DNA of 64,000 nucleotides from Planctomycetota bacterium. Lineage in GTDB: Bacteria; Planctomycetota; Planctomycetia; Pirellulales; UBA1268. Under the pieces are notes generated by a model. The model was given only the letters and a program-made list of their open reading frames with translations. It made no database searches and was not told the origin of the DNA. Shown here piece after piece: positions 1-64,000 of the stretch (position 1 is its first letter; each line of letters opens with the position of its first letter). The stretch covers positions 1 through 64,000 of the forward strand of contig JAGWVR010000006.1 in the NCBI GenBank assembly GCA_018970785.1. The letters are read 5' to 3'. Position numbers and translations under genes: made by a program.

Positions 1-794
1 TGGGCGCCGCCCGGTCCGAACAGCACCGCGCTGACACGGCGGCCGTTCCGCCACACGAACGGCCGGCCTGCCGACTCGAGGACCGCGATCGTCTTCGACA
101 GTCCGTCGGTGACGTCCTTGAAAGCCACGCGGGCGTTCTTGGGGAGCATGCCGTTGGTCGGCCGGCTCGCCGTCGACGTCAGCGACGCACTGGGAACGAT
201 CTGGCTGGCGATCGACGCCGGAACCGCCGCGGGCAAACGCGGGTCGATCCCCAACGACGCCCCGTAGTCACCGATTTCGACGATCCCGTTCTGCTGCGCA
301 GGGGTCGCGCCGGACGGATTCCACGGGCCGGTAGCGCCATTGAAGCCGTCGGGATTGTGGTCAAGCTGCGCCCCGCGCGGGGACGACGGGCACTCGTAGA
401 CAGCGACCTTGCTGCCGGTCACGGGGAGGTTCCGGGCATGGCCCCAGTTGACACTCGTGTCGTAGGCATCCCACTTGTTCTTTTCCTCCAGCCAGGGCAG
501 GAGGTAGACGAACACGCCGCAGCGGACCGTGGCGGCGTCCGGCGGCCGTCCGCCCGACGGGAGGCGCTTCCGCGCGTCGTGGAACCCGTGGATCGCCAGG
601 CCGATCTGCTTGAGATTGTTGCCGCAACTGGACCGGTTGGCGGCCTCGCGCGCGGCCTGCACGGCCGGCAGGAGCAGGCCGACGAGCGTACCGATGATCG
701 CGATGACCACCAGCAGCTCGACGAGGGTGAAGCCGCGCTGGCGCGGTCGCGCGGGAGCCGCAGCACGGGAACGGGTTTCGGTCACGACGGACAT
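1..794 (-). CDS. DUF1559 pseudopilin-like protein (3' end off window)
   Basis: This frame is open to the left edge, so the ORF track missed it. The predicted N-terminus carries a type IV prepilin/type II pseudopilin cleavage and helix motif (RGFTLVELLVVIAIIGTLVG) followed by LLPAVQAAREAANRSSC and NLKQIGLAIHGFHDA, which is the DUF1559 (SBP_bac_10) signature that is expanded in planctomycetes. The ATG at 792-794 follows a strong ribosome binding site (GAGGAGGTGATCG). Family members are exported, membrane-anchored by the N-terminal helix and of unknown role, perhaps pseudopilus- or surface-related. About 264 residues are visible; the C-terminal part, where H-X9-DG motifs normally occur, is outside the window. 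The gene upstream on the same strand encodes a small exported regulatory-like-domain protein, a pairing common in this phylum. Confidence 0.93.
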   Translation of the reverse strand, partial: MSVVTETRSRAAAPARPRQRGFTLVELLVVIAIIGTLVGLLLPAVQAAREAANRSSCGNNLKQIGLAIHGFHDARKRLPSGGRPPDAATVRCGVFVYLLPWLEEKNKWDAYDTSVNWGHARNLPVTGSKVAVYECPSSPRGAQLDHNPDGFNGATGPWNPSGATPAQQNGIVEIGDYGASLGIDPRLPAAVPASIASQIVPSASLTSTASRPTNGMLPKNARVAFKDVTDGLSKTIAVLESAGRPFVWRNGRRVSAVLFGPGGA

Positions 795-885
795 CGATCA
801 CCTCCTCGGGGAAATGGAAACACCAACGGGCATGGCTTCTCAACCGACTCGCCTGCCGACCGGCGCGACCCCGGACCGCCCGGGA

Positions 886-1401
886 TCAGCGCGAGGCCGG
901 GGCCTTCTTCGGTGGGTCGAGCCGGAACACCGGCAGGTCGTTGTGCCCCTCGCGAATCGTCGCCTGGAGGGGCGAAGCGGCACGGTTGGCAAACGACTTG
1001 TGCAGCGCGTTGACGCCGACCGAGCCGTCGGCACCGACGGGAAACCACTGCGCGGTGACCACGTAGTGGCCGGCCGGGGCACCGTCGCCGTCGCGGTAGG
1101 TGCTCACCGTGAACGTGCCGTCGGCCTTGACGACCGCGCTGGGGAGGCCGTCGCGATCCTCCTGGTCGGGATCGGGATGGAAGATCAAATGGGCGCCGAC
1201 GGCCGGTTTGCCGCCGAACTCGGCGGAGCCGGTGACGGGATGGGTCTGGCGATGATTGCCGCCCCCCCACCCACAGCCGCCCGACGAGGCCAAAAGGAGA
1301 GCGAAGACGACGCCGAGTCGGAGTTTCGGCAGGGCGTGGGGTGGTGGTGCGACCCGGCGGGATCGCGACCGACGGTGGGCGACGGACGGGGCGGGGATCA
1401 T
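886..1401 (-). CDS. Exported carboxypeptidase-regulatory-like small protein, probable lipoprotein
   Basis: This 171-residue protein has an arginine-rich N-terminus, a hydrophobic segment (residues 29-38) and a cysteine after SSGG at about residue 43 that could be lipidated, although the lipobox is not canonical. The mature part (HPVTGSAEFGGKPAVGAHLIFHP ... GTFTVSTYRDGDGAPAGHYVVTAQW) looks like the beta-sandwich carboxypeptidase-regulatory-like domain found in many small planctomycete exported proteins. The ATG at 1399-1401 follows AGGAG with 7-nt spacing. It lies 91 bp upstream of the DUF1559 gene on the same strand and is likely cotranscribed with it. The function is unknown. I recognise the family only from its shape and neighbourhood. 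Confidence 0.85.
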   Translation of the reverse strand: MIPAPSVAHRRSRSRRVAPPPHALPKLRLGVVFALLLASSGGCGWGGGNHRQTHPVTGSAEFGGKPAVGAHLIFHPDPDQEDRDGLPSAVVKADGTFTVSTYRDGDGAPAGHYVVTAQWFPVGADGSVGVNALHKSFANRAASPLQATIREGHNDLPVFRLDPPKKAPASR

Positions 1402-1497
1402 CGGCGGACTCCTGGGAGCCGTCGCGGTCCTCCGGTTCTTCCGGTCAGTGCGGGGCGGGGCGATCAGTTCAGGGACGATGCCTAGGAACGGGGACGG

Positions 1498-1695
1498 TCA
1501 ACGCGAAAAACGGATCTTCTCGGTCCGCTCGACCTGGACGACGACTCCGTCCTGGACGATCGCCAGCACGGAGCCGAAGCGGATGCCACGCAGCGCGTCG
1601 GCGATCCTCCGCAGAGCGGCGTCGGTGGCGGGGGGAACGCCGCCGGTCTCTCCGTCGGGGCGGGAGGCTTCGGGGTGGTCGGACGGGACGGTCAT
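1498..1695 (-). CDS. YezD-like DUF2292 small protein
   Basis: The product is 65 residues long and ends in a conserved block (IRFGSVLAIVQDGVVVQVER) followed by TEKIRF, which matches the DUF2292/YezD family. These proteins are very short and of unknown biochemical role, and they tend to be encoded next to sulfate or sulfonate import and assimilation genes. That matches here: the gene begins 18 nt after the cysA stop and is the last gene of the sbp-cysT-cysW-cysA series. The ATG is preceded by GAGGAA. I infer a small accessory or regulatory role in sulfur uptake; nothing in the sequence defines a catalytic function. Confidence 0.85.
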   Translation of the reverse strand: MTVPSDHPEASRPDGETGGVPPATDAALRRIADALRGIRFGSVLAIVQDGVVVQVERTEKIRFSR

Positions 1696-1713
1696 GGCCG
1701 CGGTTCCTCGGGG

Positions 1714-2787
1714 TCAGATCACGTAGTCGTGGTCGACGGGAAATACCCGCGCGGTCCGCGGCGTGATCCGCACGGTTTCCCCCGGCCGCAGGCCGAGATC
1801 GCGCGCCCGATCCGACGGCAGGTCGACCTGCACCGGTTCATCGGCCCCGGCGGGGCGGCAGGCCACGCGGGTGACGGCTCCGCCGGGGGCGATCCGCAGC
1901 ACTTCGGCGCTCAGGCTGGCGCCGTCGGTGGCGGAACCGGAGCGGTGGATGTCGAGCTCGTGGGGGCGGAGGTAGACGCGCGCGGCGCGCGGCCCGGCAA
2001 CGCCGGCGCTCCCCGCGACCGGGATCGGGATCCCGTGCCAGAACGCGCGCCCGTTCTCGATCCGGCCGTGGAACAGGTTGACCGTCCCGAGGAAGTCCAT
2101 CACGAACGGTGTCGCGGGCCGGTCGAAGACCTCGTCCGGAGCCCCCCGTTGCTCGATCCGGCCCTGATTCATCACCACCACCTCGTCGGCCAGCTCGAAC
2201 GCCTCCTCCTGGTCGTGTGTCACGAATACGCTGGTCATCCCGATCTCGTCGTGGAGTCGCCGCAGCCATTGGCGCAGTTCGACCCGCACCTTGGCGTCGA
2301 GGGCCCCGAACGGCTCGTCGAGGAGGAGGATCCGCGGGCGGATCGCCAGCGCCCGCGCCAGCGCCACCCGCTGCCGCTGCCCGCCGGAGAGCTGGGCGGG
2401 GCGCCGGCCACCGAGCCCTTCGAGCCGCACGAGGCGGAGGAGCTCGTCGACGCGCCGCGTCACTTCGGCGCGGGCGACGCGGCGGATCCGCAGCCCGAAG
2501 GCCACGTTCTCGAACACACTCATGTGGCGGAACAGCGCGTAGTGCTGGAACACGAAGCCCACGCCGCGAGCCCGGGCGTGCCGGTCGGTGACGTCGGTGC
2601 CGTCCTCGGTGATCGTGCCGCTGTCGGGCTGCTCGAGACCGGCGATCACACGCAGCAGCGTCGTCTTGCCCGATCCCGATGGCCCGAGCAGGGCGACGAG
2701 CGCCCCGTCGGCGATCTCGAGGGACACGCGGTCGAGGGCCCGGAAGGAGCCGAAGGCCTTGGACACGTCACGGACATGGATGCTCAT
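1714..2787 (-). CDS. cysA: Sulfate/thiosulfate ABC transporter ATP-binding protein CysA
   Basis: This 357-residue ATPase energises the sulfate importer. Walker A ([12 protein letters not shown], near residue 39), Q-loop, ABC signature ([15 protein letters not shown]), Walker B ([12 protein letters not shown]) and H-loop ([10 protein letters not shown]) are all present, and a TOBE-like C-terminal region (from about residue 240) has the [10 protein letters not shown] and YLRPHELDI elements typical of CysA. The ORF track joins it to an out-of-context upstream extension. The real start is the ATG at 2785-2787, which overlaps the cysW stop by 4 nt (ATGA) and so suggests translational coupling. The sulfate assignment is supported by both permeases and the binding protein in the same operon. 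Confidence 0.95.
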
Positions 2788-3680
2788 CGTTGCCCGGCCC
2801 CCTCCGCTGCAGTGCCGTCGGCCGCGCGGGCAGCCTGGCGCTCGCGTGCCTCGGCCTCGACGCGGCGTTCGATCACGTATTTCGCCACCAGCGTCACCAG
2901 CGCCAGCCCGGCGAGGACGCTTGCCACCGCCATCGAGGCCGGCTGGCGGTATTCCTGGAAGAGCTTCTCCACCCGCAGCGGCATCGTGTCGGTGACCCCG
3001 GCGATGTGGCCACTGACCACCGAGACGGCGCCGAATTCCCCCAGTGCCCGGGCGTTGGCCAGGACGACGCCGTGGAGCAACGCCCAGCGGATGTTGGGGA
3101 GCGTGACCCGGGTGAAGACCTGCCAGCCGTTGGCCCCGAGGCTGACGGCGGCCATCTCTTCCTCGGGGCCGATCGACTCCATCACCGGAAGCACCTCGCG
3201 CACCACCAGCGGCAGGGTGACGAACGTCGTCGCCAGCACGAGACCCGGCCAGGAGAAGATCACCTTCCACCCGAGGGCCGCCAGTGTCGGCCCGAGCAGC
3301 CCCTGGCGACCGAAGATCAACACCAGTGCCAGGCCCGCGACCACCGGCGACACGGAGAACGGGAGGTCGAACAGCGCCACCAGCAGCGATCGGCCGGGGA
3401 AGCGGAACCGGGCCACGAGCCACGCCGCGGCGATGCCGAACACCGTGTTGAAGGCCACTGCCACCGGCGCCACCGTCAACGACAGCCAGATCGCGTGGCG
3501 GGTGTCGGCGTCGTGGGCGAGCGTCGCCCACCAGGCGCCGAAGCCGCCAGAAAAAGCCTCGAGGAACACGCTCGCCAGCGGCACGACCACCAACACGCCG
3601 ACGATCCCCCAGGCTGCCGCCACCAACGCCACGTTGCCGGAGCGCGTCGTCGCGGTGATCGGGGAAGCGGGCCTGGACAT
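2784..3680 (-). CDS. cysW: Sulfate ABC transporter permease CysW
   Basis: This inner-membrane permease has 298 residues and about six hydrophobic segments. The EAA loop ([20 protein letters not shown] followed by TLPNI) docks onto CysA, and the stretch [20 protein letters not shown] is typical of CysW. The N-terminal tail is short and the C-terminal tail is charged ([12 protein letters not shown]). It begins 27 nt downstream of the cysT stop and overlaps the cysA start. With CysT it forms the heterodimeric membrane channel for sulfate or thiosulfate. Full length compared with the family. Confidence 0.95.
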
Positions 3681-3707
3681 GGCGACGACCTGGTCGGAGA
3701 ACGGGGG

Positions 3708-4616
3708 TCAATGACCGCTGGCGGCGAGGCGCTGCTGGAGGACGTTGATGACCACCAGCAGCGTCACCGACAGGGCGAGCAGGACGACGGCGATCGCAGT
3801 CGCCTCGGCGTAGGCGAACTCCTCGAGCCGGGCCACGATCAGCACCGGAGCGATCTCGGTTCGGAACGGCATGTTGCCGGAGATGAAGACCACTGAGCCG
3901 TACTCCCCTAGAGCCCGCGCCAGCGACAGGGCGAAGCCGGTGACGACCGCCGGCGCCAGCGCTGGGAGCACGACGCGGAAGAAGGTTTGCCAGCGCGTCG
4001 CGCCGAGGATCCGGGCGGCCTCCTCGGTGTCGCGGTCGAGGCTCTCGATCACCGGCTGCACGACGCGCACCGCGAACGGCAGGCTGACGAACACCAGGAC
4101 CAGCACGATGCCGAGAAACGAATACGCGCCGTGGATGCCGACCGGCACCAGCCACTGGCCGAGCCACCCGTTCTTGACGTACAGCGCCGAGTAGACGAGC
4201 CCTGCCACCGCGGTGGGCAGTGCCAGGGGCACGTCGACCAGCGCGTCGAGGAGCCGCCGGCCCGGGAATTCGATCCGTGCCAGCACCCACGCGACCACCA
4301 AGCCGAGGAACGAGCTGGCGACCGCGGCGATCACGGCGGCGGACAGGGACACCCCGTAGGCGGCGCGGGCCCGCGCGGTCCACGCGGCGGCGACGAATCC
4401 CGCCGGGCCGAGCGCCGCCGCCCGGAAGACGAGCACCGTCAGCGGCAGGATCACCATGGTCGTCACGACCAGCGACGTGACCGCTGCGCTCGGCCAGAAG
4501 CCGGGCAGAACGGCGCTGCGCCGGCGGCGCAGCACTGGGGCCAGAGCAACGGCGTCGGACGGCGGCGCGTGTGGCGGTGGGGCAAGCGCGATCATCGGAC
4601 GGTCTGGGGTGGTCAT
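3708..4616 (-). CDS. cysT: Sulfate ABC transporter permease CysT (CysU)
   Basis: The 302-residue permease partners CysW. It has about six membrane segments, a CysT-type EAA loop ([20 protein letters not shown]) and the motif [21 protein letters not shown]. The track ORF begins far upstream inside the binding-protein gene, but that part is out-of-frame noise. I place the start at ATG 4614-4616, 19 nt after the sbp stop; another in-frame ATG at 4593-4595 is possible. The N-terminal tail before the first membrane helix is about 45 residues and proline-rich, a little longer than usual. Confidence 0.93.
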
Positions 4617-4635
4617 GCCGATGGCTGGCAATCGA

Positions 4636-5676
4636 TCAGTTGGCGGCGGTGGGTTGGTACATGGCGTCGAACTCGCCCCCTTCGGCGAAGAACGCCGTGG
4701 TGGCGTGCTGCCAGCCCCCCACGAACTCGACGTCGAACGTGTCGATCGCCGGGAGCGCCTCTGCCGTGCCGGACGACGGGGAATCACCCCACGGGCGGAA
4801 GTGGTGCCGGGTGATGATCGCGCGGGCCTCGGGCGTGTACAGGAAGCCGAGATACGCCTCGGCCGCGTGCCGCGTGCCACGCTGGTCGACGGTGCGATCG
4901 ACGACCGCGACGGGCGGATCGACCCTGATCGAACAGCTCGGGTAGACGATCTCGAGATTCCCACGGGCCTCCGCGACCTCGAGGTGGGCCTCGCTCTCGA
5001 ACGTCAGGTGGACGTCCCCGATGCCCTTCTGCGAGAAGGTCGCGGTCGCCCCGCGGGCACCGGTGTCGAGAACCGGCGTCCGCCGGTAGAGCTCGGCGAC
5101 GAATCGCCGGGCGTCATCCGCGCTGCCTCCCGCTTTGAGGACGCTGCCCCAGGCGGCGAGGAAGCTGTATTTGCCGTTGCCCGACGTCTTCGGGCTCGGG
5201 GTGACGATCGAGACGTCCCCGCGGAGCAGATCGGGCCAGTCGCGGACATTTTTCGGGTTGTCCTTGCGGACGACGAACACCACCACCGAGTGATAGGGCA
5301 CTGACCGGTTGTCGTAGCGTCGTTCCCAGTCGGGGTGCACGAGGCCCGCCCGGGCCACCGCGTCGACGTCGGGCCAGACGGCGAGCGTGACGACGTCGGC
5401 CTCCAGGCCGTCGATCACCGCGCGGGCCTGGCTTCCCGACGCGGCGTGCGATTGGCGGATCGTGATCGGGCGCCCATGTTCTGCCGCATAGCGCTCCGCG
5501 AACGCGGCGTTGATATCGCGGTACAGTTCGCGCGTCGGGTCGTAGGAGACGTTGAGCAGTTGCAGCGGAGCGTCGCCGGTGGATGACCCCGCGCCGCAGC
5601 CGGCCAACGCCACCAGGAACGGGCCGACCGCGGCCAGCACCAGGTCCTTCCAGCCCCCACGACGCCGCTTTGTCAC
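4636..5676 (-). CDS. sbp: Sulfate-binding lipoprotein of the CysTWA importer
   Basis: This 346-residue extracytoplasmic binding protein starts with GTG at 5674-5676 behind GGAGAG. The signal sequence ends in a lipobox (LVALAGC), so it is likely membrane-tethered. Family signatures are LLNVSYDPTRELYRDINAAF, QSHAASGSQARAV, DVVTLAVWPDVDA, TPSPKTSGNGKYSFLAAWG and FSQKGIGDVHLTFESEA, all typical of Sbp/CysP sulfate or thiosulfate binding proteins; which of the two ligands is preferred cannot be read from sequence. It is the first gene of the importer operon and has a sigma54-type promoter about 30 bp upstream of the start codon. Confidence 0.95.
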   Translation of the reverse strand: MTKRRRGGWKDLVLAAVGPFLVALAGCGAGSSTGDAPLQLLNVSYDPTRELYRDINAAFAERYAAEHGRPITIRQSHAASGSQARAVIDGLEADVVTLAVWPDVDAVARAGLVHPDWERRYDNRSVPYHSVVVFVVRKDNPKNVRDWPDLLRGDVSIVTPSPKTSGNGKYSFLAAWGSVLKAGGSADDARRFVAELYRRTPVLDTGARGATATFSQKGIGDVHLTFESEAHLEVAEARGNLEIVYPSCSIRVDPPVAVVDRTVDQRGTRHAAEAYLGFLYTPEARAIITRHHFRPWGDSPSSGTAEALPAIDTFDVEFVGGWQHATTAFFAEGGEFDAMYQPTAAN

Positions 5677-5717
5677 GCGTTTCTCTCCGCGGGCAAGAAA
5701 CTCTCCTTGTGTTGAAG

Positions 5718-5733
5718 AGCAATCAGCATGCCA
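5718..5733 (-). promoter_or_regulatory. Sigma54 (-24/-12) promoter of the sulfate importer operon
   Basis: Read on the minus strand the 16 bases are TGGCATGCTGATTGCT, against the consensus TGGCACG-N4-TTGCW. The -24 GG and -12 GC doublets have exact spacing, and the TTGC block is perfect. Counting from the -24 base predicts transcription start near 5707, giving a 31-nt leader before the sbp GTG. The adjacent divergently transcribed gene encodes a sigma54-dependent activator. The 5790-5890 stretch is unusually AT-rich for this genome and holds repeated TTTCT/AGAAA blocks (5802, 5813, 5825, 5832), candidates for upstream activator sites. Confidence 0.65.
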
Positions 5734-5891
5734 ACGGCCGATGGGATCCCGGCTAGCGGGTGGTTCGGGAATAGATCTTGCGTCCCCTGCCCAAAACCCC
5801 GAGAAAGCGATGTTTCTTCACGTATTTCTGGTTTCTATGAACATGTCACGGGTTTTCATCGATCAAATATCACGGCTGTCTGTGCAATGTG

Positions 5892-7517
5892 ATGGATAAT
5901 GAAGATTCCATGATCCAACCAACCCCCGGCTCCATCGAGTCCGATCCGCTCGCTGCGGTGTGGCGCGAAACCGGCCGGCACCTCGAGATCGCCACCGCGG
6001 TCGCCGCCATCGCCGACGTGCTCGTCGGCAGGTTTCCGCTGACCGGCATCCATCTGGTGCGGCTGGTCGCTGAATCGCACGGCTGCGAAGTCGTCGCCAG
6101 TGCCGGATCGGTGGGTGCCAACCCGCCGGGTGCCCCGGCCGTCGCCCTGGCTCCAGCGCCCTGGCGGCGGCTCGTGGCCTGGGTGCGGAGCGGCGCGGTG
6201 TCCGGCACCGACGAGGAAGCGGTCGCTCCACTCGTCGCGGCCACCCGGCCGGAACGCGGCGGCGTGGCCGGCGGGCTGTGCGGCGTCGATGGCCCGATCG
6301 GTGCGGTCGTATTCGTGCCGGCGCCGGGCGCGGCGTTCTCCGCGGCCGATCGGGCGCTGGTCGCCCGGCTCCTCGAGCCGTTCGCGGTGGCGCTGGAGAA
6401 CGACGCCCGCCTCCACGAGCTGCGCTCGCTGCGCCAGGCGGCCGAGGCCGATCGGCGCTCGCTGCTGTCGCGGCTCGGCCGCCAGGAGATCGCCGAGGAT
6501 GTCGTCGGCGCCCGCACCGGGCTGCGGCACGTGATGGAGCGGGTCGAGCTGGTCGCCCGCTCCGACGTCCCGGTGCTGATCCTCGGCGAGACCGGGACCG
6601 GCAAGGAGGTGGTCGCCCGGGCGATCCACACCCGCTCGAAGCGCGCCGACGGGCCGTTCATCCGCGTCAATTGCGGGGCGATCCCGCCGGAACTGGTCGA
6701 CTCGCAGCTCTTCGGCCACGAGAAGGGGAGCTTCACCGGGGCCGCCGACCAGCACCAGGGATGGTTCGAGCGCGCCGACCGTGGCACGCTGTTCCTCGAC
6801 GAGATCGGCGAACTACCCCTGCCCGCGCAGGTCCGCCTGCTCCGCGTGCTCCAGGACCATCAGATCGAGCGCGTCGGCGGCAAGGCACCGGTGCGGGTCG
6901 ACGTGCGGATCGTCGCCGCCACCCACCGCGATCTCGCCGCGATGGTCACCGAGCGCTCGTTCCGCGAGGATCTCTGGTACCGGATCAACGTTTTCCCGAT
7001 CCTCCTTCCCACCCTCCGCGAACGCCGCGAGGACATCCCGGCACTCGTCCGTCACTTCGCCCACCGGGCGGCGGTGCGGTTCGGCCTTCCCGAGGTCGAC
7101 CCGACCAGCGCCGACCTCCTGCTGCTCGGCGAATATGACTGGCCAGGCAACATCCGTGAGTTGGGCGCGGTGATCGACCGGGCGGCGATCCTCGGGGGAG
7201 GACGGCGGCTCGACGTGGCGGCGGCGCTGGGGCTGGGAAGGCGTCCGCCGCCGCCGGCACCGGCCACCGATCCGACGCTGTTCGAGGTCGTCCCCGAGGG
7301 GGTGCCACCTGCGTCCGCCGCCGAGCCGGCTCCGTCCGCGGCCGACATCGTCCCCTTGGCCGTGGCGATGCGCCGCCACGTCGAGCGGGCTTTGGCAGCG
7401 ACGCGCGGGCGGATCGAGGGCCCGCGCGGCGCCGCGGCGCTGCTCCAGATCAATCCCCACACGCTCCGCGCCCGGATGCGGAAGCTGGGGATCGACCCGG
7501 GCCGGTTTCGGGAGTGA
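5892..7517 (+). CDS. Sigma54-dependent transcriptional activator (GAF-AAA+-Fis)
   Basis: This protein of about 541 residues has a GAF-like sensory N-terminus (roughly residues 15-180), a AAA+ central domain and a C-terminal Fis-type helix-turn-helix (RGAAALLQINPHTLRARMRK). Walker A is GETGTGKE, the sigma54-contact loop reads GSFTGA (a common variant of GAFTGA) and Walker B is GTLFLDEIGE; the arginine-finger region and WPGNIREL follow. It should bind upstream of sigma54 promoters and remodel the closed complex. It is divergent from the sulfate importer, whose promoter looks sigma54-type, so I infer that it senses sulfur status and activates uptake. GTG 5889, ATG 5892 and ATG 5910 are all possible starts, none with a strong ribosome binding site. 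Confidence 0.92.
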   Translation: MDNEDSMIQPTPGSIESDPLAAVWRETGRHLEIATAVAAIADVLVGRFPLTGIHLVRLVAESHGCEVVASAGSVGANPPGAPAVALAPAPWRRLVAWVRSGAVSGTDEEAVAPLVAATRPERGGVAGGLCGVDGPIGAVVFVPAPGAAFSAADRALVARLLEPFAVALENDARLHELRSLRQAAEADRRSLLSRLGRQEIAEDVVGARTGLRHVMERVELVARSDVPVLILGETGTGKEVVARAIHTRSKRADGPFIRVNCGAIPPELVDSQLFGHEKGSFTGAADQHQGWFERADRGTLFLDEIGELPLPAQVRLLRVLQDHQIERVGGKAPVRVDVRIVAATHRDLAAMVTERSFREDLWYRINVFPILLPTLRERREDIPALVRHFAHRAAVRFGLPEVDPTSADLLLLGEYDWPGNIRELGAVIDRAAILGGGRRLDVAAALGLGRRPPPPAPATDPTLFEVVPEGVPPASAAEPAPSAADIVPLAVAMRRHVERALAATRGRIEGPRGAAALLQINPHTLRARMRKLGIDPGRFRE

Positions 7518-7535
7518 CGCACCCCGCCACCGCGC

Positions 7536-8879
7536 TCACGCGGCCGGTGCGGCGGCCGGCTGCTTCTTTTTCTGGTTGGCCGGCTTGTCGCGCGCCGACG
7601 GCGGCGCCTGCTCGGCGTTCCAGGCGTCGTAGAGCTTCTGGAGCTCGGCAACCTTCGCCGGCTCGGCGGCTGCACGGTCGCGCTGCTCGCCGACGTCGCT
7701 CGACAGGTCGTAGAGCTCGGGCTTGCCGCTGCCCCCCTTGGAGACCACGAGCTTCCAGTCCCCCTTCCGAACCGCCCACTGCTCGCCGCAGCGCCAGTAG
7801 AGGGTCTCGTGGGGGCGTCCGGGCGCGCGGCCGGTCAGGTGGGGGAGGATGTCGACGCCGTCGAGACGCGCTGCCGCGTCGACGGGCTTCCCGGCGGCGG
7901 CGAGCACGGTGGGGACGACGTCGAGGTTCATCACCGGCAGGTCGTAGACCTTGCCCGCCGGCAGCGTCCCCTTCCACTTCACGAGGAACGGCACGCGCGG
8001 GCCCCCTTCGAACGTCGTCATCTTGAAGCCGCGGAGCGGGCCGTTGCCCGACGTCGTCCCGGCGGTCGGGCCGCCGTTGTCGGCGATGAACCAGACCAGC
8101 GTGTTCTCCTCCTGGCCGAGGGCCCGGACCGTCTCCAGGACGCGGCCGATCGCGTCGTCCATCGCCGACATCATCGCCGCGAACGTGCGCCGCTTCCCCT
8201 CGGGGATCGCGGCGAACCGGTCGAGATACTTCTGCGGGGCCTCGAGCGGCGCGTGCTGGGCGTTGAACGGGAGGTAGAGGAACCACGGCTCCCCCTTGCG
8301 GTCCTTCAGCCATTCGACGGCGCGCTGGGCGTAGGCCTCGGTCGTGTAGAAGGCGGGATCGTCGACCGGCACGACCTCCGTCGAGCGGCGCGAGTCGATG
8401 AACTGCTTGGGATGGAAGAACGGCGTGTTCCCCAGCGTGCCGTAGAACTGGTCGAAACCCCGCGCGGTCGGCAGGTAGGGAGGCTTGCCGCCGAGGTGCC
8501 ACTTGCCGATGCACACCGTGGCGTAGCCGAGCGCCTTGAGGCGCGTGGCGAGCGTCGTCTCGTCGAGGTGCAGGCCGGTCTGCTGGGCGACGGCGTTGAA
8601 CTCGTGGCCGAAGCGCGTCGGGTAGCGGCCGGTGAGGAGGCCGGCGCGCGACGGGCTGCAGTAGGTGGCGGCGACGTAGCCCTGCGTGCAGCGCACGCCG
8701 TCGCGGGCCAGCGAGTCGATGTGCGGCGTGGGGATCTCGCGGTTCCCCTGGCAGCCGAGCTCGCCCCAGCCGAGGTCGTCGGCGTAGATCACCAGCACGT
8801 TGGGCGGGGCGGCCGTGGCCGTTCGGGCCGCGACCAGATACGCCGACAGCGACAGCAGGATCCACGGCACGGCGCGCAT
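7536..8879 (-). CDS. Secreted arylsulfatase-type sulfatase 1
   Basis: This type I sulfatase has 447 residues. A signal peptide ends near TATAA, metal ligands are seen in VIYADDLGWGELG, and the formylglycine site CSPSRAGLLTGR has its cysteine at about residue 74. IGKWHLGG and NGGPTAGTTSGNGPLRG are further active-site blocks. The C-terminus is a basic, low-complexity tail (NQKKKQPAAAPAA). Start chosen at ATG 8877-8879 because GGAGGT lies 6 nt upstream; the longer track start adds nine residues without support. It would release sulfate from exogenous sulfated polymers or esters in the periplasm, feeding the neighbouring sulfate transporter. No formylglycine-generating enzyme is encoded here. Substrate unknown. 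Confidence 0.93.
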   Translation of the reverse strand: MRAVPWILLSLSAYLVAARTATAAPPNVLVIYADDLGWGELGCQGNREIPTPHIDSLARDGVRCTQGYVAATYCSPSRAGLLTGRYPTRFGHEFNAVAQQTGLHLDETTLATRLKALGYATVCIGKWHLGGKPPYLPTARGFDQFYGTLGNTPFFHPKQFIDSRRSTEVVPVDDPAFYTTEAYAQRAVEWLKDRKGEPWFLYLPFNAQHAPLEAPQKYLDRFAAIPEGKRRTFAAMMSAMDDAIGRVLETVRALGQEENTLVWFIADNGGPTAGTTSGNGPLRGFKMTTFEGGPRVPFLVKWKGTLPAGKVYDLPVMNLDVVPTVLAAAGKPVDAAARLDGVDILPHLTGRAPGRPHETLYWRCGEQWAVRKGDWKLVVSKGGSGKPELYDLSSDVGEQRDRAAAEPAKVAELQKLYDAWNAEQAPPSARDKPANQKKKQPAAAPAA

Positions 8880-8916
8880 GATCGACCTCCGGCGGAGACT
8901 TCTCAATTTCTGGCAG

Positions 8917-8954
8917 CCCCGCTAAGGTACGCAAACCTTGCGGGGTTCCGTCAA
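8917..8954 (-). promoter_or_regulatory. Dyad overlapping a possible sulfatase promoter
   Basis: A 10-bp inverted repeat with one bulged base (CCCCGCtAAGG / CCTTGCGGGG) spans 8917-8945 in the 190-bp divergent spacer between the sulfatase and cysK. On the minus strand a TTGACG (8949-8954) and TACCTT (8924-8929) with 19-bp spacing could form a sigma70-type promoter for the sulfatase; the dyad covers the region between and including the -10. This could be an operator or an mRNA hairpin. The spacing is suboptimal, so the promoter call is weak. Confidence 0.35.
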
Positions 8955-9069
8955 CCGAAACCCTGAACCGGGCGACACCAGCGCCCGTCGACAATCCGTT
9001 TTTCCGCGTCGCTGACCGGTCGACTTGGAGGCACGCCCGCGCCGCTCCCCTGGGGAGCGGGAGGTGCCC

Positions 9070-9993
<924 letters not shown>

Positions 9994-10034
9994 CCCCGCC
10001 ACCCGCACACGATTCCCTCCGGAGCCCGCCCGCC

Positions 10035-11495
10035 ATGTCCGACAGCCTCCTCCAGCGCAGCGTGACCACCGCCGTCGCCCGCAACTTGGCCACCACGACC
10101 AAGACGCGGCCGATGATGATGTCGATCACCCCGCGGCACCTGCTCCACCTCCTCCCCTGGGTTCAGGTGGAAGGGGGCGTGTACCGCGTCAACCGCACCA
10201 AGGTCGAGCTCTCCAAGGCGGAGCGGATCGAGATCGTGCCCGCGGCGGCGGGGGGGCTGTCGTTCGCCCACGGCGAGCTGCGCAACGTCCCGCTGTTCTC
10301 CCGGTTTCCCGAGACGCTGCTCGAGCGGATGCAGCAGCGCTTCCGCACCGAGGAGGTGCCGCTGGGCAGCGACCTGCTCATCGAGGGGCAGGACCGGAGC
10401 ACGTTTTTCCTCATCGCCCAGGGGCAGGTGGAGATCCTCTCCAAGGGGGTCCATGGCCGTGACCTCCGCGCCGCCCTGCTCACCGAGGGGGAGTTCTTCG
10501 GCGAAGTCGATCTGGTCAGCGACAAGCCGTCGGGGATCACCGTCCGCACCATCACCCCCTGCGTGCTGCTCACGCTCTCCCGCCAGGACCTCGAAGGGGT
10601 GCTCGACGAGCTCCCCGCGCAGCGCGACTCCTTCCGCCAGGCGGTCGACGAGCACCTCGCCCTGCGCTCGAGCGTCAACCGCTACGGCGAGCGCAACATC
10701 GACCTCGTCTCCGGCTTCGCCGAAAACGTCGAGATCCCCGAGACGTTCGTCGACTACGCCGCCAACCCGCGCGAATACGCCCTGGCCGCGATCCAGACCG
10801 TCGTCCGCGTCCACACCCGCGTCTCCGACCTCTACAACGGGCCCTACGACCAGCTCGAGGAGCAGATCCGCCTCACCATCGAGGGGATCAAGGAGCGTCA
10901 GGAATGGGATCTGGTCAACAACCAGAAGTTCGGGCTGCTCCACTCGGTCGATCCGGCGATGCGCGTCAGCACCCGCTACGGCGCCCCGACCCCCGACGAC
11001 CTCGACGAGCTGCTGTCGCTGGTCTGGAAGAAGCCCGCCTTCTTCCTTGCCCACCCCAAGGCGATCGCCGCCTTCGAGCGCGAGTGCACCCGCCGCGGCG
11101 TGCCGCCGGTGACGACGACGGTCCACGGCTCGCCGGTGATCATGTGGCGCGGCGTGCCGCTGGTCCCGTGCGACAAGCTCGAGGTGAAGAGCCGCAACGG
11201 CTACAGCCAGTCGTCCGGCACGACGAGCATCCTCCTGCTCCGCGTCGGCGAGGACGACCAGGGGGTCGTCGGGCTCCACCAGACGGGGATCCCCGGTGAG
11301 ATCATGCCGAGCCTGTCGGCACGGTTGATGGGGCTCGACAGCCTCGGCGTCGCCTCCTACCTGCTGACCAACTATTTCTCGCTGGCAGTCCTCACCGACG
11401 ACGCCCTCGGCGTGCTCGAGAACGTCGAGGTGGGTTATTACCACGACGACCGGGCGATCGCCCGGGGTGCGCAGGCCGAGGGATCGGGGATCTGA
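10035..11495 (+). CDS. Family 2B encapsulin shell protein with cNMP-binding-like domain
   Basis: This 486-residue protein is recognised as a SrpI-like family 2 encapsulin. The N-terminal arm (residues 1-80, including NLATTTKTRPMMMSITPRHL and LLPWVQVEGGVYRVNR) and the region from about 235 to the end (FVDYAANPREYALAAIQTVV, WDLVNNQKFGLLHSVDP, GLHQTGIPGEIMPSLSARLM, VLENVEVGYYHD) form the HK97-type capsid fold. Between them, residues 84-205 are a cyclic-nucleotide-binding fold (VPLFSRFPETLLERM, EGEFFGEVDLVSDKPSG), which defines subfamily 2B. The phosphate-cassette arginine usually found in PRSATV is absent (PSGITV), so ligand binding is doubtful. Shell proteins self-assemble into a nanocompartment that packages the cysteine desulfurase encoded next. 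Start ATG 10035; the track ORF extends upstream in a wrong frame context. Confidence 0.92.
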   Translation: MSDSLLQRSVTTAVARNLATTTKTRPMMMSITPRHLLHLLPWVQVEGGVYRVNRTKVELSKAERIEIVPAAAGGLSFAHGELRNVPLFSRFPETLLERMQQRFRTEEVPLGSDLLIEGQDRSTFFLIAQGQVEILSKGVHGRDLRAALLTEGEFFGEVDLVSDKPSGITVRTITPCVLLTLSRQDLEGVLDELPAQRDSFRQAVDEHLALRSSVNRYGERNIDLVSGFAENVEIPETFVDYAANPREYALAAIQTVVRVHTRVSDLYNGPYDQLEEQIRLTIEGIKERQEWDLVNNQKFGLLHSVDPAMRVSTRYGAPTPDDLDELLSLVWKKPAFFLAHPKAIAAFERECTRRGVPPVTTTVHGSPVIMWRGVPLVPCDKLEVKSRNGYSQSSGTTSILLLRVGEDDQGVVGLHQTGIPGEIMPSLSARLMGLDSLGVASYLLTNYFSLAVLTDDALGVLENVEVGYYHDDRAIARGAQAEGSGI

Positions 11496-11531
11496 CGGCC
11501 GACCGGCACACGCAGTCGGGAAGGAACGAGC

Positions 11532-13118
11532 ATGAGCATGTCCGACGCCACCGGCCCGACCGGGTTCGGGGCCACGCCCACCGACGAGATCGGCACGGCT
11601 GCCGCGCGGCTGGCACGCGAGGCCCTCGCGACGGCCGTGGCCGGTGCCGCGCCGCCGGTTCACGGAGCGGCCACGCCGCCGGCGCCGACCATTCCCACCC
11701 CGATCGCAGGCCAGCCGGTCGCCCCCGTGCTGCGGCCCGGGCCCGTGACCCCCCGGCCTCCAGGGCACGGCGGCACGACCGACTGGACGGGGCTCCGGCG
11801 CTTCGTCGGCGAGGTCCGCGGCCTCGACCACCGGCGCGCCGCCGAGCTCCCCGTGTGGCGCGGCGCCGGGCCGATCGGCCGTTCGCCGGTGGAGGCGGGG
11901 TTCGGCGCGGCGTTCGACGTCGAACGCGTGCGGCACGATTTCCCGATCCTCGGTGCGCGGATCCACGGTCATCCGCTGGTCTGGCTCGACAACGCCGCCA
12001 CCACCCACAAGCCGCAGGCGGTGATCGACGCCCTCGCGCGGTTCTATGCCACCGACTATTCCAACATCCACCGGGGAGCCCACACGCTCGCCGCCCGGGC
12101 CACCGAGGCCTACGAATCGGCCCGTGCGACCGTGGCGACGTTCCTCGGTGCGGCAACGCCGGACGAGATCCTCTTCGTCCGCGGCTGCACCGAGGGGATC
12201 AATCTCGTCGCCAACGTCCTCGCCCCCCGGCTGCACCCCGGCGACGAGATCGTGGTGATGGAGCTCGAGCACCACGCCAACATCGTCCCCTGGCAGATGG
12301 TCGCCGAGCGCACCGGTGCCGTCCTCCGTGTCGCCCCGATCGACGACCGCGGCGAGGTGATCGTCGAGGCCTACGCGCGGCTCCTCGGCCCGCGGACGCG
12401 GCTGGTGGCGATGTCGCACGCCTCCAACAGCCTTGGCACGATCCTCCCGGTGGAGGTGCTGACGGGGCTGGCGCGGGCCCACGGGGCGCTGGTGCTGGTC
12501 GACGGTGCCCAGAGCGTGTCGCATTTCCCCGTCGACGTCCGCCGGATCGGCTGCGACTTCTACGTCTTCTCAGGCCACAAGATCTTCGGGCCCACCGGCA
12601 TCGGCGCCGTCTACGCCCGCGGCGACCTGCTCGCCACGCTGCCCCCCTGGCAGGGCGGCGGCAACATGATCCGCGACGTCTCCTTCGCGCGGACGACGTA
12701 TGCCGATCCGCCGGCCCGGTTCGAGGCGGGCACGCCGAGCATCGCCGACGCAGTCGGCCTGGCCGCGGCGCTCGACTACGTCACGGGACTGGGGCGCGAG
12801 CGGATCGCCGCCTACGAGCACGGCCTCCTCCACCACGCCACGCGCCGCCTCGAGGCGATCGACAAAGTGCGCCTGGTGGGGACCGCGCGGGACAAGGTCG
12901 GCGTGCTGTCGTTCGTGCTCGACGGCCACGATCCGGTCGCGATCGGGAGGCGGCTCGACCGCGCCGGCATCGCCGTCCGGGCCGGCCACCACTGCGCCCA
13001 GCCTTCGCTGCGTCACTTCGGGCTCGAGGCCACCGTGCGGCCGTCGCTGGCCTTCTACAACACCCCTGCCGAGATCGACCGGCTCGCCGACGTCGTCGCC
13101 GGGATCGCCGCCGGCTGA
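11532..13118 (+). CDS. SufS-type cysteine desulfurase, predicted encapsulin cargo
   Basis: This 528-residue enzyme converts cysteine to alanine plus protein-bound persulfide. Residues 129-528 are a group II (SufS/CsdA-like) desulfurase with WLDNAATTHKPQAVIDAL, RGAHTLAARATEAYE, the PLP lysine in FSGHKIFGPTGIG (Lys350) and the active-site cysteine in RAGHHCAQPSLRHFG (Cys488). Residues 1-128 are an Ala/Pro/Gly-rich disordered extension with two short amphipathic stretches (DEIGTAAARLAREALA and WTGLRRFVGEVRGL). Such N-terminal extensions target desulfurases into family 2 encapsulins, as reported for the Synechococcus SrpI system. The gene begins 36 nt after the shell gene. Its last 64 bp overlap the convergent SLC13 gene. 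Confidence 0.94.
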   Translation: MSMSDATGPTGFGATPTDEIGTAAARLAREALATAVAGAAPPVHGAATPPAPTIPTPIAGQPVAPVLRPGPVTPRPPGHGGTTDWTGLRRFVGEVRGLDHRRAAELPVWRGAGPIGRSPVEAGFGAAFDVERVRHDFPILGARIHGHPLVWLDNAATTHKPQAVIDALARFYATDYSNIHRGAHTLAARATEAYESARATVATFLGAATPDEILFVRGCTEGINLVANVLAPRLHPGDEIVVMELEHHANIVPWQMVAERTGAVLRVAPIDDRGEVIVEAYARLLGPRTRLVAMSHASNSLGTILPVEVLTGLARAHGALVLVDGAQSVSHFPVDVRRIGCDFYVFSGHKIFGPTGIGAVYARGDLLATLPPWQGGGNMIRDVSFARTTYADPPARFEAGTPSIADAVGLAAALDYVTGLGRERIAAYEHGLLHHATRRLEAIDKVRLVGTARDKVGVLSFVLDGHDPVAIGRRLDRAGIAVRAGHHCAQPSLRHFGLEATVRPSLAFYNTPAEIDRLADVVAGIAAG

Positions 13119-14968
13119 GCGCCCGGCCCGCCGAGGGGCGGAGCGGGAGCGAGCGCGGCCGCCGGCCGGGGCACGGTGGCCGTGGGTGCGGTCGCCCGGG
13201 CACCGTACGGCCAGATCAACGGCGCCAGAGCCACCGTGACCGCCATCACGAGGAGGTTGAGCGGTCCGCCGAAGCGCAGGTAGTCGGAAAACCGGTAGCC
13301 GCCCGGGCCATAGATCATGAGGTTGGTCTGGTAGCCCATCGGCGTCGCGAAGCCGCAGCTGGCGGCGACCGTGATCGCCATCACGAACGGCAGCGGATTG
13401 ACGCCGAGGTCCGCCGCCGCCTGCCAGGCGATCGGGAACACGAGCACCGCCGCGGCGTTGTTGCTCATCAGCTCGGTGAACAGCATCGCCACGAGGTAGA
13501 CGGCCGCCAGCACGGCGGTCGGATTCGATCCGGCGGCCGCGATCGTTCCCTGCGCCAGTGCCGCGGCCACGCCGGTCTTCTCCAGCGCCCGGGCGAGACC
13601 GAAGCTGGCGGCGATCAGCAGCAGCGATTCCCACTCGATCGCCCGCCGCGCCTCGCCGGCGGAGATGCAGCGCGTGGCGATCACGACGCCGGCGGCGACC
13701 AGCGCGGCGGCGACCATCGGCACCAGATCGGTGGCGGCGGCGAGGACCATCGCCACCAGCACGCCCCCGGCGATCCAGGCGCGGTCGTGCCGCGGGGGCT
13801 GGGCGCCGGCGATCTCGCTGACGAGGTAGAAATGACGCCGCGAGCGTTGGCGCTCGAGGAATCCGGGGCTCGCCTCGAGGAGGAGCGTGTCGCCCGGCTC
13901 GAGGACGATGTCGCCGAGCTTCCCCTGGAGCCGCTCGCCGTTGCGGGCCACGGCGATCACCACCGCGTCGTAGGCGGTGCGGAAACGGCCGTCGCGGATC
14001 GACAGACCGACGACCGGGCAGGCCGGCGAGACGACCGCCTCCACAAGCACGCGCTCGCTGCGCGGCCCGTCGAGCTGGAACACCTGGTCGGTGGCGGGGC
14101 GCAGGCCGCGGATCTTCTGCAGCTCGACGACGCTGTCGATCACGCCGACGAACACCAACCGGTCGCCGGCCTCGAGGCGTTCGCTGGGGGCGACCGCGGC
14201 GAGCACGTGGCCGGCCCGGTCGATCTCCATGAGGAACAGGCCGTCGAGGCCGCGGAGCCCCGCCTCCTCGATCGTCCGCCCCACCAGCGCGCTGGCGGGA
14301 TCGACCTCCATCTCGACCGAATACTGGCGCGGGTCGTCGGCCTCGCTGATCGCCGGGCGCCGGTCGACGAGGAGGTGCCGGCTGGCGACGAGCAGGTAGA
14401 CGAATCCCGCCGCCAGCAGCGGCACGCCGAGCCAGGAGATGTCGAACATCCCCATCGGCTCCCCGGTCTTGGCCTTGAGCAGGCCGCTGACGACGACGTT
14501 GGTGCTCGTGCCGATCAGCGTGCACAGACCGCCGAGGACGACCGCGGCGTTCATCGGCATCAGCAGCTTCGACACACTGAGCCGGTGCTTGGCGGCCCAG
14601 GTGCGGATCGCCGGCACCATCAGGGCGACGACGGGGGTGTTGTTCATGAACGCCGACACCAGCGCCGGCCCGGCCATCGTGCGGAACTGCGCCGCTTCGA
14701 GCGACTTCGGCCTGCCGAGCACCCGGTCGACGACCAGCGCCAGGGCGCCGGTGCGCTCGACCGCCGCGGCCACCACGAACAGCGCCGCGACGGTGATCAT
14801 CCCCTCGTTGGCCATGCCCTTGAGGGCCTCGTCGGGGGTGAGGACCCCGGCGGCGAGGAGCACCACCACGCCGCCGATCATCGCCATGTCGGGGGCGCGC
14901 TGTGCCGACGAGAGCAGCACCAGCGTGACGATGACGACCGCCGCGGTGAGGAGGCTCTGCCAATCCAC
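13055..14968 (-). CDS. SLC13/DASS-family anion transporter with two TrkA-C domains
   Basis: This membrane protein of about 637 residues has two blocks of transmembrane helices flanking a soluble insert of roughly residues 210-400 with two TrkA-C-like domains (VDPASALVGRTIEEAGL; LVEAVVSPACPVVGLSIRD). Signatures of the CitMHS/SLC13 family are FMNNTPVVALMVPAI, GTSTNVVVSGLL, LFTELMSNNAAAVLVFPIAW and TPMGYQTNLMIYGPGGYRFSDYL. Relatives with this domain order (SAC1/SLT-like) carry sulfate, and others carry dicarboxylates. Its position beside the sulfur operon favours sulfate. I chose GTG 14966-14968 (VDWQSLL) as start because the upstream translation looks non-coding. The 3' end overlaps the desulfurase gene by 64 bp. 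Confidence 0.88.
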   Translation of the reverse strand: MDWQSLLTAAVVIVTLVLLSSAQRAPDMAMIGGVVVLLAAGVLTPDEALKGMANEGMITVAALFVVAAAVERTGALALVVDRVLGRPKSLEAAQFRTMAGPALVSAFMNNTPVVALMVPAIRTWAAKHRLSVSKLLMPMNAAVVLGGLCTLIGTSTNVVVSGLLKAKTGEPMGMFDISWLGVPLLAAGFVYLLVASRHLLVDRRPAISEADDPRQYSVEMEVDPASALVGRTIEEAGLRGLDGLFLMEIDRAGHVLAAVAPSERLEAGDRLVFVGVIDSVVELQKIRGLRPATDQVFQLDGPRSERVLVEAVVSPACPVVGLSIRDGRFRTAYDAVVIAVARNGERLQGKLGDIVLEPGDTLLLEASPGFLERQRSRRHFYLVSEIAGAQPPRHDRAWIAGGVLVAMVLAAATDLVPMVAAALVAAGVVIATRCISAGEARRAIEWESLLLIAASFGLARALEKTGVAAALAQGTIAAAGSNPTAVLAAVYLVAMLFTELMSNNAAAVLVFPIAWQAAADLGVNPLPFVMAITVAASCGFATPMGYQTNLMIYGPGGYRFSDYLRFGGPLNLLVMAVTVALAPLIWPYGARATAPTATVPRPAAALAPAPPLGGPGAQPAAIPATTSASRSISAGVL

Positions 14969-15179
14969 GATCGTGAGTCCGCCCGTCGATGAAAGCGTGC
15001 CGCTCGGGGCCGGGGGTCGGCGACGTGTGCCGATTCCGCCACGGGGGCGATGCGGAGGTTTTCCCGTCCCGGGCGGCCCCGGTGCAAGGGCAACCATCAC
15101 CCCGGTCGGCGATTGGCGGAGCCGACGCGGGCCATGGTACCCTGCCGCTCCGATTCACCATTCCCGGGGGGAGGCACCG

Positions 15180-15824
15180 ATGGCCCGCTCGACGATCGAT
15201 CAGCTGCTCGACGGCAACGCCGGCTTCGTCACGGAGGAGTGGGCCCCCAACGCCGAGTACTACAAGTCGATCGCCGCCCGGCAGACGCCGAAAGTCCTGT
15301 GGATCGGCTGCTCCGACTCGCGCGTCAGCGAGCATCAGATGACCGGCTCGAAGCCGGGCACGATGTTCGTCCACCGCAACGTCGCCAACATCGTCGCCTT
15401 CAACGACGTCAACATCTCGGCGATCCTCGAATACGGCGTCGTCCACCTCAAGATCGAGGACATCATCGTCTGCGGCCACACCCGCTGCGGCGGCATCGCC
15501 GCGATCGAGGACGGGGTCCACGAGAATTACATCGCCGACTGGCTGTGCATCGCGACCGGCGCCAAGGAGGCCGCCGACCGGATCGCCAAAGAGCGGAAGC
15601 TGTCGCGCGAGGAGAAGTTGGCGGTACTCACGGAGGAGAACGTCAAGCTCCAGATCAAGCACCTGCGGAACCTCGCCCTGATCAAGAACATGCACGCCAA
15701 GGGGAGCCTGCCGCGGATCCACGGCTGGCTGTACCGGGTGGAGAGCGGCACGATCGACGTCCTCGTCGACGGCCAGGGTGCCGTGAAGCCGGCCGCGAAG
15801 AAGCCGGCGAAGGGGCGGCGGTAG
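15180..15824 (+). CDS. Beta-class carbonic anhydrase
   Basis: This 214-residue zinc enzyme interconverts CO2 and bicarbonate. The ligands are evident: Cys44-x-Asp46-x-Arg48 in IGCSDSRV, and His100 and Cys103 in VCGHTRCGG; MFVHRNVANIV and the long helical C-terminal half fit the plant/E. coli-type beta class. The C-terminus is a short Lys/Ala-rich tail (KPAAKKPAKGRR). The ATG at 15180 follows GGGGGAGG. It is divergent from the SLC13 transporter across 211 bp, where promoters for both genes must lie (for this gene a TGGTACCCT -10-like element near 15136). The role is cytoplasmic bicarbonate supply or pH; a link to anion transport is only positional. Confidence 0.93.
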   Translation: MARSTIDQLLDGNAGFVTEEWAPNAEYYKSIAARQTPKVLWIGCSDSRVSEHQMTGSKPGTMFVHRNVANIVAFNDVNISAILEYGVVHLKIEDIIVCGHTRCGGIAAIEDGVHENYIADWLCIATGAKEAADRIAKERKLSREEKLAVLTEENVKLQIKHLRNLALIKNMHAKGSLPRIHGWLYRVESGTIDVLVDGQGAVKPAAKKPAKGRR

Positions 15825-15833
15825 CAGGCGACC

Positions 15834-16454
15834 ATGACCAGCCGCAGCGACACGGCGCGCGAGCGCTTCAGCGACTATTACGCCCTCCCCACCGCACCGT
15901 GGGACATCGGCCGGCCGCAACACGCCTTCGTCGCCGCCGGCGACCGGATCGGCGGCCGGATCCTCGACTGCGGCTGCGGGAGCGGCGACCTGGCGATCTG
16001 GCTCGCGGCGCGCGGCCACGCCGTGACCGGCGTCGATTTCCTCGCGGCGCCGCTCGCGGCTGCGCGCGACAAGGCGCGCCGCGCGGGTGTCGAGGTGACC
16101 TTCCTGGAGATGGATGCCCTGGCCGTCGGCGAGATCCCCGCGCGGTTCGATGCCGTCACCGACTCGGGGTTGTTCCATTCGTTCGACGACGCGGCCCGCG
16201 CCCGCTACGTCGCGGCGTTGCGCCGGCTGCTCGAGCCGGGGGCGCGGGTCTTCATCCTCTCGATGTCACCGGCCGAGCCGGGCGAGCAGGGACCGCGGCG
16301 CGTGTCGGAGGAGGAGATCCGCGCGGCGTTCGCCGACGGGTTCACCGTCGAGTCGATCGAGCCGGCCCGGTTCGAAGTCGTGCCGGGGATCGCCGGCGCC
16401 GAGTTCTCCCCCGGCGGTGCCCACGCCCTGTTCACCACGCTGCGGCGGGCCTGA
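15834..16454 (+). CDS. Class I SAM-dependent methyltransferase
   Basis: This 206-residue protein has methyltransferase motif I (RILDCGCGSGDLAIWLAARG), motif II acidic end (VTGVDF) and a downstream VTFLEMDALAVGEIPARFDAV block. The opening (RFSDYYALPTAPWDIGRPQHAF) resembles the thiopurine-methyltransferase-like and small-molecule SAM methyltransferases that begin with a PPWDIGRPQ motif. The substrate cannot be deduced. It starts 9 nt after the carbonic anhydrase stop, so the two are probably cotranscribed. A conserved His/Ser pair in LFHSFDDAARARY may be part of the active site. Confidence 0.88.
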   Translation: MTSRSDTARERFSDYYALPTAPWDIGRPQHAFVAAGDRIGGRILDCGCGSGDLAIWLAARGHAVTGVDFLAAPLAAARDKARRAGVEVTFLEMDALAVGEIPARFDAVTDSGLFHSFDDAARARYVAALRRLLEPGARVFILSMSPAEPGEQGPRRVSEEEIRAAFADGFTVESIEPARFEVVPGIAGAEFSPGGAHALFTTLRRA

Positions 16455-16536
16455 GCCGGACGGCGCCTGGTCCGGCGGCGCCGCGCGGAGTAGAAATCGG
16501 TGCGGGCCGGGAGGGCGCGGCCGCGGAGGGTGGCTG

Positions 16537-17478
16537 ATGGCACGCGTTCGCAACGGCGGCCCGGGGGCGTCGGGCTTCCTGTGGCTCGTGGTCGTGGGAC
16601 TGGCGCTGGTCGCCCCGACCGCCCCCGCGGTGGTCATCCAGACGACCACCGGCACCGGCAACACCACCGCCCCGGCCGACGACCCGGGCTGGTCGGCCGT
16701 CGGCGCCCGGGGGATCGGCACCGGCGTCTACGTCGGCGGTGGCTGGGTCCTCACCGCGGCCCACGTCTGGTCGGGGCCGATCACCCTCTCGGGCAGCACC
16801 TACTTCGCCGTCCCCGGCTCCGAGGTCCGCCTCACCAACGCCGGCCTGCCGGGGATGTCGGCGGACACCGATCTGATGATGTACCGGCTCACGGTCGTTC
16901 CCTCCGGCATCGCCGCCCCGCGGATCGCCGCGGCGACGCCGGCGGTGGGGGCGGCGGTGACGATGATCGGCGCGGGGCGCGACCGGCAACCGGGGCTCAC
17001 GGAGTGGAGCGTGAACACGGCGGCATCGCCGTGGACATGGACCGAGGTCGCCTCGGGGGGCGACGCCGCCGGCTACAAGGCGAACATGGCCGCCCGCTCG
17101 ATGCGCTGGGGCACCAACACGCTCTCCGGGACCGGGGCGTGGATCTCCTACGGCTACGGTGACGTGAAGACGGTGGTGACGACGTTCGACCTCCTGCCGG
17201 GCAGCTCCGAGGCTCAGGCGAGCTACGGCGATTCCGGTGGCGGCGTATTCACGAAGAACGGTGCCGATTGGGAACTGGCGGGGCTGATGCTCACCGTCGA
17301 CGGCTACTCCGGCCAGCCCGACGCCGGGGCCAATGCCGTGTTCGGCAACGTGACCTTCTCCGCCGATCTCGCGCTCTACCGCCCGCAGATCATGGCGATC
17401 GTCCCCGAGCCGTCGGCGCTCCTGCTGGCCGGGATCGGCGCGGGCTGGCTGCTCCTGCGCAGCCGCCGCCGGCGCTGA
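16537..17478 (+). CDS. PEP-CTERM-anchored trypsin-like serine protease
   Basis: This 313-residue exported protein has an N-terminal hydrophobic signal (FLWLVVVGLALVAPT) and a chymotrypsin-fold catalytic triad: His in VLTAAHVW, Asp in SADTDLMMYRL and Ser in YGDSGGGVF. The C-terminus (VPEPSALLLAGIGAGWLLLR followed by arginines) is a PEP-CTERM sorting signal, which is processed by an exosortase and leads to surface or matrix release. No exosortase gene lies in the window. The ATG at 16537 follows GGAGGG. Likely acts outside the cytoplasmic membrane on unknown protein substrates. Confidence 0.9.
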   Translation: MARVRNGGPGASGFLWLVVVGLALVAPTAPAVVIQTTTGTGNTTAPADDPGWSAVGARGIGTGVYVGGGWVLTAAHVWSGPITLSGSTYFAVPGSEVRLTNAGLPGMSADTDLMMYRLTVVPSGIAAPRIAAATPAVGAAVTMIGAGRDRQPGLTEWSVNTAASPWTWTEVASGGDAAGYKANMAARSMRWGTNTLSGTGAWISYGYGDVKTVVTTFDLLPGSSEAQASYGDSGGGVFTKNGADWELAGLMLTVDGYSGQPDAGANAVFGNVTFSADLALYRPQIMAIVPEPSALLLAGIGAGWLLLRSRRRR

Positions 17479-17553
17479 GAACGGGGGGTGGGGCGGCGAC
17501 GGTCCATGGCCGGGTGGGACCGACGGAATGGTCAGCGTGGAGCGGGGCGCCCG

Positions 17554-18453
17554 ATGCGGCTCTATCCCTGTGATCGCTATCCGCTGCCGTTGCCCGAAGG
17601 GCACCGCTTCCCGCTGGTGAAATACCGGCGGCTGCGCGAGCGGCTCGAGGCCCACGCGGTTGCGGGCGCGGCTCTGGAGTTCATCGAGCCCCATGCGGCG
17701 ACCGCCGACGAGCTGCTCCGCGTCCACGACCGCGGCTACGTCGGGCGCGTGCTGTCGGGCGGCCTGTCGGCGGCGGAGGTGCGCCGGATCGGGTTCCCCT
17801 GGAGCCCGGAACTGGTCGAGCGCTCGCTGCGCAGCACCGGCGCCGCCGTCGACGCCGCCGCGGCCGCGCTCGAGGACGGCGCGGCGGCGAGCCTCGCCGG
17901 TGGCACCCACCATGCCGGCAGCGACTTCGGCGAGGGGTATTGCGTGTTCAACGACACCGCCGTCGCCGCCCGCGAACTGCAGGCCCGCAACGCCGTCCGG
18001 CGCGTGCTGATCCTCGACTGCGACGTCCACCAGGGGAACGGCACGGCGCAGATCTTCGCCGCCGACCCGACGGTGTTCACGATGTCGATCCACGGCGCCC
18101 GCAACTTCCCGCTCCGCAAGCACCCCGGGTCGCTCGACGTGCCGCTCGACGACGGCTGCGACGACGCCGGTTACCTGGCGGCGCTGGTGCCGGCGCTGGC
18201 GGAGTCGATCGACCGGGCGCGTGCCGACCTGGTGCTCTACATCGCCGGTGCCGATCCCTACGCCGGCGACCGGCTGGGGCGGCTGGCGCTGTCCAAGGAA
18301 GGCCTCCTCGCCCGCGACCGGGCGGTCCTGGCGGCCACGCGCGGCGCCGGCCTGCCGGTGGCGATCGTCTGCGGCGGCGGCTACTGCGCCGACGTCGACG
18401 AGATCGTCGACATCCACGCCGCGACGATGCTCCTCGCCGCCGGCTGGGGCTGA
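17554..18453 (+). CDS. Histone-deacetylase-superfamily hydrolase
   Basis: This enzyme of about 299 residues has the arginase/deacetylase fold. The opening YPLPLPEGHRFPLVKYRRLRE, the HHAGSDFGEGYCVFND region, the zinc-ligand motif DCDVHQGNGTAQIF and the ADPYAGDRLGRLALSKEGL loop match bacterial class IV-like (HDAC11-type) deacetylases. Bacterial members deacetylate small amines or acetyl-lysine, and some are linked to acetoin or polyamine metabolism. ATG 17554 is preferred over the track start because the preceding 22 residues look non-coding. It follows the protease gene by 75 bp on the same strand. Confidence 0.9.
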   Translation: MRLYPCDRYPLPLPEGHRFPLVKYRRLRERLEAHAVAGAALEFIEPHAATADELLRVHDRGYVGRVLSGGLSAAEVRRIGFPWSPELVERSLRSTGAAVDAAAAALEDGAAASLAGGTHHAGSDFGEGYCVFNDTAVAARELQARNAVRRVLILDCDVHQGNGTAQIFAADPTVFTMSIHGARNFPLRKHPGSLDVPLDDGCDDAGYLAALVPALAESIDRARADLVLYIAGADPYAGDRLGRLALSKEGLLARDRAVLAATRGAGLPVAIVCGGGYCADVDEIVDIHAATMLLAAGWG

Positions 18454-18483
18454 CGGGTGTCGCGGCGGCACGGGAGCCGGCGC

Positions 18484-21147
18484 TCAGCCGCCGTCGCGCT
18501 CCCCGGCTTCCTCCGCGTCGTCGTCCTCCTCGAGGCCCGTGAACACGAACGCCGCGCGGCGCGGCGGCGGCATCGGCGAATCGGCGCCGCGGACGCTCTT
18601 CCACACGATCTCGTTGAGGAGCAGGTCGTCGGCGGCGTCCTCCCGCGAAAAATCCATCGCCAGCGAGGCCTCGGCGCCCCACGCGGAGGCGACGTTGCGC
18701 TCGTCGAGGGGCACGCCCGCCGGCCGGCAGGCGTAGGGGGCGGGGTCAGCCGTCTTCGCGAACGACCGGACCATCGGCAGCGCCGCGGCGTCGAACTGCG
18801 ACATCGGCTCGAGGCCGAGGATCAGCCCGATCGAGCGGAGCATCGAGCTGGTCGAGTAGAGCGTCGAATCGACCGCCCCGCGCCGCGCCCACGGGCTGAT
18901 CATGAAGGCGATCGTGCGGTGGGCGTCGACGTGGTCGGAGCCGTTCTGGGCGTCGTCCTCGACGACGAAGATCGCCGTCGTCGGCCAATAGCGCGACCGG
19001 CTCACCGCCTCGACGATCCGCCCGAAGGCGAGGTCGTTCTCCGCCATGAACGCCGTCGGCGTGAGCTTGCCGGGGCTCGCCCCGCTCGTGTGGTCGTTGG
19101 GGAGGCGGACGATCTGCAGCCGCGGCATCTCCCCGTCGCGCTCGAAGCGCGCCAGTTCGGCGATGAACCGGTCGGCACGCTTGAGATCGGAGTAGTCCTG
19201 GTCGAAGCTGCGGTAGCCCGGGTCGAAGCGCCCCTCGAGCGCCGGCACCTTGGCGGTGCAGGGGGCGTCGGGTGTCGGGCCGTTGGCGACCCATTCACCG
19301 TAGCTGCGGAACGAGACCCCGGCGGCGATCGCCCGGTCCCAGATGTAGCCCCCCGCCGGCCGCGCGGCGGCGAAGTTCCCCTCGCTGGGATAGGGGAACT
19401 TCTTGGCGCGGTTGTGGCCGTAGGAGAGCGGCCAGTTGCGCTCGACGAAATCGGTGGCGTAGGCCCCCATGCTCCATTCGTGGCCGTCGGCGCTGACCTC
19501 GCTCTCGACGTAGAAGTTGTCGAGGAGGACGAACTCCCGGGCCAGGGCGTGGTGGTTTGGGGTGACACGCTCGGGAAACAGGCACAGCGTCGGGTCGCCG
19601 TGCCCCTCGGGCATGTCGCCGAGGACCTGGTCGTAGGTCCGGTTCTCCTTCACCACGTAGATCACGTGGGTGATCGGGCTCTTCCGTCCGGGGGTGAGCG
19701 GGATCGGGTGGCCGTCGAGCTCATCGGCGGTGAACACGTCGTCGGCCGCCGGCGGCCGGCAGGCGAAGGCGCGCTGCGTCCACTCCGCGAGCCGGGCCCG
19801 GCCCGCCTCGTCGTCGGCGGGCAGGTCGATGAACGACACCGTCCCCTCGAACAGCCCGCCGATGTAGTCGGGGGTCGGCGCGTCGCGGTCGTAGCCGGGG
19901 CGCGGGCCGTTGCGGTTGGAGTCGGAGATCACCCCCTTGCCGTTGGCGACCAGCAGCGTGCGGCCGTCGGCGGTGACGCGGACGCAGGTCGGATACCAGC
20001 CGACGGGGATGAACCCCAGGCTCCGCGAGCGCCCCGGTTCGGCGACGTCCCACACCGAGAGGGCGTTGATCGTGGCGTTGGAGACGTAGAGCCGCGCGCC
20101 GTCGGGGGAGAGGGCGAGGGAGTTGGGGGTGTTGCCCGGCGGCGCGTCGGGCGACAGCGTGGCGACGAGCGTCTCGGTGACCGCGAGCGTGTCGGGGTCG
20201 ATCACCGACACGCTGTTGCGGTTGGCGTTGGCGACGAACAGGCGCTCGCCGTCGGGGGTGAGGAGCATCTCGTTGGGGTGCTCCTCGACCTCGACCCGGC
20301 CGACGACGCGCGGCGCGTCGGGTGTGGAGATGTCGAGAACCGCGACGGCGGCCTGGGCCCACAGCGAGACGTAGAGCCGCCGCCGCGCGTTGTCGACGAC
20401 GCAGGTCCAGGGATGGGGGGCGTCGGCGATCACGCGCTCGAGCAGCGCGTCGGCGCGCTTGGTGATCGACGGGTCGTCGGTCGTCGGCCGTGGCACCGGC
20501 GCCGGCGCCGGCGCCACGGCGCCGAGGAGCAGCTCGGGATGGACGACGGCGGCATGGTCGGCCGTGGCCGGCGAGACGACCGAGACGGTGTGGCCCCAGA
20601 CGTTGGCGGCGTAGAGGTGGCCGCCGGGGCCGAGGGCGATCCCGCAGGGGATGCCGCGGACCGTCGGCTCGCGCAGCGCCACCGCTCCGGCCGGCACGAG
20701 CACGCCGGCCTCGAAGCGGAAGGCGAGGATCGTCTCCGCCGACCCTCCCGAGACGTACAGCCGCGCCCCGCCGTCGGTGAACGCCAGCCCCTGGAACGCG
20801 TCGTCGAGCCGCGTCCGTGACAGGATCCGCCGCGTACCGATGTCGAGGACCGCCAGCTCGTGGGGCCCGTAGCCGCAGTGGAGGACGACGGCGTGGCGGC
20901 CGTCGGGGTGGAGGGCGATGTTGACCGGGAAGTCGCCGACCACGGTCTGCCGGCCGACCGGCCGCAGCGACCACTGGTTGGGGAGGACGACCGAGCCGTC
21001 GGGCTGCGGGCCGGGCGTGCGCCGGCCCGGATGGGGGGCGGTTTCGGGAGCGGTGGTGCCGCTGGGCTGCCAGGCGTTGGCCGGGTGCATTGCGGCCAAG
21101 CCGCTGCCGATGATCGCCGCCGCCAGGATCGTGCGCGCGTGGTGCAT
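18484..21147 (-). CDS. YncE-like beta-propeller fused to phosphoesterase (paralogue 1)
   Basis: This is a secreted two-domain protein of about 887 residues. After a signal peptide (residues 1-25) come seven-bladed-type propeller repeats (ALHPDGRHAVVLHCG, VVDNARRRLYVSLWA, LLTPDGERLFVANANRNSV, ALSPDGARLYVSNATINAL). From about residue 520 there is an alkaline-phosphatase/phospholipase-C-like phosphoesterase domain (VIYVVKENRTYDQVLGDMPEGHG, DNFYVESEVSADGHEWSM, IVRLPNDHTSG, IFVVEDDAQNGSDHVDAHR) with its metal ligands. It ends in an acidic tail (EEDDDAEEAGERDGG). ATG 21145-21147 follows GAGGAGGTT. A paralogue lies at 44247. Substrate unknown; presumably hydrolyses extracellular phosphoesters. Confidence 0.92.
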   Translation of the reverse strand: MHHARTILAAAIIGSGLAAMHPANAWQPSGTTAPETAPHPGRRTPGPQPDGSVVLPNQWSLRPVGRQTVVGDFPVNIALHPDGRHAVVLHCGYGPHELAVLDIGTRRILSRTRLDDAFQGLAFTDGGARLYVSGGSAETILAFRFEAGVLVPAGAVALREPTVRGIPCGIALGPGGHLYAANVWGHTVSVVSPATADHAAVVHPELLLGAVAPAPAPVPRPTTDDPSITKRADALLERVIADAPHPWTCVVDNARRRLYVSLWAQAAVAVLDISTPDAPRVVGRVEVEEHPNEMLLTPDGERLFVANANRNSVSVIDPDTLAVTETLVATLSPDAPPGNTPNSLALSPDGARLYVSNATINALSVWDVAEPGRSRSLGFIPVGWYPTCVRVTADGRTLLVANGKGVISDSNRNGPRPGYDRDAPTPDYIGGLFEGTVSFIDLPADDEAGRARLAEWTQRAFACRPPAADDVFTADELDGHPIPLTPGRKSPITHVIYVVKENRTYDQVLGDMPEGHGDPTLCLFPERVTPNHHALAREFVLLDNFYVESEVSADGHEWSMGAYATDFVERNWPLSYGHNRAKKFPYPSEGNFAAARPAGGYIWDRAIAAGVSFRSYGEWVANGPTPDAPCTAKVPALEGRFDPGYRSFDQDYSDLKRADRFIAELARFERDGEMPRLQIVRLPNDHTSGASPGKLTPTAFMAENDLAFGRIVEAVSRSRYWPTTAIFVVEDDAQNGSDHVDAHRTIAFMISPWARRGAVDSTLYSTSSMLRSIGLILGLEPMSQFDAAALPMVRSFAKTADPAPYACRPAGVPLDERNVASAWGAEASLAMDFSREDAADDLLLNEIVWKSVRGADSPMPPPRRAAFVFTGLEEDDDAEEAGERDGG

Positions 21148-21239
21148 GCCGGGAACCTCCTCGGGGAGCACCGTTGTACTGCGGAGCCGGCGCCCGATCA
21201 GCCCGGCAGCGAAAAACTCGCTGCGGCCTCATCGGCCCT

Positions 21240-22763
21240 TCAGCGGCCCGCCGTGCGGAGTCCGGCCGGCACCAGCCAGCGCTCGAGCCGGTCGAAGCCG
21301 CGCTCGAGGCCGATTGCCAGCAGCGCCGCCGGGATCGCCCCCTCCATCAGCCGGGCGGCGTCGGCGAGCCGGATCCCCGAGAGGATCGCCTCGCCGTAGC
21401 CGCCGGCGCCGATCAGGCCGCCGATCGTGGCGGTGCCGACGTTGATCACCGCGGCGGTCTTGATGCCGGCGAGGATCGAGCGCGACGCCATCGGCAATTC
21501 CACCAAGCGGAGCCGCTCCCACGGCGTCAGCCCCAGCGCCAGCGCCGCCTCGCGGAGATGGCCGGGGATCGACGCCAGGCCGGTCGCCGTCCCGCGGACG
21601 ATCGGCAGGAGGCTGTAGAGGAACAGCGCCAGCGCCGCCGGCCGCCAGCCGAGGCCGAGCAACGGCACCATGAACACCAGCACCGCCATCGAGGGGATCG
21701 TCTGGATGATCCCCGCCGCGCCGAGGATCCAGCGCCCCGCGGCAGGATGCCGCTCGGCGAGGATTCCCGCCGGCACGCCGACGACGACCGCCGCCGCCAG
21801 CGACACGAGGACCAGGAGGAGGTGCTGGCCGGTGGCGCGGAGGATGTCGTGGACGAGCCGGCGGAAGCCGTCGGCGGCGACCGGCGCGACGTCCCAGCCG
21901 ACGCGCTCGCGGAGGAACGCCGTCGCCACCTCCGCCTCCCCCTGCTTGTCGACGCGCACGGCGGCGTTCATCCCCGCCATCGTCGGACCGTCGATCGTCC
22001 CGGCCAGCTCGGCCAGCGCCGCGGCCACGGCCGGCGCCCGCTCGTGCAGGTCGGCCCGGGTGAGGATCAGCGCCCGGTACTCACGGAAGGCGCGGCGGTC
22101 GTCCTCGAGCAGCACCAGGTCGTGGAGGCGCGGTTCGGGATCGGTGGCGTAGAGGTCGGTGACCTGGATCGATCCGGCGTCGATGCCTTTGTAGGCCAGG
22201 GCATGGTCGACGACGCGCGGCGTCTGCCGCAGGCCGTAGGCGGCGCGGACGGCGGGCCAGCCGTCGGCGCGGCGGACGAACTCGTCGCTGAAGGCGAACT
22301 CGAGCGCCGCGATCGCCGGCTCGTCGGCGCGGGCGACGAGGTCGCCGATCGTGCGGATCCCGAGCCGCTCCGCCAGCGCGCGCTTCATCGCCAGGCCGTA
22401 GGTGTTGTCGAAGCCCAGCTCCGCACCGGCGGCGATCCCGCGCGCCGCCAGCGCCGCGCCGAGCTGCTCGGGCGCGGCGGCCGCGTCGTCGCGGAGGATC
22501 TCGGCGGCCAGCGTCCCGGTGTATTCGACGTAGCAGTCGATCTCGCCGCGTTCGAGCGCCTGGAAGACGATCTGCGTTCCCCCCAGCGCCTTGCGGTGAA
22601 CCGGCTCGCCGCCGGCGTGGCGCACGGTGGCAGCGAGGATCTCCCCGAGGATGATCCCCTCGGTGAACCCCTTCGAGCCGATCACGACGCGCTCCGCCGC
22701 GCCCGCCGGACCGGCCAGGCAGGCCGCGGCCACCAGCCCCCAGATCGTCGCCCGGCGCGTCAT
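21240..22763 (-). CDS. Osmoprotectant-type ABC transporter, fused binding protein and permease
   Basis: This 507-residue protein joins two transporter subunits. Residues 1-22 are a signal, and 23-290 form an OpuBC/ProX-like binding domain (VVIGSKGFTEGIILGEIL, DCYVEYTGTLAAE, FDNTYGLAMKRALAERLG). Residues 300-500 are a permease domain with several membrane helices, an EAA-type loop (LREAALALGLTPWERLRLVE) and INVGTATIGGLIGAGGYGEAI. Members of this QAT family import glycine betaine, choline or related quaternary amines (one subgroup takes ergothioneine, a sulfur betaine). The ATPase gene precedes it and overlaps by 4 nt. Ligand not assignable. Confidence 0.92.
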   Translation of the reverse strand: MTRRATIWGLVAAACLAGPAGAAERVVIGSKGFTEGIILGEILAATVRHAGGEPVHRKALGGTQIVFQALERGEIDCYVEYTGTLAAEILRDDAAAAPEQLGAALAARGIAAGAELGFDNTYGLAMKRALAERLGIRTIGDLVARADEPAIAALEFAFSDEFVRRADGWPAVRAAYGLRQTPRVVDHALAYKGIDAGSIQVTDLYATDPEPRLHDLVLLEDDRRAFREYRALILTRADLHERAPAVAAALAELAGTIDGPTMAGMNAAVRVDKQGEAEVATAFLRERVGWDVAPVAADGFRRLVHDILRATGQHLLLVLVSLAAAVVVGVPAGILAERHPAAGRWILGAAGIIQTIPSMAVLVFMVPLLGLGWRPAALALFLYSLLPIVRGTATGLASIPGHLREAALALGLTPWERLRLVELPMASRSILAGIKTAAVINVGTATIGGLIGAGGYGEAILSGIRLADAARLMEGAIPAALLAIGLERGFDRLERWLVPAGLRTAGR

Positions 22764-23509
22764 CGGTGATCTCCTGCGGTCATGCCCGGGAGCCGGTGGG
22801 CGAGGATGAAGCGGCGCACCGAATCGTCGGCGGGGGAGTGGATCAGGGCGTCGAGCGTGCCGCGCTGGACGATCGTGCCGCCGCCGAGGAGGACGATCTC
22901 GTCGCCGAAGAAGCCGGCCTCGCCCATGTCGTGGGTGACGAGGACGACCGTCTTGGCGAGCTCGCGGAAGATCCGCCGGAGGTCCTCCTGGAGGTCGTAA
23001 CGGACCAGCGGGTCGAGGGCCCCGAGTGGCTCGTCGAGGAGCACCACCGGCGGGTCGAGCGCCAAGGCGCGCATGATGCCGAGGCGCTGCCGCTGGCCTC
23101 CCGAGAGGGCGGCGGGGGGGCGGTCGAGGGCCGCCTGGGGGAGCCGGACGAGATCGGCCAGCTCCTCGACGCGGCGCCGGATCCAGTCGGGGTCGCGCCC
23201 CAGGCGCCGCGCCAGCAGCGTGACGTTGTCACGGCCGCTGAGGTGGGGAAACAGGCCGCCGTCCTGGATCACGTAGCCGATCCGGCGCCGCAGCTCGAGG
23301 GCGGTGGCCGCGGTCATCGGCGCGCCGTCGATCGTGACGCCGCCGCTGTCGGGGGTGATCAGGCCGACGATGATCCGCAGCAGGGTGCTCTTGCCGCAGC
23401 CGCTCGGGCCGATCAGCACGGTCGTCCGCCCGCGCGGCACCTCCAGATTCGTCGGCGCGAGGACGCGCTGCCCGGCGAAGCTCTTCGAAACGTCGCTGAC
23501 GACGATCAT
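22760..23509 (-). CDS. ABC transporter ATPase for the quaternary-amine importer
   Basis: This 249-residue ATPase has Walker A (GPSGCGKSTLLR), Q-loop (YVIQDGGLFPHLSG), signature ([15 protein letters not shown]), Walker B (VVLLDEPLGALD) and H-loop (VLVTHDMGEAGFF). It resembles OpuBA/OpuCA-like ATPases but lacks the C-terminal CBS domains that many carry for osmotic gating. The ATG at 23507-23509 follows GGAGAG, and the stop overlaps the downstream fused permease by 4 nt (ATGA), so the two form a translationally coupled transport unit. The track ORF upstream extension lies in the metalloprotease gene frame space and is not real. Confidence 0.93.
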   Translation of the reverse strand: MIVVSDVSKSFAGQRVLAPTNLEVPRGRTTVLIGPSGCGKSTLLRIIVGLITPDSGGVTIDGAPMTAATALELRRRIGYVIQDGGLFPHLSGRDNVTLLARRLGRDPDWIRRRVEELADLVRLPQAALDRPPAALSGGQRQRLGIMRALALDPPVVLLDEPLGALDPLVRYDLQEDLRRIFRELAKTVVLVTHDMGEAGFFGDEIVLLGGGTIVQRGTLDALIHSPADDSVRRFILAHRLPGMTAGDHR

Positions 23510-23586
23510 CCGGCGCTCTCCGATGGCGGGGGAACTGCCTTCCCGGGGACAGGGCGGTGCGGCCGCGACAATGTCACGCTGCGGGG

Positions 23587-25368
23587 TTACCGTGCCGGCA
23601 GGCCCGCCGGGAGCGGCTCGAGCGACACCCGGTGGAACCGCCAGCGGCAGTCGTAGGCGCCGAGAAACAGCCGGTCGGCGTGCGGCGTCGACCAGTACTC
23701 CGACAGCGACAGGCTGCCGGGGTCGCCGTGCCAGTCGATCCTCGTCCGGCCGTCGACGTCGACCCGCACCCCGCCGGCGGTGACGCTCACCACCACCGTC
23801 GCCGGCCGGCCGCGGGCGAAGAGCTCGGCGGCGAAGCGCGTCGGGTTGTCGGGCGCGGCGACATTGCCGCCGGCGACGTTCTCCAGCGCCCCCAGCTGCG
23901 CCCCATCCGGCGTGAACCCGAGCAGGACGACGAACCGGGCGTCGCCGGCCCGCTGCCCGAGGATCAGGCCGTCGGGGTCGTCGAGCGGTTCGGCGATCAC
24001 CGTCAGCCGATAGGCGGCCGGCGGCACGGTCGGCAACTCGACCCGGGCGCCGAACTGCCGCGGCGCGGTGAGCCGCGCGCCCCCGTCGTCGCCGGCGGGC
24101 TCGAGCGACCAGGTGCCACTGACGGCGTCGCGGGGGGGATCGACCGCGGCGAGGAGGTCGACCGGAGGGGTGTCGGCGGCGCCGGCCGGCACGGCGTGCT
24201 CGAGCGGATCGACGCCGGTCGGGAGGGGAGGGGTGCCCGGTTCGCTCCGGACCTGGAAATACCCCCACAGTTCGGCGGCGTCGTCTGCCGTGCCTTGCGG
24301 CTGCGCCCGGCGCACGCGCGCCCGCCAGGCGACGGGGCAGGGGCGGTCGAAGCGCCCCAGGGGCACCACGCCGTCGGCGAGCGCCGTGGCCGGAACCGCG
24401 ACGGTCGTCCACGGGCCGCGGAGCGCCGTCTGGATCTCGACCACCGGCGCGGTGACCGCGAGGCCCTCGGGGAGTCCGAGGCGCAGCGTGACCGGCTGGC
24501 CCGGCCGGGGCACCGCCGGCTCGGGAGCCGCCGTGAACGAGGAGAACAGCGCGTGGGCGGCGGCGTCGAATCGCGCGACCGGCTGCCAGCCGAGCCGGCG
24601 TTTCTGGGCAGCGTCGACCCATGACTGGCCGAGCGTGACGCGGTACTGCCCCAGGCTCATCACGTCGGCGGCGGCGCCGTCGGGATGGGGCAGGCCGATC
24701 GCGTGGCCCACCCCCTCGTGGTAGACGACGCAGTCACTCCCGCGGTAGGGCACGCGCCAGCCGTCGGCACTCACCAGCCCCCAGCCCTTGCCGGCCTCGG
24801 CGAGGTAGGTGGCTCGGGCTCCCCCCGACGCCGCACCGGGAACGTGGATCCCCTCGGGGGACAGGGCCCCCTCGAACTCCCACCCCGCGCCGCGCGGGGC
24901 GAGGCGGTGGAAATCGTCGAGCGGCCGCCAGTTGATGTCGCTGAGGACGACGAGGACGGGAAACGCCGCCCCCGTCTCGCGCGCGAACGAAAGCCGCTCG
25001 TCGGCCTCGCGGAGGGTCCGGAAGAAGATCGCGTCGGCATCCCCTTCCCGCAGGGCCGCCGTCGGGAGCCGCGACACCAGCGCCGCCTCCTCGACACGGG
25101 CCACCAGTTCCGAGCGCCCCTGGAACTCGCGCGCGTGGAACGCCTCGATCCGCCGCGCGAACCACTCGGCGCGCTCCCGCCAGTCGGGGAGCACCTCTCG
25201 GTCGGCGGGCACGAAATGGACGACCGTCGCCTCGATCCGCGCGATCGGGTGGCGGCCGTCCCACGTCGTCAGCGACGGCGCGGGTTCGGCGGCGACCAGC
25301 GCCAGGCTGCACAGCACGGCGCCGGCGAACGCCGCGCCCCGAAGCGATCGTGCGGCCGGTCGGTTCAT
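23587..25368 (-). CDS. Secreted metzincin-like metalloprotease with C-terminal domain
   Basis: This exported protein of about 593 residues carries HEGVGHAIGLPH (His217, Glu218, His222, His228), an exact HExxHxxGxxH zinc site, followed about ten residues later by DVMSLGQY, a plausible Met-turn. The N-terminus is a signal peptide (GAAFAGAVLCSLALVAAE). The C-terminal 150 residues (GTWSLEPAGDDGGARL ... DWHGDPGSLSLSEYW ... WRFHRVSLEPL) look like a concanavalin/DUF1080-type beta-sandwich common in planctomycete secreted proteins. The ATG overlaps the stop of the upstream sulfatase by one base (TGATG), so synthesis is coupled. Substrate unknown, perhaps sulfated glycoproteins. Confidence 0.85.
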   Translation of the reverse strand: MNRPAARSLRGAAFAGAVLCSLALVAAEPAPSLTTWDGRHPIARIEATVVHFVPADREVLPDWRERAEWFARRIEAFHAREFQGRSELVARVEEAALVSRLPTAALREGDADAIFFRTLREADERLSFARETGAAFPVLVVLSDINWRPLDDFHRLAPRGAGWEFEGALSPEGIHVPGAASGGARATYLAEAGKGWGLVSADGWRVPYRGSDCVVYHEGVGHAIGLPHPDGAAADVMSLGQYRVTLGQSWVDAAQKRRLGWQPVARFDAAAHALFSSFTAAPEPAVPRPGQPVTLRLGLPEGLAVTAPVVEIQTALRGPWTTVAVPATALADGVVPLGRFDRPCPVAWRARVRRAQPQGTADDAAELWGYFQVRSEPGTPPLPTGVDPLEHAVPAGAADTPPVDLLAAVDPPRDAVSGTWSLEPAGDDGGARLTAPRQFGARVELPTVPPAAYRLTVIAEPLDDPDGLILGQRAGDARFVVLLGFTPDGAQLGALENVAGGNVAAPDNPTRFAAELFARGRPATVVVSVTAGGVRVDVDGRTRIDWHGDPGSLSLSEYWSTPHADRLFLGAYDCRWRFHRVSLEPLPAGLPAR

Positions 25369-26759
25369 CACTCGTCGGCCGCTGCGGGGGGCACCGGCTG
25401 ACGGCGTCGTGGCTGCTGCCGCTGCCGGGCGGGATTGCCGCGGCCCCAGCGCGGCTCTTCGAGGGTGGCATTCCATGCCTTCCACGCCTCCTCGAGGCGC
25501 TGCCGCGTCTGCGGTTCGGCGGTGCTTCTGTCGATCTGTTCGGCGCGGTCGGCGGCGAGGTCGACGAGCAGCGGCGCCGGAGCTCCGGTCGCCTCGACCA
25601 GCTTCCAATTCCCCATCCGGATCGCGCGCTGCTGGCCGAAGCGCCAGTACAGCGCCTCGTGCGGCGCGCCGGTTCGGTCGCCGGTGAGGAACGGGCGGAG
25701 GTCAACGCCGTCGAGCCCGTCGGGGATCGCGACACCGGCGGCGGCCAGCGCCGTCGGGGTGACGTCGAGCTGGATCACCGGTTGGTCATACGCCTTCCCG
25801 GCCGGGAGCGTGCCGGGCCAAGAGACGACAAACGGCACGCGCACGCCCCCTTCCCAGGTCGTCGCCTTGTGGCCGCGCAAGGTCCCGTTGCTCGAGGCGT
25901 TGACCGGCGGGCCGCCGTTGTCGCTGATGAAGAACACGATCGTGTCGTCGGTCAGCTTCCGCTCGGCCAGAGCCGTGGTCACCTTCCCGACGGCGTCGTC
26001 CATCGCCGCGAGCATCGCCGCGTAGGTCCGCCGGCGCGGCGGCGTGATGCCGGCGAAGCGTTCCTCGGCGCCGGCGCGGCCTTCCATCGGCGTGTGGACG
26101 GCGTTGAACGTGAGCAGCAGCAAGAACGGCGCGGCGGCGTGGCGGTCGATGAACGCCACCGCCTCGCGTGCGAAGGCGTCGGTGAGGTACTCCTTCTCCG
26201 CCACCGGCTCACGGCCGCGGCGGATCGCGTTGGGGCCCGTGTCGCCGTCGGGAAACGGCCCGTAGCCGTGGGCGCCGCCGAGGAATCCGAAAAATTCGGC
26301 GAACCCCCGCGACTGCGGGTGGAATTCCGGCCCGTTGCCAAGGTGCCACTTGCCGACCAGGCCGGTCGCGTAGCCCGCCTTGGCGAGCCGGTCGGCGAGC
26401 GTGGTCTCGGTGAGCGGCAGGCCGATGGCGGTGGTCTCGGGGCCGGGGGGGCCGGGGTTGAACTCGTGGCCGAAGCGCTGCTGGTAGCGGCCGGTGAGCA
26501 GCCCGGCGCGCGTCGGGCTGCAGTAGGGGCCCGAGACGTAGCCCGACGTGCAGCGCACGCCCGAGGCGGCCAGCGCGTCGAGATGCGGCGTGGGGACGTC
26601 CCGCCCCCCCTGGAAACCGAGGTCGGCGTAGCCGAGGTCGTCGGCGACGATGACGACGATGTTGGGGCGGCGCGGCGCGTCGGCGGCCCGCGCGGGGCCG
26701 GGGACCCCGGCGAGACCGAGGCACAGGCCGCCGAACAAGACCTGGAGCGAGCGGTGCAT
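25368..26759 (-). CDS. Secreted arylsulfatase-type sulfatase 2
   Basis: This type I sulfatase of about 463 residues has a signal peptide ending AARA, metal site VIVADDLGYADLGF, the formylglycine motif CSPTRAGLLTGR (Cys80), LVGKWHLGN and SDNGGPPVNASSNGTLRGH. The tail is Gln/Arg-rich (RQRQQPRRRQPV). ATG 26757-26759 follows GGGGGA. It differs from sulfatase 1 but keeps the same order of active-site blocks. The stop overlaps the metalloprotease start (TGATG), pointing to joint secretion of a sulfatase and a protease. Confidence 0.93.
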   Translation of the reverse strand: MHRSLQVLFGGLCLGLAGVPGPARAADAPRRPNIVVIVADDLGYADLGFQGGRDVPTPHLDALAASGVRCTSGYVSGPYCSPTRAGLLTGRYQQRFGHEFNPGPPGPETTAIGLPLTETTLADRLAKAGYATGLVGKWHLGNGPEFHPQSRGFAEFFGFLGGAHGYGPFPDGDTGPNAIRRGREPVAEKEYLTDAFAREAVAFIDRHAAAPFLLLLTFNAVHTPMEGRAGAEERFAGITPPRRRTYAAMLAAMDDAVGKVTTALAERKLTDDTIVFFISDNGGPPVNASSNGTLRGHKATTWEGGVRVPFVVSWPGTLPAGKAYDQPVIQLDVTPTALAAAGVAIPDGLDGVDLRPFLTGDRTGAPHEALYWRFGQQRAIRMGNWKLVEATGAPAPLLVDLAADRAEQIDRSTAEPQTRQRLEEAWKAWNATLEEPRWGRGNPARQRQQPRRRQPVPPAAADE

Positions 26760-27165
26760 CGAATTCCCCCGTGAGTGGACAGCGCCGCCAGAACCCCCGG
26801 GCGCACGGACAGGGATTGTCGGCGGCACCGCGAAGGCCGGTCAATCGGGGCTGGCCCGGTCGGGTGGTTCGCCGGCGCCGCGCCCACCCGGGCCCCTTCT
26901 CTCCCCGTCACGGGACCCGCGAAGCCCCTCCGCCGTCGCCCTTGCATCGGCCCGTCGCAACTTCGTGCGGGTCGATGCGAGGGCAAAGGCGCGGGGGGCG
27001 TCCCCTCTGCAGAGCCCGAGCAGAGGCTGGGGCGCGCTCGCCCCAGCCTCATTCCCGCAATCCCTTCCTCCGTTCGGCCCGGAATCCCGAGCCGATCAAT
27101 CGGCGCGATCGAGCCGTATACTCGTCCACAGCAAGGTCTATTTGCTTCGCACGGAGACGGCATCG
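26760..27165. other. 406-bp divergent intergenic region
   Basis: This spacer separates sulfatase 2 (leftward) from the cyclophilin-repeat gene (rightward). I see no convincing gene in it. It holds a perfect 12-bp inverted repeat (listed separately), a second shorter repeat CCTCTGC/GCAGAGG (about 27005-27026) that shares bases with the first so the two cannot pair at once, and a TATACT -10-like hexamer at 27117-27122, 44 bp before the cyclophilin start, which may serve that gene. No good -35 is visible. The left part (26790-26900) is proline/arginine-coding-like in shadow frames only. Confidence 0.6.
27023..27050. repeat. Perfect 12-bp inverted repeat (hairpin)
   Basis: GAGGCTGGGGCG is followed by a 4-base loop (CGCT) and its exact reverse complement CGCCCCAGCCTC. 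It is the strongest small palindrome I noticed in the window. It lies upstream of the putative -10 of the cyclophilin gene and has no T-tract on either side, so it does not look like a standard intrinsic terminator. An operator, a structured RNA element or a REP-like palindrome are possible. Confidence 0.7.
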
Positions 27166-29217
27166 ATGAGTCGCCCCGCCCGCCGCAGCCGGCGCCGCCC
27201 CAGCCCCCTTGGTCCGGGAGAATCGCTCGAGCCGCGGCTCGCCCTGGCCGTCTCGGTCGTGACTCCCCTTCCCGACCTCACCGTTCCCGCGACGGCGACT
27301 TCGCAGACGATCCCGCTCGCCGGCCGCTACGACGACACGGCCGTGACCGGCACCGTGGTGCGGTTCACGACCAATTCCGCAGCCCCCAACGACCGGATCT
27401 TCGTCGAACTGTTCGACCAGCCGGGCCCGGGGCGCACCCGGACCACGCCGCAGACGGTCGCCAACTTCCTCGCCTACACCGACGAGGGACGCTACGCCAA
27501 CACGATCATCCACCGCCGCGTCACCGGCTTCGTCGTCCAGGGGGGCGGCTTCACGGCGCCGACCGCCCCCTACGGTGGACCGGGGGGAGCGCCGACGGTG
27601 ATCGCCTCCAAGCCGCCGGTCGTCAACGAGCCGGGCAACACCAACGTCCGCGGCACGGTCGCGATGGCCAAACTCGGCGGGAACCCCGACAGCGCCACCA
27701 ACCAGTGGTTCTTCAACCTCGCCGACAACTCTTCGAATCTCGACAACCAGAACGGCGGGTTCACCGCCTTCGGCCGGGTCCTCGGCAACGGCATGGCGGC
27801 CGTCGACTCGCTCGCGGCCGTCCCCACGTACAACGCCTCCGGCTATTACGGCTCGTATGGCGCCGCGGTCTACCCCAACGGTGAGAACGGCGCGTTCACC
27901 GACCTGCCGCTCCGCGACGTCCCCAATCCGATTCCCAATCCGCTGGTCATCCAACCCGCGCAATTCGTCGCGTTCCCCTCGGTGAGCCGGGTCGGTGAGT
28001 TGGTCTACACGGTAACCAGCAGCAATCCGACGCTCGTGTCGGCGAGCATCGCCGACGGCGCCCTGCAGTTGACCCATGGGGCGTGGCAGTCAGGCACGGC
28101 GGTGGTCACCGTCCGGGCCACGTCGGTGCTCGACCCGACCGACTTCAAGGAGGATGAGTTCACGGTCGTCCGCCAGGCGCCGATGGCCGGCGGCCTGATC
28201 GGCCGGGCGGGGAACGAGATGTGGATCAGCCGCCGCACGGCCGCCGGAGCGACATCGACGCTCTTGGCGACGCTCGCCAGTGCCACCGTGACCGCCACGC
28301 TGACCGGCGACTTCAACGCCGACGGCCGTGAAGACACGGCGCTGCGCAACGGCAGCGGCCAGTGGCAGGTCGTCCTCACCCCGGCCAGCGGCACCGCCAA
28401 CCCGCAGACCTGGTCGACCTGGCCGACGAGCGTCAACTGGACCGACTACGTCTCCGGCGACTTCAACGGCGACGGCCGCACCGACATCGCCGCCCGCAAT
28501 CCCACCAATGGCAACTGGCGGATCGGCGTCAGCACCGGCGCCGCCTTCACCGACGGCGCCTACTGGAACTGGCCGGCAAACGTCGCCTGGACCAACGTCA
28601 TGACCGGCGACTTCACCGGCGACGGGCGAACCGACCTCCTCGGCCGCGATCCGGCCACCGGGCAGTGGCGGCTGTCGCGGTTCAACGGCTCGAGCTACGT
28701 CAGCAGCACGGTCACCACCTGGACCAACGCCGTCAGCTGGACGAACTTCGTCACCGGCGACTTCAACGGCGACAAGCGCCTCGACTTCGCGGGGCGCAAC
28801 CCCATCACCGGCAACTGGCGTCTGGCGCTGTCCACGGGCGCCGGCTTCAGCGACCTCTACCAGTGGAATTGGTCGCCGGCCGTGACCTGGATCAACGTCA
28901 TGACCGGTGATTTCGACGGCGACGGCCGGACCGACATCACCGGCCGCGACGCGCTGACCGGCACGTGGCGGGTGTCGCGGATCAGCAACGCCGTCGCCGT
29001 GAGCAGCGCCTTCGGCACCTGGGGGGCGGCCATCCCCTACGACTTTTTCGTCGTCGGCGACTTCAACGGCGACGGCCGGGCCGACATCAGCGCCCGTAAC
29101 CGCACCACCGGCACGTGGCGGGTCGGTCTCGGTGGCCCGAGCGGCTTCACCGACACCGCCTACTGGAACTGGTCGACGAACAAGAGCTGGTCGTGGGGAG
29201 CGGCGGCGCGGACCTGA
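27166..29217 (+). CDS. Secreted cyclophilin-type peptidyl-prolyl isomerase with six repeats
   Basis: This 683-residue protein begins with an arginine-rich stretch and ESLEPRLALAV, a variant of the LEPR-type N-terminal export motif of planctomycete secreted proteins. Residues 45-235 are a cyclophilin-type isomerase (TPQTVANFLAYTDEGRYANT, IIHRRVTGFVVQGGG, GTVAMAKLGGNPDSATNQWF, NGGFTAFGRVL). A linker then leads to six tandem 50-residue repeats with calcium-loop-like DFNGDGRTD motifs (FG-GAP/VCBS type), probably a propeller. The product is likely cell-surface or periplasmic, where it could assist protein folding. ATG 27166 follows GGAG. It is monocistronic and convergent with PPK2. Confidence 0.9.
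   Translation: MSRPARRSRRRPSPLGPGESLEPRLALAVSVVTPLPDLTVPATATSQTIPLAGRYDDTAVTGTVVRFTTNSAAPNDRIFVELFDQPGPGRTRTTPQTVANFLAYTDEGRYANTIIHRRVTGFVVQGGGFTAPTAPYGGPGGAPTVIASKPPVVNEPGNTNVRGTVAMAKLGGNPDSATNQWFFNLADNSSNLDNQNGGFTAFGRVLGNGMAAVDSLAAVPTYNASGYYGSYGAAVYPNGENGAFTDLPLRDVPNPIPNPLVIQPAQFVAFPSVSRVGELVYTVTSSNPTLVSASIADGALQLTHGAWQSGTAVVTVRATSVLDPTDFKEDEFTVVRQAPMAGGLIGRAGNEMWISRRTAAGATSTLLATLASATVTATLTGDFNADGREDTALRNGSGQWQVVLTPASGTANPQTWSTWPTSVNWTDYVSGDFNGDGRTDIAARNPTNGNWRIGVSTGAAFTDGAYWNWPANVAWTNVMTGDFTGDGRTDLLGRDPATGQWRLSRFNGSSYVSSTVTTWTNAVSWTNFVTGDFNGDKRLDFAGRNPITGNWRLALSTGAGFSDLYQWNWSPAVTWINVMTGDFDGDGRTDITGRDALTGTWRVSRISNAVAVSSAFGTWGAAIPYDFFVVGDFNGDGRADISARNRTTGTWRVGLGGPSGFTDTAYWNWSTNKSWSWGAAART
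28306..29205 (+). repeat. Six tandem 150-bp coding repeats (FG-GAP type)
   Basis: GGCGACTTCAACGGCGACGG-like blocks begin at 28306, 28456, 28606, 28756, 28906 and 29056, an exact 150-nt period with no indel across six units. Units 2, 4 and 6 share a TGA-FTD-YWNW pattern and units 1, 3 and 5 share a different middle part ending in T-W, so there is a 300-nt super-repeat. Each unit encodes one DxNxDGxxD calcium-loop-like motif; in unit 4 the loop reads DFNGDKRLD. Confidence 0.85.
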
Positions 29218-29241
29218 GCGAGCGGGGTGCCCGCGACGCCG

Positions 29242-30138
29242 TCACTCGGCCATCAGCTTCCGTCGTGCCTCCTCGATCGCCTGCTTCTTGTCGGCCGTGA
29301 CCTCGGGCCAGGCGAGGCCGAGCTGGCCGATCGTGCCGGCGAGCACCGCAGCCACGACCGCGCGGCTGACCCACTTGCGATCGGCGGGCACGACGTACCA
29401 CGGCGCGTGCTCGGTACTCGTCGCGGCGAGCATCGCCTCGTAGGCGGCCATGTATTCGTCCCAGTGGCCGCGCTCGGCGACGTCGGACGCCGAGAATTTC
29501 CAGTGCTTGGCCGGCTCGTCGATCCGTGCCAGGAAGCGCTTCCGCTGCTCCTCCCGCGAGACGTTGAGGAAGAACTTCAGGACCACCGTGCCGTTGCGGG
29601 TGAGATGGCGCTCGAAGGCGTTGATGTCGTCGAACCGCCCCTCCCAGGTCTTCTTCTTCGCCTCGACGCCGGGGATCCGCTGGGCGGCGAGCAACTCGGG
29701 GTGGACGCGGACGATCAGGACCTCCTCGTAGTAGGAACGGTTGAAGATCCCGATCCGGCCCCGTTCCGGCAGCCGCTTCATGCAGCGCCACAGGAAGGTG
29801 TGGTCGAGCTCCTCGGCCGACGGGTGCTTGAAGCTCGTCACCTCGACCCCCTGCGGGTTGATCCCCGACATGACGTGCTTGATGACGCCGTCCTTCCCGG
29901 CGGCGTCCATCGCCTGGAAGATCGCCAGCACGCTCCAGGTGTCGGCCGCCCAGAGGAGCTCCTGCATCCGCGCCAGTTCCTCGACGTCGGCGGCGAGGAA
30001 CTGCTCGGCCTTCTCACGCCGCTTCTTCTCCGGCTCCTTCGGGTCGCCGGCCCAGGCGGGATCGTGGTCGGCGAGGCCGAACTTCCTCCCGGGGCGGACG
30101 CGGAACAGGTCGTCGATGCGTTCGAGGTCGACGGGCAT
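29242..30138 (-). CDS. ppk2: Polyphosphate kinase 2 family protein
   Basis: This 298-residue PPK2 transfers phosphate between polyphosphate and nucleotides. The Walker A-like motif FQAMDAAGKDGVIKHVM (near residue 78), INPQGVEVTSFKHP, RIGIFNRSYYEEVLIVRVHPE and the lid region KFFLNVSREEQRKRFLARID are diagnostic, and WYVVPADRKWVSRAVVA completes the fold. It is a single-domain form similar to the AMP/NDP-phosphorylating classes; which nucleotide it uses cannot be read reliably. The ATG at 30136-30138 follows AGGAGG. It lies 15 bp after the sialidase-like gene and may be cotranscribed with it, though the functions are unrelated. Confidence 0.94.
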   Translation of the reverse strand: MPVDLERIDDLFRVRPGRKFGLADHDPAWAGDPKEPEKKRREKAEQFLAADVEELARMQELLWAADTWSVLAIFQAMDAAGKDGVIKHVMSGINPQGVEVTSFKHPSAEELDHTFLWRCMKRLPERGRIGIFNRSYYEEVLIVRVHPELLAAQRIPGVEAKKKTWEGRFDDINAFERHLTRNGTVVLKFFLNVSREEQRKRFLARIDEPAKHWKFSASDVAERGHWDEYMAAYEAMLAATSTEHAPWYVVPADRKWVSRAVVAAVLAGTIGQLGLAWPEVTADKKQAIEEARRKLMAE

Positions 30139-30153
30139 GGGAGCCTCCTGGGG

Positions 30154-31338
30154 TCAGTCGCGGGCGGCAGGGGCCCGGCGGTCGAGGTCAGCGGCGGTGA
30201 ACCGGACCGACACGATCCACGGCGGGGCATCCCTCGTCCAGTGGCCGTAGGTCGTGGCGACGACCGTGCCGTCGGGAAGCAGTTCGAGCGCCGGGTAAGC
30301 GCAGTCGGCCCCCTTGGTGTTGTCCATCAGCCGCACGCGGTACTGCCCCTCGCGGCCGGAGGCGATGTCGTCGTAGCGACCGACCCAGGCGACCCAGTCG
30401 CCGCGGGTCGGGCTGTCGAGCGTCGTGTCGCGGAAGCTGACGAGCAAGCGCCCGTCGGGCAGGTACTTCCCGACGTGCCGGTCGCCGGTGAGGGCCCCGG
30501 GCAGCTCGCGCGGGACGGTCCAGGTGCGCCCCTCGTCGCGCGAGAACATGACGTGCGAATTGGCCCGGCGGGCGTTTTCGCGGAGGAGCATCGCCAGCTC
30601 GGTGCCGTCGGGGGAGCGCACGATCCCCGGCTCGCAGAGGTGGACGTCCTGCGCGGCGTGGAGCACCTCCGGCCGCGACCAGGTCAGGCCGCCGTCGGTC
30701 GAGCGCGTGGCGAAGAGCGTGAACGTGACCGGTTTGGTGACCTGGGGCGTCGCCACGAAGAACCGGCCGTCGTCGTGGAACACCGCGAGATAGTGCCCCG
30801 GCGCGCCGCGCAGTTTTTCGACCGATGCCATCACGACGATCCCCCCCCAGTCGCCGGCCGGGGCGAGGTCCGACCAGGTCAGTCCGTCGTCGTCGCTCGT
30901 CGCCAGCCGCGCCGGGTGGAGCCCCGACCAGACGATCAGCCGGCGCTTCCCGGCGGCGTCCTCGACGCGGTGGATCGTCGGCACCTCGCGGCTGGTGGCC
31001 CACGACGCCGGCACGCGCAGCCGCTCACTCCAGGTACGGCCGCCGTCGACGGAGCGCTTGAGGACGATCGCCCCCTGACCGTGGCCTTTGGGATAGACGC
31101 AGAGGATCGTCTTGCCGTCCTCGAGGAGGACGGTCGTCGGGTGGCCGAGATACTGGCCCTCCTCACGGTCGACGACGACCTGCCGGTCGGTCTCCCCGGC
31201 GAGGTCCACAAGCGGGATCGAGTAGCCGCGCGGCGGTCGGGCGAGCTCCTGACCGACCATGGTCGCGGTGGGGAGCCCGACGACGAGCAGCAGCGCGGCC
31301 GGCACTGCACGGAACGGACGAGTGCGGAGTACAGGCAT
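30154..31338 (-). CDS. Secreted sialidase-like BNR-repeat protein
   Basis: This exported protein of about 394 residues has a signal segment (AVPAALLLVVGLPTA) and at least four Asp-box/BNR motifs on a six-bladed propeller scaffold: SVDGGRTWS, SDDDGLTWS, STDGGLTWS and SRDEGRTWT. Planctomycetes hold many such exo-alpha-sialidase-like proteins, few of them characterised, so actual sialidase activity is uncertain. Conserved blocks (YPKGHGQGAIVLKRS, TYGHWTRDAPPWIVS) resemble this planctomycete group. ATG 31336-31338 follows GAGAG; the track start ten codons upstream has no support. Confidence 0.85.
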   Translation of the reverse strand: MPVLRTRPFRAVPAALLLVVGLPTATMVGQELARPPRGYSIPLVDLAGETDRQVVVDREEGQYLGHPTTVLLEDGKTILCVYPKGHGQGAIVLKRSVDGGRTWSERLRVPASWATSREVPTIHRVEDAAGKRRLIVWSGLHPARLATSDDDGLTWSDLAPAGDWGGIVVMASVEKLRGAPGHYLAVFHDDGRFFVATPQVTKPVTFTLFATRSTDGGLTWSRPEVLHAAQDVHLCEPGIVRSPDGTELAMLLRENARRANSHVMFSRDEGRTWTVPRELPGALTGDRHVGKYLPDGRLLVSFRDTTLDSPTRGDWVAWVGRYDDIASGREGQYRVRLMDNTKGADCAYPALELLPDGTVVATTYGHWTRDAPPWIVSVRFTAADLDRRAPAARD

Positions 31339-31639
31339 CGAGGCTCTCTGGAATCCGGGTGACACCGCCTGTCACTCTACCGGTGTGATCGGTCTGGTAT
31401 CGCTGCGGGAATTCGTCACCGAGCGGCGCTGTCGGTACCGACTGGTGATCACCAACGACAGCGAACCGCGGCGGCTCGACGAAGCCATCGTCGCCGTGCC
31501 GTTCTCACACCTCTGACCGGCAGCCGAGCCGGCACACTACCCGGCACAGTCAGCGTCCGCCGGAGGCCTTCTGGAGCCTTCACGGCGGGAGACGGAGACG
31601 CGTTTTCCTCGGGAAAACGCGAAAAACGCGGGAACCGAG
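31339..31639. other. Intergenic region between sialidase-like gene and tRNA-Arg
   Basis: About 300 bp without a convincing gene. One shadow-like frame (31259-31516, plus strand) has a pleasant-looking 40-residue end (VTERRCRYRLVITNDSEPRR) but no ribosome binding site and an upstream half antisense to the sialidase gene, so it may be only a relic. The stretch near 31600-31640 is rich in aaaacgcg and lies just beyond the 3' end of the tRNA; TTTTCCTCGGGAAAA (31601-31615) is a short palindrome that could end tRNA transcription. Confidence 0.5.
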
Positions 31640-31713
<74 letters not shown>

Positions 31714-31786
31714 GTGGACCAAAAGTCTACCAGCCTGCAAAACGGCTCACCACCTCCCCGCGACACCCGCCCACCACTGGCGACCG

Positions 31787-32773
31787 TCAGGCCGAGCGGC
31801 GAAGCGGCTGCGCCGTCACAGGCGCTCCATCGGCCCGGCCCCCGATCGGGATCGTCGCCGGGGCGGTCGCCTGGGCTTCGGCGACAAGGGACTCCAGGTG
31901 CCTGTGGCGCGCCCTGTAGCCCCACGGCGTGCCCGCCGCGACCAGCCGGCCGAGGAGCATCGGCACCGTTCCCAGAGGGGCCGTCGCCACCGTGTGCCGG
32001 AGGACCTCCCAGGCATGGGCGGCGTGGGCGGTGATGCCCCCGCCCCCGACCCGCGAGCGCCAGAAAAGCCGCTCGGCGTGGAGGCCTTGGACGAACGCCG
32101 GAACGCGCGCCGCCGGCAGGACGGGCGCGAGAACTTGGCTGGCAGGTTCGATGGCCGTCGTCGCACCGGCGCGCGACAAGGCCACCGCGAGATCGGCGTC
32201 GGCCACGGTGGCACATGCCGCGGCGAAGCCCGGGCCGCCGCGCGACAGCACGTCCCGCGACCAGAACCCTGCTTCGAGGACCGGACCGACCGGCGACCGG
32301 ACCGGCACCGCCGGCGCCTCGACGGCCCCGCGCCGCGGCACGATCGCCACGCGCCGGCCGCCCGCCGTGACACGCAGGCCGGCACCGACGATCCGGGTGC
32401 GGTCCTGCTCCGCCACCGTCACCGGGATCACCGCGTCGGCCTCGCCGGCGACGATCCGCTCCACCGCGGCGTCGGTCCATCCCGGGGTGGCGCGCCACCC
32501 GGCGGCGAGGACGTGGATCACCGTCCCGGTCGCCGCGCCGAGGGCGCCGTTCACGCAGCCGACGAGCCCGCCGCGCCGCGGTGTGGCGACGAACGTCACC
32601 TCCTCCGCGATCTGCCAGGGATCGGCGTAGTCGCAGCCCAGGCCGACGATCACCTCGGTGTCGGCAGGACGGTTTTCCAGCACGCTGACGAGCGTCTCCT
32701 CCAGTGCGGCGGTGTCGCCGGTCACAGGTATGACGATCGACAGCCTGCGCCCCGTGCAGGCGCGCGGCATCAT
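31787..32773 (-). CDS. Glycosyltransferase family 2-like protein
   Basis: This 328-residue protein starts with a GT-A fold N-terminus (LSIVIPVTGDTAALEETLVSVLEN) typical of family 2 glycosyltransferases. The nucleotide-sugar region is present as VGLGCDYADPW, and GLVGCVNGALGAATGTVIHVL corresponds to the usual R-N-G-A-AxG segment. The usual DxD at the end of that segment is replaced (VIHVLAAGWRATPGW), so catalysis may be weak or absent. No membrane helix is obvious. The start is one of two adjacent ATG codons. It lies between tRNA-Arg and a small hypothetical gene. Sugar and acceptor unknown. Confidence 0.7.
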   Translation of the reverse strand: MMPRACTGRRLSIVIPVTGDTAALEETLVSVLENRPADTEVIVGLGCDYADPWQIAEEVTFVATPRRGGLVGCVNGALGAATGTVIHVLAAGWRATPGWTDAAVERIVAGEADAVIPVTVAEQDRTRIVGAGLRVTAGGRRVAIVPRRGAVEAPAVPVRSPVGPVLEAGFWSRDVLSRGGPGFAAACATVADADLAVALSRAGATTAIEPASQVLAPVLPAARVPAFVQGLHAERLFWRSRVGGGGITAHAAHAWEVLRHTVATAPLGTVPMLLGRLVAAGTPWGYRARHRHLESLVAEAQATAPATIPIGGRADGAPVTAQPLRRSA

Positions 32774-32840
32774 CCAGGCCCCCCGATCCCGGAACCCCCC
32801 CGAGCCCCTCCGCCGGGCCAGACGCCCGGCCCACGCCGCG

Positions 32841-33110
32841 TCAGGCGGCGACGCGCTGCGGCTGCAATTCGGTGAACAGGTTCACCGTCTGCAGCATCTC
32901 TCCTCCCGCGTCGTAGAACTGCAGGACGCCGACGTCGATCAGCCACATCGCGAACATTTCCGAAGCCCGGTAGCAGCGGGCCACGCAGCGGCCGCGGTCG
33001 ATGCGGATGTTTTCCTCGACCTCGGCGGCTTCGACGGCGTCGATGCCCATGTCGAGGAAGTACCTGACGACGAGCTGACGCACGTCGGCGGCATGCATGT
33101 GCAGACGCAT
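32841..33110 (-). CDS. Small conserved-looking hypothetical protein
   Basis: This predicted protein has 89 residues (MRLHMHAADVRQLVVRYFLD ... NIRIDRGRCVARCYRASEMF ... VGVLQFYDAGGEMLQTVNLF). It is clearly better than its shadow frames: a strong ribosome binding site (AGGAGG, 8 nt before ATG 33108-33110), balanced amino acids and codon bias like its neighbours. I do not recognise a named domain; the pattern of alternating helix and strand with a conserved-looking RGRCVAR motif suggests a compact cytoplasmic fold. I believe similar small proteins occur in other planctomycetes but cannot verify this. Confidence 0.75.
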   Translation of the reverse strand: MRLHMHAADVRQLVVRYFLDMGIDAVEAAEVEENIRIDRGRCVARCYRASEMFAMWLIDVGVLQFYDAGGEMLQTVNLFTELQPQRVAA

Positions 33111-33346
33111 GGACGCAACCTCCTGTCGCGGTCTCTCGAACGACGTCCTGTCGATCGGGGGCGGGGACCCTACCGGGAATCGGCCCTCGGCAGAAGGTGG
33201 ATTTCCGGTGCCCGTTCCGCCCGCCCTCCGGCCATGGAGAGAATCGTCATCGCGACCCCGAGCGGATGATGTTGTCTTTTCGGAGACTGGGCAGGCGGCG
33301 CCAGACGCCAGGTCTGCCCCATTTGCCCACCCGCCCCGACCGGCAC

Positions 33347-34114
33347 TCACTGCCGCTCCGTCCAGGCGACCGTCGCGTACCGCTCGGTGACGAGTCGGTC
33401 GACGGCAGCCACCGGCCAGTCCGTCCGGTGCGACCGGGCGTGGAACGCGGCGCGGACGGCGTCCTCGAGGGCCTCGCGCGGCTGGGGCAGGGAGGCGACG
33501 AATTCGCCATGCGGTCGCCCGGCACGGTAGCCCGGCTCACGAGGCGGGTGGCGGAGGAGGCGGGCGAGGAGATCGAGGTCGAGCCCGTGGAGCAGCGTGC
33601 CGTGGTAGAGCACCGCCTGGCGGCGGATCCGCAGGGCGTTGCCGCCGACCTTGCGGCGCCCGACGGGCCCGGCGATCGACAGATCACAGCTGCCGGACAC
33701 CTCGACCGACCGGCGATCGGGTCCGAGCGCCGACAGCATCGCCGCCAGCGGGGTGAGGATGCCGCGGTGCAGCGCTTCGACCGGCGGCACACCGGCCGGG
33801 CAGGGCATCACCACGCTCCAGGCCAAACAACCCGGGCCGAGGAGGACGGTGAGCCCGCCGCTGGGGCGGCGGAGGATGGCGACACCTGCCGTGGCGCAGG
33901 CCTGGCGATCGACCTCATCGTCGATCCGGCTCGACGATCCGACCACCACCGTCGGCCGGTCGGCCGCCCAGCAGCGCACGACCGGCCGCGGCAGGAGCCC
34001 GTCGTTGGCTGCTGCCAGCAGTGCGTCGTCAAGGGCCAGCTGGCCGGAGACCTCCGCCGGGCCTCCGGAGAGCCAGTCGGCGACGTGCTCGGCGGAGGGA
34101 AAGGGCGCGGCCAT
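33347..34114 (-). CDS. Lipoate-protein ligase A-like protein
   Basis: This 255-residue protein belongs to the BPL/LplA/LipB superfamily. The lipoyl-AMP motif is seen as ILRRPSGGLTVLLGPGCLAWS (family: RRxSGGGxVxHD), and KVGGNALRIRRQAVLYHGTLL matches the KxSGxAxR...HHGTLL block with the catalytic lysine kept. The glycine-rich loop deviates (GGLTVLL instead of GGGAVYH). It probably attaches lipoate or octanoate to E2 or H proteins. ATG 34112-34114 is 77 bp from the divergent HEAT-repeat gene. Some family members have other acyl substrates. Confidence 0.85.
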   Translation of the reverse strand: MAAPFPSAEHVADWLSGGPAEVSGQLALDDALLAAANDGLLPRPVVRCWAADRPTVVVGSSSRIDDEVDRQACATAGVAILRRPSGGLTVLLGPGCLAWSVVMPCPAGVPPVEALHRGILTPLAAMLSALGPDRRSVEVSGSCDLSIAGPVGRRKVGGNALRIRRQAVLYHGTLLHGLDLDLLARLLRHPPREPGYRAGRPHGEFVASLPQPREALEDAVRAAFHARSHRTDWPVAAVDRLVTERYATVAWTERQ

Positions 34115-34191
34115 GGTGGCTTGCCGGTGGGGCGCGGGGGAAAAACCGGTCTGGGGCGGACTTTTGCGCCGCGCCGCCTACACTGCCGGGT

Positions 34192-35196
34192 ATGAGCGAC
34201 AAACCCTCCCGACCGCTGGCCGCCGACGACCTGCTTCCGCCCGTCGAGCCTCCCAGCGCCGCGTTCCTCGTGCAGCTGTTCCTCGTGCCGGGGGTGATCG
34301 TCGCCATCATCGTCTGCGTCTGGCTCGCGTTCCACTGGCTGGCACATCTCGGCAACGATCCCCAGGCGTACGTCCGCACGCTCCGCCGGCCCAACGAGGG
34401 GCGTTGGCAGGCGGCGCTGAACCTCGCCAACGACATCCGCGGGCCGCGCGGCGACGTCCTCAAGCGCGATGCGGCGCTGGCGACCGAACTGGGGCGGATC
34501 CTCGAAGACGAGGTCGCCAGCGGGCGGACCGGCGAGCAGACCGAGATGCTCGAGCTGTACCTCTGCCGGGCACTCGGCGAGTTCGCGATTCCCGAGGCCG
34601 TCGATCCCCTCGTCGCGCAGGCCCGTGACGTCGCCGCGCCGAAGCGGGCCCGCGCCGCCGTCGAGGCGCTGTCGGTGCTCACCGCCAACCTCGCTGCCGC
34701 CGGCACCCGGTGGGACGAGGGGCGCGTGGCCGAGGCGGTGATCGCCGCGTCGCGATCCTCCGACCGCGCCCTGACGTCTGCGGCCGCGTTCACGCTCGGC
34801 GTCGTCGGCGGCCCCGGGGCCACCGAGCGGCTCCTCGAACTGGTCACCGATGCCGACGACGACGTCCGCGCCAACGCGGCCGTCGGGCTCGCCCGTCTGG
34901 GGCGCAGCGAAGCCTACCCGACGCTCGCCGAATTCCTCGCCCTCCCCGACGTCGCCGCTGCCGCGGGCGACACCGAGGCGCTGTCGGCCCGCTACAAGCG
35001 GGCGCTGGTGGTGGTCAACGCGCTGCGGGCCACAGCCCTGCTCGTCGATGCCGGGGCCGAAGAACCGCCGGCCGAGGTGATCCGGCTCGTCGACGCCCTG
35101 GTGTCGGATCCGATCGCCGACGTCCGCACGGCCGCGGCGGCCGTCGTGCAAAAACTACGACGCGTCGGGACGGCGCCCTCCGCCGGACGCGGCTGA
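34192..35196 (+). CDS. Membrane-anchored HEAT-repeat protein
   Basis: This 334-residue protein has a cytoplasmic N-terminus, one transmembrane helix (about residues 24-48, LVQLFLVPGVIVAIIVCVWL) and then tandem alpha-helical HEAT/PBS-lyase-like repeats (PEAVDPLVAQARDVAAPKRA, LTSAAAFTLGVVGGPGATERL, ADDDVRANAAVGLARLGRSE, SDPIADVRTAAAAVVQ). Such repeats act as protein-interaction scaffolds. Nothing identifies a partner. ATG 34192 (TATGAGC) has a weak ribosome binding site. It is convergent with the AroE-like gene, separated by 9 bp. Confidence 0.88.
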   Translation: MSDKPSRPLAADDLLPPVEPPSAAFLVQLFLVPGVIVAIIVCVWLAFHWLAHLGNDPQAYVRTLRRPNEGRWQAALNLANDIRGPRGDVLKRDAALATELGRILEDEVASGRTGEQTEMLELYLCRALGEFAIPEAVDPLVAQARDVAAPKRARAAVEALSVLTANLAAAGTRWDEGRVAEAVIAASRSSDRALTSAAAFTLGVVGGPGATERLLELVTDADDDVRANAAVGLARLGRSEAYPTLAEFLALPDVAAAAGDTEALSARYKRALVVVNALRATALLVDAGAEEPPAEVIRLVDALVSDPIADVRTAAAAVVQKLRRVGTAPSAGRG

Positions 35197-35205
35197 CCGG
35201 CCGGC

Positions 35206-36054
35206 TCAGGCGTCGAGGAATTCGTCGAGGGCCTCGCGGAGCAGGTCGGTGTCGGTTGCCCGGCCGGTCCAGGCCTGGAAGTCGATCGCCGTCCGATGGC
35301 AGTGGACCTCGAGGCCGTCGATCAGGCACGCTCCGGCACGGGCGGCACCCTGGGCGAACGCCGACGGCGTCGCACCGAGCGCCGTGTCGACGACCACCAG
35401 ATCGCCACGCAGCGCCCGCAGGTCGAGTCCCTTGCGCACGCCGCTCTCGGGCAGCGCCGCGACCACGATCCTCGTGCGGTCCGGGATCTCGAGGACCTGC
35501 CCCCACGGCACGACGTCGGCCGCGGCCCGGCCGAGCCCGGCGACGTCGCCGACGAGCGCCTCGGCCCGCGCGGCCGTGCGGTTGGTGACGAGGATCTCGC
35601 GGGCTCCGGCGAGCGCCAATTCCAATGCCGTGGCCCGGGCGACCGCCCCGGCGCCGACCACGAGCACGTGCGCGTCACCGACGTCGGCGTGCATTCGCAG
35701 CGCCGACAGGATGGCGCGGCCGTCGGTCATGTGGCCGACGAGGGCGCCGGCCGGTTCGGCAGCGACGAGGCTGACCGCGCCGGCGAACGTCGCCGCCGGC
35801 GACAGGTGCCCGACCAGCGGCACCGCGGCGTGGCGGAGCGGGCCGTCGAGGATGCAGCCCCGGAAGCCGAGTGCGGAGACGCCGGCCAGGGCCTCGGCGA
35901 GGCGCTCGGGGGCGACGTCGAGCGACAGGAAGCGCCAATCGAGACCGGCCGCGGCGAACGCGCGTTCGAACAGGTACTGCGCGGGGTTGCCGGCGGCCGG
36001 GCAGCCGAGCAGCGAGACGACATCCTGCAGGGCTGTGCTGGCGGCGGTGGTCAT
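35206..36054 (-). CDS. Shikimate-dehydrogenase-like protein with altered active site
   Basis: This protein of about 282 residues keeps the AroE two-domain plan: the NADP-binding loop (VVGAGAVARATALELALAGA) and NRTAARAEALVGD are intact, and the C-terminal IDFQAWTG block is present. But the catalytic lysine motif NVTxPxK reads CILDGPLRH, the NTD motif reads GHMTDGR, and the substrate glutamine before the final WTG region is arginine (VHCHRTAIDF). The N-terminal SxSP motif reads GNPAQ. I therefore infer loss of shikimate activity or a different substrate. ATG 36052-36054 preferred; upstream ATGs possible. The TPR gene is 95 bp upstream. Confidence 0.82.
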   Translation of the reverse strand: MTTAASTALQDVVSLLGCPAAGNPAQYLFERAFAAAGLDWRFLSLDVAPERLAEALAGVSALGFRGCILDGPLRHAAVPLVGHLSPAATFAGAVSLVAAEPAGALVGHMTDGRAILSALRMHADVGDAHVLVVGAGAVARATALELALAGAREILVTNRTAARAEALVGDVAGLGRAAADVVPWGQVLEIPDRTRIVVAALPESGVRKGLDLRALRGDLVVVDTALGATPSAFAQGAARAGACLIDGLEVHCHRTAIDFQAWTGRATDTDLLREALDEFLDA

Positions 36055-36149
36055 GGCGAGGATTCCGTATCCCGCCATGAAAGCATGCCGTCGCAGCGAC
36101 GGAAAGGGGACCGCCACGGGCACCGCCGCCGGCCGGGCCGGAAGATGCC

Positions 36150-36713
36150 TCAGACGACCTGTTTGGTCGCCTCGAGAAACAGCGGATCGGCGCGGATCGG
36201 GTCGAAATCACGCTCCCGGGCGGTGAGCGTGCGGTAATGGCTCTCGCGGGAGATCGCGCTTGCAAGGTGCTCGACCGCCCCCTTCGCATCCCCCGACAGC
36301 GACAGGTAGCAGGCAAGATTGTAGTGGAGGAGGGGCTCGTCGGGTGATGCCTCGAGCGCCTGGCGGAGGGCCCCGATCGCCGTGTCGAGCCGCCCGAGCC
36401 GCTTGTGGCACCAGCCGAGACCGACCCAGGCGGCGACCGCGTCGCGATCGCGGTGGACGACCGTGTCAAACGCCACGATCGCCTCCTCCAGCCTCCCCAG
36501 GGCGCGGAGCGCCTCGCCGCGCAGCAGGGCGGCGAACACCGAGTCGCGGGTGTCGCTGCCGAGCCGATCGAGGCGGTCGAGCACCGAGGCGAGGAGCCGG
36601 CGGACCGCCGGCGCGGGGGGCGTGTCACCCTGGAGAAGGCCCTCGGCCAGTTCGATCGCCCCGGCTGCCTCCTTGAGCGAGAAGGCGTCGCGGAGGGTGT
36701 GCAGGTCTTCCAT
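36150..36713 (-). CDS. Tetratricopeptide-repeat protein
   Basis: The 187-residue protein has at least two clear TPR units (ALLRGEALRALGRLEEAIVA, VGLGWCHKRLGRLDTAIGAL, LHYNLACYLSLSGDAKGAVE) after a helical N-terminus, with no signal peptide. Cytoplasmic protein-interaction role inferred. ATG 36711-36713 chosen; the upstream part of the 516-residue track ORF is antisense to the FecR-like gene. The gene is divergent from the FecR-like gene across 205 bp. Confidence 0.88.
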   Translation of the reverse strand: MEDLHTLRDAFSLKEAAGAIELAEGLLQGDTPPAPAVRRLLASVLDRLDRLGSDTRDSVFAALLRGEALRALGRLEEAIVAFDTVVHRDRDAVAAWVGLGWCHKRLGRLDTAIGALRQALEASPDEPLLHYNLACYLSLSGDAKGAVEHLASAISRESHYRTLTARERDFDPIRADPLFLEATKQVV

Positions 36714-36918
36714 GGCGGCACCTTGGACGCGGGGCGCGGCGGGCCTGGGGGCCACGAAAAAGTTATACGCAGCCCGCCGGCACGGGGATCGAGGGTCGAG
36801 CCGCAGCCTGTTTTTTCCGCCGCCGTCACGAAAACACGCCGTCGACGCCACTCCTTTCCAGACGGCGGCGTCGTGCGGGCCCGCCACCGTGGCGAATGCG
36901 AACGACAGGGGGGGGGCG

Positions 36919-38931
36919 ATGCGCTTGACGCTGCGAACGCTGCTGGCCTGGAAGGACGGCGTCTTGCCGGAGGCAGAACTGCGTGCGCTGGGCGAAAAAG
37001 TCACCGCCAGTCCGGTGGCCGGTCCGCTCCTCGAACGCATCGACGAGGTCGTCGCCCGCCCGCAGGTGGGCGCGGCGCGGACCGATGCCCGCGGACTGGG
37101 GGGCGATCCCGTGTCGGTCGCGCGGTACCTCGACAACACGCTGCCGGACGAACAGCTCGAGCCGTTCGAACGGATCTGCCTCGAGTCCGACATCCACCTC
37201 GCCGAAGTCGCTTCGTGCCATCGGATCCTCGCCGGCCTCGGGCAAGAGCCGACCGGCCTTCCCCCGCTCGATGCCACCACCCGTGCCCGCCTCCTGGCGG
37301 CCCTGGCGCAGGCGTCGGCGGCACGGCCCGTCGACGGGGGCACGGTGGTCGTGGAGAGCGCGGAACGCGGCGCCACGGCGACGACACGCACGCCGTCGAG
37401 GCGTGGCCGTGTGCCCTGGTTGGCGTGGGGGACCGCGGCGCTCGCACTTGCGACCGTGGCGGCGCTGGTCGGCGTCTTGGTGACCGCGCTCAGCGCTCGC
37501 CCGGGCGCCGGGGCCGGGCGCCGCCCCGGGCAGCCCGACGCCCTGGCTGCCGCCGGCGGTCGGGCCGTCGCCGAACCGGCCGCACCGGTCGCGGCGGCGC
37601 CGCCCCTGGGCACGGCCGTGCCGACCGCCTCCGAGCCTTCGCCACCCGCGGTCCCTGAAACCGCCCCCGTTCCTGCGGAGGGTGCCGCGCCGGCCGTCAC
37701 GGTGAGCGTGCCGGTGGCCCCGGCCGCCGGCGCGGCGGCCGGGGGCGAACGGCCGCCAGGGAGCGATCAGCCTGACGCCGCAGCGGCGAGGGCCAGCGTG
37801 ACCGGCACGGGGGCCCTGGTGTGGCGACCGGCAGGGCGAGGGGGCGAGTGGACTGCGGTACTGCCGGGTGCCGAGATCGGTGCCGCCGCGGACCTGGTCG
37901 TGCCACCCGGTGCGGAACCGGCCGTGACGGCCCTGGGGATCACCGTGCGGCCGCGGCCGGGGAGCCGCTGCGTGATCACCGTCGACGCCGCGGCCAGTCC
38001 GCGACTGGAGGTCCTGTTCGGCGGATGCGTCGTCACCGCGGATCGGCCCGATGCCACGCTCCGCATCGCGGTGGCCGGTCTGGAAGCCATGGTCGGCGGT
38101 TCTCTCGCCGCCGGTGTCGAGGTGGAAGCGTCACGGCTCCTCCCGGACGGTGCCGATCCGGCGACCACCGTGGCGACGGTCAGCGGTCGAATCACCGCGC
38201 TGGGCGACGGCATCCGGCTGTCGGTTGCGGCTTCCGGCGAGGGGATCCAGCTCGAGGCGGGCCGCACGCTCGCCTGGGACGGGGCTGATCCCGGGGCCGC
38301 CACCGTGGTCGCCGTCGCGCGGCCGATCGTCCGGGAGGATGCGGCCCGCGAGCGCCTCGAGCGCTCCGCCGCGGCGGCGTTGGCGGCGCGGCTGGCGGCC
38401 GGAGCCGATCTCGACGCGGCGCTGACGGCGTTGGCCGGGTCACGGCGCGTCGAGCAGCGCGCGCTCGCCGCCCACACCGGCGCGCTGCTCGGACGGTACG
38501 ACGATCTGGTCGACCTGTTGGTCGCCGACGGGCCTCCCCGTGGGCTCCGCGACGGGCAATGGGAGGAGGTGTTCGCCGCCGCCGTGCCGTTGGCGCTGGC
38601 CCGGGGTGCCAACGCGGCGGCGGCGTTGCGCCAGGCCGTGGGGTCACGCGCTCCCCCGGGCCGCGGCGACCTGCTCTGGGGGCTGGTCACAGGGCCCGAC
38701 CCGGGGGCCGACCGCGCGACCGCGCTGGCGGCGCTCGTCGATCTCCTCGACGACGAGACGCTGGTGGTCCGTCGCGCGGCGTACGTTCAGCTGTGCCGTC
38801 TGTCGGTTCCGACGGCCGCGGACCGCGCCCGGTACCAGCCCGATTCACCCCCCGAGCGGCGGCGTGACGGCGTCGCATGGTGGCGCCGCCAGGTCGATCG
38901 TCGGCCTGCCGGTGCGGCACCGCGCGAGTGA
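36919..38931 (+). CDS. Planctomycete membrane protein with FecR-like region
   Basis: This protein of about 670 residues has a cytoplasmic N-terminal domain (MRLTLRTLLAWKDGVLPEAE ... PVSVARYLDNTLPDEQLEPF ... CLESDIHLAEVASCHRIL) that I recall from many planctomycete proteins of unknown function; it resembles anti-sigma-type domains. A transmembrane helix follows near residues 166-190, then an Ala/Pro linker and an extracytoplasmic beta-rich region (IAVAGLEAMVGGSLAAGVEV, GRITALGDGIRLSVAASGEG) like FecR signal-sensing domains, then helices. I infer envelope signalling. ATG 36919 follows a run of seven G. The AT-rich spot AGTTATACGC near 36760 may be a -10 for either divergent gene. Confidence 0.82.
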   Translation: MRLTLRTLLAWKDGVLPEAELRALGEKVTASPVAGPLLERIDEVVARPQVGAARTDARGLGGDPVSVARYLDNTLPDEQLEPFERICLESDIHLAEVASCHRILAGLGQEPTGLPPLDATTRARLLAALAQASAARPVDGGTVVVESAERGATATTRTPSRRGRVPWLAWGTAALALATVAALVGVLVTALSARPGAGAGRRPGQPDALAAAGGRAVAEPAAPVAAAPPLGTAVPTASEPSPPAVPETAPVPAEGAAPAVTVSVPVAPAAGAAAGGERPPGSDQPDAAAARASVTGTGALVWRPAGRGGEWTAVLPGAEIGAAADLVVPPGAEPAVTALGITVRPRPGSRCVITVDAAASPRLEVLFGGCVVTADRPDATLRIAVAGLEAMVGGSLAAGVEVEASRLLPDGADPATTVATVSGRITALGDGIRLSVAASGEGIQLEAGRTLAWDGADPGAATVVAVARPIVREDAARERLERSAAAALAARLAAGADLDAALTALAGSRRVEQRALAAHTGALLGRYDDLVDLLVADGPPRGLRDGQWEEVFAAAVPLALARGANAAAALRQAVGSRAPPGRGDLLWGLVTGPDPGADRATALAALVDLLDDETLVVRRAAYVQLCRLSVPTAADRARYQPDSPPERRRDGVAWWRRQVDRRPAGAAPRE

Positions 38932-39060
38932 CGGCGGCAGCCTTTCGGCAGCGATTCCCGCCGTCGTTTGCCAAGTCGCGGCCGGTCGATGGGGACGGTT
39001 TGTCGTCGCCGCGCGGGGGGTGATATGCTCTTGGTCACCGCCGTCGACAGGAAGGGACTC

Positions 39061-39381
39061 ATGCAGATCAACGTGTCGGCCCGTCATGGACACCTGAGCC
39101 CGGCCACGCAGTCGAAAATCGAGGCCAAGGTCTCGCGATTGAAGCGGTATTTCGACCGCCTCACCGCCCTCAACGTCACCGTCGACCTCGAGCACTCGGC
39201 CCAACCCGCGGTGGAGATCGTGGCTTCGGCCGAGCATTTCCACGATCTGGTGAGCCACGAGGTCTCGGGCCAGTTGTGGCGCAGCATCGACGCCGCGACG
39301 CAGAAAATGGAGCAGCAGCTCCGCAAGCACAAGGAAAAGGTTCGCGATCACAAGCACGTGCAGTCCTCGCGGCACCCCTGA
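39061..39381 (+). CDS. hpf: Ribosome hibernation promoting factor (short HPF type)
   Basis: The 106-residue protein begins MQINVSARHGHLSPATQSKI, followed by KVSRLKRYFDRLTALNVTVD and HDLVSHEVSGQLWRSIDAAT, the sigma-54 modulation/S30AE fold. It lacks the C-terminal dimerisation domain of long HPF. It binds the 30S A and P sites and stabilises inactive 70S/100S ribosomes in starvation. ATG 39061 follows AGGAAGGG; a TGATATGCT -10-like element at 39020-39028 is well placed. It heads the hpf-ptsN-ptsH-ptsI series, a gene order known from rpoN clusters, but rpoN is not upstream here. Confidence 0.93.
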   Translation: MQINVSARHGHLSPATQSKIEAKVSRLKRYFDRLTALNVTVDLEHSAQPAVEIVASAEHFHDLVSHEVSGQLWRSIDAATQKMEQQLRKHKEKVRDHKHVQSSRHP

Positions 39382-39485
39382 GCCGTGGGACGCCCCAGGG
39401 AGGCGGGCCCGCGGCGCCGGCCCGGTCGCCGGCGGTTCGCCACCGGAGACGAGCGACGGCAGCCACAAGACCGGAAGCGTTTCGC

Positions 39486-39962
39486 ATGAAGTTCTCCGAT
39501 TTCGTCGTCGTCGACGCCATCCGTTCCGACGTCGAGGCGACCACGAAGGAAGCCGTGATCCGGGAGATGGCATCGGCGCTGGTCGACGCCGGACGGATCA
39601 AGGCGGCCGACCTCGACGGGATCGTCCGCGCGATCATGAAGCGCGAGGATCTGGGGAGCACCGGGATCGGTCGGGGCGTCGCCGTGCCCCACACCAAGCA
39701 CCCCGGGGTCGGCAAGCTGGTGGGCACCGTCGCCGTCAGCCACGAAGGGATCGACTTCGACAGCCTCGACGGCGATCCCGTGCAACTGATCTTCCTCCTC
39801 GTTTCGCCTCCCGACCGGCCCGGGGATCACCTCCGGGCACTCGAGAACATCTCCCGTCAACTGCGCGACGACGCGTTCTGTCGGGAGTTGAAGGCGGCCC
39901 GGGCCCCTGGCGAGATCCAGCAGTTGCTCGAGGCCGCCGACAGCCATGGCCTCGTGCCATGA
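39486..39962 (+). CDS. ptsN: PTS IIA component, PtsN/fructose type
   Basis: The 158-residue EIIA domain carries the phosphorylatable histidine in GRGVAVPHTKHPGVGKLVG, a canonical PTS EIIA type-2 motif, and LIFLLVSPPDRPGDHLRALE. It is stand-alone and no EIIB or EIIC is nearby, so a regulatory (nitrogen-PTS-like) function is likely. ATG 39486 lies 104 bp after hpf. Its stop overlaps an in-frame ATG at 39959, but I place HPr further downstream. Confidence 0.92.
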   Translation: MKFSDFVVVDAIRSDVEATTKEAVIREMASALVDAGRIKAADLDGIVRAIMKREDLGSTGIGRGVAVPHTKHPGVGKLVGTVAVSHEGIDFDSLDGDPVQLIFLLVSPPDRPGDHLRALENISRQLRDDAFCRELKAARAPGEIQQLLEAADSHGLVP

Positions 39963-40267
39963 GCGAACGCGGGTTGCGGGAGAACGGCACGGGGCGACAC
40001 CGGGCCACCGGCGGCGGCGAATCGCCCGGCCGCCGACGGAGCCGGGCGGTGCGTGGTTCGCCAATCCACCGCGCCGCTCGGGGTGGGGGCTTCGGGGGCG
40101 CGGCCCCGCCGCCGTGGCTTGCCGGGGCACGACAATGGGGGCTCCCGGGGGCGGAACCGCGCGGCGGAGCAGGGGCACGGGACGAAGCAGCGCTTCGGTG
40201 TGGGACGGCGGGAGCAGCGGACCAACGGTGGACGATGGCTGACGGCAGGGGCGACGGAAAGGGAGCG
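39963..40267. other. 305-bp GC-rich spacer between ptsN and HPr
   Basis: In the track this stretch is the N-terminal half of a 211-residue ORF that starts inside the ptsN stop (ATGA). The translation is Arg/Gly/Pro-rich with no conserved pattern and the true HPr start has its own ribosome binding site, so I regard it as non-coding. It contains runs such as GGGGGCGGAACC and CGGGGGCGCGG but no obvious terminator. An untranslated leader or a rapidly changing linker is possible. Confidence 0.5.
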
Positions 40268-40594
40268 ATGGTCGAGCAGACGGTGACCCGGGAATTCGTC
40301 GTCGGTTTGGCGAAGGGACTGCACCTTCGCCCGGCCGACATGCTCGCCCGCGAGGCGCGGCGCTGGCGATCCCGCGTCGAGGTGATCGCCAACCGCCAGC
40401 GCGTGGACGGCAAGAGCATCCTCGACGTGATGACCCTCGCGGTCGAGTCGGGCAGTCGGGTGGCGATCGAGGTCACCGGCCCCGACGCCAGCGAGGCGCT
40501 CGACGCGATCGGGGGGTTGTTCGCGAGAAACTTCGACGAGACGGGGGGCGGCGACGAGGCCGACGGTGAACCGTCGGCTCCCGACGCCCCATAG
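40268..40594 (+). CDS. ptsH: Phosphocarrier protein HPr
   Basis: The 108-residue protein has the active-site histidine motif GLHLRPADML, the regulatory-serine block RVDGKSILDVMTLAVESG (Ser46 equivalent) and VTGPDASEALDAIGGLF. It extends slightly beyond the family in a charged C-terminal tail (DETGGGDEADGEPSAPDAP). ATG 40268 follows GGAAAGGGAG. It accepts phosphate from EI (next gene) and passes it to PtsN. Presence of Ser46 would allow HPr kinase control, but no hprK is in view. Confidence 0.92.
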   Translation: MVEQTVTREFVVGLAKGLHLRPADMLAREARRWRSRVEVIANRQRVDGKSILDVMTLAVESGSRVAIEVTGPDASEALDAIGGLFARNFDETGGGDEADGEPSAPDAP

Positions 40595-40759
40595 CGATTC
40601 GATCGGCACGATACACACACGACCAAGACGAGGAGCCGCAACGAACGCCTGGCGCGAGTCGCCCGGAGCCGAACCGCGCGAGCCGGCGGGAGCCTTGGTC
40701 TCCCCCGATCCGCTCCCGGTGGCCCGGCCGATGACGCAGCCGGCGGACGCGATGCGCCC

Positions 40760-42502
40760 ATGCTGAAACTCCAGGGTATCGCCGTATCCCCCGGCGTCAC
40801 GATCGGTGAAGCGCTGGTCCTCGATACCGAGGGCTTCCGGATCCCGCGCCGCTTCGTGGCGCGGAGCGCCGTCGACACCGAGCTCGAACGGCTCTCGCGG
40901 GCCGTCGCCGAGACGTCGGCCGAGATCGAGCGCAACCGCGACGCGATCCGCAGCGAGTTGGGGGATCAGTACGCCGCGATCTTCTCCGCCCACCAGGCGA
41001 TGCTCCACGACCCGCGGCTGCAGGAGGAGCTCGTCAGCGCCGTCCGCGACCGCAACTTCTGGCCGGAATACGCGGTCAGCCGGACCCTGCGCCGCTACGC
41101 CAAGGTTTTCCAGAGCCTCGACGACCACGTCGCCCAGCGCGCCCACGACATCTACGACATCGAGAAGAGCCTCCTCCGTCACCTTCTCGGGCAGGAACGC
41201 GAGACGCTCGCGGCGATCTCCCAGCCGGTGATCATCCTCGCCCACAACCTCACCCCGAGCGAGACCGCCAACCTCGACCGCCGTTTCGTCCAGGGGTTCG
41301 CCACCGAGCTCGGTGGCCCCGGCAGCCACACCGCGATCGTCGCCGAAGGGCTGGAGATCCCCGCGGTCGTCGGGCTCGGACCGTTCCTCGCCGACGTCTC
41401 CGGAGGCGAGCCGGTGATCCTCGACGGCCACCAGGGCGTGGTGATCCTCCAGCCCGACGAGGAGACGATCGCCCGCTACCGTCTCGAAGTCGAGGCGGCG
41501 CGGACGGTGGCGGCGCGGCTCCACGGTCTCCGCGACCTGCCCGCCGAGACCCTCGACGGCGTGCGCGTGCAGATCACGGGCAACATCGAGTTTCCCAACG
41601 AGGCCGAGCACTGCCTGGCACGCGGGTGCGACGGGATCGGGCTGTACCGCACCGAGTTCCTCTACCTCACTGCCCGCCGCGAGCCGACCGAGGAGGACCA
41701 CTACGCGGCCTATGCCGAGGTCGCCCGGGTGATGGCCGGACGGCCGGTGGTGATCCGCACGCTCGATCTCGGCGCCGACAAGATGCTCACCGAGTCGACG
41801 CCGGAGGAGGAGCGCAATCCCTGCCTCGGCCTGCGGAGCATCCGCCTCTCGCTGCGGCAGCTGCCGATGTTCCGCACGCAGCTTCGCGCCATCCTCCGCG
41901 CCAGTGCCCTCGGTGACGTGCGCGTCCTGTTCCCGCTGGTCTCGACGATCGTCGAGCTGCGCCAGGCGCGGATGGTGCTCGCCGACGTGATGGAGGATCT
42001 CGCCGAGCACGGCATCCCCTTCAACCGCGACCTGCCGGTCGGGATCATGGTCGAGACGCCGGCGGCGGTGATGATGCTCGACGTGTTCATCAAGGAGGTG
42101 GATTTCGTCTCGCTCGGGACCAACGACCTGATCCAGTACACGCTGGCGGTCGACCGGAGCAACAAGGAGGTTGCGGAACTGTACAACGCGTGCGACCCGG
42201 CCGTGCTGCGCCTCCTGCAGCGGTCGTTCGACATCGCCCGCGAGGCCGGCGTGCCGGCCAATGTCTGTGGACAGATGAGCGGCAGCGTGATGTACACGCA
42301 GCTTCTGCTGGGATTGGGTCTGCGGCAGCTCAGCGTGCCGGCCAGCGCCATCCCCGAGGTGAAGCAGGCGTGCCGAAGTGTTTCGGTCGCCGAATGCCGC
42401 GGGATCGCCGAACGGGCCCTGCAGATGGAGGGGGCACGCGAGGTGAAGGCCTACTTGACCGACCAGATGCGTCGTCGGGGGGCGGCCGCGGGCGCACGCT
42501 GA
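40760..42502 (+). CDS. ptsI: Phosphoenolpyruvate-protein phosphotransferase (enzyme I)
   Basis: The 580-residue enzyme I has the phosphohistidine site GGPGSHTAIVAEGLEIPAVV, an HPr-binding N-terminal domain (MLKLQGIAVSPGVTIGEAL), and the PEP-binding barrel with GLYRTEFLYL, RTLDLGADKML, FPLVSTIVEL, GIMVETPAAVMML, FVSLGTNDLIQYTLAVDR and VCGQMSGSV. The usual G[ED] of the Mg site in the last block (CGEMAGD) is QMSG here, an altered residue worth noting. It phosphorylates HPr using PEP. ATG 40760; the 165-bp gap to HPr is unusually long for these partners. Confidence 0.94.
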   Translation: MLKLQGIAVSPGVTIGEALVLDTEGFRIPRRFVARSAVDTELERLSRAVAETSAEIERNRDAIRSELGDQYAAIFSAHQAMLHDPRLQEELVSAVRDRNFWPEYAVSRTLRRYAKVFQSLDDHVAQRAHDIYDIEKSLLRHLLGQERETLAAISQPVIILAHNLTPSETANLDRRFVQGFATELGGPGSHTAIVAEGLEIPAVVGLGPFLADVSGGEPVILDGHQGVVILQPDEETIARYRLEVEAARTVAARLHGLRDLPAETLDGVRVQITGNIEFPNEAEHCLARGCDGIGLYRTEFLYLTARREPTEEDHYAAYAEVARVMAGRPVVIRTLDLGADKMLTESTPEEERNPCLGLRSIRLSLRQLPMFRTQLRAILRASALGDVRVLFPLVSTIVELRQARMVLADVMEDLAEHGIPFNRDLPVGIMVETPAAVMMLDVFIKEVDFVSLGTNDLIQYTLAVDRSNKEVAELYNACDPAVLRLLQRSFDIAREAGVPANVCGQMSGSVMYTQLLLGLGLRQLSVPASAIPEVKQACRSVSVAECRGIAERALQMEGAREVKAYLTDQMRRRGAAAGAR

Positions 42503-42565
42503 CGTGCGCCCGCCCCCGGGCGGTCCGCCGCCCGGCAACCGAGGAAGGAAAGAATCGGAAACGTC

Positions 42566-44200
42566 ATGAAACAGGAAATGCTGATCAACGTCTCGCAGCC
42601 GGAGGAGTGCCGGATCGCGATCCTCGAGGACGGTGTCCTCGAGGAGCTGTACGTCGAGCGCACCAGCCAGGACAACCACGTCGGCAACATCTACAAGGGG
42701 CGGATCGTCAACATCGAGCCCTCGATCCAGGCGGCGTTCGTCGACTTCGGCGTGGGCCGCAACGGCTTCCTCCACATCTCCGACGTCGAACCGCAGTACT
42801 ACCGCCAGGGAGGGCTCGACCCTGACAAGGCGTTCGACCTCGGTGACGCGGCACGGGCGGGGAGCGAAGCACCGCGCCCCGCCGAGGGGGGCGCCGAGGA
42901 GGGAGATGGCCGATCCCGGACGGCCGTGCGGCGGCGCCCGCGGCTCGGCGACCGTCCGCGGGTCAAGCCGCCGATCCAGGACATCCTCCGGCGTGGCGAC
43001 GAAGTCCTCGTCCAGGTCATCAAGGAGGGGTTCGGCACCAAGGGGCCGACGCTCTCGACCTACATTTCGATCCCCGGCCGGTACCTCGTGCTCATGCCGC
43101 CGCTGGGGCGCGTCGGGATCTCGAAGAAGATCGACGACGAACGTGACCGGCGCGAGCTGCGCGACATCATGCTCGACCTCAAGCCGCCGAAGGGGGTCGG
43201 GTTCGTGGTCCGCACGGCGGGGACGGAACGGACCAAGTCGGAGATGGCCCGCGACATGGCCTACCTCCTCCGCCTCTGGAAGAGCATCGTGCGGCGGATG
43301 CGCAAGTATTCCGCGCCGATCGACATCTACCAGGAAAGCGACATGATCATCCGCACGATCCGTGACATGTTCACGGAGGATGTCGGGCGGATCCTGATCG
43401 ACGAGCCGGCCGCCTACGAGCGGGCCCGCGAGTTCCTCGAACTGGTGATGCCGAAATACGCCCCACGGCTGCAGTTCTACGACGGCAAGGAACCGCTGTT
43501 CCACCGCTACGGCCTCGAGGACGAGATCGCCCGGATCCACCAGCGCAAGGTGCCGCTCAAGGGAGGCGGGTCGATCGTCATCGACCAGACCGAGGCGCTG
43601 GTGGCGATCGACGTCAACTCCGGCTCGTTCCGCACCGAGAAGAGTGCCGAGGAGAACGCCTACCAGATGAACCTGATCGCCGCGAAGGAGATCGCCAGGC
43701 AGCTCCGCCTCCGCGACCTCGGCGGCGTGATCGTCAACGACTTCATCGACATGCGCAAGGAGAAGTACCGGCGTGGCGTCGAGAAGGCGCTCCACGACGC
43801 CATGAAGCGCGACCGGGCGCGGACCAAGATCCTCCGCACCAGCCCGTTCGGCCTGGTGGAGATGACGCGGCAGCGGATCCGGCCGTCGCTGCGGAAGAGC
43901 ATCTTCCGCGACTGCCCGACCTGCACCGGCACCGGAATGGTGAAGACGGCCGAGAGCATGGCGATCGAGGTGATGCGGACGCTGCAGCTGGCGGCCACGC
44001 GGACCGACATCGCCCGCCTCAACGTCACGGTGCACGAGGAGGTGGCGACCTGGATCAACAACCGGAAGCGGCGCGAGGTGGCGCAGTTCGAGGACTCGGT
44101 CCACGTCCAGCTCCACGTCGTCGGCAAGGAGAGCGTGTCGCCGGAGCATCTGGTGTTCGAGGCCTGGGACTCGTCGGGCCGCACGCTGCGGTTTCCCTGA
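42566..44200 (+). CDS. rng: Ribonuclease E/G family protein with S1-domain insertion
   Basis: The 544-residue endoribonuclease processes mRNA and rRNA. It has an S1-like N-terminus (VGNIYKGRIVNIEPSIQAAF, VGRNGFLHISDVEP), RNase core (RYLVLMPPLGRVGISKKI, TAGTERTKSEMARDMAYLLR, DVGRILIDEP), catalytic Mg-binding VAIDVNSGSFR, IVNDFIDM and a zinc-link CPTC. A 55-residue hydrophilic insertion (residues about 92-145, Glu/Arg-rich) splits the S1 domain and no long C-terminal scaffold follows, so it resembles RNase G. ATG 42566, 63 bp after ptsI. Confidence 0.94.
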   Translation: MKQEMLINVSQPEECRIAILEDGVLEELYVERTSQDNHVGNIYKGRIVNIEPSIQAAFVDFGVGRNGFLHISDVEPQYYRQGGLDPDKAFDLGDAARAGSEAPRPAEGGAEEGDGRSRTAVRRRPRLGDRPRVKPPIQDILRRGDEVLVQVIKEGFGTKGPTLSTYISIPGRYLVLMPPLGRVGISKKIDDERDRRELRDIMLDLKPPKGVGFVVRTAGTERTKSEMARDMAYLLRLWKSIVRRMRKYSAPIDIYQESDMIIRTIRDMFTEDVGRILIDEPAAYERAREFLELVMPKYAPRLQFYDGKEPLFHRYGLEDEIARIHQRKVPLKGGGSIVIDQTEALVAIDVNSGSFRTEKSAEENAYQMNLIAAKEIARQLRLRDLGGVIVNDFIDMRKEKYRRGVEKALHDAMKRDRARTKILRTSPFGLVEMTRQRIRPSLRKSIFRDCPTCTGTGMVKTAESMAIEVMRTLQLAATRTDIARLNVTVHEEVATWINNRKRREVAQFEDSVHVQLHVVGKESVSPEHLVFEAWDSSGRTLRFP

Positions 44201-44246
44201 CCGGAGGCATGGTCGGGGCGACGGTGGCTCCCCGGGAGGACGACCG

Positions 44247-46931
44247 ATGCGGCAGCGGCTCGGCGGCTTGGCGGCGGTGACGGTCCTGGCGGCGCTGGCG
44301 GCCCAGCCGGCACGCGCGCAGCCCCCCGAACCGGCCGAAGCGGCCGTCGGCCGGCAGGCCGACGATTCCGTGGTCACGCCGGTCGATCAGGTGCTCACGC
44401 CGCTGGGCACGCTCGTGTCGCTCCCCGGCCTGCGCCCGCAGGCCGTCGCCCTGTCGCCCGACGGCCGGTTGCTCGTCACGGCGGGGAAGACACCGGACGT
44501 GGTCGTCGTCGATCCCGACGGCGGTGCGGTGCGGCAACGAGTCGCGCCGGTCGCGGCGCCGGCCGCCGGCACCGCCAACCGGACGGCCGAGCGGAACCTC
44601 GCCCCCGACACGAAGGCGCTGGCGAGCCTGACAGGCCTGGTGTTCTCGCCGGACGGCACGCGGCTGTTCATGAGCGACGTGCAGGGAGCGGTGCAGGTGT
44701 TCGCGGTCTCCGATGGGCGCTTGACCGCCCTCGGGCCCCTGCCGCTGCCCCCCGCCCGCGCTCCCGAGCGCGCCGCGGAGGTGCCTTGCGGTCTCGCCCT
44801 GTCGGCCGACGGCGCGCGGCTGTACGTCTGCGGCAACCTCTCCAACAAGCTCCTCGAGCTCGAGGCCGCCACCGGCACCGTGCTCCGCACGTTCGACGTC
44901 GGCGTGGCCCCGTTCGACGTCGTCCTCGTTGGCGGCCGGGTGCTGGTCACGAACCTCGGCGGGCGCCGCCCCCGCCCCGGCGACCTCACCGGTCCGGCGG
45001 GGAAGGGGACGCGCGTCCGCGTCGACCCGGTCCGGCACGTTGCCACGGAGGGCACGGTCAGCCGGATCGACCTCGAAACCGGCACGGTCGACGAGATCGC
45101 GGTCGGGCTCCATCCCTCGGGGCTGGCCGTCGCCCCTGGCGGAGCGATTGTCGTCTGCGCCAACGCCGGATCGGACACGCTGTCGCTGATCGACGTCGCC
45201 GCCGGGCGGGTGATCGAGACGGTGTGGACGAAGCGGACGCCGGCCGAACTGTACGGGGCGATGCCGGCCGCACTGGCGTTCGCCCCCGACGGCGAGCGGC
45301 TGTACTGCGCCAACGCCGCCCAGAATGCGATCGCGGTCTTCGACTGGGAGCCCGCCGAACGGGGCGCCACCCGGCTCCTCGGCCTGATCCCGGTCGGCTG
45401 GCATCCGTCGGGGGTCGTGGTCGACGCCGCCCGCGGGCAGTTGCTCGTCTCCAACATGAAGGGGCTGCCGACCGAGCGGCGCGGTCAGAAGGGGGGCGGG
45501 GAGGGATTCAATTCGCACCAGCACGCCGGGAGCGTCGGGCTGGTGCCGCTTCCCGACGACGACCTGCTCGCGGCCTGTTCGGAGCGCGTCGCCCGAAACC
45601 TCCGCGCCGGGCGGATCGCCGCCTCGCGGCTGCCGCCGCGCCAGGGCGTCGCCCCGCGTGCCATCCCCGAGCGGATCGGCGAGCCGAGCCTGATCGAGCA
45701 CGTCGTCTACGTCATCAAGGAGAACCGGACGTTCGACCAGGTGCTCGGCGACCTGCCCCAGGGCAACGGCGATCCGGAGCTGTGCATCTTTCCCGAGCGG
45801 ATCACCCCCAACCAGCACGCCATCGCCAGGCGATTCGTGCTCCTCGACAACACCTACTGCTGCGGGATCCTCTCCGCCGACGGCCACAACTGGAGCACCT
45901 CGGCGCTGGCCAACGACTACCTCGAGCGGAGCTTCGCCGGTTTCCCACGCAGCTACCCCGACGGCATGGAGGATGCCGACGCCGACGCGCTGGCCTGGTC
46001 GTCGGCGGGATTCATCTGGGACGCCTGCCTGCGGCACGGCCGGTCGGTGCGCAACTTCGGCGAGTTCATGATGCCGCGCGTGGCGTGGAAGGATCCGGGG
46101 CGCAAGGGGCAGCCCGATTTCCGCGCCTGCTACGCCGCCTGGAAGGCCGGCGGCGGCGACGTCACGTTTGCCAGCGAGCCGGCGGTTGAGTCGCTCCGCG
46201 CCGTGTCGGCGACTGACACCGTGGGGTGGAACATGAGCGTCCCCGACCAGTTCCGTGCCGACCGCGTGCTCGCCCACCTCGCCGCCTGCGAGGCCGCTGG
46301 CCGCTACCCCAACCTCGTGATCATCTGCCTGCCGCAGGACCACACCAGCGGCACGACGAAGGACTGCCCGACTCCCGAGGCCTGCGTGGCCGACAACGAC
46401 CTCGCCCTCGGGCGGATTCTCGAAGGGCTGTCACGGAGCCGGTTCTGGCCGCGGATGGCGCTGTTCGCGATCGAGGACGATCCCCAGGCCGGTTGGGACC
46501 ACGTCAGCGGCTTCCGCACGACCGCCTACGTCGCCAGCCCGTTTGCGCGCCGCGGCGTCACGGTCAGCACCCACTACAACACCACCAGCGTCCTCCGCAC
46601 GATCGGCCAGATTCTCGGGCTCCAGCCGCTCAACCAGTTCGACGCGGCGGCGACGCCGATGTTCGACTGCTTCACCGACCAGCCCGACCTGACGCCGTTC
46701 GCCGCCCTGCCGGCCGCCGTTCCCCTCGACCTGATGAACGGGGCCCCGCAGTCGCTCGGCGATCCGCTCCTCGAGGCGCACGCGATCGCCAGCGCCGCGA
46801 TCGATTTCTCGGGGGTCGACCGGGCCCCCGAGGACCTGCTCAACCGGATCCTCTGGCATGCCGTGAAGGGGAGCGCCGCCCCCTACCCTGAATGGGCCAC
46901 GGCGGCGACCGTCGACGATGACGACGACTGA
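44247..46931 (+). CDS. YncE-like beta-propeller fused to phosphoesterase (paralogue 2)
   Basis: This exported protein of 894 residues has the same two-part architecture as the gene at 18484. Signal peptide (MRQRLGGLAAVTVLAALAAQ), propeller (ALSPDGRLLVTAGKTPDVVV, LVFSPDGTRLFMSDV, LYVCGNLSNKLLELE, AFAPDGERLYCANAAQNAI), then the phosphoesterase domain (VVYVIKENRTFDQVLGDLPQ, NTYCCGILSADGHNWS, IICLPQDHTSGTT, FAIEDDPQAGWDHVSGFRTT). It ends in a run of aspartates. The metal-binding motifs are intact. It follows the RNase gene by 46 bp but is probably a separate function; no stronger evidence for cotranscription. Confidence 0.92.
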   Translation: MRQRLGGLAAVTVLAALAAQPARAQPPEPAEAAVGRQADDSVVTPVDQVLTPLGTLVSLPGLRPQAVALSPDGRLLVTAGKTPDVVVVDPDGGAVRQRVAPVAAPAAGTANRTAERNLAPDTKALASLTGLVFSPDGTRLFMSDVQGAVQVFAVSDGRLTALGPLPLPPARAPERAAEVPCGLALSADGARLYVCGNLSNKLLELEAATGTVLRTFDVGVAPFDVVLVGGRVLVTNLGGRRPRPGDLTGPAGKGTRVRVDPVRHVATEGTVSRIDLETGTVDEIAVGLHPSGLAVAPGGAIVVCANAGSDTLSLIDVAAGRVIETVWTKRTPAELYGAMPAALAFAPDGERLYCANAAQNAIAVFDWEPAERGATRLLGLIPVGWHPSGVVVDAARGQLLVSNMKGLPTERRGQKGGGEGFNSHQHAGSVGLVPLPDDDLLAACSERVARNLRAGRIAASRLPPRQGVAPRAIPERIGEPSLIEHVVYVIKENRTFDQVLGDLPQGNGDPELCIFPERITPNQHAIARRFVLLDNTYCCGILSADGHNWSTSALANDYLERSFAGFPRSYPDGMEDADADALAWSSAGFIWDACLRHGRSVRNFGEFMMPRVAWKDPGRKGQPDFRACYAAWKAGGGDVTFASEPAVESLRAVSATDTVGWNMSVPDQFRADRVLAHLAACEAAGRYPNLVIICLPQDHTSGTTKDCPTPEACVADNDLALGRILEGLSRSRFWPRMALFAIEDDPQAGWDHVSGFRTTAYVASPFARRGVTVSTHYNTTSVLRTIGQILGLQPLNQFDAAATPMFDCFTDQPDLTPFAALPAAVPLDLMNGAPQSLGDPLLEAHAIASAAIDFSGVDRAPEDLLNRILWHAVKGSAAPYPEWATAATVDDDDD

Positions 46932-47096
46932 CGCGGCCGCCGCACCGCCTTCCTGAACCTGGTCGCGGGGGAGGTGAGAGCGGGTTTTTCCGGAGTCTTC
47001 CACCCGGACTCGACCCGCCGGCGGCGGTGCGATACTCTCTGGGATTCCTCCCGGCGGCAGTATGCCCCGCCGGTTCCTCCGACCCTCCGACCCGCC

Positions 47097-47465
47097 ATGG
47101 CCAAGCAGAACCCCACCGACTCCTCCGCCGCCGGCATGGCCGGCACCGGCCATCATTACGCGATCGTCGTCGACGGCGGGCGCCAATACCGCGTCATGGA
47201 GGGGCAGGAGGTGGCGATCGACTTCCGTCACCTTCCGGCGGGCAGCGAACTGGTGTTCGACGAAGTCCTGGCGGTGAGCCACGCCGGGAAGCTCACGATC
47301 GGTGCGCCGCTGGTGAAGGGGGCGACCGTCAAGGCCGAGGTGCTCGGCTCCGAACAGGGCAAGAAGCTGTTCGTGCAGAAGTTCGCTCGCCGGAAGAACT
47401 ACCGCCGGCGCACCGGACACCGCGCCCTGGTCACGCGGGTGAAGATCGCGTCGATCTCGGCCTGA
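47097..47465 (+). CDS. rplU: 50S ribosomal protein bL21
   Basis: Ribosomal protein L21 with a 17-residue N-terminal extension relative to the usual start (YAIVVDGGRQYRVMEGQEVA). The 23S-binding end (KKLFVQKFARRKNYRRRTGH) is typical. ATG 47097 (MAKQN) has no good Shine-Dalgarno; an internal ATG (MAGTGHHY) near 47136 is an alternative. A GCGATACTCT -10-like element (47028-47037) precedes it. In most bacteria rplU is followed by rpmA (bL27); here the next gene is UbiD on the opposite strand. Confidence 0.93.
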   Translation: MAKQNPTDSSAAGMAGTGHHYAIVVDGGRQYRVMEGQEVAIDFRHLPAGSELVFDEVLAVSHAGKLTIGAPLVKGATVKAEVLGSEQGKKLFVQKFARRKNYRRRTGHRALVTRVKIASISA

Positions 47466-47484
47466 TCGTGGCGGCGTGATCCCC

Positions 47485-47500
47485 CGGCCGCGAAAGGCCG
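47485..47500. terminator. Possible bidirectional terminator hairpin
   Basis: A 5-bp stem CGGCC / GGCCG with a GCGAAA loop lies in the 56-bp gap between the convergent rplU and ubiD genes. There is no T-tract, so it is only a weak terminator candidate. Confidence 0.25.
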
Positions 47501-47521
47501 CTGCCGAGCCACGCCCCCTGC

Positions 47522-49411
47522 TCACTCGACGATGCCGTGCAGCGGTCCGCCGCGCGCGCAGAGGGCGTCGACCCGCGCCGAGACCTGCGGATCCTCTTCG
47601 ACCGGCGGGGCGTGGTGTGGCTTGAGCCGGGCGTCGATCACCAGCGGACCGCGGCAGCCCCAGTGCTTGTGGCGGATGCCGGCGCCGACGCCGTGGACGT
47701 CGGTGGCGGGATTGGAGCGGGTGAAGGTCAGCCAGAGGAAGTTCTCGAGACGGGCCGCGGCGAAGCCGGGATCGTCGACCACCACCACCAGCGGCCAGGC
47801 GCCGAGCGCGTGATCGGGCCCGATGGCGGCGGTGAGCCGGTCGATGTCGGCGGTCCAGTCGGCGGTGGCGCAGCGGCTCCAGATCGCCCGCTCGTCGGGG
47901 GCCGCCAGCGCCGGCTGCGGCGCGATCGCCGGCCCGCCGACCGCGACGATCCCCGGCAGGCAGACGCGCGGGGAATGAAAACCCGACGGGAGCGGCACGT
48001 CCGCGGGCATGTCGGTGCCCAGCGTGCGCCGGGCCGGGCCGCGCGCCGCCACGACCAGCTTGCTCCCGGCGTTGAAACCGCTGCCGGAGTAGTCGAGGGT
48101 GTCGATCGTCGTCTCGGTGTGGAAGTGGCAGTCACGCTGCCAGTCGACGCGCTGGAGGAGATGCGCGAGGAACGCCGGCACGTCGTGGGCGTCGAGGCCG
48201 GGCGCACCCAGGCCGTCGACGATCAGCAGGTACTTCGCCAGCGACAGCTGCCCCTGGCCGAGGATCGCGGAGGCCTGGGTGAGCAGCTCGGCGGGGCGGT
48301 CGCTGCGCCGCCACGGGAGGTAGCGCTCGCTCCCCACCGCCAGGAGCAGCGGATGGACACCGGCGGCATCGACGGCGTGGACGCTCGACACCCCGGGCAG
48401 GACGGTCGGGATCACCGGCCCGGTGAGCTCGTGGACGAGCCAGCCGAACAGCGTGTCCTCCTGCGGCGGCCGACCGACGACCGTCGCCGGCCAGATCGCC
48501 CCGGGACGGTGGCGGACCTGGTCGACGCGGAGGACCGGGAACTCGTGCTGCCGGGCGTAGTAGCCGAGGTGGTCGCCGAACGGCCCCTCCGGCTTCGTGC
48601 CGGGGAGGATCGTCCCTTCGATGGCGAAGTCGGCGTCGGCGTAGACGGCCGGCCCGCCGGGGCGGCGCACCATCGGGATCCGATGACCGGCCAGCGCCCC
48701 GGCGAACGTCAGCTCCGACAGCCCCTCGGGGAGCGGCATCATCGCCGCCACGGTCATCGCCGGGGCGCCGCCGACGGTGATCACGACACGCAGCGGCACG
48801 CCGCGCTCCAGCGCCCGCGCGTGATGGACACCGATGCCGCGGTGGATCTGGTAGTGGAGGCCGACCTCGTGGAGCGGGTCGTAGTCGTTGCCCGCCAACT
48901 GGACCCGGTACATGCCCAGGTTCGAGGCACGCGTGCCCGGTGCGGCGGGATCCTCGGAGTAGACGCACGGGAGGGTCACGAACGGCCCGCCGTCGCCCGG
49001 CCACGAGACCAGGTGCGGCAGCCGGTCGAGCGCGATCGCGTGGGCCATGATCGGGCCGGAGCGGACCCGGCGCGGGAGCATCGTGAGGGCGTCGAGCGGC
49101 GCCCGCCAGTAGCGCCACGGCCGCTCGAGGGCCCGCTGGGGCTCGATCTTCAGTTCGACGAGCCGGCGCACGCGTTCGAGGGTATCGGCGAAGATCCGCT
49201 CCACGCGCCGCCGCGTGCCGAACAGATTGACGAGGATCGGAAACGACGAGCCGCGCGGGTTGGAAAACAGCAGCGCCGGGCCCCCGTCCCGGAACAGCCG
49301 CCGCTGGATCTCCGCGATCTCGAGCCGGGGATCGACCGGATGGTCGATCCGCACCACTTCTCCCGCCGCCGCCAGCGACCGGACGCAATCCTGGAGCGAG
49401 CGGAATCCCAT
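47522..49411 (-). CDS. UbiD family prenylated-flavin decarboxylase
   Basis: The 629-residue protein belongs to the UbiD family. Signatures are SNPRGSSFPILVNLFGTRRR, SWPGDGGPFVTLPCVYSEDP, NLGMYRVQLAGNDYDPLHEV, the prFMN/catalytic region GTILPGTKPEGPFGDHLGYY and VVGRPPQEDTLFGWLVHELT. The flavin-prenyltransferase UbiX that would make the cofactor is not in the window. UbiD enzymes decarboxylate aromatic or alpha,beta-unsaturated acids, in menaquinone/ubiquinone or aromatic degradation; which one is not evident. ATG 49409-49411 chosen because the track start adds an unlikely segment. It ends 56 bp from rplU and is divergent from osmC across 115 bp. Confidence 0.9.
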   Translation of the reverse strand: MGFRSLQDCVRSLAAAGEVVRIDHPVDPRLEIAEIQRRLFRDGGPALLFSNPRGSSFPILVNLFGTRRRVERIFADTLERVRRLVELKIEPQRALERPWRYWRAPLDALTMLPRRVRSGPIMAHAIALDRLPHLVSWPGDGGPFVTLPCVYSEDPAAPGTRASNLGMYRVQLAGNDYDPLHEVGLHYQIHRGIGVHHARALERGVPLRVVITVGGAPAMTVAAMMPLPEGLSELTFAGALAGHRIPMVRRPGGPAVYADADFAIEGTILPGTKPEGPFGDHLGYYARQHEFPVLRVDQVRHRPGAIWPATVVGRPPQEDTLFGWLVHELTGPVIPTVLPGVSSVHAVDAAGVHPLLLAVGSERYLPWRRSDRPAELLTQASAILGQGQLSLAKYLLIVDGLGAPGLDAHDVPAFLAHLLQRVDWQRDCHFHTETTIDTLDYSGSGFNAGSKLVVAARGPARRTLGTDMPADVPLPSGFHSPRVCLPGIVAVGGPAIAPQPALAAPDERAIWSRCATADWTADIDRLTAAIGPDHALGAWPLVVVVDDPGFAAARLENFLWLTFTRSNPATDVHGVGAGIRHKHWGCRGPLVIDARLKPHHAPPVEEDPQVSARVDALCARGGPLHGIVE

Positions 49412-49526
49412 CGGTGCGGTCCGTGACGTGGTCGCGCCGACCGCCACGGGCCGGTACACTCCGGTGAGGATTTATAGTCGTGCCGCCGCTCCGGGCCGCC
49501 GGAGTGGTGCGGCTCCGGGGAGATTC

Positions 49527-49943
49527 ATGGCGATGGTCACGATCACCAGCACGTACCAGGGGGGGCTTCGCTGCCGGGCCGTCCACGGACCGTCGGGGGC
49601 GACCCTGCTGACCGATGCCCCCGTCGACAACCACGGTCGCGGCGAGAGCTTCTCGCCGACCGACCTGGTGGCGACGGCGCTGGGGACGTGCATGATGACG
49701 ATCATGGGGATCGTGGCGGACCGTCATGGGATCGATCTGGCCGGGACGACGGCCGAAACGACCAAGGAAATGTCGACCAGCCCGCCACGGCGGATCGCCA
49801 CGCTGCGGACGCGGATCACCGTCCCGCTGCCGGCCGACCATCCGCAGCGCGAGTTGCTCGAGCGCGCGGCGCTCACCTGCCCGGTCCACGAGAGCCTCGG
49901 CGGCGGCATCGAGTCGCCGGTGGAGTTCGTGTGGCGCGGCTGA
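49527..49943 (+). CDS. OsmC/Ohr family protein
   Basis: This 138-residue peroxiredoxin-like protein has the family's two cysteines (ALGTCMMTIMGIVADR and ALTCPVHESL) and FSPTDLVATAL. It reduces organic hydroperoxides with a dithiol and may also act on persulfides or polysulfides, which would suit a sulfur-rich metabolism (inference only). ATG 49527 follows GGGGAG. It belongs to the OsmC group rather than Ohr proper. Confidence 0.92.
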   Translation: MAMVTITSTYQGGLRCRAVHGPSGATLLTDAPVDNHGRGESFSPTDLVATALGTCMMTIMGIVADRHGIDLAGTTAETTKEMSTSPPRRIATLRTRITVPLPADHPQRELLERAALTCPVHESLGGGIESPVEFVWRG

Positions 49944-49968
49944 TGCCGCCGGTGCGGGAGCGACCGCC

Positions 49969-50589
49969 ATGGCAGATGGGGAATCGTCGGATGGGCGGCG
50001 GATCGCCGACTGGCTCGCCCGGGCCCGGCGCGGTGATGCCGCGGCCCGCGAGGAGTTGTTCGCCGCCTGCCGCAGCTACGTCGCCACGGTCGCCCGCTGC
50101 CACCTGCAGCGCGGTCTCGCGGCCCGCGTCGATCCTTCGGACGTCGTCCAGCAGTCGTTGCTCGAGGCCCACCGCGGTTTCGACCGATTTGCCGGCGAGT
50201 CGCCGGGGCAGTGGCTGGCGTGGCTGCGCGGGATCGCCACCCACAACGCGCTCGATGCCGCCCGCGGGCACCGCGTCGCCGCGCGCCGTGACGCCGGCCG
50301 CGAGCGCTCCCTCGAGGGCGCGGTGGGCGATGGCGACCCCGCCGCCGACCCGGGGTCGTCACCGAGCCAGCGCGTGCTGCGGTGGGAGCGCGAGTGGCAC
50401 CTCGCTGCCGCCGTCGACCGGCTCGCCGACGACCACCGCCGGGTGATCGAACTACGGCACATCGAGCGGCTGCCGTTCGACGAGGTGGCGCGGCGCATGG
50501 ACCGCTCCGCCGGGGCCTGCCGGATGCTGTGGATGCGGGCCCTCGAGCAGCTCCGCGCCCAGCTGGCCGACGCGGGGGTGGGGCCGTGA
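49969..50589 (+). CDS. ECF-type RNA polymerase sigma factor (planctomycete group)
   Basis: The 206-residue sigma-70 family protein has a region 2 (FAACRSYVATVARCHL, DPSDVVQQSLLEAHRGF) and region 4 (VDRLADDHRRVIELRHIERL followed by FDEVARRMDRS). DPSDVVQQ and the interdomain FAGESPGQWLAWLRGIATHN are typical of planctomycete ECF groups linked to Ser/Thr kinases. ATG 49969 follows GGGAG. Its stop overlaps the kinase GTG (GTGA), so expression is coupled. No anti-sigma gene; the kinase may control it. Confidence 0.92.
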   Translation: MADGESSDGRRIADWLARARRGDAAAREELFAACRSYVATVARCHLQRGLAARVDPSDVVQQSLLEAHRGFDRFAGESPGQWLAWLRGIATHNALDAARGHRVAARRDAGRERSLEGAVGDGDPAADPGSSPSQRVLRWEREWHLAAAVDRLADDHRRVIELRHIERLPFDEVARRMDRSAGACRMLWMRALEQLRAQLADAGVGP

Positions 50590-52172
50590 GCGGGGCCCCC
50601 GGCGCGGGTGGCGGCGCTTCGGTCTCCGCCGACCTCCTCGACCGCTACCTGGCCGCGCTCCAGGCCGGCGACGACGAGGCGCGGCGGGCCCTCCTCCGCG
50701 ACGAACCGCGCCTCGCCGAGTGGGACGAGTGCCTCGAGGAACTCGATCTCCTCGCCTCCGGCCTCGAGCCTGGTGCCGATCCGGTCGCGGTGCCCGCCGG
50801 CACCCGGTACGGCGCCTACCGGATCGTCGCCGAGATCGGGCGCGGTGGGATGGGGGTCGTGTACCGGGCGCGGCAGGCGGGGCTCGACCGCGACGTGGCC
50901 CTCAAGGTGCTCGCCGCCGGGATGCAGGCCTCCGACGAGCAGCGCCGCCGGTTCCTCGCCGAGGCCCGGCTCGCCGCCCGGATCCGTCATCCGGGGATCG
51001 TCGTGATCCATGACGCCGGCGAGGACCATGGCCAGTTGTACTACGCGATGGACCTCATCGACGGCGAGGATCTGGCGGCCCGGCTCGCCCGCGGTCCGCT
51101 GCCGTTGGCCGACGCGGTCCGGCTCGTGGCCGACGTCGCCCGGTCGGTCGCCCACCTCCACGCTGCGGGCGTGCTCCACCGCGATCTCAAACCGCGCAAC
51201 ATCCTCCTCGACGGCGACGGGGCGCCGATCGTCACCGACTTCGGCCTCGCCCGCGACGAGGCCGGCGACGGCGATCCCACCGCCACCGGCACGATCCTCG
51301 GCACCCCGGCCTACATGCCTCCGGAACAGGTCACCGGGAGCCGCGCTGCCGACGCGCGCGGCGACGTCTATTCGCTCGGCGCGATCCTCTACGAGATCCT
51401 CGCCGGCCGCCCCGCCTTCTCGGCGCCGACGCGCCTGGCGACGCTGCTTCAGGTCCTCGAGCGCGAGCCGGTGTCGCCGCGGCGCTGGAATCGGGGCGTA
51501 CCGCGGGCGCTGGCCGCGATCTGCCTGCGGGCGCTGGAGAAGGCCCCCGACCGCCGGCCGGCGTCCGCCGCGGCATTGGCCGACGAGCTCGAGGCCTTCC
51601 TCCGCGGCGAGCGCGGGCCGGCCGTGGGCGGGAACCTGGGCCACCGGATCGTCCGCGCCGTGCGCCGTCATCCGGCGGCGGGGTTCCGCCTCGTCGGGAT
51701 CGTCGGCACCGCGGCGGTGGTGGTGGTCCGCTGCCTGCTCGCGCCCGACACGATCGGCTTCTACGCGCCGGTGCTCGTCGGCCTGGGCGCCTGGGGAACG
51801 CTGGCCGCGGCCTGGGAGTGGGCCGGAGTACGCGCGCTGCCGGTGGGCACCGTGGCGCGGTTGTTCACGCTCACCGACGGTGTCTTCGTCAGCTTCCTGC
51901 TGTGGCTGGTGGACGGCGCCAACGGCCCGCTCGTCGCGGTCTATCCGGTGCTCGTCGCCGCGGCGGGGGTCTGGCTCGAGGGGGGGCTGGTCCGCCTCGC
52001 CGCCGTGGTGTCGCTCGTCGGCTACGTCGCCGTGCTCCTCGCCCGCCCGGCCGCCGTGGAATGGCACCTCGTGGCGATCGTCTCGCTCCTGATATCCGTG
52101 GCCGCGGCGATCACCGACCTGCAGCTCGGCCGGCTGTCGCTCCGTGAGCGGGGGGGACGGCCGCCGGGCTGA
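50586..52172 (+). CDS. Membrane Ser/Thr protein kinase
   Basis: The 528-residue protein has an N-terminal helical region (1-75), a Hanks-type kinase domain (about 76-350) with GRGGMGVVYRA, VALKVL, HRDLKPRNILL, TDFGLARDE and MPPEQVTGS, and four to six hydrophobic helices (from about residue 380) at the C-terminus. The catalytic residues are all present. GTG 50586 overlaps the sigma-factor stop. Probable role: phosphorylating the ECF partner or its regulators, a pairing that is common in planctomycetes. Confidence 0.9.
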   Translation: MSGAPGAGGGASVSADLLDRYLAALQAGDDEARRALLRDEPRLAEWDECLEELDLLASGLEPGADPVAVPAGTRYGAYRIVAEIGRGGMGVVYRARQAGLDRDVALKVLAAGMQASDEQRRRFLAEARLAARIRHPGIVVIHDAGEDHGQLYYAMDLIDGEDLAARLARGPLPLADAVRLVADVARSVAHLHAAGVLHRDLKPRNILLDGDGAPIVTDFGLARDEAGDGDPTATGTILGTPAYMPPEQVTGSRAADARGDVYSLGAILYEILAGRPAFSAPTRLATLLQVLEREPVSPRRWNRGVPRALAAICLRALEKAPDRRPASAAALADELEAFLRGERGPAVGGNLGHRIVRAVRRHPAAGFRLVGIVGTAAVVVVRCLLAPDTIGFYAPVLVGLGAWGTLAAAWEWAGVRALPVGTVARLFTLTDGVFVSFLLWLVDGANGPLVAVYPVLVAAAGVWLEGGLVRLAAVVSLVGYVAVLLARPAAVEWHLVAIVSLLISVAAAITDLQLGRLSLRERGGRPPG

Positions 52173-52182
52173 GGGTCGGGCT

Positions 52183-53814
52183 TCAGGGGAGGATCCGCAG
52201 GCCGACGGCGGTGTTGAGGTCGAGCATCGCGCGGCGGTGACGGACCGCGGCGTCGCGCAGCGCCTCGACCGTCTCGCCGGCCTCGTCGAGGGCCGCCGCA
52301 TGGTCGGCGGCGGAGCGCCGGCCTGCGGCACGCTCGGCCTCGGCGCGGGTGACCTGGTCCTTGACCCGGGGAAGGAGGACCTCCTCGACATGGGTCAGCG
52401 CCGCCCGGGAGCGCTCGTACTCGCGGCGGGCCAGACGGACCTCGGCGACGACGCGGCGCTCCAGGGCCGACAGTTCGAGCTTCGTCTGCGTCACGTTGCT
52501 CTCCGCCTTCGCGATGTTGCCCTGGTTGCGGTTGTAGATCGGCAGGGCGAAGGTGAGTCCCACCGCCCAGCTCTGCGAGTTGGGCAAGCCGACCGGGCGG
52601 TTGTCCTGGATCGTGATCGGGTCGTAGAAGAGGTAGATGTCGTCGAACCGGTTGGCGCGCTGGAGATTCACCTCGGCCCCGGCCCGCGCGATGCCATGGC
52701 GCGCCGCGGCGAGGTCGGGGCGGCAGCGGAGGGCGAGAGCGGCGAGCTCGTCGGTTCCCGGCGGCGGGGGCACGCCATCGCGCAGCGTGCCCTGCGGCTC
52801 CAGGCTGGCGACGTCGTCGGCGGGGATCGCGAGGAGGACGGCGAGGCCGTCCTGGGCGTCGCCGTACGCTCCCCGGGCGTCGTCGGCCGCATCCCGCGCG
52901 CGGGCGACGGCAAGCCCGAGCGCCTCCGCGGCGTCGGCATCGGCCGCGGACCCACCGCGCCGCGCCTCGCGGAGCAGCTCCTCGCGCCGGCGGAGCCGGG
53001 CCTCGGCCAACGAGAGGTCGATCCGGGCCGACTGCAGGTTCACGAATCCCCGGCCGACGGCGTCGAGCTGACGGCGGACCACGTCCTGGAACTGGGCTTC
53101 GATCGTCGACCGTGCCATCCGGGCGACGACCGTGCGCGCCTGCCGCTTCCGCGAGACGTCGAGGGGATAGGTGATGTTGAGGTCGTACTGCGTCGGGCCG
53201 CCAGGTGTCTGAGGCGTGTAGCTGCCGTAGGGGATGAACTGCGAGTCCATGTACAGCAGCGGATTGGTGCGGAGGCCCGCGGTGAGGACGTCGGCGTCGG
53301 CCTGCGCGAGCTCCTCGCGCAGGGCGCGGATGTCGAGGTTGGACGTCATCATCCGCTCGATGGCGGCGTCGAGGGAGAGACCGTCGGCGGGCCCGGGCCC
53401 GAACACCAGCCCGGCGTCGGCCGGGTCGGCGCCGGCAGACGCCGATGGAGTGGCCTCCGGCGTGGGCAGCGCTTCGGGAAGATCGATCTCGCGCCGCAGG
53501 CCGGCCGCCACGGTTCCCGGCCGTGTCTTGCCGCGTGGGATCCGCCCAGTGCGCTGCCGCCCGCCGAGCACGCCCGACCCAGCGGTCGATGCGTTGCCGT
53601 CGAATGACGTCGACAGCGCGCCGGGGGCCGGTCCGAGGGCCGATTCGATCGCGCCAGGCGTGGGACCGAGGACGGGGAGTTCGAGGATCGCCGTCCGCTG
53701 CGGGGACTGGACCGCGCCGGAGTCCTGCTGGGCGGTCGCCGATCGCGGGGCGAGCAGCAGGATCAGGGCGACCGCCACCTGCAATCGGCTCGGGATCGGG
53801 AGCGGTCGGGGCAT
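52183..53814 (-). CDS. TolC-like outer-membrane efflux protein
   Basis: The 543-residue protein has a signal peptide (ALILLLAPRSATAQ), about 120 residues of Pro/Gly-rich linker, and two outer-membrane-efflux halves (LSLDAAIERMMTSNLDIRAL, YDLNITYPLDVSRKRQAR, SWAVGLTFALPIYNRNQGNI, AKAESNVTQTKLELSALERR) with long coiled-coil stretches. It would form a trimeric exit duct. No inner-membrane pump or adaptor gene is adjacent. ATG 53812-53814 follows AAGGAC. It is convergent with the kinase (10-bp gap). Confidence 0.92.
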   Translation of the reverse strand: MPRPLPIPSRLQVAVALILLLAPRSATAQQDSGAVQSPQRTAILELPVLGPTPGAIESALGPAPGALSTSFDGNASTAGSGVLGGRQRTGRIPRGKTRPGTVAAGLRREIDLPEALPTPEATPSASAGADPADAGLVFGPGPADGLSLDAAIERMMTSNLDIRALREELAQADADVLTAGLRTNPLLYMDSQFIPYGSYTPQTPGGPTQYDLNITYPLDVSRKRQARTVVARMARSTIEAQFQDVVRRQLDAVGRGFVNLQSARIDLSLAEARLRRREELLREARRGGSAADADAAEALGLAVARARDAADDARGAYGDAQDGLAVLLAIPADDVASLEPQGTLRDGVPPPPGTDELAALALRCRPDLAAARHGIARAGAEVNLQRANRFDDIYLFYDPITIQDNRPVGLPNSQSWAVGLTFALPIYNRNQGNIAKAESNVTQTKLELSALERRVVAEVRLARREYERSRAALTHVEEVLLPRVKDQVTRAEAERAAGRRSAADHAAALDEAGETVEALRDAAVRHRRAMLDLNTAVGLRILP

Positions 53815-54050
53815 CGGCGCGTCCTTTCGGACACAGGGCAGCCCGGCACTGGACCAGGACCAGACCCTTTCTCATCGGGAAAGCCGGCTGGAGTTCTCCA
53901 AACCTCCCGATCGGCACGGCCCGTCGAGCGGCTGCGGTCGCCCGCCGGAGGGGGCCGGCACGGCGGCGGGGGCAAGCGGGGGTGGCCGTGGGCTCCGGGC
54001 AAGGGACAATCACCGATGCCGCCGATCCCCCGAGGCTCCGGAATCCCGTG

Positions 54051-55409
54051 ATGGCCGATCTGTTCGCCGCCGCGCGGGCCGCCCACGTCGCCCGTGCCGC
54101 GCCCCTGGCGGCGCGGATGCGGCCGCGCCGGCTCGCCGACTACGTCGGGCAGGACCACGTCGTCGGTCCCGGGCGGCTGCTCCGTCGGCTGATCGAGTCG
54201 GACCGGCTGGGGTCGGTGATCCTCCACGGTCCACCGGGCGTGGGGAAGACGACGCTCGCCGAGATCATCGCGCGCGAGACGAAGCGCCGGTTCGTCGAGC
54301 TGTCGGCGACGGCGGCGGGAGTGAAGGAGGTTCGCGAGGTTCTCGACGCGGCGCGGCGCCGGCTCGAGGACGACGGCGGCCACACCTGCTTGTTCGTCGA
54401 CGAGATCCACCGCTTCAACAAGGCGCAGCAGGACGTGCTCCTGCCCGACGTCGAGGCCGGCGTGGTCGCGCTGATCGGCGCGACCACGCAGAATCCCTAC
54501 TTCTCGCTCACCAGCGCGCTGGTGAGCCGCAGCCGGCTGTTCGCCCTCGAACCCCTCACCGCCGCCGAGATCGCCACGATCCTCGACCGCGCCCTGGCCG
54601 ATGCCGAACACGGCCTGGGGCGCGAGCAGGTCGTGCTCACGGCCGCCGCCCGGGATTTCCTCGCCGCCTCGGCCGACGGCGACGCGCGCCGCGCCCTGGG
54701 CGCCCTCGAGGTCGGCGTGTTGTCGAGCGGCACGCGGCCGCTGGAGTTCACGCTCGAACTGGCGCGTGAGAGCGTGCAGCGCAAGGGGGTCGTGTACGAC
54801 GACGGCGACACCCATTACGACTGTGCCAGCGCCCTGATCAAGAGCATCCGCGGCAGCGACCCCGACGCCGGCCTGTACTGGCTGGCGCGGATGCTCGAGG
54901 GGGGGGAGGACGTGCGCTTCCTGGCCCGGCGGCTGGTGATCCTCGCCAGCGAGGACGTCGGCAACGCCGATCCCCGCGCCCTGGTGATCGCCGTGGCGGC
55001 GATGCAGGCCACCGAGTTCGTCGGTCTGCCGGAGTGCCAGTTGACGCTCGCCCAGGCGGTCACATACCTGGCCGTCGCCCCCAAGAGCAACGCCTGCACC
55101 AGCGCCATCGCCGCCGCGCGGCGCGACGTCCGTGAGCAGGCGGTGATTCCGGTGCCACGACACCTCCGCGACGGCCACTCCGCATCAACGCGGGCCCTCG
55201 GCCGTGGCGCCGGCTACCGCTACGCGCACGACGCCCCGGACGCGATCGCCGCCCAGGAGTACCTCGGGGTGCCGCGGCGCTACTACCAGCCGACCGACCG
55301 CGGCGAGGAGCAGCGGATCGCGGTGCGTCTGGCCGAGATCCGCCGGCGGCTCGGCGCGGCGGGCGACGACGGCCCCGGCGAGGATGGCGGGGGCGCGGCG
55401 GCACCGTGA
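54051..55409 (+). CDS. rarA: Replication-associated recombination protein A (RarA/MgsA)
   Basis: The 452-residue AAA+ ATPase carries RPRRLADYVGQDHVVGPGRL, Walker A GPPGVGKTTLAE, Walker B FVDEIHRFNKAQQD, sensor I GATTQNPYFSL, and the RarA-specific C-terminal tetramerisation part (HYDCASALIKSIRGSDPDAG, YWLARMLEGGEDVRFLARRL, CTSAIAAARRDV). It acts at stalled replication forks and gaps. ATG 54051; a GTG three bases earlier is possible. A 236-bp spacer precedes it with no clear promoter. Confidence 0.95.
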   Translation: MADLFAAARAAHVARAAPLAARMRPRRLADYVGQDHVVGPGRLLRRLIESDRLGSVILHGPPGVGKTTLAEIIARETKRRFVELSATAAGVKEVREVLDAARRRLEDDGGHTCLFVDEIHRFNKAQQDVLLPDVEAGVVALIGATTQNPYFSLTSALVSRSRLFALEPLTAAEIATILDRALADAEHGLGREQVVLTAAARDFLAASADGDARRALGALEVGVLSSGTRPLEFTLELARESVQRKGVVYDDGDTHYDCASALIKSIRGSDPDAGLYWLARMLEGGEDVRFLARRLVILASEDVGNADPRALVIAVAAMQATEFVGLPECQLTLAQAVTYLAVAPKSNACTSAIAAARRDVREQAVIPVPRHLRDGHSASTRALGRGAGYRYAHDAPDAIAAQEYLGVPRRYYQPTDRGEEQRIAVRLAEIRRRLGAAGDDGPGEDGGGAAAP

Positions 55410-55439
55410 GGAGCCCGGCGGCGACGTCGGGAAAAAGGG

Positions 55440-55892
55440 ATGCGTGCGGTGGTCCAGCGGGTGAGCGAGGCGGAGGTCACGATCGACGGGGCCGCCGTGG
55501 GCACGATCGGTCTCGGGCTGATGGTGCTGGTCGGGGTCGAGGTCGGCGACACCGGCGCGGACGTCGGCTGGCTGGCGGGCAAAATCGTCCGGTTGCGTAT
55601 CTTCCCGGACACGGCGGGGCTGTTCGACCGGAGCGTCATCGACGTCGGGGGGGAGGTGCTGGTGGTCAGCCAGTTCACCCTCCACGCCAGCACCGCCCGC
55701 GGGAACCGTCCGAGTTTCCTCGCCGCGGCCCGCCCCGAGGAGGCGATCCCGCTCTACGCGTCGTTCCTCGACACGCTCGCCGCGCAGCTCGGTCGCCCGG
55801 TGCAGTGCGGCCGGTTCGGGGCGGCGATGGCGGTCCGTCTGGTCAACGACGGGCCGGTCACGATCCCGCTCGACTCCCGGCGGCGTGACTGA
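55440..55892 (+). CDS. dtd: D-aminoacyl-tRNA deacylase
   Basis: The 150-residue enzyme has the invariant SQFTLHASTARGNRPSF (SQxTL site) and the NDGPVTI (Gly-Pro) motifs, with MRAVVQRVSEAEVTIDG at the N-terminus. It hydrolyses D-aminoacyl-tRNA and mischarged glycyl-tRNA-Ala. ATG 55440, 30 bp after rarA, follows GGGA; probably cotranscribed with it. Full family length. Confidence 0.95.
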   Translation: MRAVVQRVSEAEVTIDGAAVGTIGLGLMVLVGVEVGDTGADVGWLAGKIVRLRIFPDTAGLFDRSVIDVGGEVLVVSQFTLHASTARGNRPSFLAAARPEEAIPLYASFLDTLAAQLGRPVQCGRFGAAMAVRLVNDGPVTIPLDSRRRD

Positions 55893-55978
55893 CGGTCCCG
55901 GCACCGCCGGCCAGGGGTGGCGGGCGGAGGCTCGCGGACGTGATACACTCTCCCGGCGATCGGCAAGCGAACGTCGAT

Positions 55979-56053
55979 GGTGGCTGTAGCTCAGTTGGTT
56001 AGAGCACCAGATTGTGGTTCTGGGGGTCGCGGGTTCGAATCCCGTCAGCCACC
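55979..56053 (+). tRNA. tRNA-His (anticodon GTG)
   Basis: Acceptor GTGGCTG pairs with CAGCCAC; the anticodon loop ATTGTGGTT holds GTG; the T arm GCGGG-TTCGAAT-CCCGT is regular. An extra G at 55979 supplies G-1 opposite C73 at 56053, the identity element of tRNA-His. The 3' CCA is not encoded. A TGATACACT -10-like sequence lies upstream at about 55940-55948. Confidence 0.95.
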
Positions 56054-56377
56054 CTTCCTGCCGCGACCGGCGCGGTGCCTCGGGGCGGCGGCGCCCCGCT
56101 GGGCGTGCTTTGCCCTGCCGCGGCGTGGTGTCTCGTGTCGTCGTCCGTTCCGCAGGGCCGGCGGCCGTTGCGACGGCGCTTTCGCGGAGGCTATCCTCTT
56201 GCCCGAGGCGACGCGTCGGCCCGGTGGGCGGGCCATCACCTCCGGACGCCATGCGTGCCGGCTTCGGTGTCACGCCGATCGGTCTTCGCGGCTCCACGGT
56301 TCGATCAGCCATTCACGGTGTTGAATCAGATCCCGATCCCGGCGGGGCCTGCGGTCCCGTTCACAGGAGATGTTCCG
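56054..56377. other. 324-bp leader region upstream of the Gfo/Idh gene, with a possible promoter
   Basis: No gene is supported here; track ORFs that cover it are shadows or N-terminal overruns. A TTGCGA (56168-56173) and TATCCT (56192-56197) with 18-bp spacing make a fair sigma70-type promoter for the downstream oxidoreductase, leaving a leader of about 170 nt. Confidence 0.4.
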
Positions 56378-57793
56378 ATGGCCACGCGTCGTTCCCGTTC
56401 CAGCGCCTCCCGTCGTGACTTCATCGCCACCGGTGCCACCGGTGCCGGAGCGCTGGCCGGCATCGCCGGTGGCGTGTGGATCGCTCCCGAGGTCCGCGCC
56501 GACGACAAGCCGGCGACGAGCGCCAACTCCGAGATCCGCTTCGCCTGCATCGGCATCGGTGGCAAGGGGCAGAGCGATTCGGCCGACGCAGCCCGCAACG
56601 GCAAGGTGGTCGCGGTCGCCGACGTCGACAGCAACCAGTTGAAGCGCGGCGAGAAGGCCTTCGAGGGGGCGAAGACGTTCCAGGACTACCGGAAGATGCT
56701 CGCCGAGGTCGGCAAGGAGATCGATGCCGTCACCGTCAGCACGCCCGACCACACCCACTTCGCCGCGGCGATGATGGCGATGGGGATGGGGAAGCACTGC
56801 TTCTGCCAGAAGCCGCTGACCCGGGCGATCTCCGAGGCGCGGCTGATGGGTGAATTGGCCCGCGCCAAGAAGCTCGCCACGCAGATGGGCAACCAGGGCA
56901 CCGCCGAGAGCTCGCTGCGGAAGGCGGCCGCGTTCATCAAGTCGGGAGGGTTGGGCACGGTCAAGGAACTGCACGTTTGGACCAACCGGCCGGTCTGGCC
57001 GCAGGGCGGGGGGCGCCCGGCGGAGGCTCCGGTTCCCGCCAACCTCGACTGGAATCTCTGGCTCGGCCCGGCGCCGGTCCGGCCCTACGGCACCGGCTAC
57101 CACCCCTTCAGCTGGCGTGGCTTCTGGGATTTCGGCACCGGTGCGCTCGGCGACATGGCCTGCCACACCTTCAACATGCCGTTCATGGCGCTCAACCTCC
57201 GCGACCCGTCGAGCGTCCAGGCGCTGACCAGCGGCCACAACAAGGAGACCTATCCGAAGTGGTCGATCATCGACTTCGATTTCCCGACGATCGGAGCCCG
57301 ACCGGGGTTGAAGGTGGTGTGGTACGACGGCGGCAAGCTCCCCGAGGAGGGTTTGTTCGCCGGCTTCCCCGGTGAGACCAAGAAGGACGCCGACGGAAAG
57401 GAGGAGACACTGCCGTTCAAGACCGCCTCGAGTGGCATCCTCTGCATCGGCGACAAGGACACGCTCTACGCTCCCGGCGACTACTGTGAGAAGGGCTTCA
57501 AGCTCAAGAGCGGCAAGGCACCCGCCGACGCCGAGTTCACGCCGTCGCCGGGCCATTTCATCGAATGGGTCAACGCCATCAAGGGTGGCCCGCAGCCGAT
57601 GTCGAACTTCCCCGACTACGCCGGGCCGCTCACCGAGACGATCCTGCTGGGGAACCTCGCGGTCTGGGCCGCCGACGTGGCGGAAACCAAGGGGAAGAAG
57701 ATCGAGTGGGATCCGGTGAAGTTGGTCGCCAAGAACGCCCCCGAGGTGGAGGCGATCATCCGGCCGACCGCACGCGATGGCTGGTCGGCCTGA
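56378..57793 (+). CDS. Tat-exported Gfo/Idh/MocA family oxidoreductase
   Basis: The 471-residue protein starts with a twin-arginine signal (SASRRDFIATGATGAGALAG). The NAD(P)-binding fold follows (RFACIGIGGKGQSDSADAAR), then VSTPDHTHFAAAMMAMGMGK, HCFCQKPLTRAISEARLM (the usual EKP replaced by QKP) and the C-terminal DFGTGALGDMACHTFNMPFM. This is the bacterial oxidoreductase C-terminal form that is expanded in planctomycetes and probably acts on sugars in the periplasm. The cofactor is likely bound before export. ATG 56378 follows AGGAGA. Confidence 0.93.
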   Translation: MATRRSRSSASRRDFIATGATGAGALAGIAGGVWIAPEVRADDKPATSANSEIRFACIGIGGKGQSDSADAARNGKVVAVADVDSNQLKRGEKAFEGAKTFQDYRKMLAEVGKEIDAVTVSTPDHTHFAAAMMAMGMGKHCFCQKPLTRAISEARLMGELARAKKLATQMGNQGTAESSLRKAAAFIKSGGLGTVKELHVWTNRPVWPQGGGRPAEAPVPANLDWNLWLGPAPVRPYGTGYHPFSWRGFWDFGTGALGDMACHTFNMPFMALNLRDPSSVQALTSGHNKETYPKWSIIDFDFPTIGARPGLKVVWYDGGKLPEEGLFAGFPGETKKDADGKEETLPFKTASSGILCIGDKDTLYAPGDYCEKGFKLKSGKAPADAEFTPSPGHFIEWVNAIKGGPQPMSNFPDYAGPLTETILLGNLAVWAADVAETKGKKIEWDPVKLVAKNAPEVEAIIRPTARDGWSA

Positions 57794-57839
57794 GCCGACC
57801 GGCCGGCGGACGCAGGGATCGAGGAGTGAAGGAGGGGCT

Positions 57840-59138
57840 GTGACACGCGACGGTGGAACTGGCTCGCGGTCTGCGCTCGTGACGCGGCGTGGAGCAACGC
57901 TGATCGTGGCGCTGGCCCTCGCGGCCGGCGGCGCCCCGGCCCGGGCCCTGGAGCCCCTCCCTGCGGAGGCCGCCGCCGTCGCGCTGGTCAAGTCGCGCGG
58001 CGGGAGCGTCGAGTACGGGACCGACGGCCGGGTGACGAAGGTGAACCTCGCCAACCGGCCCGCCACCGATGCCGACCTCCGTGTCCTCGGCACGCTCCCG
58101 GGTCTGCAAGCGCTCGAGGTCTGGGGCGCCGAGATCGGCGATGCCGGCATGCCCGCGCTGGCGGCGATCGGATCGCTGCAGCAGTTGGTCCTCGAGAACA
58201 CCGACGTCACCGACACCGGCATCGGGGAACTGGCGAAGCTGCGGAACCTCAAGATCCTCAACCTCCGCCGCAGCTCGAACCTGTCCGATGCGGCGCTCGA
58301 GACCGTGGCGAAGCTCACCGGCCTCGAGCAACTCGTCCTGCTCTACAACAATTTCACCGATGCCGGGCTGGCCCATCTCCTGCCTCTGACAAAGCTCCGC
58401 GTGCTCGATCTGCGCGGTTGCTCGCTGATCGGCGACGCGGGGCTGGAGCACGTCGCCGGGATGACGAGTCTGGAGCGGGTCAAGCTCCGCTGCCCCGGGG
58501 TCACCGACCGCGGTCTGGCGGCGATCGCCCGGCTGCCGAAGCTCCGCGGGTTCGCCGCCGAGGACGGCCAGATCACCGACGCCGGACTGGCGCCGTTCGC
58601 CACCAAGGGGGACATCGACGAGATCAACGTGATGCGGACGTTCATCGGCGGCGACGGGCTCGCCCATCTCAAGGGGCTCGGCAAGCTCAAGCGCCTCGAG
58701 CTGCGCGGCACGCTGATCGACGACGCAGCGCTCGTCCACGTCGCCGGCCTCACCAATCTCGTCCTCCTCGACCTGGCGGAGACGGGGATCGGCGACGCCG
58801 GTGTCGCCCACCTCGGCCGACTCGAAAAGCTCGCCGACCTCGACCTGTGGGACACGAAGGTCGGCGACGAGGGGCTGACCACGATCGGTCGGCTGCCGGC
58901 CCTCACCAAGCTGGTGCTGCGGAACACCCGCATCACCGACGCGGGGCTCGGGCGACTGACCGGTTCGACGAAGCTGGCCACGCTCGACCTGGCCGGCACC
59001 AAGGTCGCCGGACCGGGCCTGGCGGCGGTGGGACGGCTGCCGGCGCTGCGGGCCCTCGACCTCAGCTTTGCACCGGTCAGCGACGATGCCCTGGCGGCTC
59101 TCCGCGCGGCCCGTCCTGAGATCGTCGTCACGAAGTGA
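57840..59138 (+). CDS. Exported leucine-rich repeat protein
   Basis: The 432-residue protein has a signal peptide (ATLIVALALAAGGAPARA) and about 14 LRR units of roughly 24 residues (pattern LxxLxxLxLxxTxITDAGLAHL), for example LQQLVLENTDVTDTGIGEL and LVLLDLAETGIGDAGVAHL, of the cysteine-free bacterial/RI-like type. No catalytic domain is attached. Protein or glycan recognition at the envelope is likely. GTG 57840 follows GGAGGGGCT; the track start is 21 codons upstream inside the previous gene's end. Confidence 0.92.
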   Translation: MTRDGGTGSRSALVTRRGATLIVALALAAGGAPARALEPLPAEAAAVALVKSRGGSVEYGTDGRVTKVNLANRPATDADLRVLGTLPGLQALEVWGAEIGDAGMPALAAIGSLQQLVLENTDVTDTGIGELAKLRNLKILNLRRSSNLSDAALETVAKLTGLEQLVLLYNNFTDAGLAHLLPLTKLRVLDLRGCSLIGDAGLEHVAGMTSLERVKLRCPGVTDRGLAAIARLPKLRGFAAEDGQITDAGLAPFATKGDIDEINVMRTFIGGDGLAHLKGLGKLKRLELRGTLIDDAALVHVAGLTNLVLLDLAETGIGDAGVAHLGRLEKLADLDLWDTKVGDEGLTTIGRLPALTKLVLRNTRITDAGLGRLTGSTKLATLDLAGTKVAGPGLAAVGRLPALRALDLSFAPVSDDALAALRAARPEIVVTK

Positions 59139-59185
59139 ATTGTTCCGCCCGTCCACGCCGGTGCTGGGCCTGCCGACCCTGCCGA

Positions 59186-59201
59186 AGGCAGCGGTGTTGC
59201 A
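59186..59201 (+). promoter_or_regulatory. Sigma54-like -24/-12 element upstream of pspA
   Basis: The 16 bases AGGCAGCGGTGTTGCA match TGGCACG-N4-TTGCW at the -24 GG, the following CA, the -12 TTGCA and the exact spacing, with mismatches at the first base and the CG after GGCA. Predicted transcription start is near 59212, leaving a leader of about 190 nt before pspA. In Enterobacteria psp operons use sigma54 with PspF. GC-rich DNA gives chance matches, so this is only a candidate. Confidence 0.35.
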
Positions 59202-59403
59202 GGACGTTTGACGGTCGTGGCGCGGGGGGGTAAGACGATGATCCCTGGGGAATCTCGCTGAAATGGCGGACGGAGGGTCCTGTCCGCCCGTTCCAGCGGG
59301 CCCGGCCCCGGCACCGCCCGCGGAGGCCGCTGGCTCTCGGGCGATTCGCCGACGGCTCCGGGGAAACGCTCCCGCTCCCGACCCGCACACTGGAGATGAT
59401 CCG

Positions 59404-60153
59404 ATGATCCTCGGCAAGCTGTGGAAGGCGATGGCCGCCCAGGTCAACAAGATCGCCAATTTTTTCTGGACGGCCGATCCGATCGCGCAACTGCAGTACG
59501 AATACGACAAAGCGGTCGATCAGATGAAGGAGGGGCGCGAGGGGCTGGAGCAGTACCGGGCCCTCGTCGAGCGGGTCGCTCGGCAGGTCGAGGGTGACCG
59601 CCAGCATGTCGCCAAGCTCGAGGCGCAGGTCAAGGCCTACCTCCAAGCCGGCGAGCGCGAGACGGCGGCGAAGTTCGCGCTCGAATTGCAGCGCGTCCGC
59701 AAGGACCTCGAGGAGAACGAGGCCCAGCTCAAGCTCCACGAGACCGCCTATGGCAACAACGTCACCAAGGTCAAGCACGCCTCGAAAAAGCTCGCCGACC
59801 TCAAGCACAAGATCCAGAAGTACGACGCCGACCTGAAAATGTCGCGGGCCGAGGCGGAGCTGGCGAAGCTCGCCACGACCTTCAAATTCGACGTCACCAC
59901 CGACTTCGGCCAGATCGAGGACGTGATCCAGGACAAGATCGGGCTCAACCGCGCGAAGGTCCGCGTCGCCGCCGACCTGTCCGGCGAGGGGCTCGACAAG
60001 ATCAAGGACGAGCAGCGTGTCGAGGCGCAGATGGCCGACGCGGCCCTCCGTGAGTTCGAGCGCGAGTTGGGGATGGTGACTCCCGAGACGTCGAAGGTCA
60101 CGGACGACGAGAAGCTGCTCGGGTCCGAACGGCTCCGACAGATCTCAGGCTGA
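59404..60153 (+). CDS. pspA: PspA/IM30 family membrane-stress protein
   Basis: The 249-residue protein is a predominantly alpha-helical coiled-coil ESCRT-III-like protein (MILGKLWKAMAAQVNKIANF, DPIAQLQYEYDKAVDQM, LKHKIQKYDADLKMSRAEAE). It starts with an amphipathic helix that would contact membrane lipids. PspA-type proteins bind damaged inner membranes and form scaffolds that limit proton leakage. ATG 59404 follows GGAGATGATCCG. It heads a possible cluster with the AAA+ ATPase, a 101-residue protein and an ABC solute-binding protein. Confidence 0.9.
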   Translation: MILGKLWKAMAAQVNKIANFFWTADPIAQLQYEYDKAVDQMKEGREGLEQYRALVERVARQVEGDRQHVAKLEAQVKAYLQAGERETAAKFALELQRVRKDLEENEAQLKLHETAYGNNVTKVKHASKKLADLKHKIQKYDADLKMSRAEAELAKLATTFKFDVTTDFGQIEDVIQDKIGLNRAKVRVAADLSGEGLDKIKDEQRVEAQMADAALREFERELGMVTPETSKVTDDEKLLGSERLRQISG

Positions 60154-60349
60154 GGCGCCCCGTTCGCCACGGCGACGCCCCCGGCTTTTCCGTGGAGACC
60201 GTGGCGGCCAGCCTGGCGACGGATCGTGCAGCCCATCGGTGGCCGTGCCCCGTCCGGTCGGCGTGGCCCGTACCCCATGCGACCGACGGTCCGGCGTCAG
60301 TGGGACCCATGGCCAGACGAGGCGTGCGCCCGGGCGCACGGAAAGTGCC

Positions 60350-62287
60350 GTGAACGACGATTCATCGAGGGCGTCGGCGATCGGAGGCTCTCCGGCCCAC
60401 CGGGACCGCCTCCCCGCCGATACCGGCGCCGCGCCGGCCGCCAATGGCCAGCGGACCGGGCTGGGCACCGGGACCCGTCCCGGCGGTGCCCTGCCTGATT
60501 GGTGTCCGTCGTGGGCGGAGCGGCTCGGCGACGCCTACCTGTCGGGCACGAGTTGCGTCTTCCTGGTGCATGGCAACGTCCGCGATCTGGTGCCGCTCGG
60601 CCCCGAGTCGGCGGCGACGACGACACCTGCGGCCGATCCGGCGGCGGCTTTCGGAACCGTCGGTGACTTCCTCGCCCGCGAGGTCTTCGGCAGCTGGGAC
60701 GTGGTCCTGGCCTACGACGTCGGCAAGGGGCTGCGGCCGTTGGCCGGATCCGATCCGTCGCGGTTGCGCACGATGGTGCAATGGCTTTCCGAGCGGCTCG
60801 GCAACGCCTCGGCCTGGCCGCGCGAGCCCGATGCCGCCCTGGCCGCGATCGACGCGATCCTCGACCGGAATCTCACGGATCCTCCCGAGCAGCGCAAGAA
60901 GATCGCCGTCTTCCTCGACCATGCCCAGTACCTCGTGCCCGACGGCGATACCGCGAGCGCCTCGCGCGGTACCGCCGGCAGGCTCGTCCGGGTCGTCGGC
61001 TGGGCGACCAATCCACTGCTCCGTCGTGTCAACGTCGCGATCGTGCTGCTCGCCGAGACGATGGCCGAGGTCCACCCGCGTCTCGTCACCAATCCGGCGG
61101 TGACTGCGATCGAGGTGCCGCTCCCAGACGCCGACGAACGGCGCCGCTTCGCCCTGGCCACCGCGAGTGCCGTGGGCGTGCCGGCCGGACAGATGGACGC
61201 CGTCGAGCGCATGGCGAAGCTCTCCGCCGGCCTCTCGCTCGAGAGCATCAGGGCGATCGTCACGCTGTCGGCGCGGGAGGGCACGGCGCCCGACGGAGCC
61301 GAATTCGGCGCCAAGAAAAAGGATCTCATCGAGCGGTCGTGCCGGGGGCTGATCGAGTTCATCCAGCCACGCCTGACGCTCGACAACGTCGCCGGTCACG
61401 AGGCCGCGAAGGCACGCCTCGAGGCCGATGCCAAGGCGATCCGTCGTGGCCAGCTCGATGCCGCACCGATGGGCTACCTGATCTGCGGGCCGGTGGGTAC
61501 CGGCAAGAGCTTCATCGCCGAGTGCTACGCCGGCAGCGTCGGGATCCCGTGCGTGGAGTTGAAGAACTTCCGCAGCAAGTACGTCGGCGAGACCGAGGGC
61601 AATCTCGAGCACGCCCTCGGCGTGCTCCGCAGCCTCGGCCCGGTGGTGGTGATCATCGACGAGGCCGATGCGGCCCTCGGCAACCGTGAGTCCGGTGGTG
61701 ACTCAGGAACCAGCGCCCGGGTGTTCTCGATGATCGCCCGGCAGATGGGAGACACCCGCTACCGCGGCAAGATCGTCTGGATGCTCCTCACCAGCCGCCC
61801 TGATCGCCTCCCCATCGACCTCAAGCGACAGGGGCGGGCGGAGGTCCACATTCCCCTCTTCTATCCACACGATCAGGCTGAGATGGAGGCGATGTTCCAG
61901 GCGATGGCGCGGAAATGCCGCGTGAAGCTGGCGCCGGGCCTGCCGGGGCCGGTGGATCTCGAACTCGGCCTGTCCGGGGCCGACATCGAGAGCATCGTCC
62001 TGGCGGCGCGCCGCAAGGGGCTCGAGCGCGCCGCCGCCGCTGCCGAGGAAGGGCGACCGGCTCCCGGCGGCGACGAGATCGGCGTTGCCGATTTCCAGGA
62101 GGCACTCACCGACTTCCTTCCCTCGGCGCAGGGCTTGGAGAAGGAAGCCCAGGAGATCGCCGCCGTCCTCGAATGCACCGAAAAGCGCTTCCTGCCCGAG
62201 CGCTGGCGCGAAGCCGTCAGCCGCCCCGGCGGGCGCGCCGACCTGCAGGAGCGGATGGCTGAGCTGCGCGACATGGCGGGCACCTGA
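60350..62287 (+). CDS. AAA+ ATPase with degenerate N-terminal half
   Basis: This protein of about 645 residues begins with a Pro/Gly-rich stretch. Residues 60-320 look like a degenerate AAA domain (VFLVHGNVRDLVPLG, VVLAYDVGKGLRPLAG, KIAVFLDHAQYL) without a Walker A motif. The second half (330-640) is an active-looking AAA+ module: Walker A GPVGTGKSF, Walker B VVVIIDEADAALGN, sensor and arginine-finger region LLTSRPDRLPIDLKRQGRAE. The closest shape is the Cdc48/Ycf46-like group. GTG 60350 is the best start; the upstream frame is poor. Next to pspA (196-bp gap). Perhaps remodels PspA assemblies. Confidence 0.82.
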   Translation: MNDDSSRASAIGGSPAHRDRLPADTGAAPAANGQRTGLGTGTRPGGALPDWCPSWAERLGDAYLSGTSCVFLVHGNVRDLVPLGPESAATTTPAADPAAAFGTVGDFLAREVFGSWDVVLAYDVGKGLRPLAGSDPSRLRTMVQWLSERLGNASAWPREPDAALAAIDAILDRNLTDPPEQRKKIAVFLDHAQYLVPDGDTASASRGTAGRLVRVVGWATNPLLRRVNVAIVLLAETMAEVHPRLVTNPAVTAIEVPLPDADERRRFALATASAVGVPAGQMDAVERMAKLSAGLSLESIRAIVTLSAREGTAPDGAEFGAKKKDLIERSCRGLIEFIQPRLTLDNVAGHEAAKARLEADAKAIRRGQLDAAPMGYLICGPVGTGKSFIAECYAGSVGIPCVELKNFRSKYVGETEGNLEHALGVLRSLGPVVVIIDEADAALGNRESGGDSGTSARVFSMIARQMGDTRYRGKIVWMLLTSRPDRLPIDLKRQGRAEVHIPLFYPHDQAEMEAMFQAMARKCRVKLAPGLPGPVDLELGLSGADIESIVLAARRKGLERAAAAAEEGRPAPGGDEIGVADFQEALTDFLPSAQGLEKEAQEIAAVLECTEKRFLPERWREAVSRPGGRADLQERMAELRDMAGT

Positions 62288-62371
62288 GCCACGCCCGCGA
62301 AGCACCGACGCCGTTCCGCCCGTCGAGACCGTTTTCCCGTTGGCCGATCCGAAACCCCCGAGGAGTTCACC

Positions 62372-62677
62372 ATGGCCCGTGGTTCCAGCCCCAGCACCCC
62401 CTGGTTCGACGCCACCACCGAGGCGCCGCTGCTGCAGGAGTACGCGCGGAAGCTCGACTCGTTCGTCGACGCGGTCGCCGACGGGCGTGTCGATTCGAAG
62501 GAAGTCGAGGACCAGGAGAAGCGGCTCGTGGCCCTGATGAAGGAGGTCGAGCCACTCCTCTCCCCCGAGGCCCACGAGAAGGTGACCAAGCTGCTGTGCG
62601 AGGTCACGGCCTACGACCTGATGAACATGCTTCACATGGCGGGCCGGGCGCGGCCGCGGACCCGGTTTCAGGGTTGA
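62372..62677 (+). CDS. Hypothetical 101-residue protein of the PspA-AAA cluster
   Basis: The small helical protein (LLQEYARKLDSFVDAVADGR, VDSKEVEDQEKRLVALMKEV, LLCEVTAYDLMNMLHMAGRA) has a good ribosome binding site (GAGGAG) at ATG 62372. It starts 84 bp after the AAA ATPase stop. I do not recognise the family. Its EF-hand-like or helical-bundle composition and its place between a AAA ATPase and an ABC binding protein suggest an adaptor, without proof. Confidence 0.75.
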   Translation: MARGSSPSTPWFDATTEAPLLQEYARKLDSFVDAVADGRVDSKEVEDQEKRLVALMKEVEPLLSPEAHEKVTKLLCEVTAYDLMNMLHMAGRARPRTRFQG

Positions 62678-62721
62678 TCTGACGGCGGTCACGATCCGGT
62701 CGGTTTTTCACGAGGGACACG

Positions 62722-64000
62722 ATGGCGAACGAACCCAAGGCTCCGTTCTGGCTGGCGGTGTGGGCGGTGATCCTCGGACTGGTCGCCCTGGCCGCGTGGC
62801 GGGCCGGGATGTTCGGCGACCGCCCCGTGCCGGCGCCGCGTGCCGCCCCGATGGCCGGGGGGCCCGGCCCGGGCGGTGGTGGACCGGCGCCGGGGGGGGA
62901 CGGTGGGAGCGGCACCGAGGGGCCCATGTCCGAGGCCCCCGACGTCGCCGTGCCCACAACCGTGAAGGAATACACCTTCAAGCCCGCCGAGCGCCTGCCG
63001 CCGGTGAAGGGGGTCAGCGCCTACAAGCCGCTGGAAAACGACACCGTCCGCTTCGCCCTCAACGTCTGGGCCGGTTGGAGCCCGATCATCCTCGCCAACG
63101 ACGGCTTCAAGCCGGGCAAGGTCTGGCAGGCGCCGGGGGGGCGTCCGTTCAAGGTCGAGCTGGTGCTGATCGACGACCCTGTCCAGATGCGGGATGCCTA
63201 CGCGGCCGGTGAGGTCCACGTCGGCTGGGCGACGCTCGACATGCTGCCGTTGTTCGTCGACAGCTTCGCCAAGGATTCGCGGATCATGCCGCGCGTCTAC
63301 CAGCAGGTCGACTTCTCCAACGGTGGCGACGGGATCGTCGTCCGCGACACGATCAAGACGGTCAAGGATCTCGCCGGCAAGAAGCTCGTGATGGCGCAGA
63401 ACTCGCCGAGCCAGTTCTTCGCCCTCAACATGCTCGTTGCCGGCGGGCTGCAGCCGGCGGACGTGGAGATGATCTACGTCACGACGGCGTTCGAGGCCGC
63501 CGCCGCCTTCAACCGCGACAAGAGCATCGCCGGTTGTGTGTCGTGGGCCCCGGACATCTACAACCTCGCCGAAGCCAAGGGCAACCGGATGCTGGTCACG
63601 ACCAAGACCGCCAACCGGCTGATCGCCGACGTCTGGTTCGCCCGGGCGGACTTCGCCAAGGATCACCCCGACAAGGTCGAGGCCCTCGTGCGCGGCATCT
63701 TCGACGCGATGAGCGAGCTGAATCGCGAAGATGTCCGGGCCCGCGTCGCCCAGCTGATGGCCGACGGGTACACGATCCCGGCCGCCGACGCGCTGTCGAT
63801 GCTCGGCGATGCCCACTCGACCAACTGGGCCGAGAACTACCAGTTTTTCCTCAACCGCAACAATCCCGCCAATTTCGAGCGGATCTGGAAGCAGGCTTAC
63901 TACCTGTACCGGAAGGTCGGGGCGATCTCCAACAATCCCGTGCCGTTCGATCAGGTGATGGATTTCTCGGTCCTGCAGAAACTCGGTACCGAGCCGAAAT
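62722..64000 (+). CDS. ABC transporter solute-binding protein (3' end off window)
   Basis: This frame is open to the right edge and absent from the track. It encodes an N-terminal membrane helix (PFWLAVWAVILGLVALAAWR), a Gly/Pro-rich linker, and a type 2 periplasmic binding domain of the NMT1/TauA/SsuA-like group (FALNVWAGWSPIILANDGFK, EVHVGWATLDMLPLFVDSFA, DGIVVRDTIKTVKDLAGKKL, IAGCVSWAPDIYNLAEAKGN). Such proteins bind sulfonates, nitrate or thiamine precursors. It is anchored by an uncleaved helix rather than by a lipid. ATG 62722 follows GAGGGA. At least 426 residues are visible. Confidence 0.85.
   Translation, partial: MANEPKAPFWLAVWAVILGLVALAAWRAGMFGDRPVPAPRAAPMAGGPGPGGGGPAPGGDGGSGTEGPMSEAPDVAVPTTVKEYTFKPAERLPPVKGVSAYKPLENDTVRFALNVWAGWSPIILANDGFKPGKVWQAPGGRPFKVELVLIDDPVQMRDAYAAGEVHVGWATLDMLPLFVDSFAKDSRIMPRVYQQVDFSNGGDGIVVRDTIKTVKDLAGKKLVMAQNSPSQFFALNMLVAGGLQPADVEMIYVTTAFEAAAAFNRDKSIAGCVSWAPDIYNLAEAKGNRMLVTTKTANRLIADVWFARADFAKDHPDKVEALVRGIFDAMSELNREDVRARVAQLMADGYTIPAADALSMLGDAHSTNWAENYQFFLNRNNPANFERIWKQAYYLYRKVGAISNNPVPFDQVMDFSVLQKLGTEPK

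Follow-up and report, generated by a model that had tools for sequence, protein, structure and literature searches.

A desulfurase-linked family 2B encapsulin locus

The window analysed here, a 64,000-nucleotide stretch of a Planctomycetota genome, carries the gene of a family 2B encapsulin shell protein, flanked by genes for the cysteine synthase CysK and for a SufS-type cysteine desulfurase that is probably the cargo (Table 1). The shell protein scores 587.9 bits against NF041163, the curated family 2B shell model with a cut-off of 400, and its full-length phmmer alignment to the shell protein 9bje (E 1.5e-114) covers residues 7-467. A CNB domain is inserted between the N-arm and the remainder of the HK97 domain, the PF00027 match preceding the PF19307 match. 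The desulfurase scores above the cut-off of TIGR01979 and reaches 710.8 bits against NF041166, under that model's cut-off of 800.

Table 1. Positions of the genes, domains and pocket residues discussed in the text; the two sister shells are numbered within their own loci
Feature	Position	Strand	Basis or remark
Cysteine synthase CysK	9025..9993	+	TIGR01139 450 bits; start codon uncertain
Family 2B encapsulin shell protein, 486 aa	10035..11495	+	NF041163, PF19307 + PF00027, phmmer match to 9bje
CNB insert, residues 84-205	10284..10649	+	PF00027 at 108-191, E 4.5e-14
Phosphate-cassette segment FGEVDLVSDKPSGITVRT, residues 155-172	10497..10550	+
Glu157	10503..10505	+	Ribose 2'-OH contact in known CNB domains (PMC6440977)
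Asp159	10509..10511	+	PKA RIalpha Ala202 position
Ser166	10530..10532	+	PKA RIalpha Arg209 position
HK97-fold shell domain (SrpI-like), residues 211-467	10665..11435	+	PF19307
SufS-type cysteine desulfurase, probable cargo	11532..13118	+	NF041166, TIGR01979; low-complexity N-terminus of ~125 residues
Sister shell L152	4238-5602	-
Sister shell L153	890-2254	-

A scan of 84,980 genomes yielded 78 loci with close relatives, on contigs labelled Planctomycetota, Thermodesulfobacteriota, Chlorobiota, Lentisphaerota and Margulisiibacteriota, and from these a clade of 106 shell sequences, the window's included. A desulfurase is encoded in 66 and CysK in 42 of the 78 loci, many of whose contigs are cut short, and a serine acetyltransferase gene adjoins in three examined loci (L044, L061 and L068). 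With CysK, serine acetyltransferase and desulfurase as neighbours, the setting is therefore one of cysteine synthesis and sulfur handling.

The name of the CNB-like domain in family 2B shells refers to cyclic nucleotides, yet we know of no ligand for it. The full-length shell was modelled poorly (pLDDT 52), so we used an AlphaFold model of the domain alone (mean pLDDT 86.7), whose best fold match in the PDB is 9bhu, the family 2B shell of S. griseus, followed by the CNB domains of HCN, CRP and SthK. The window protein shares its architecture, an HK97 shell with a CNB domain in the E-loop, with 9bhu, 9bix, 9bje and S. lydicus Enc1/Enc2. Cargoes differ: the S. lydicus shells have a xylulose kinase where the window clade has a desulfurase, and the S. 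griseus cargo serves 2-methylisoborneol synthesis. In the solved family 2B shells the two-fold pores are partly covered by the CNB domains that sit over them (PMC12407261).

A cassette that has lost its arginine and gained an acid

HMMER alignments to the PKA and PKG regulatory domains 5kbf and 9ya0 run through the phosphate cassette without a gap and place Ser166 opposite their Arg, with Glu157 retained, which bears out the observation of the earlier note that the window's cassette keeps the Glu of its FGE motif and lacks the canonical Arg. That note had allowed for an Arg shifted to a neighbouring position, an explanation that we reject: the alignments are ungapped and no conserved Arg adjoins Ser166, so the loss stands. 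The domain thus combines a CNB fold with several departures from canonical cAMP- and cGMP-binding domains. Ser166 replaces the cassette Arg (RIalpha Arg209); the small neutral residue at RIalpha Ala202 has become Asp159, an acid gain that the earlier note did not mention; and the Gly169 of the beta2-beta3 loop, which is co-conserved with the cassette Arg (PMC2246266), is Arg121 in the window (R in 59% and G in 20% of the clade).

How telling are these changes? The Arg is lost in 16 of 51 ordinary CNB domains from the window's phylum, a score-chosen sample that provides a rough base rate, and an acid occupies the Ala202 position in one of the 51 domains of the same score-chosen sample. Among 30 published family consensuses two have an acid there, and of those FNR alone also lacks the Arg. 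Loss of the Arg is common by itself and says little, whereas gain of the acid is the rarer and more informative change. FNR-type domains are, to our knowledge, not known as nucleoside sensors; the FNR consensus, acidic and without Arg, therefore indicates that comparable residues can evolve in a family with no known nucleoside ligand.

Could Lys164 or Arg171 stand in for the Arg, so that the domain would nevertheless answer to cyclic nucleotides? Mutation of the Arg in PKA RIalpha costs about 5- to 10-fold (PMC6440977, PMC2246266), and class III cyclases are present in the window genome and in all six relatives checked; we rejected their presence as a discriminator, all seven genomes having them. 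However, Lys164 is a variable loop residue (K or R in 85%) and is not conserved, Arg171 lies on the next strand, where canonical domains are often basic too, and an acid at the Ala202 position would clash with the cyclic phosphate (PMC10959531). In addition, another family 2B shell showed no cyclic-nucleotide binding when measured, according to PMC12407261, which cites its ref. 35 for the result. We therefore regard a cyclic-nucleotide response as the least probable of the explanations weighed here. From the two pocket changes together with the published negative result in another member, we infer that the domain of the window clade very probably does not sense cAMP or cGMP. The earlier note had anticipated this view and proposed a different ligand or a structural role; the missing phosphate contact and an acid at 159 that is unfavourable to a cyclic phosphate speak for its first part, and another ligand is a fair inference, although not a new idea, the same proposal for family 2B domains having been published already (PMC12407261, citing its ref. 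35).

Conservation of the altered pocket

The altered cassette is a stable property of the clade. Ser166 is kept in 106 of 106 shells, residue 159 is acidic in every one of them (D in 79, E in 27, nothing else) and residue 157 is E in 100 and D in 6; Gly156, Glu157, the acid at 159 and Ser166 are accordingly fixed or nearly fixed across several phyla. The same pattern recurs in all 36 shells found among 397 genomes drawn separately from the window's order, a set that partly overlaps with the first. Ser166 has been retained through at least two switches between TCN and AGC codons, and Asp and Glu have been exchanged at position 159 at least six times on the tree, the acid never being lost. Decay as an account of the Arg loss is rejected on the strict conservation of Ser166.

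Does a pocket kept in this way have to bind anything? The domain may bind nothing and serve as a structural cap over the two-fold pore, with Ser166 and Asp/Glu159 held in place by internal hydrogen bonds or interdomain contacts. Other family 2B CNB domains are flexible and do not bind cyclic nucleotides (PMC12407261), and they have eroded pockets, as in 9bje, 9bix, 9bhu and plasmid-borne shells; the PDB sequences of 9bhu, 9bix and 9bje resemble the window in being without the canonical cassette Arg. Moreover, conservation of the window clade's cassette exceeds that of its surroundings only modestly, with a mean identity of 73% in the cassette and 67% in the rest of the domain. Yet the eroded and variable pockets of the solved shells differ from the fixed Glu, acid and Ser of the desulfurase-linked clade, whose near-invariance extends over several phyla, and both the D/E exchanges and the Ser codon switches preserve chemistry. 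A domain that binds nothing is a quite possible explanation, if one that we place below even odds.

A different kind of ligand is suggested by position 167, which is Asp or Glu in 84% of clade members. Together with the acid at 159 this would make the pocket negative, and an acidic pocket without Arg might accept a positively charged or zwitterionic compound from the enclosed pathway (cysteine, O-acetylserine or the sulfonium of SAM, for instance) and so exert feedback on the shell; the neighbouring genes for CysK, serine acetyltransferase and desulfurase fit such a role. The window itself, however, has Gly at 167, and the literature searched offers no CNB precedent for ligands of this kind, which leaves the idea improbable.

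Two further residues, His207 (H/Y) and Tyr217 (Y/H/F), are conserved in the clade at distances that would roughly suit an aromatic purine cap and lid, if they face the pocket. Nearly all members have His207 with Tyr217 (10653-10655 and 10683-10685 in the window), and the Chlorobiaceae shells have Tyr207 with His217; the two ring-bearing side chains, which could cap the pocket, may have exchanged places as a pair.

A canonical sister clade and the history of the pocket

Adjoining the window clade is a sister clade of two Planctomycetota shells, from a planctomycete class other than the window's, that bear a canonical cassette with its Arg (FGEIALIKQGPRTA in L086/L152 and FGEIALLQDCPRKA in L087/L153). 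They have the same shell architecture as the window protein, to which they are 51-54% identical, but read FGEIAL..GPRTA or CPRKA, with Ala and Arg at the 159 and 166 sites. In L152 the desulfurase gene lies directly downstream of the shell gene; in L153, at a contig edge, the start of a similar disordered cargo alone is visible. Whether loss of the Arg is general in family 2B, a point that the earlier note had left to an alignment, is thereby answered in the negative, since these shells keep the full canonical cassette. Among the more remote family 2B members, taken from plasmid records and the PDB, the Arg is missing in varied other ways. The cassettes of L152 and L153 are at odds with published accounts, which describe family 2B pockets as diverged, and judged by their residues these two may be true cyclic-nucleotide-binding shells; the literature searched does not mention a family 2B shell whose canonical cassette is intact.

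To keep the trait out of the data from which its history is read, the tree was built from the HK97 domain alone, with the CNB domain left out. It unites the window-type shells with support of 100/100 and places the two canonical shells beside them at 97/95. On this tree two changes suffice for the acid at 159, and two for the Ser/Arg state. Ten sites between residues 88 and 200 are fixed in the clade and different in both sisters, and four of the ten (159, 166, 169 and 171) lie in the cassette. The window-type pocket has a single origin: canonical Arg and Ala are the consensus in most CNB families (PMC2246266), and the simplest reading is therefore one conversion on the branch leading to the window clade, at its base, after which the new state remained fixed.

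Likeness to the nucleoside-binding domains of trypanosomatid PKA

A precedent for this combination of residues is found in trypanosomatid PKA: its CNB domains have nM affinity for purine nucleosides, which replace cAMP as the ligand. There Ala202/326 is replaced by Glu and Arg209/333 by V, T, A or N; Glu312/436 binds the ribose O3' and O5' and Glu310 the O2', and removal of the acid lowers the potency of inosine 1556-fold (PMC6440977, PMC10959531). The trypanosomatid structures (6FTF, 6HYI and 6FLO) and the window clade alike keep the Glu, have an acid at +2 and have a short neutral or polar residue at +9, so that Glu157, Asp159 and Ser166 together form the pattern of a ribose binding cassette (Glu, acid at +2, short neutral residue at +9). 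Window residues numbered 16-107 in the query match residues 176-267 of the 6ftf chain, and in a second run 6-88 match 181-263, the stretches being equal in length; those of a relative (L059) against 6ftf and 6flo are likewise equal on both sides. Going by stretch lengths, within which compensating gaps are possible, Glu157, Asp159 and Ser166 correspond to Tc 434/436/443 and Tb 433/435/442, a numbering that assumes chain starts of 200 and 199, as implied by the construct names and the chain lengths (304 and 301).

The two systems also differ in ways that bear on any shared ligand. Trypanosomatid PKA is a eukaryotic kinase subunit with tandem domains, a purine-stacking Tyr and an alphaD lid, and is not an orthologue of the window shell. 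Where Tc Lys294 and Tyr300 make base contacts the window has Gly141 and Ala147, and no counterpart of the alphaD lid was identified in the window domain. The third switch position (Tb Val319/443) holds Gly167 instead of Val in the window and mostly Asp or Glu in its relatives, and the acid, Glu in the trypanosomatid proteins, is mostly the shorter Asp in the window clade. The literature searched contains no mention of the acid/Ser pocket of the desulfurase-linked clade or of its likeness to a ribose binding cassette.

A putative ribosyl-binding domain on the shell

Taken as a whole, the best explanation, to which we give a probability of roughly 0.38, is that a single conversion at the base of the desulfurase-linked family 2B clade turned a cyclic-nucleotide cassette into a ribose-binding-like one, leaving the pocket blind to cAMP and cGMP and able to bind an uncharged ribosyl compound, perhaps a purine nucleoside or a related molecule. 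In such a pocket the 2'-OH of the ribose would be bound by Glu157, and its 3'- and 5'-OH by Asp/Glu159, in the space vacated by the missing Arg. By analogy with trypanosomatid PKA, an uncharged ribosyl compound is our best single guess for the ligand, yet only a moderately likely one, since the two pockets have neither base contacts nor a lid in common, Asp has a shorter side chain than Glu, and FNR sets the precedent described above. We consider a purely structural role, with no ligand, almost as probable. If, as in homologous shells, the CNB domain lies above the two-fold pore, binding of the ribosyl ligand could alter the pore cover and with it the traffic of cysteine or sulfur to the enclosed desulfurase; such gating is a weak suggestion, drawn from those homologues. 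More speculatively still, the shell may carry on its outside, above the main pores, many copies of a convergent sensor of a nucleoside, or of a nucleoside-like sulfur metabolite, that ties a purine or SAM-cycle signal to the desulfurase, the canonical sister shells being regulated by cyclic nucleotides instead, a scenario that we consider doubtful.

New in this work are a pocket signature conserved within one clade and specific to it, a sister clade with the canonical cassette, and a candidate class of ligand. The window clade offers a ligand hypothesis that is specific and cheap to test, naming nucleosides and their relatives, and the sister clade supplies a matching positive control for cyclic nucleotides. 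Should a nucleoside-type ligand prove right, this would be, as far as is known, the first encapsulin to respond to a ligand, and trypanosomatids would no longer be the only source of nucleoside-type CNB domains.

Tandem shell genes and cargo N-termini

The window's shell gene is single, no second one having been found in its genome (69% complete), and at least two tandem shell reading frames occur in 37 of the 78 related loci (for example L014, L016, L055 and L061). In locus L067 the leading member of a tandem pair of shell genes (2419-3933) reads as two adjacent frames, 2419-3138 and 3142-3933, owing either to an early stop codon or to a misassembly. A similar short helical sequence, roughly IAxIAxRLYNExP in general and IANELYADTP in the sister clade, opens the disordered N-terminus of the desulfurases (window 11532-11600, L014, L016, L044, L055, L061, L068, L075, L152 and L153) and is a candidate loading tag. 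The motif GPTGFG, which resembles the terpene cyclase tag, is prominent only in the window's own cargo; as a clade-wide loading tag comparable to the GPTGLGT of terpene cyclases it was rejected, since the motif search matched only two of the 73 desulfurase frames that were scored, and those loosely. The sister desulfurase at L152:1784-4213 (-) has a Gly/Pro-rich, repetitive N-terminal region of unusual length, roughly 400 residues, ahead of its catalytic domain.
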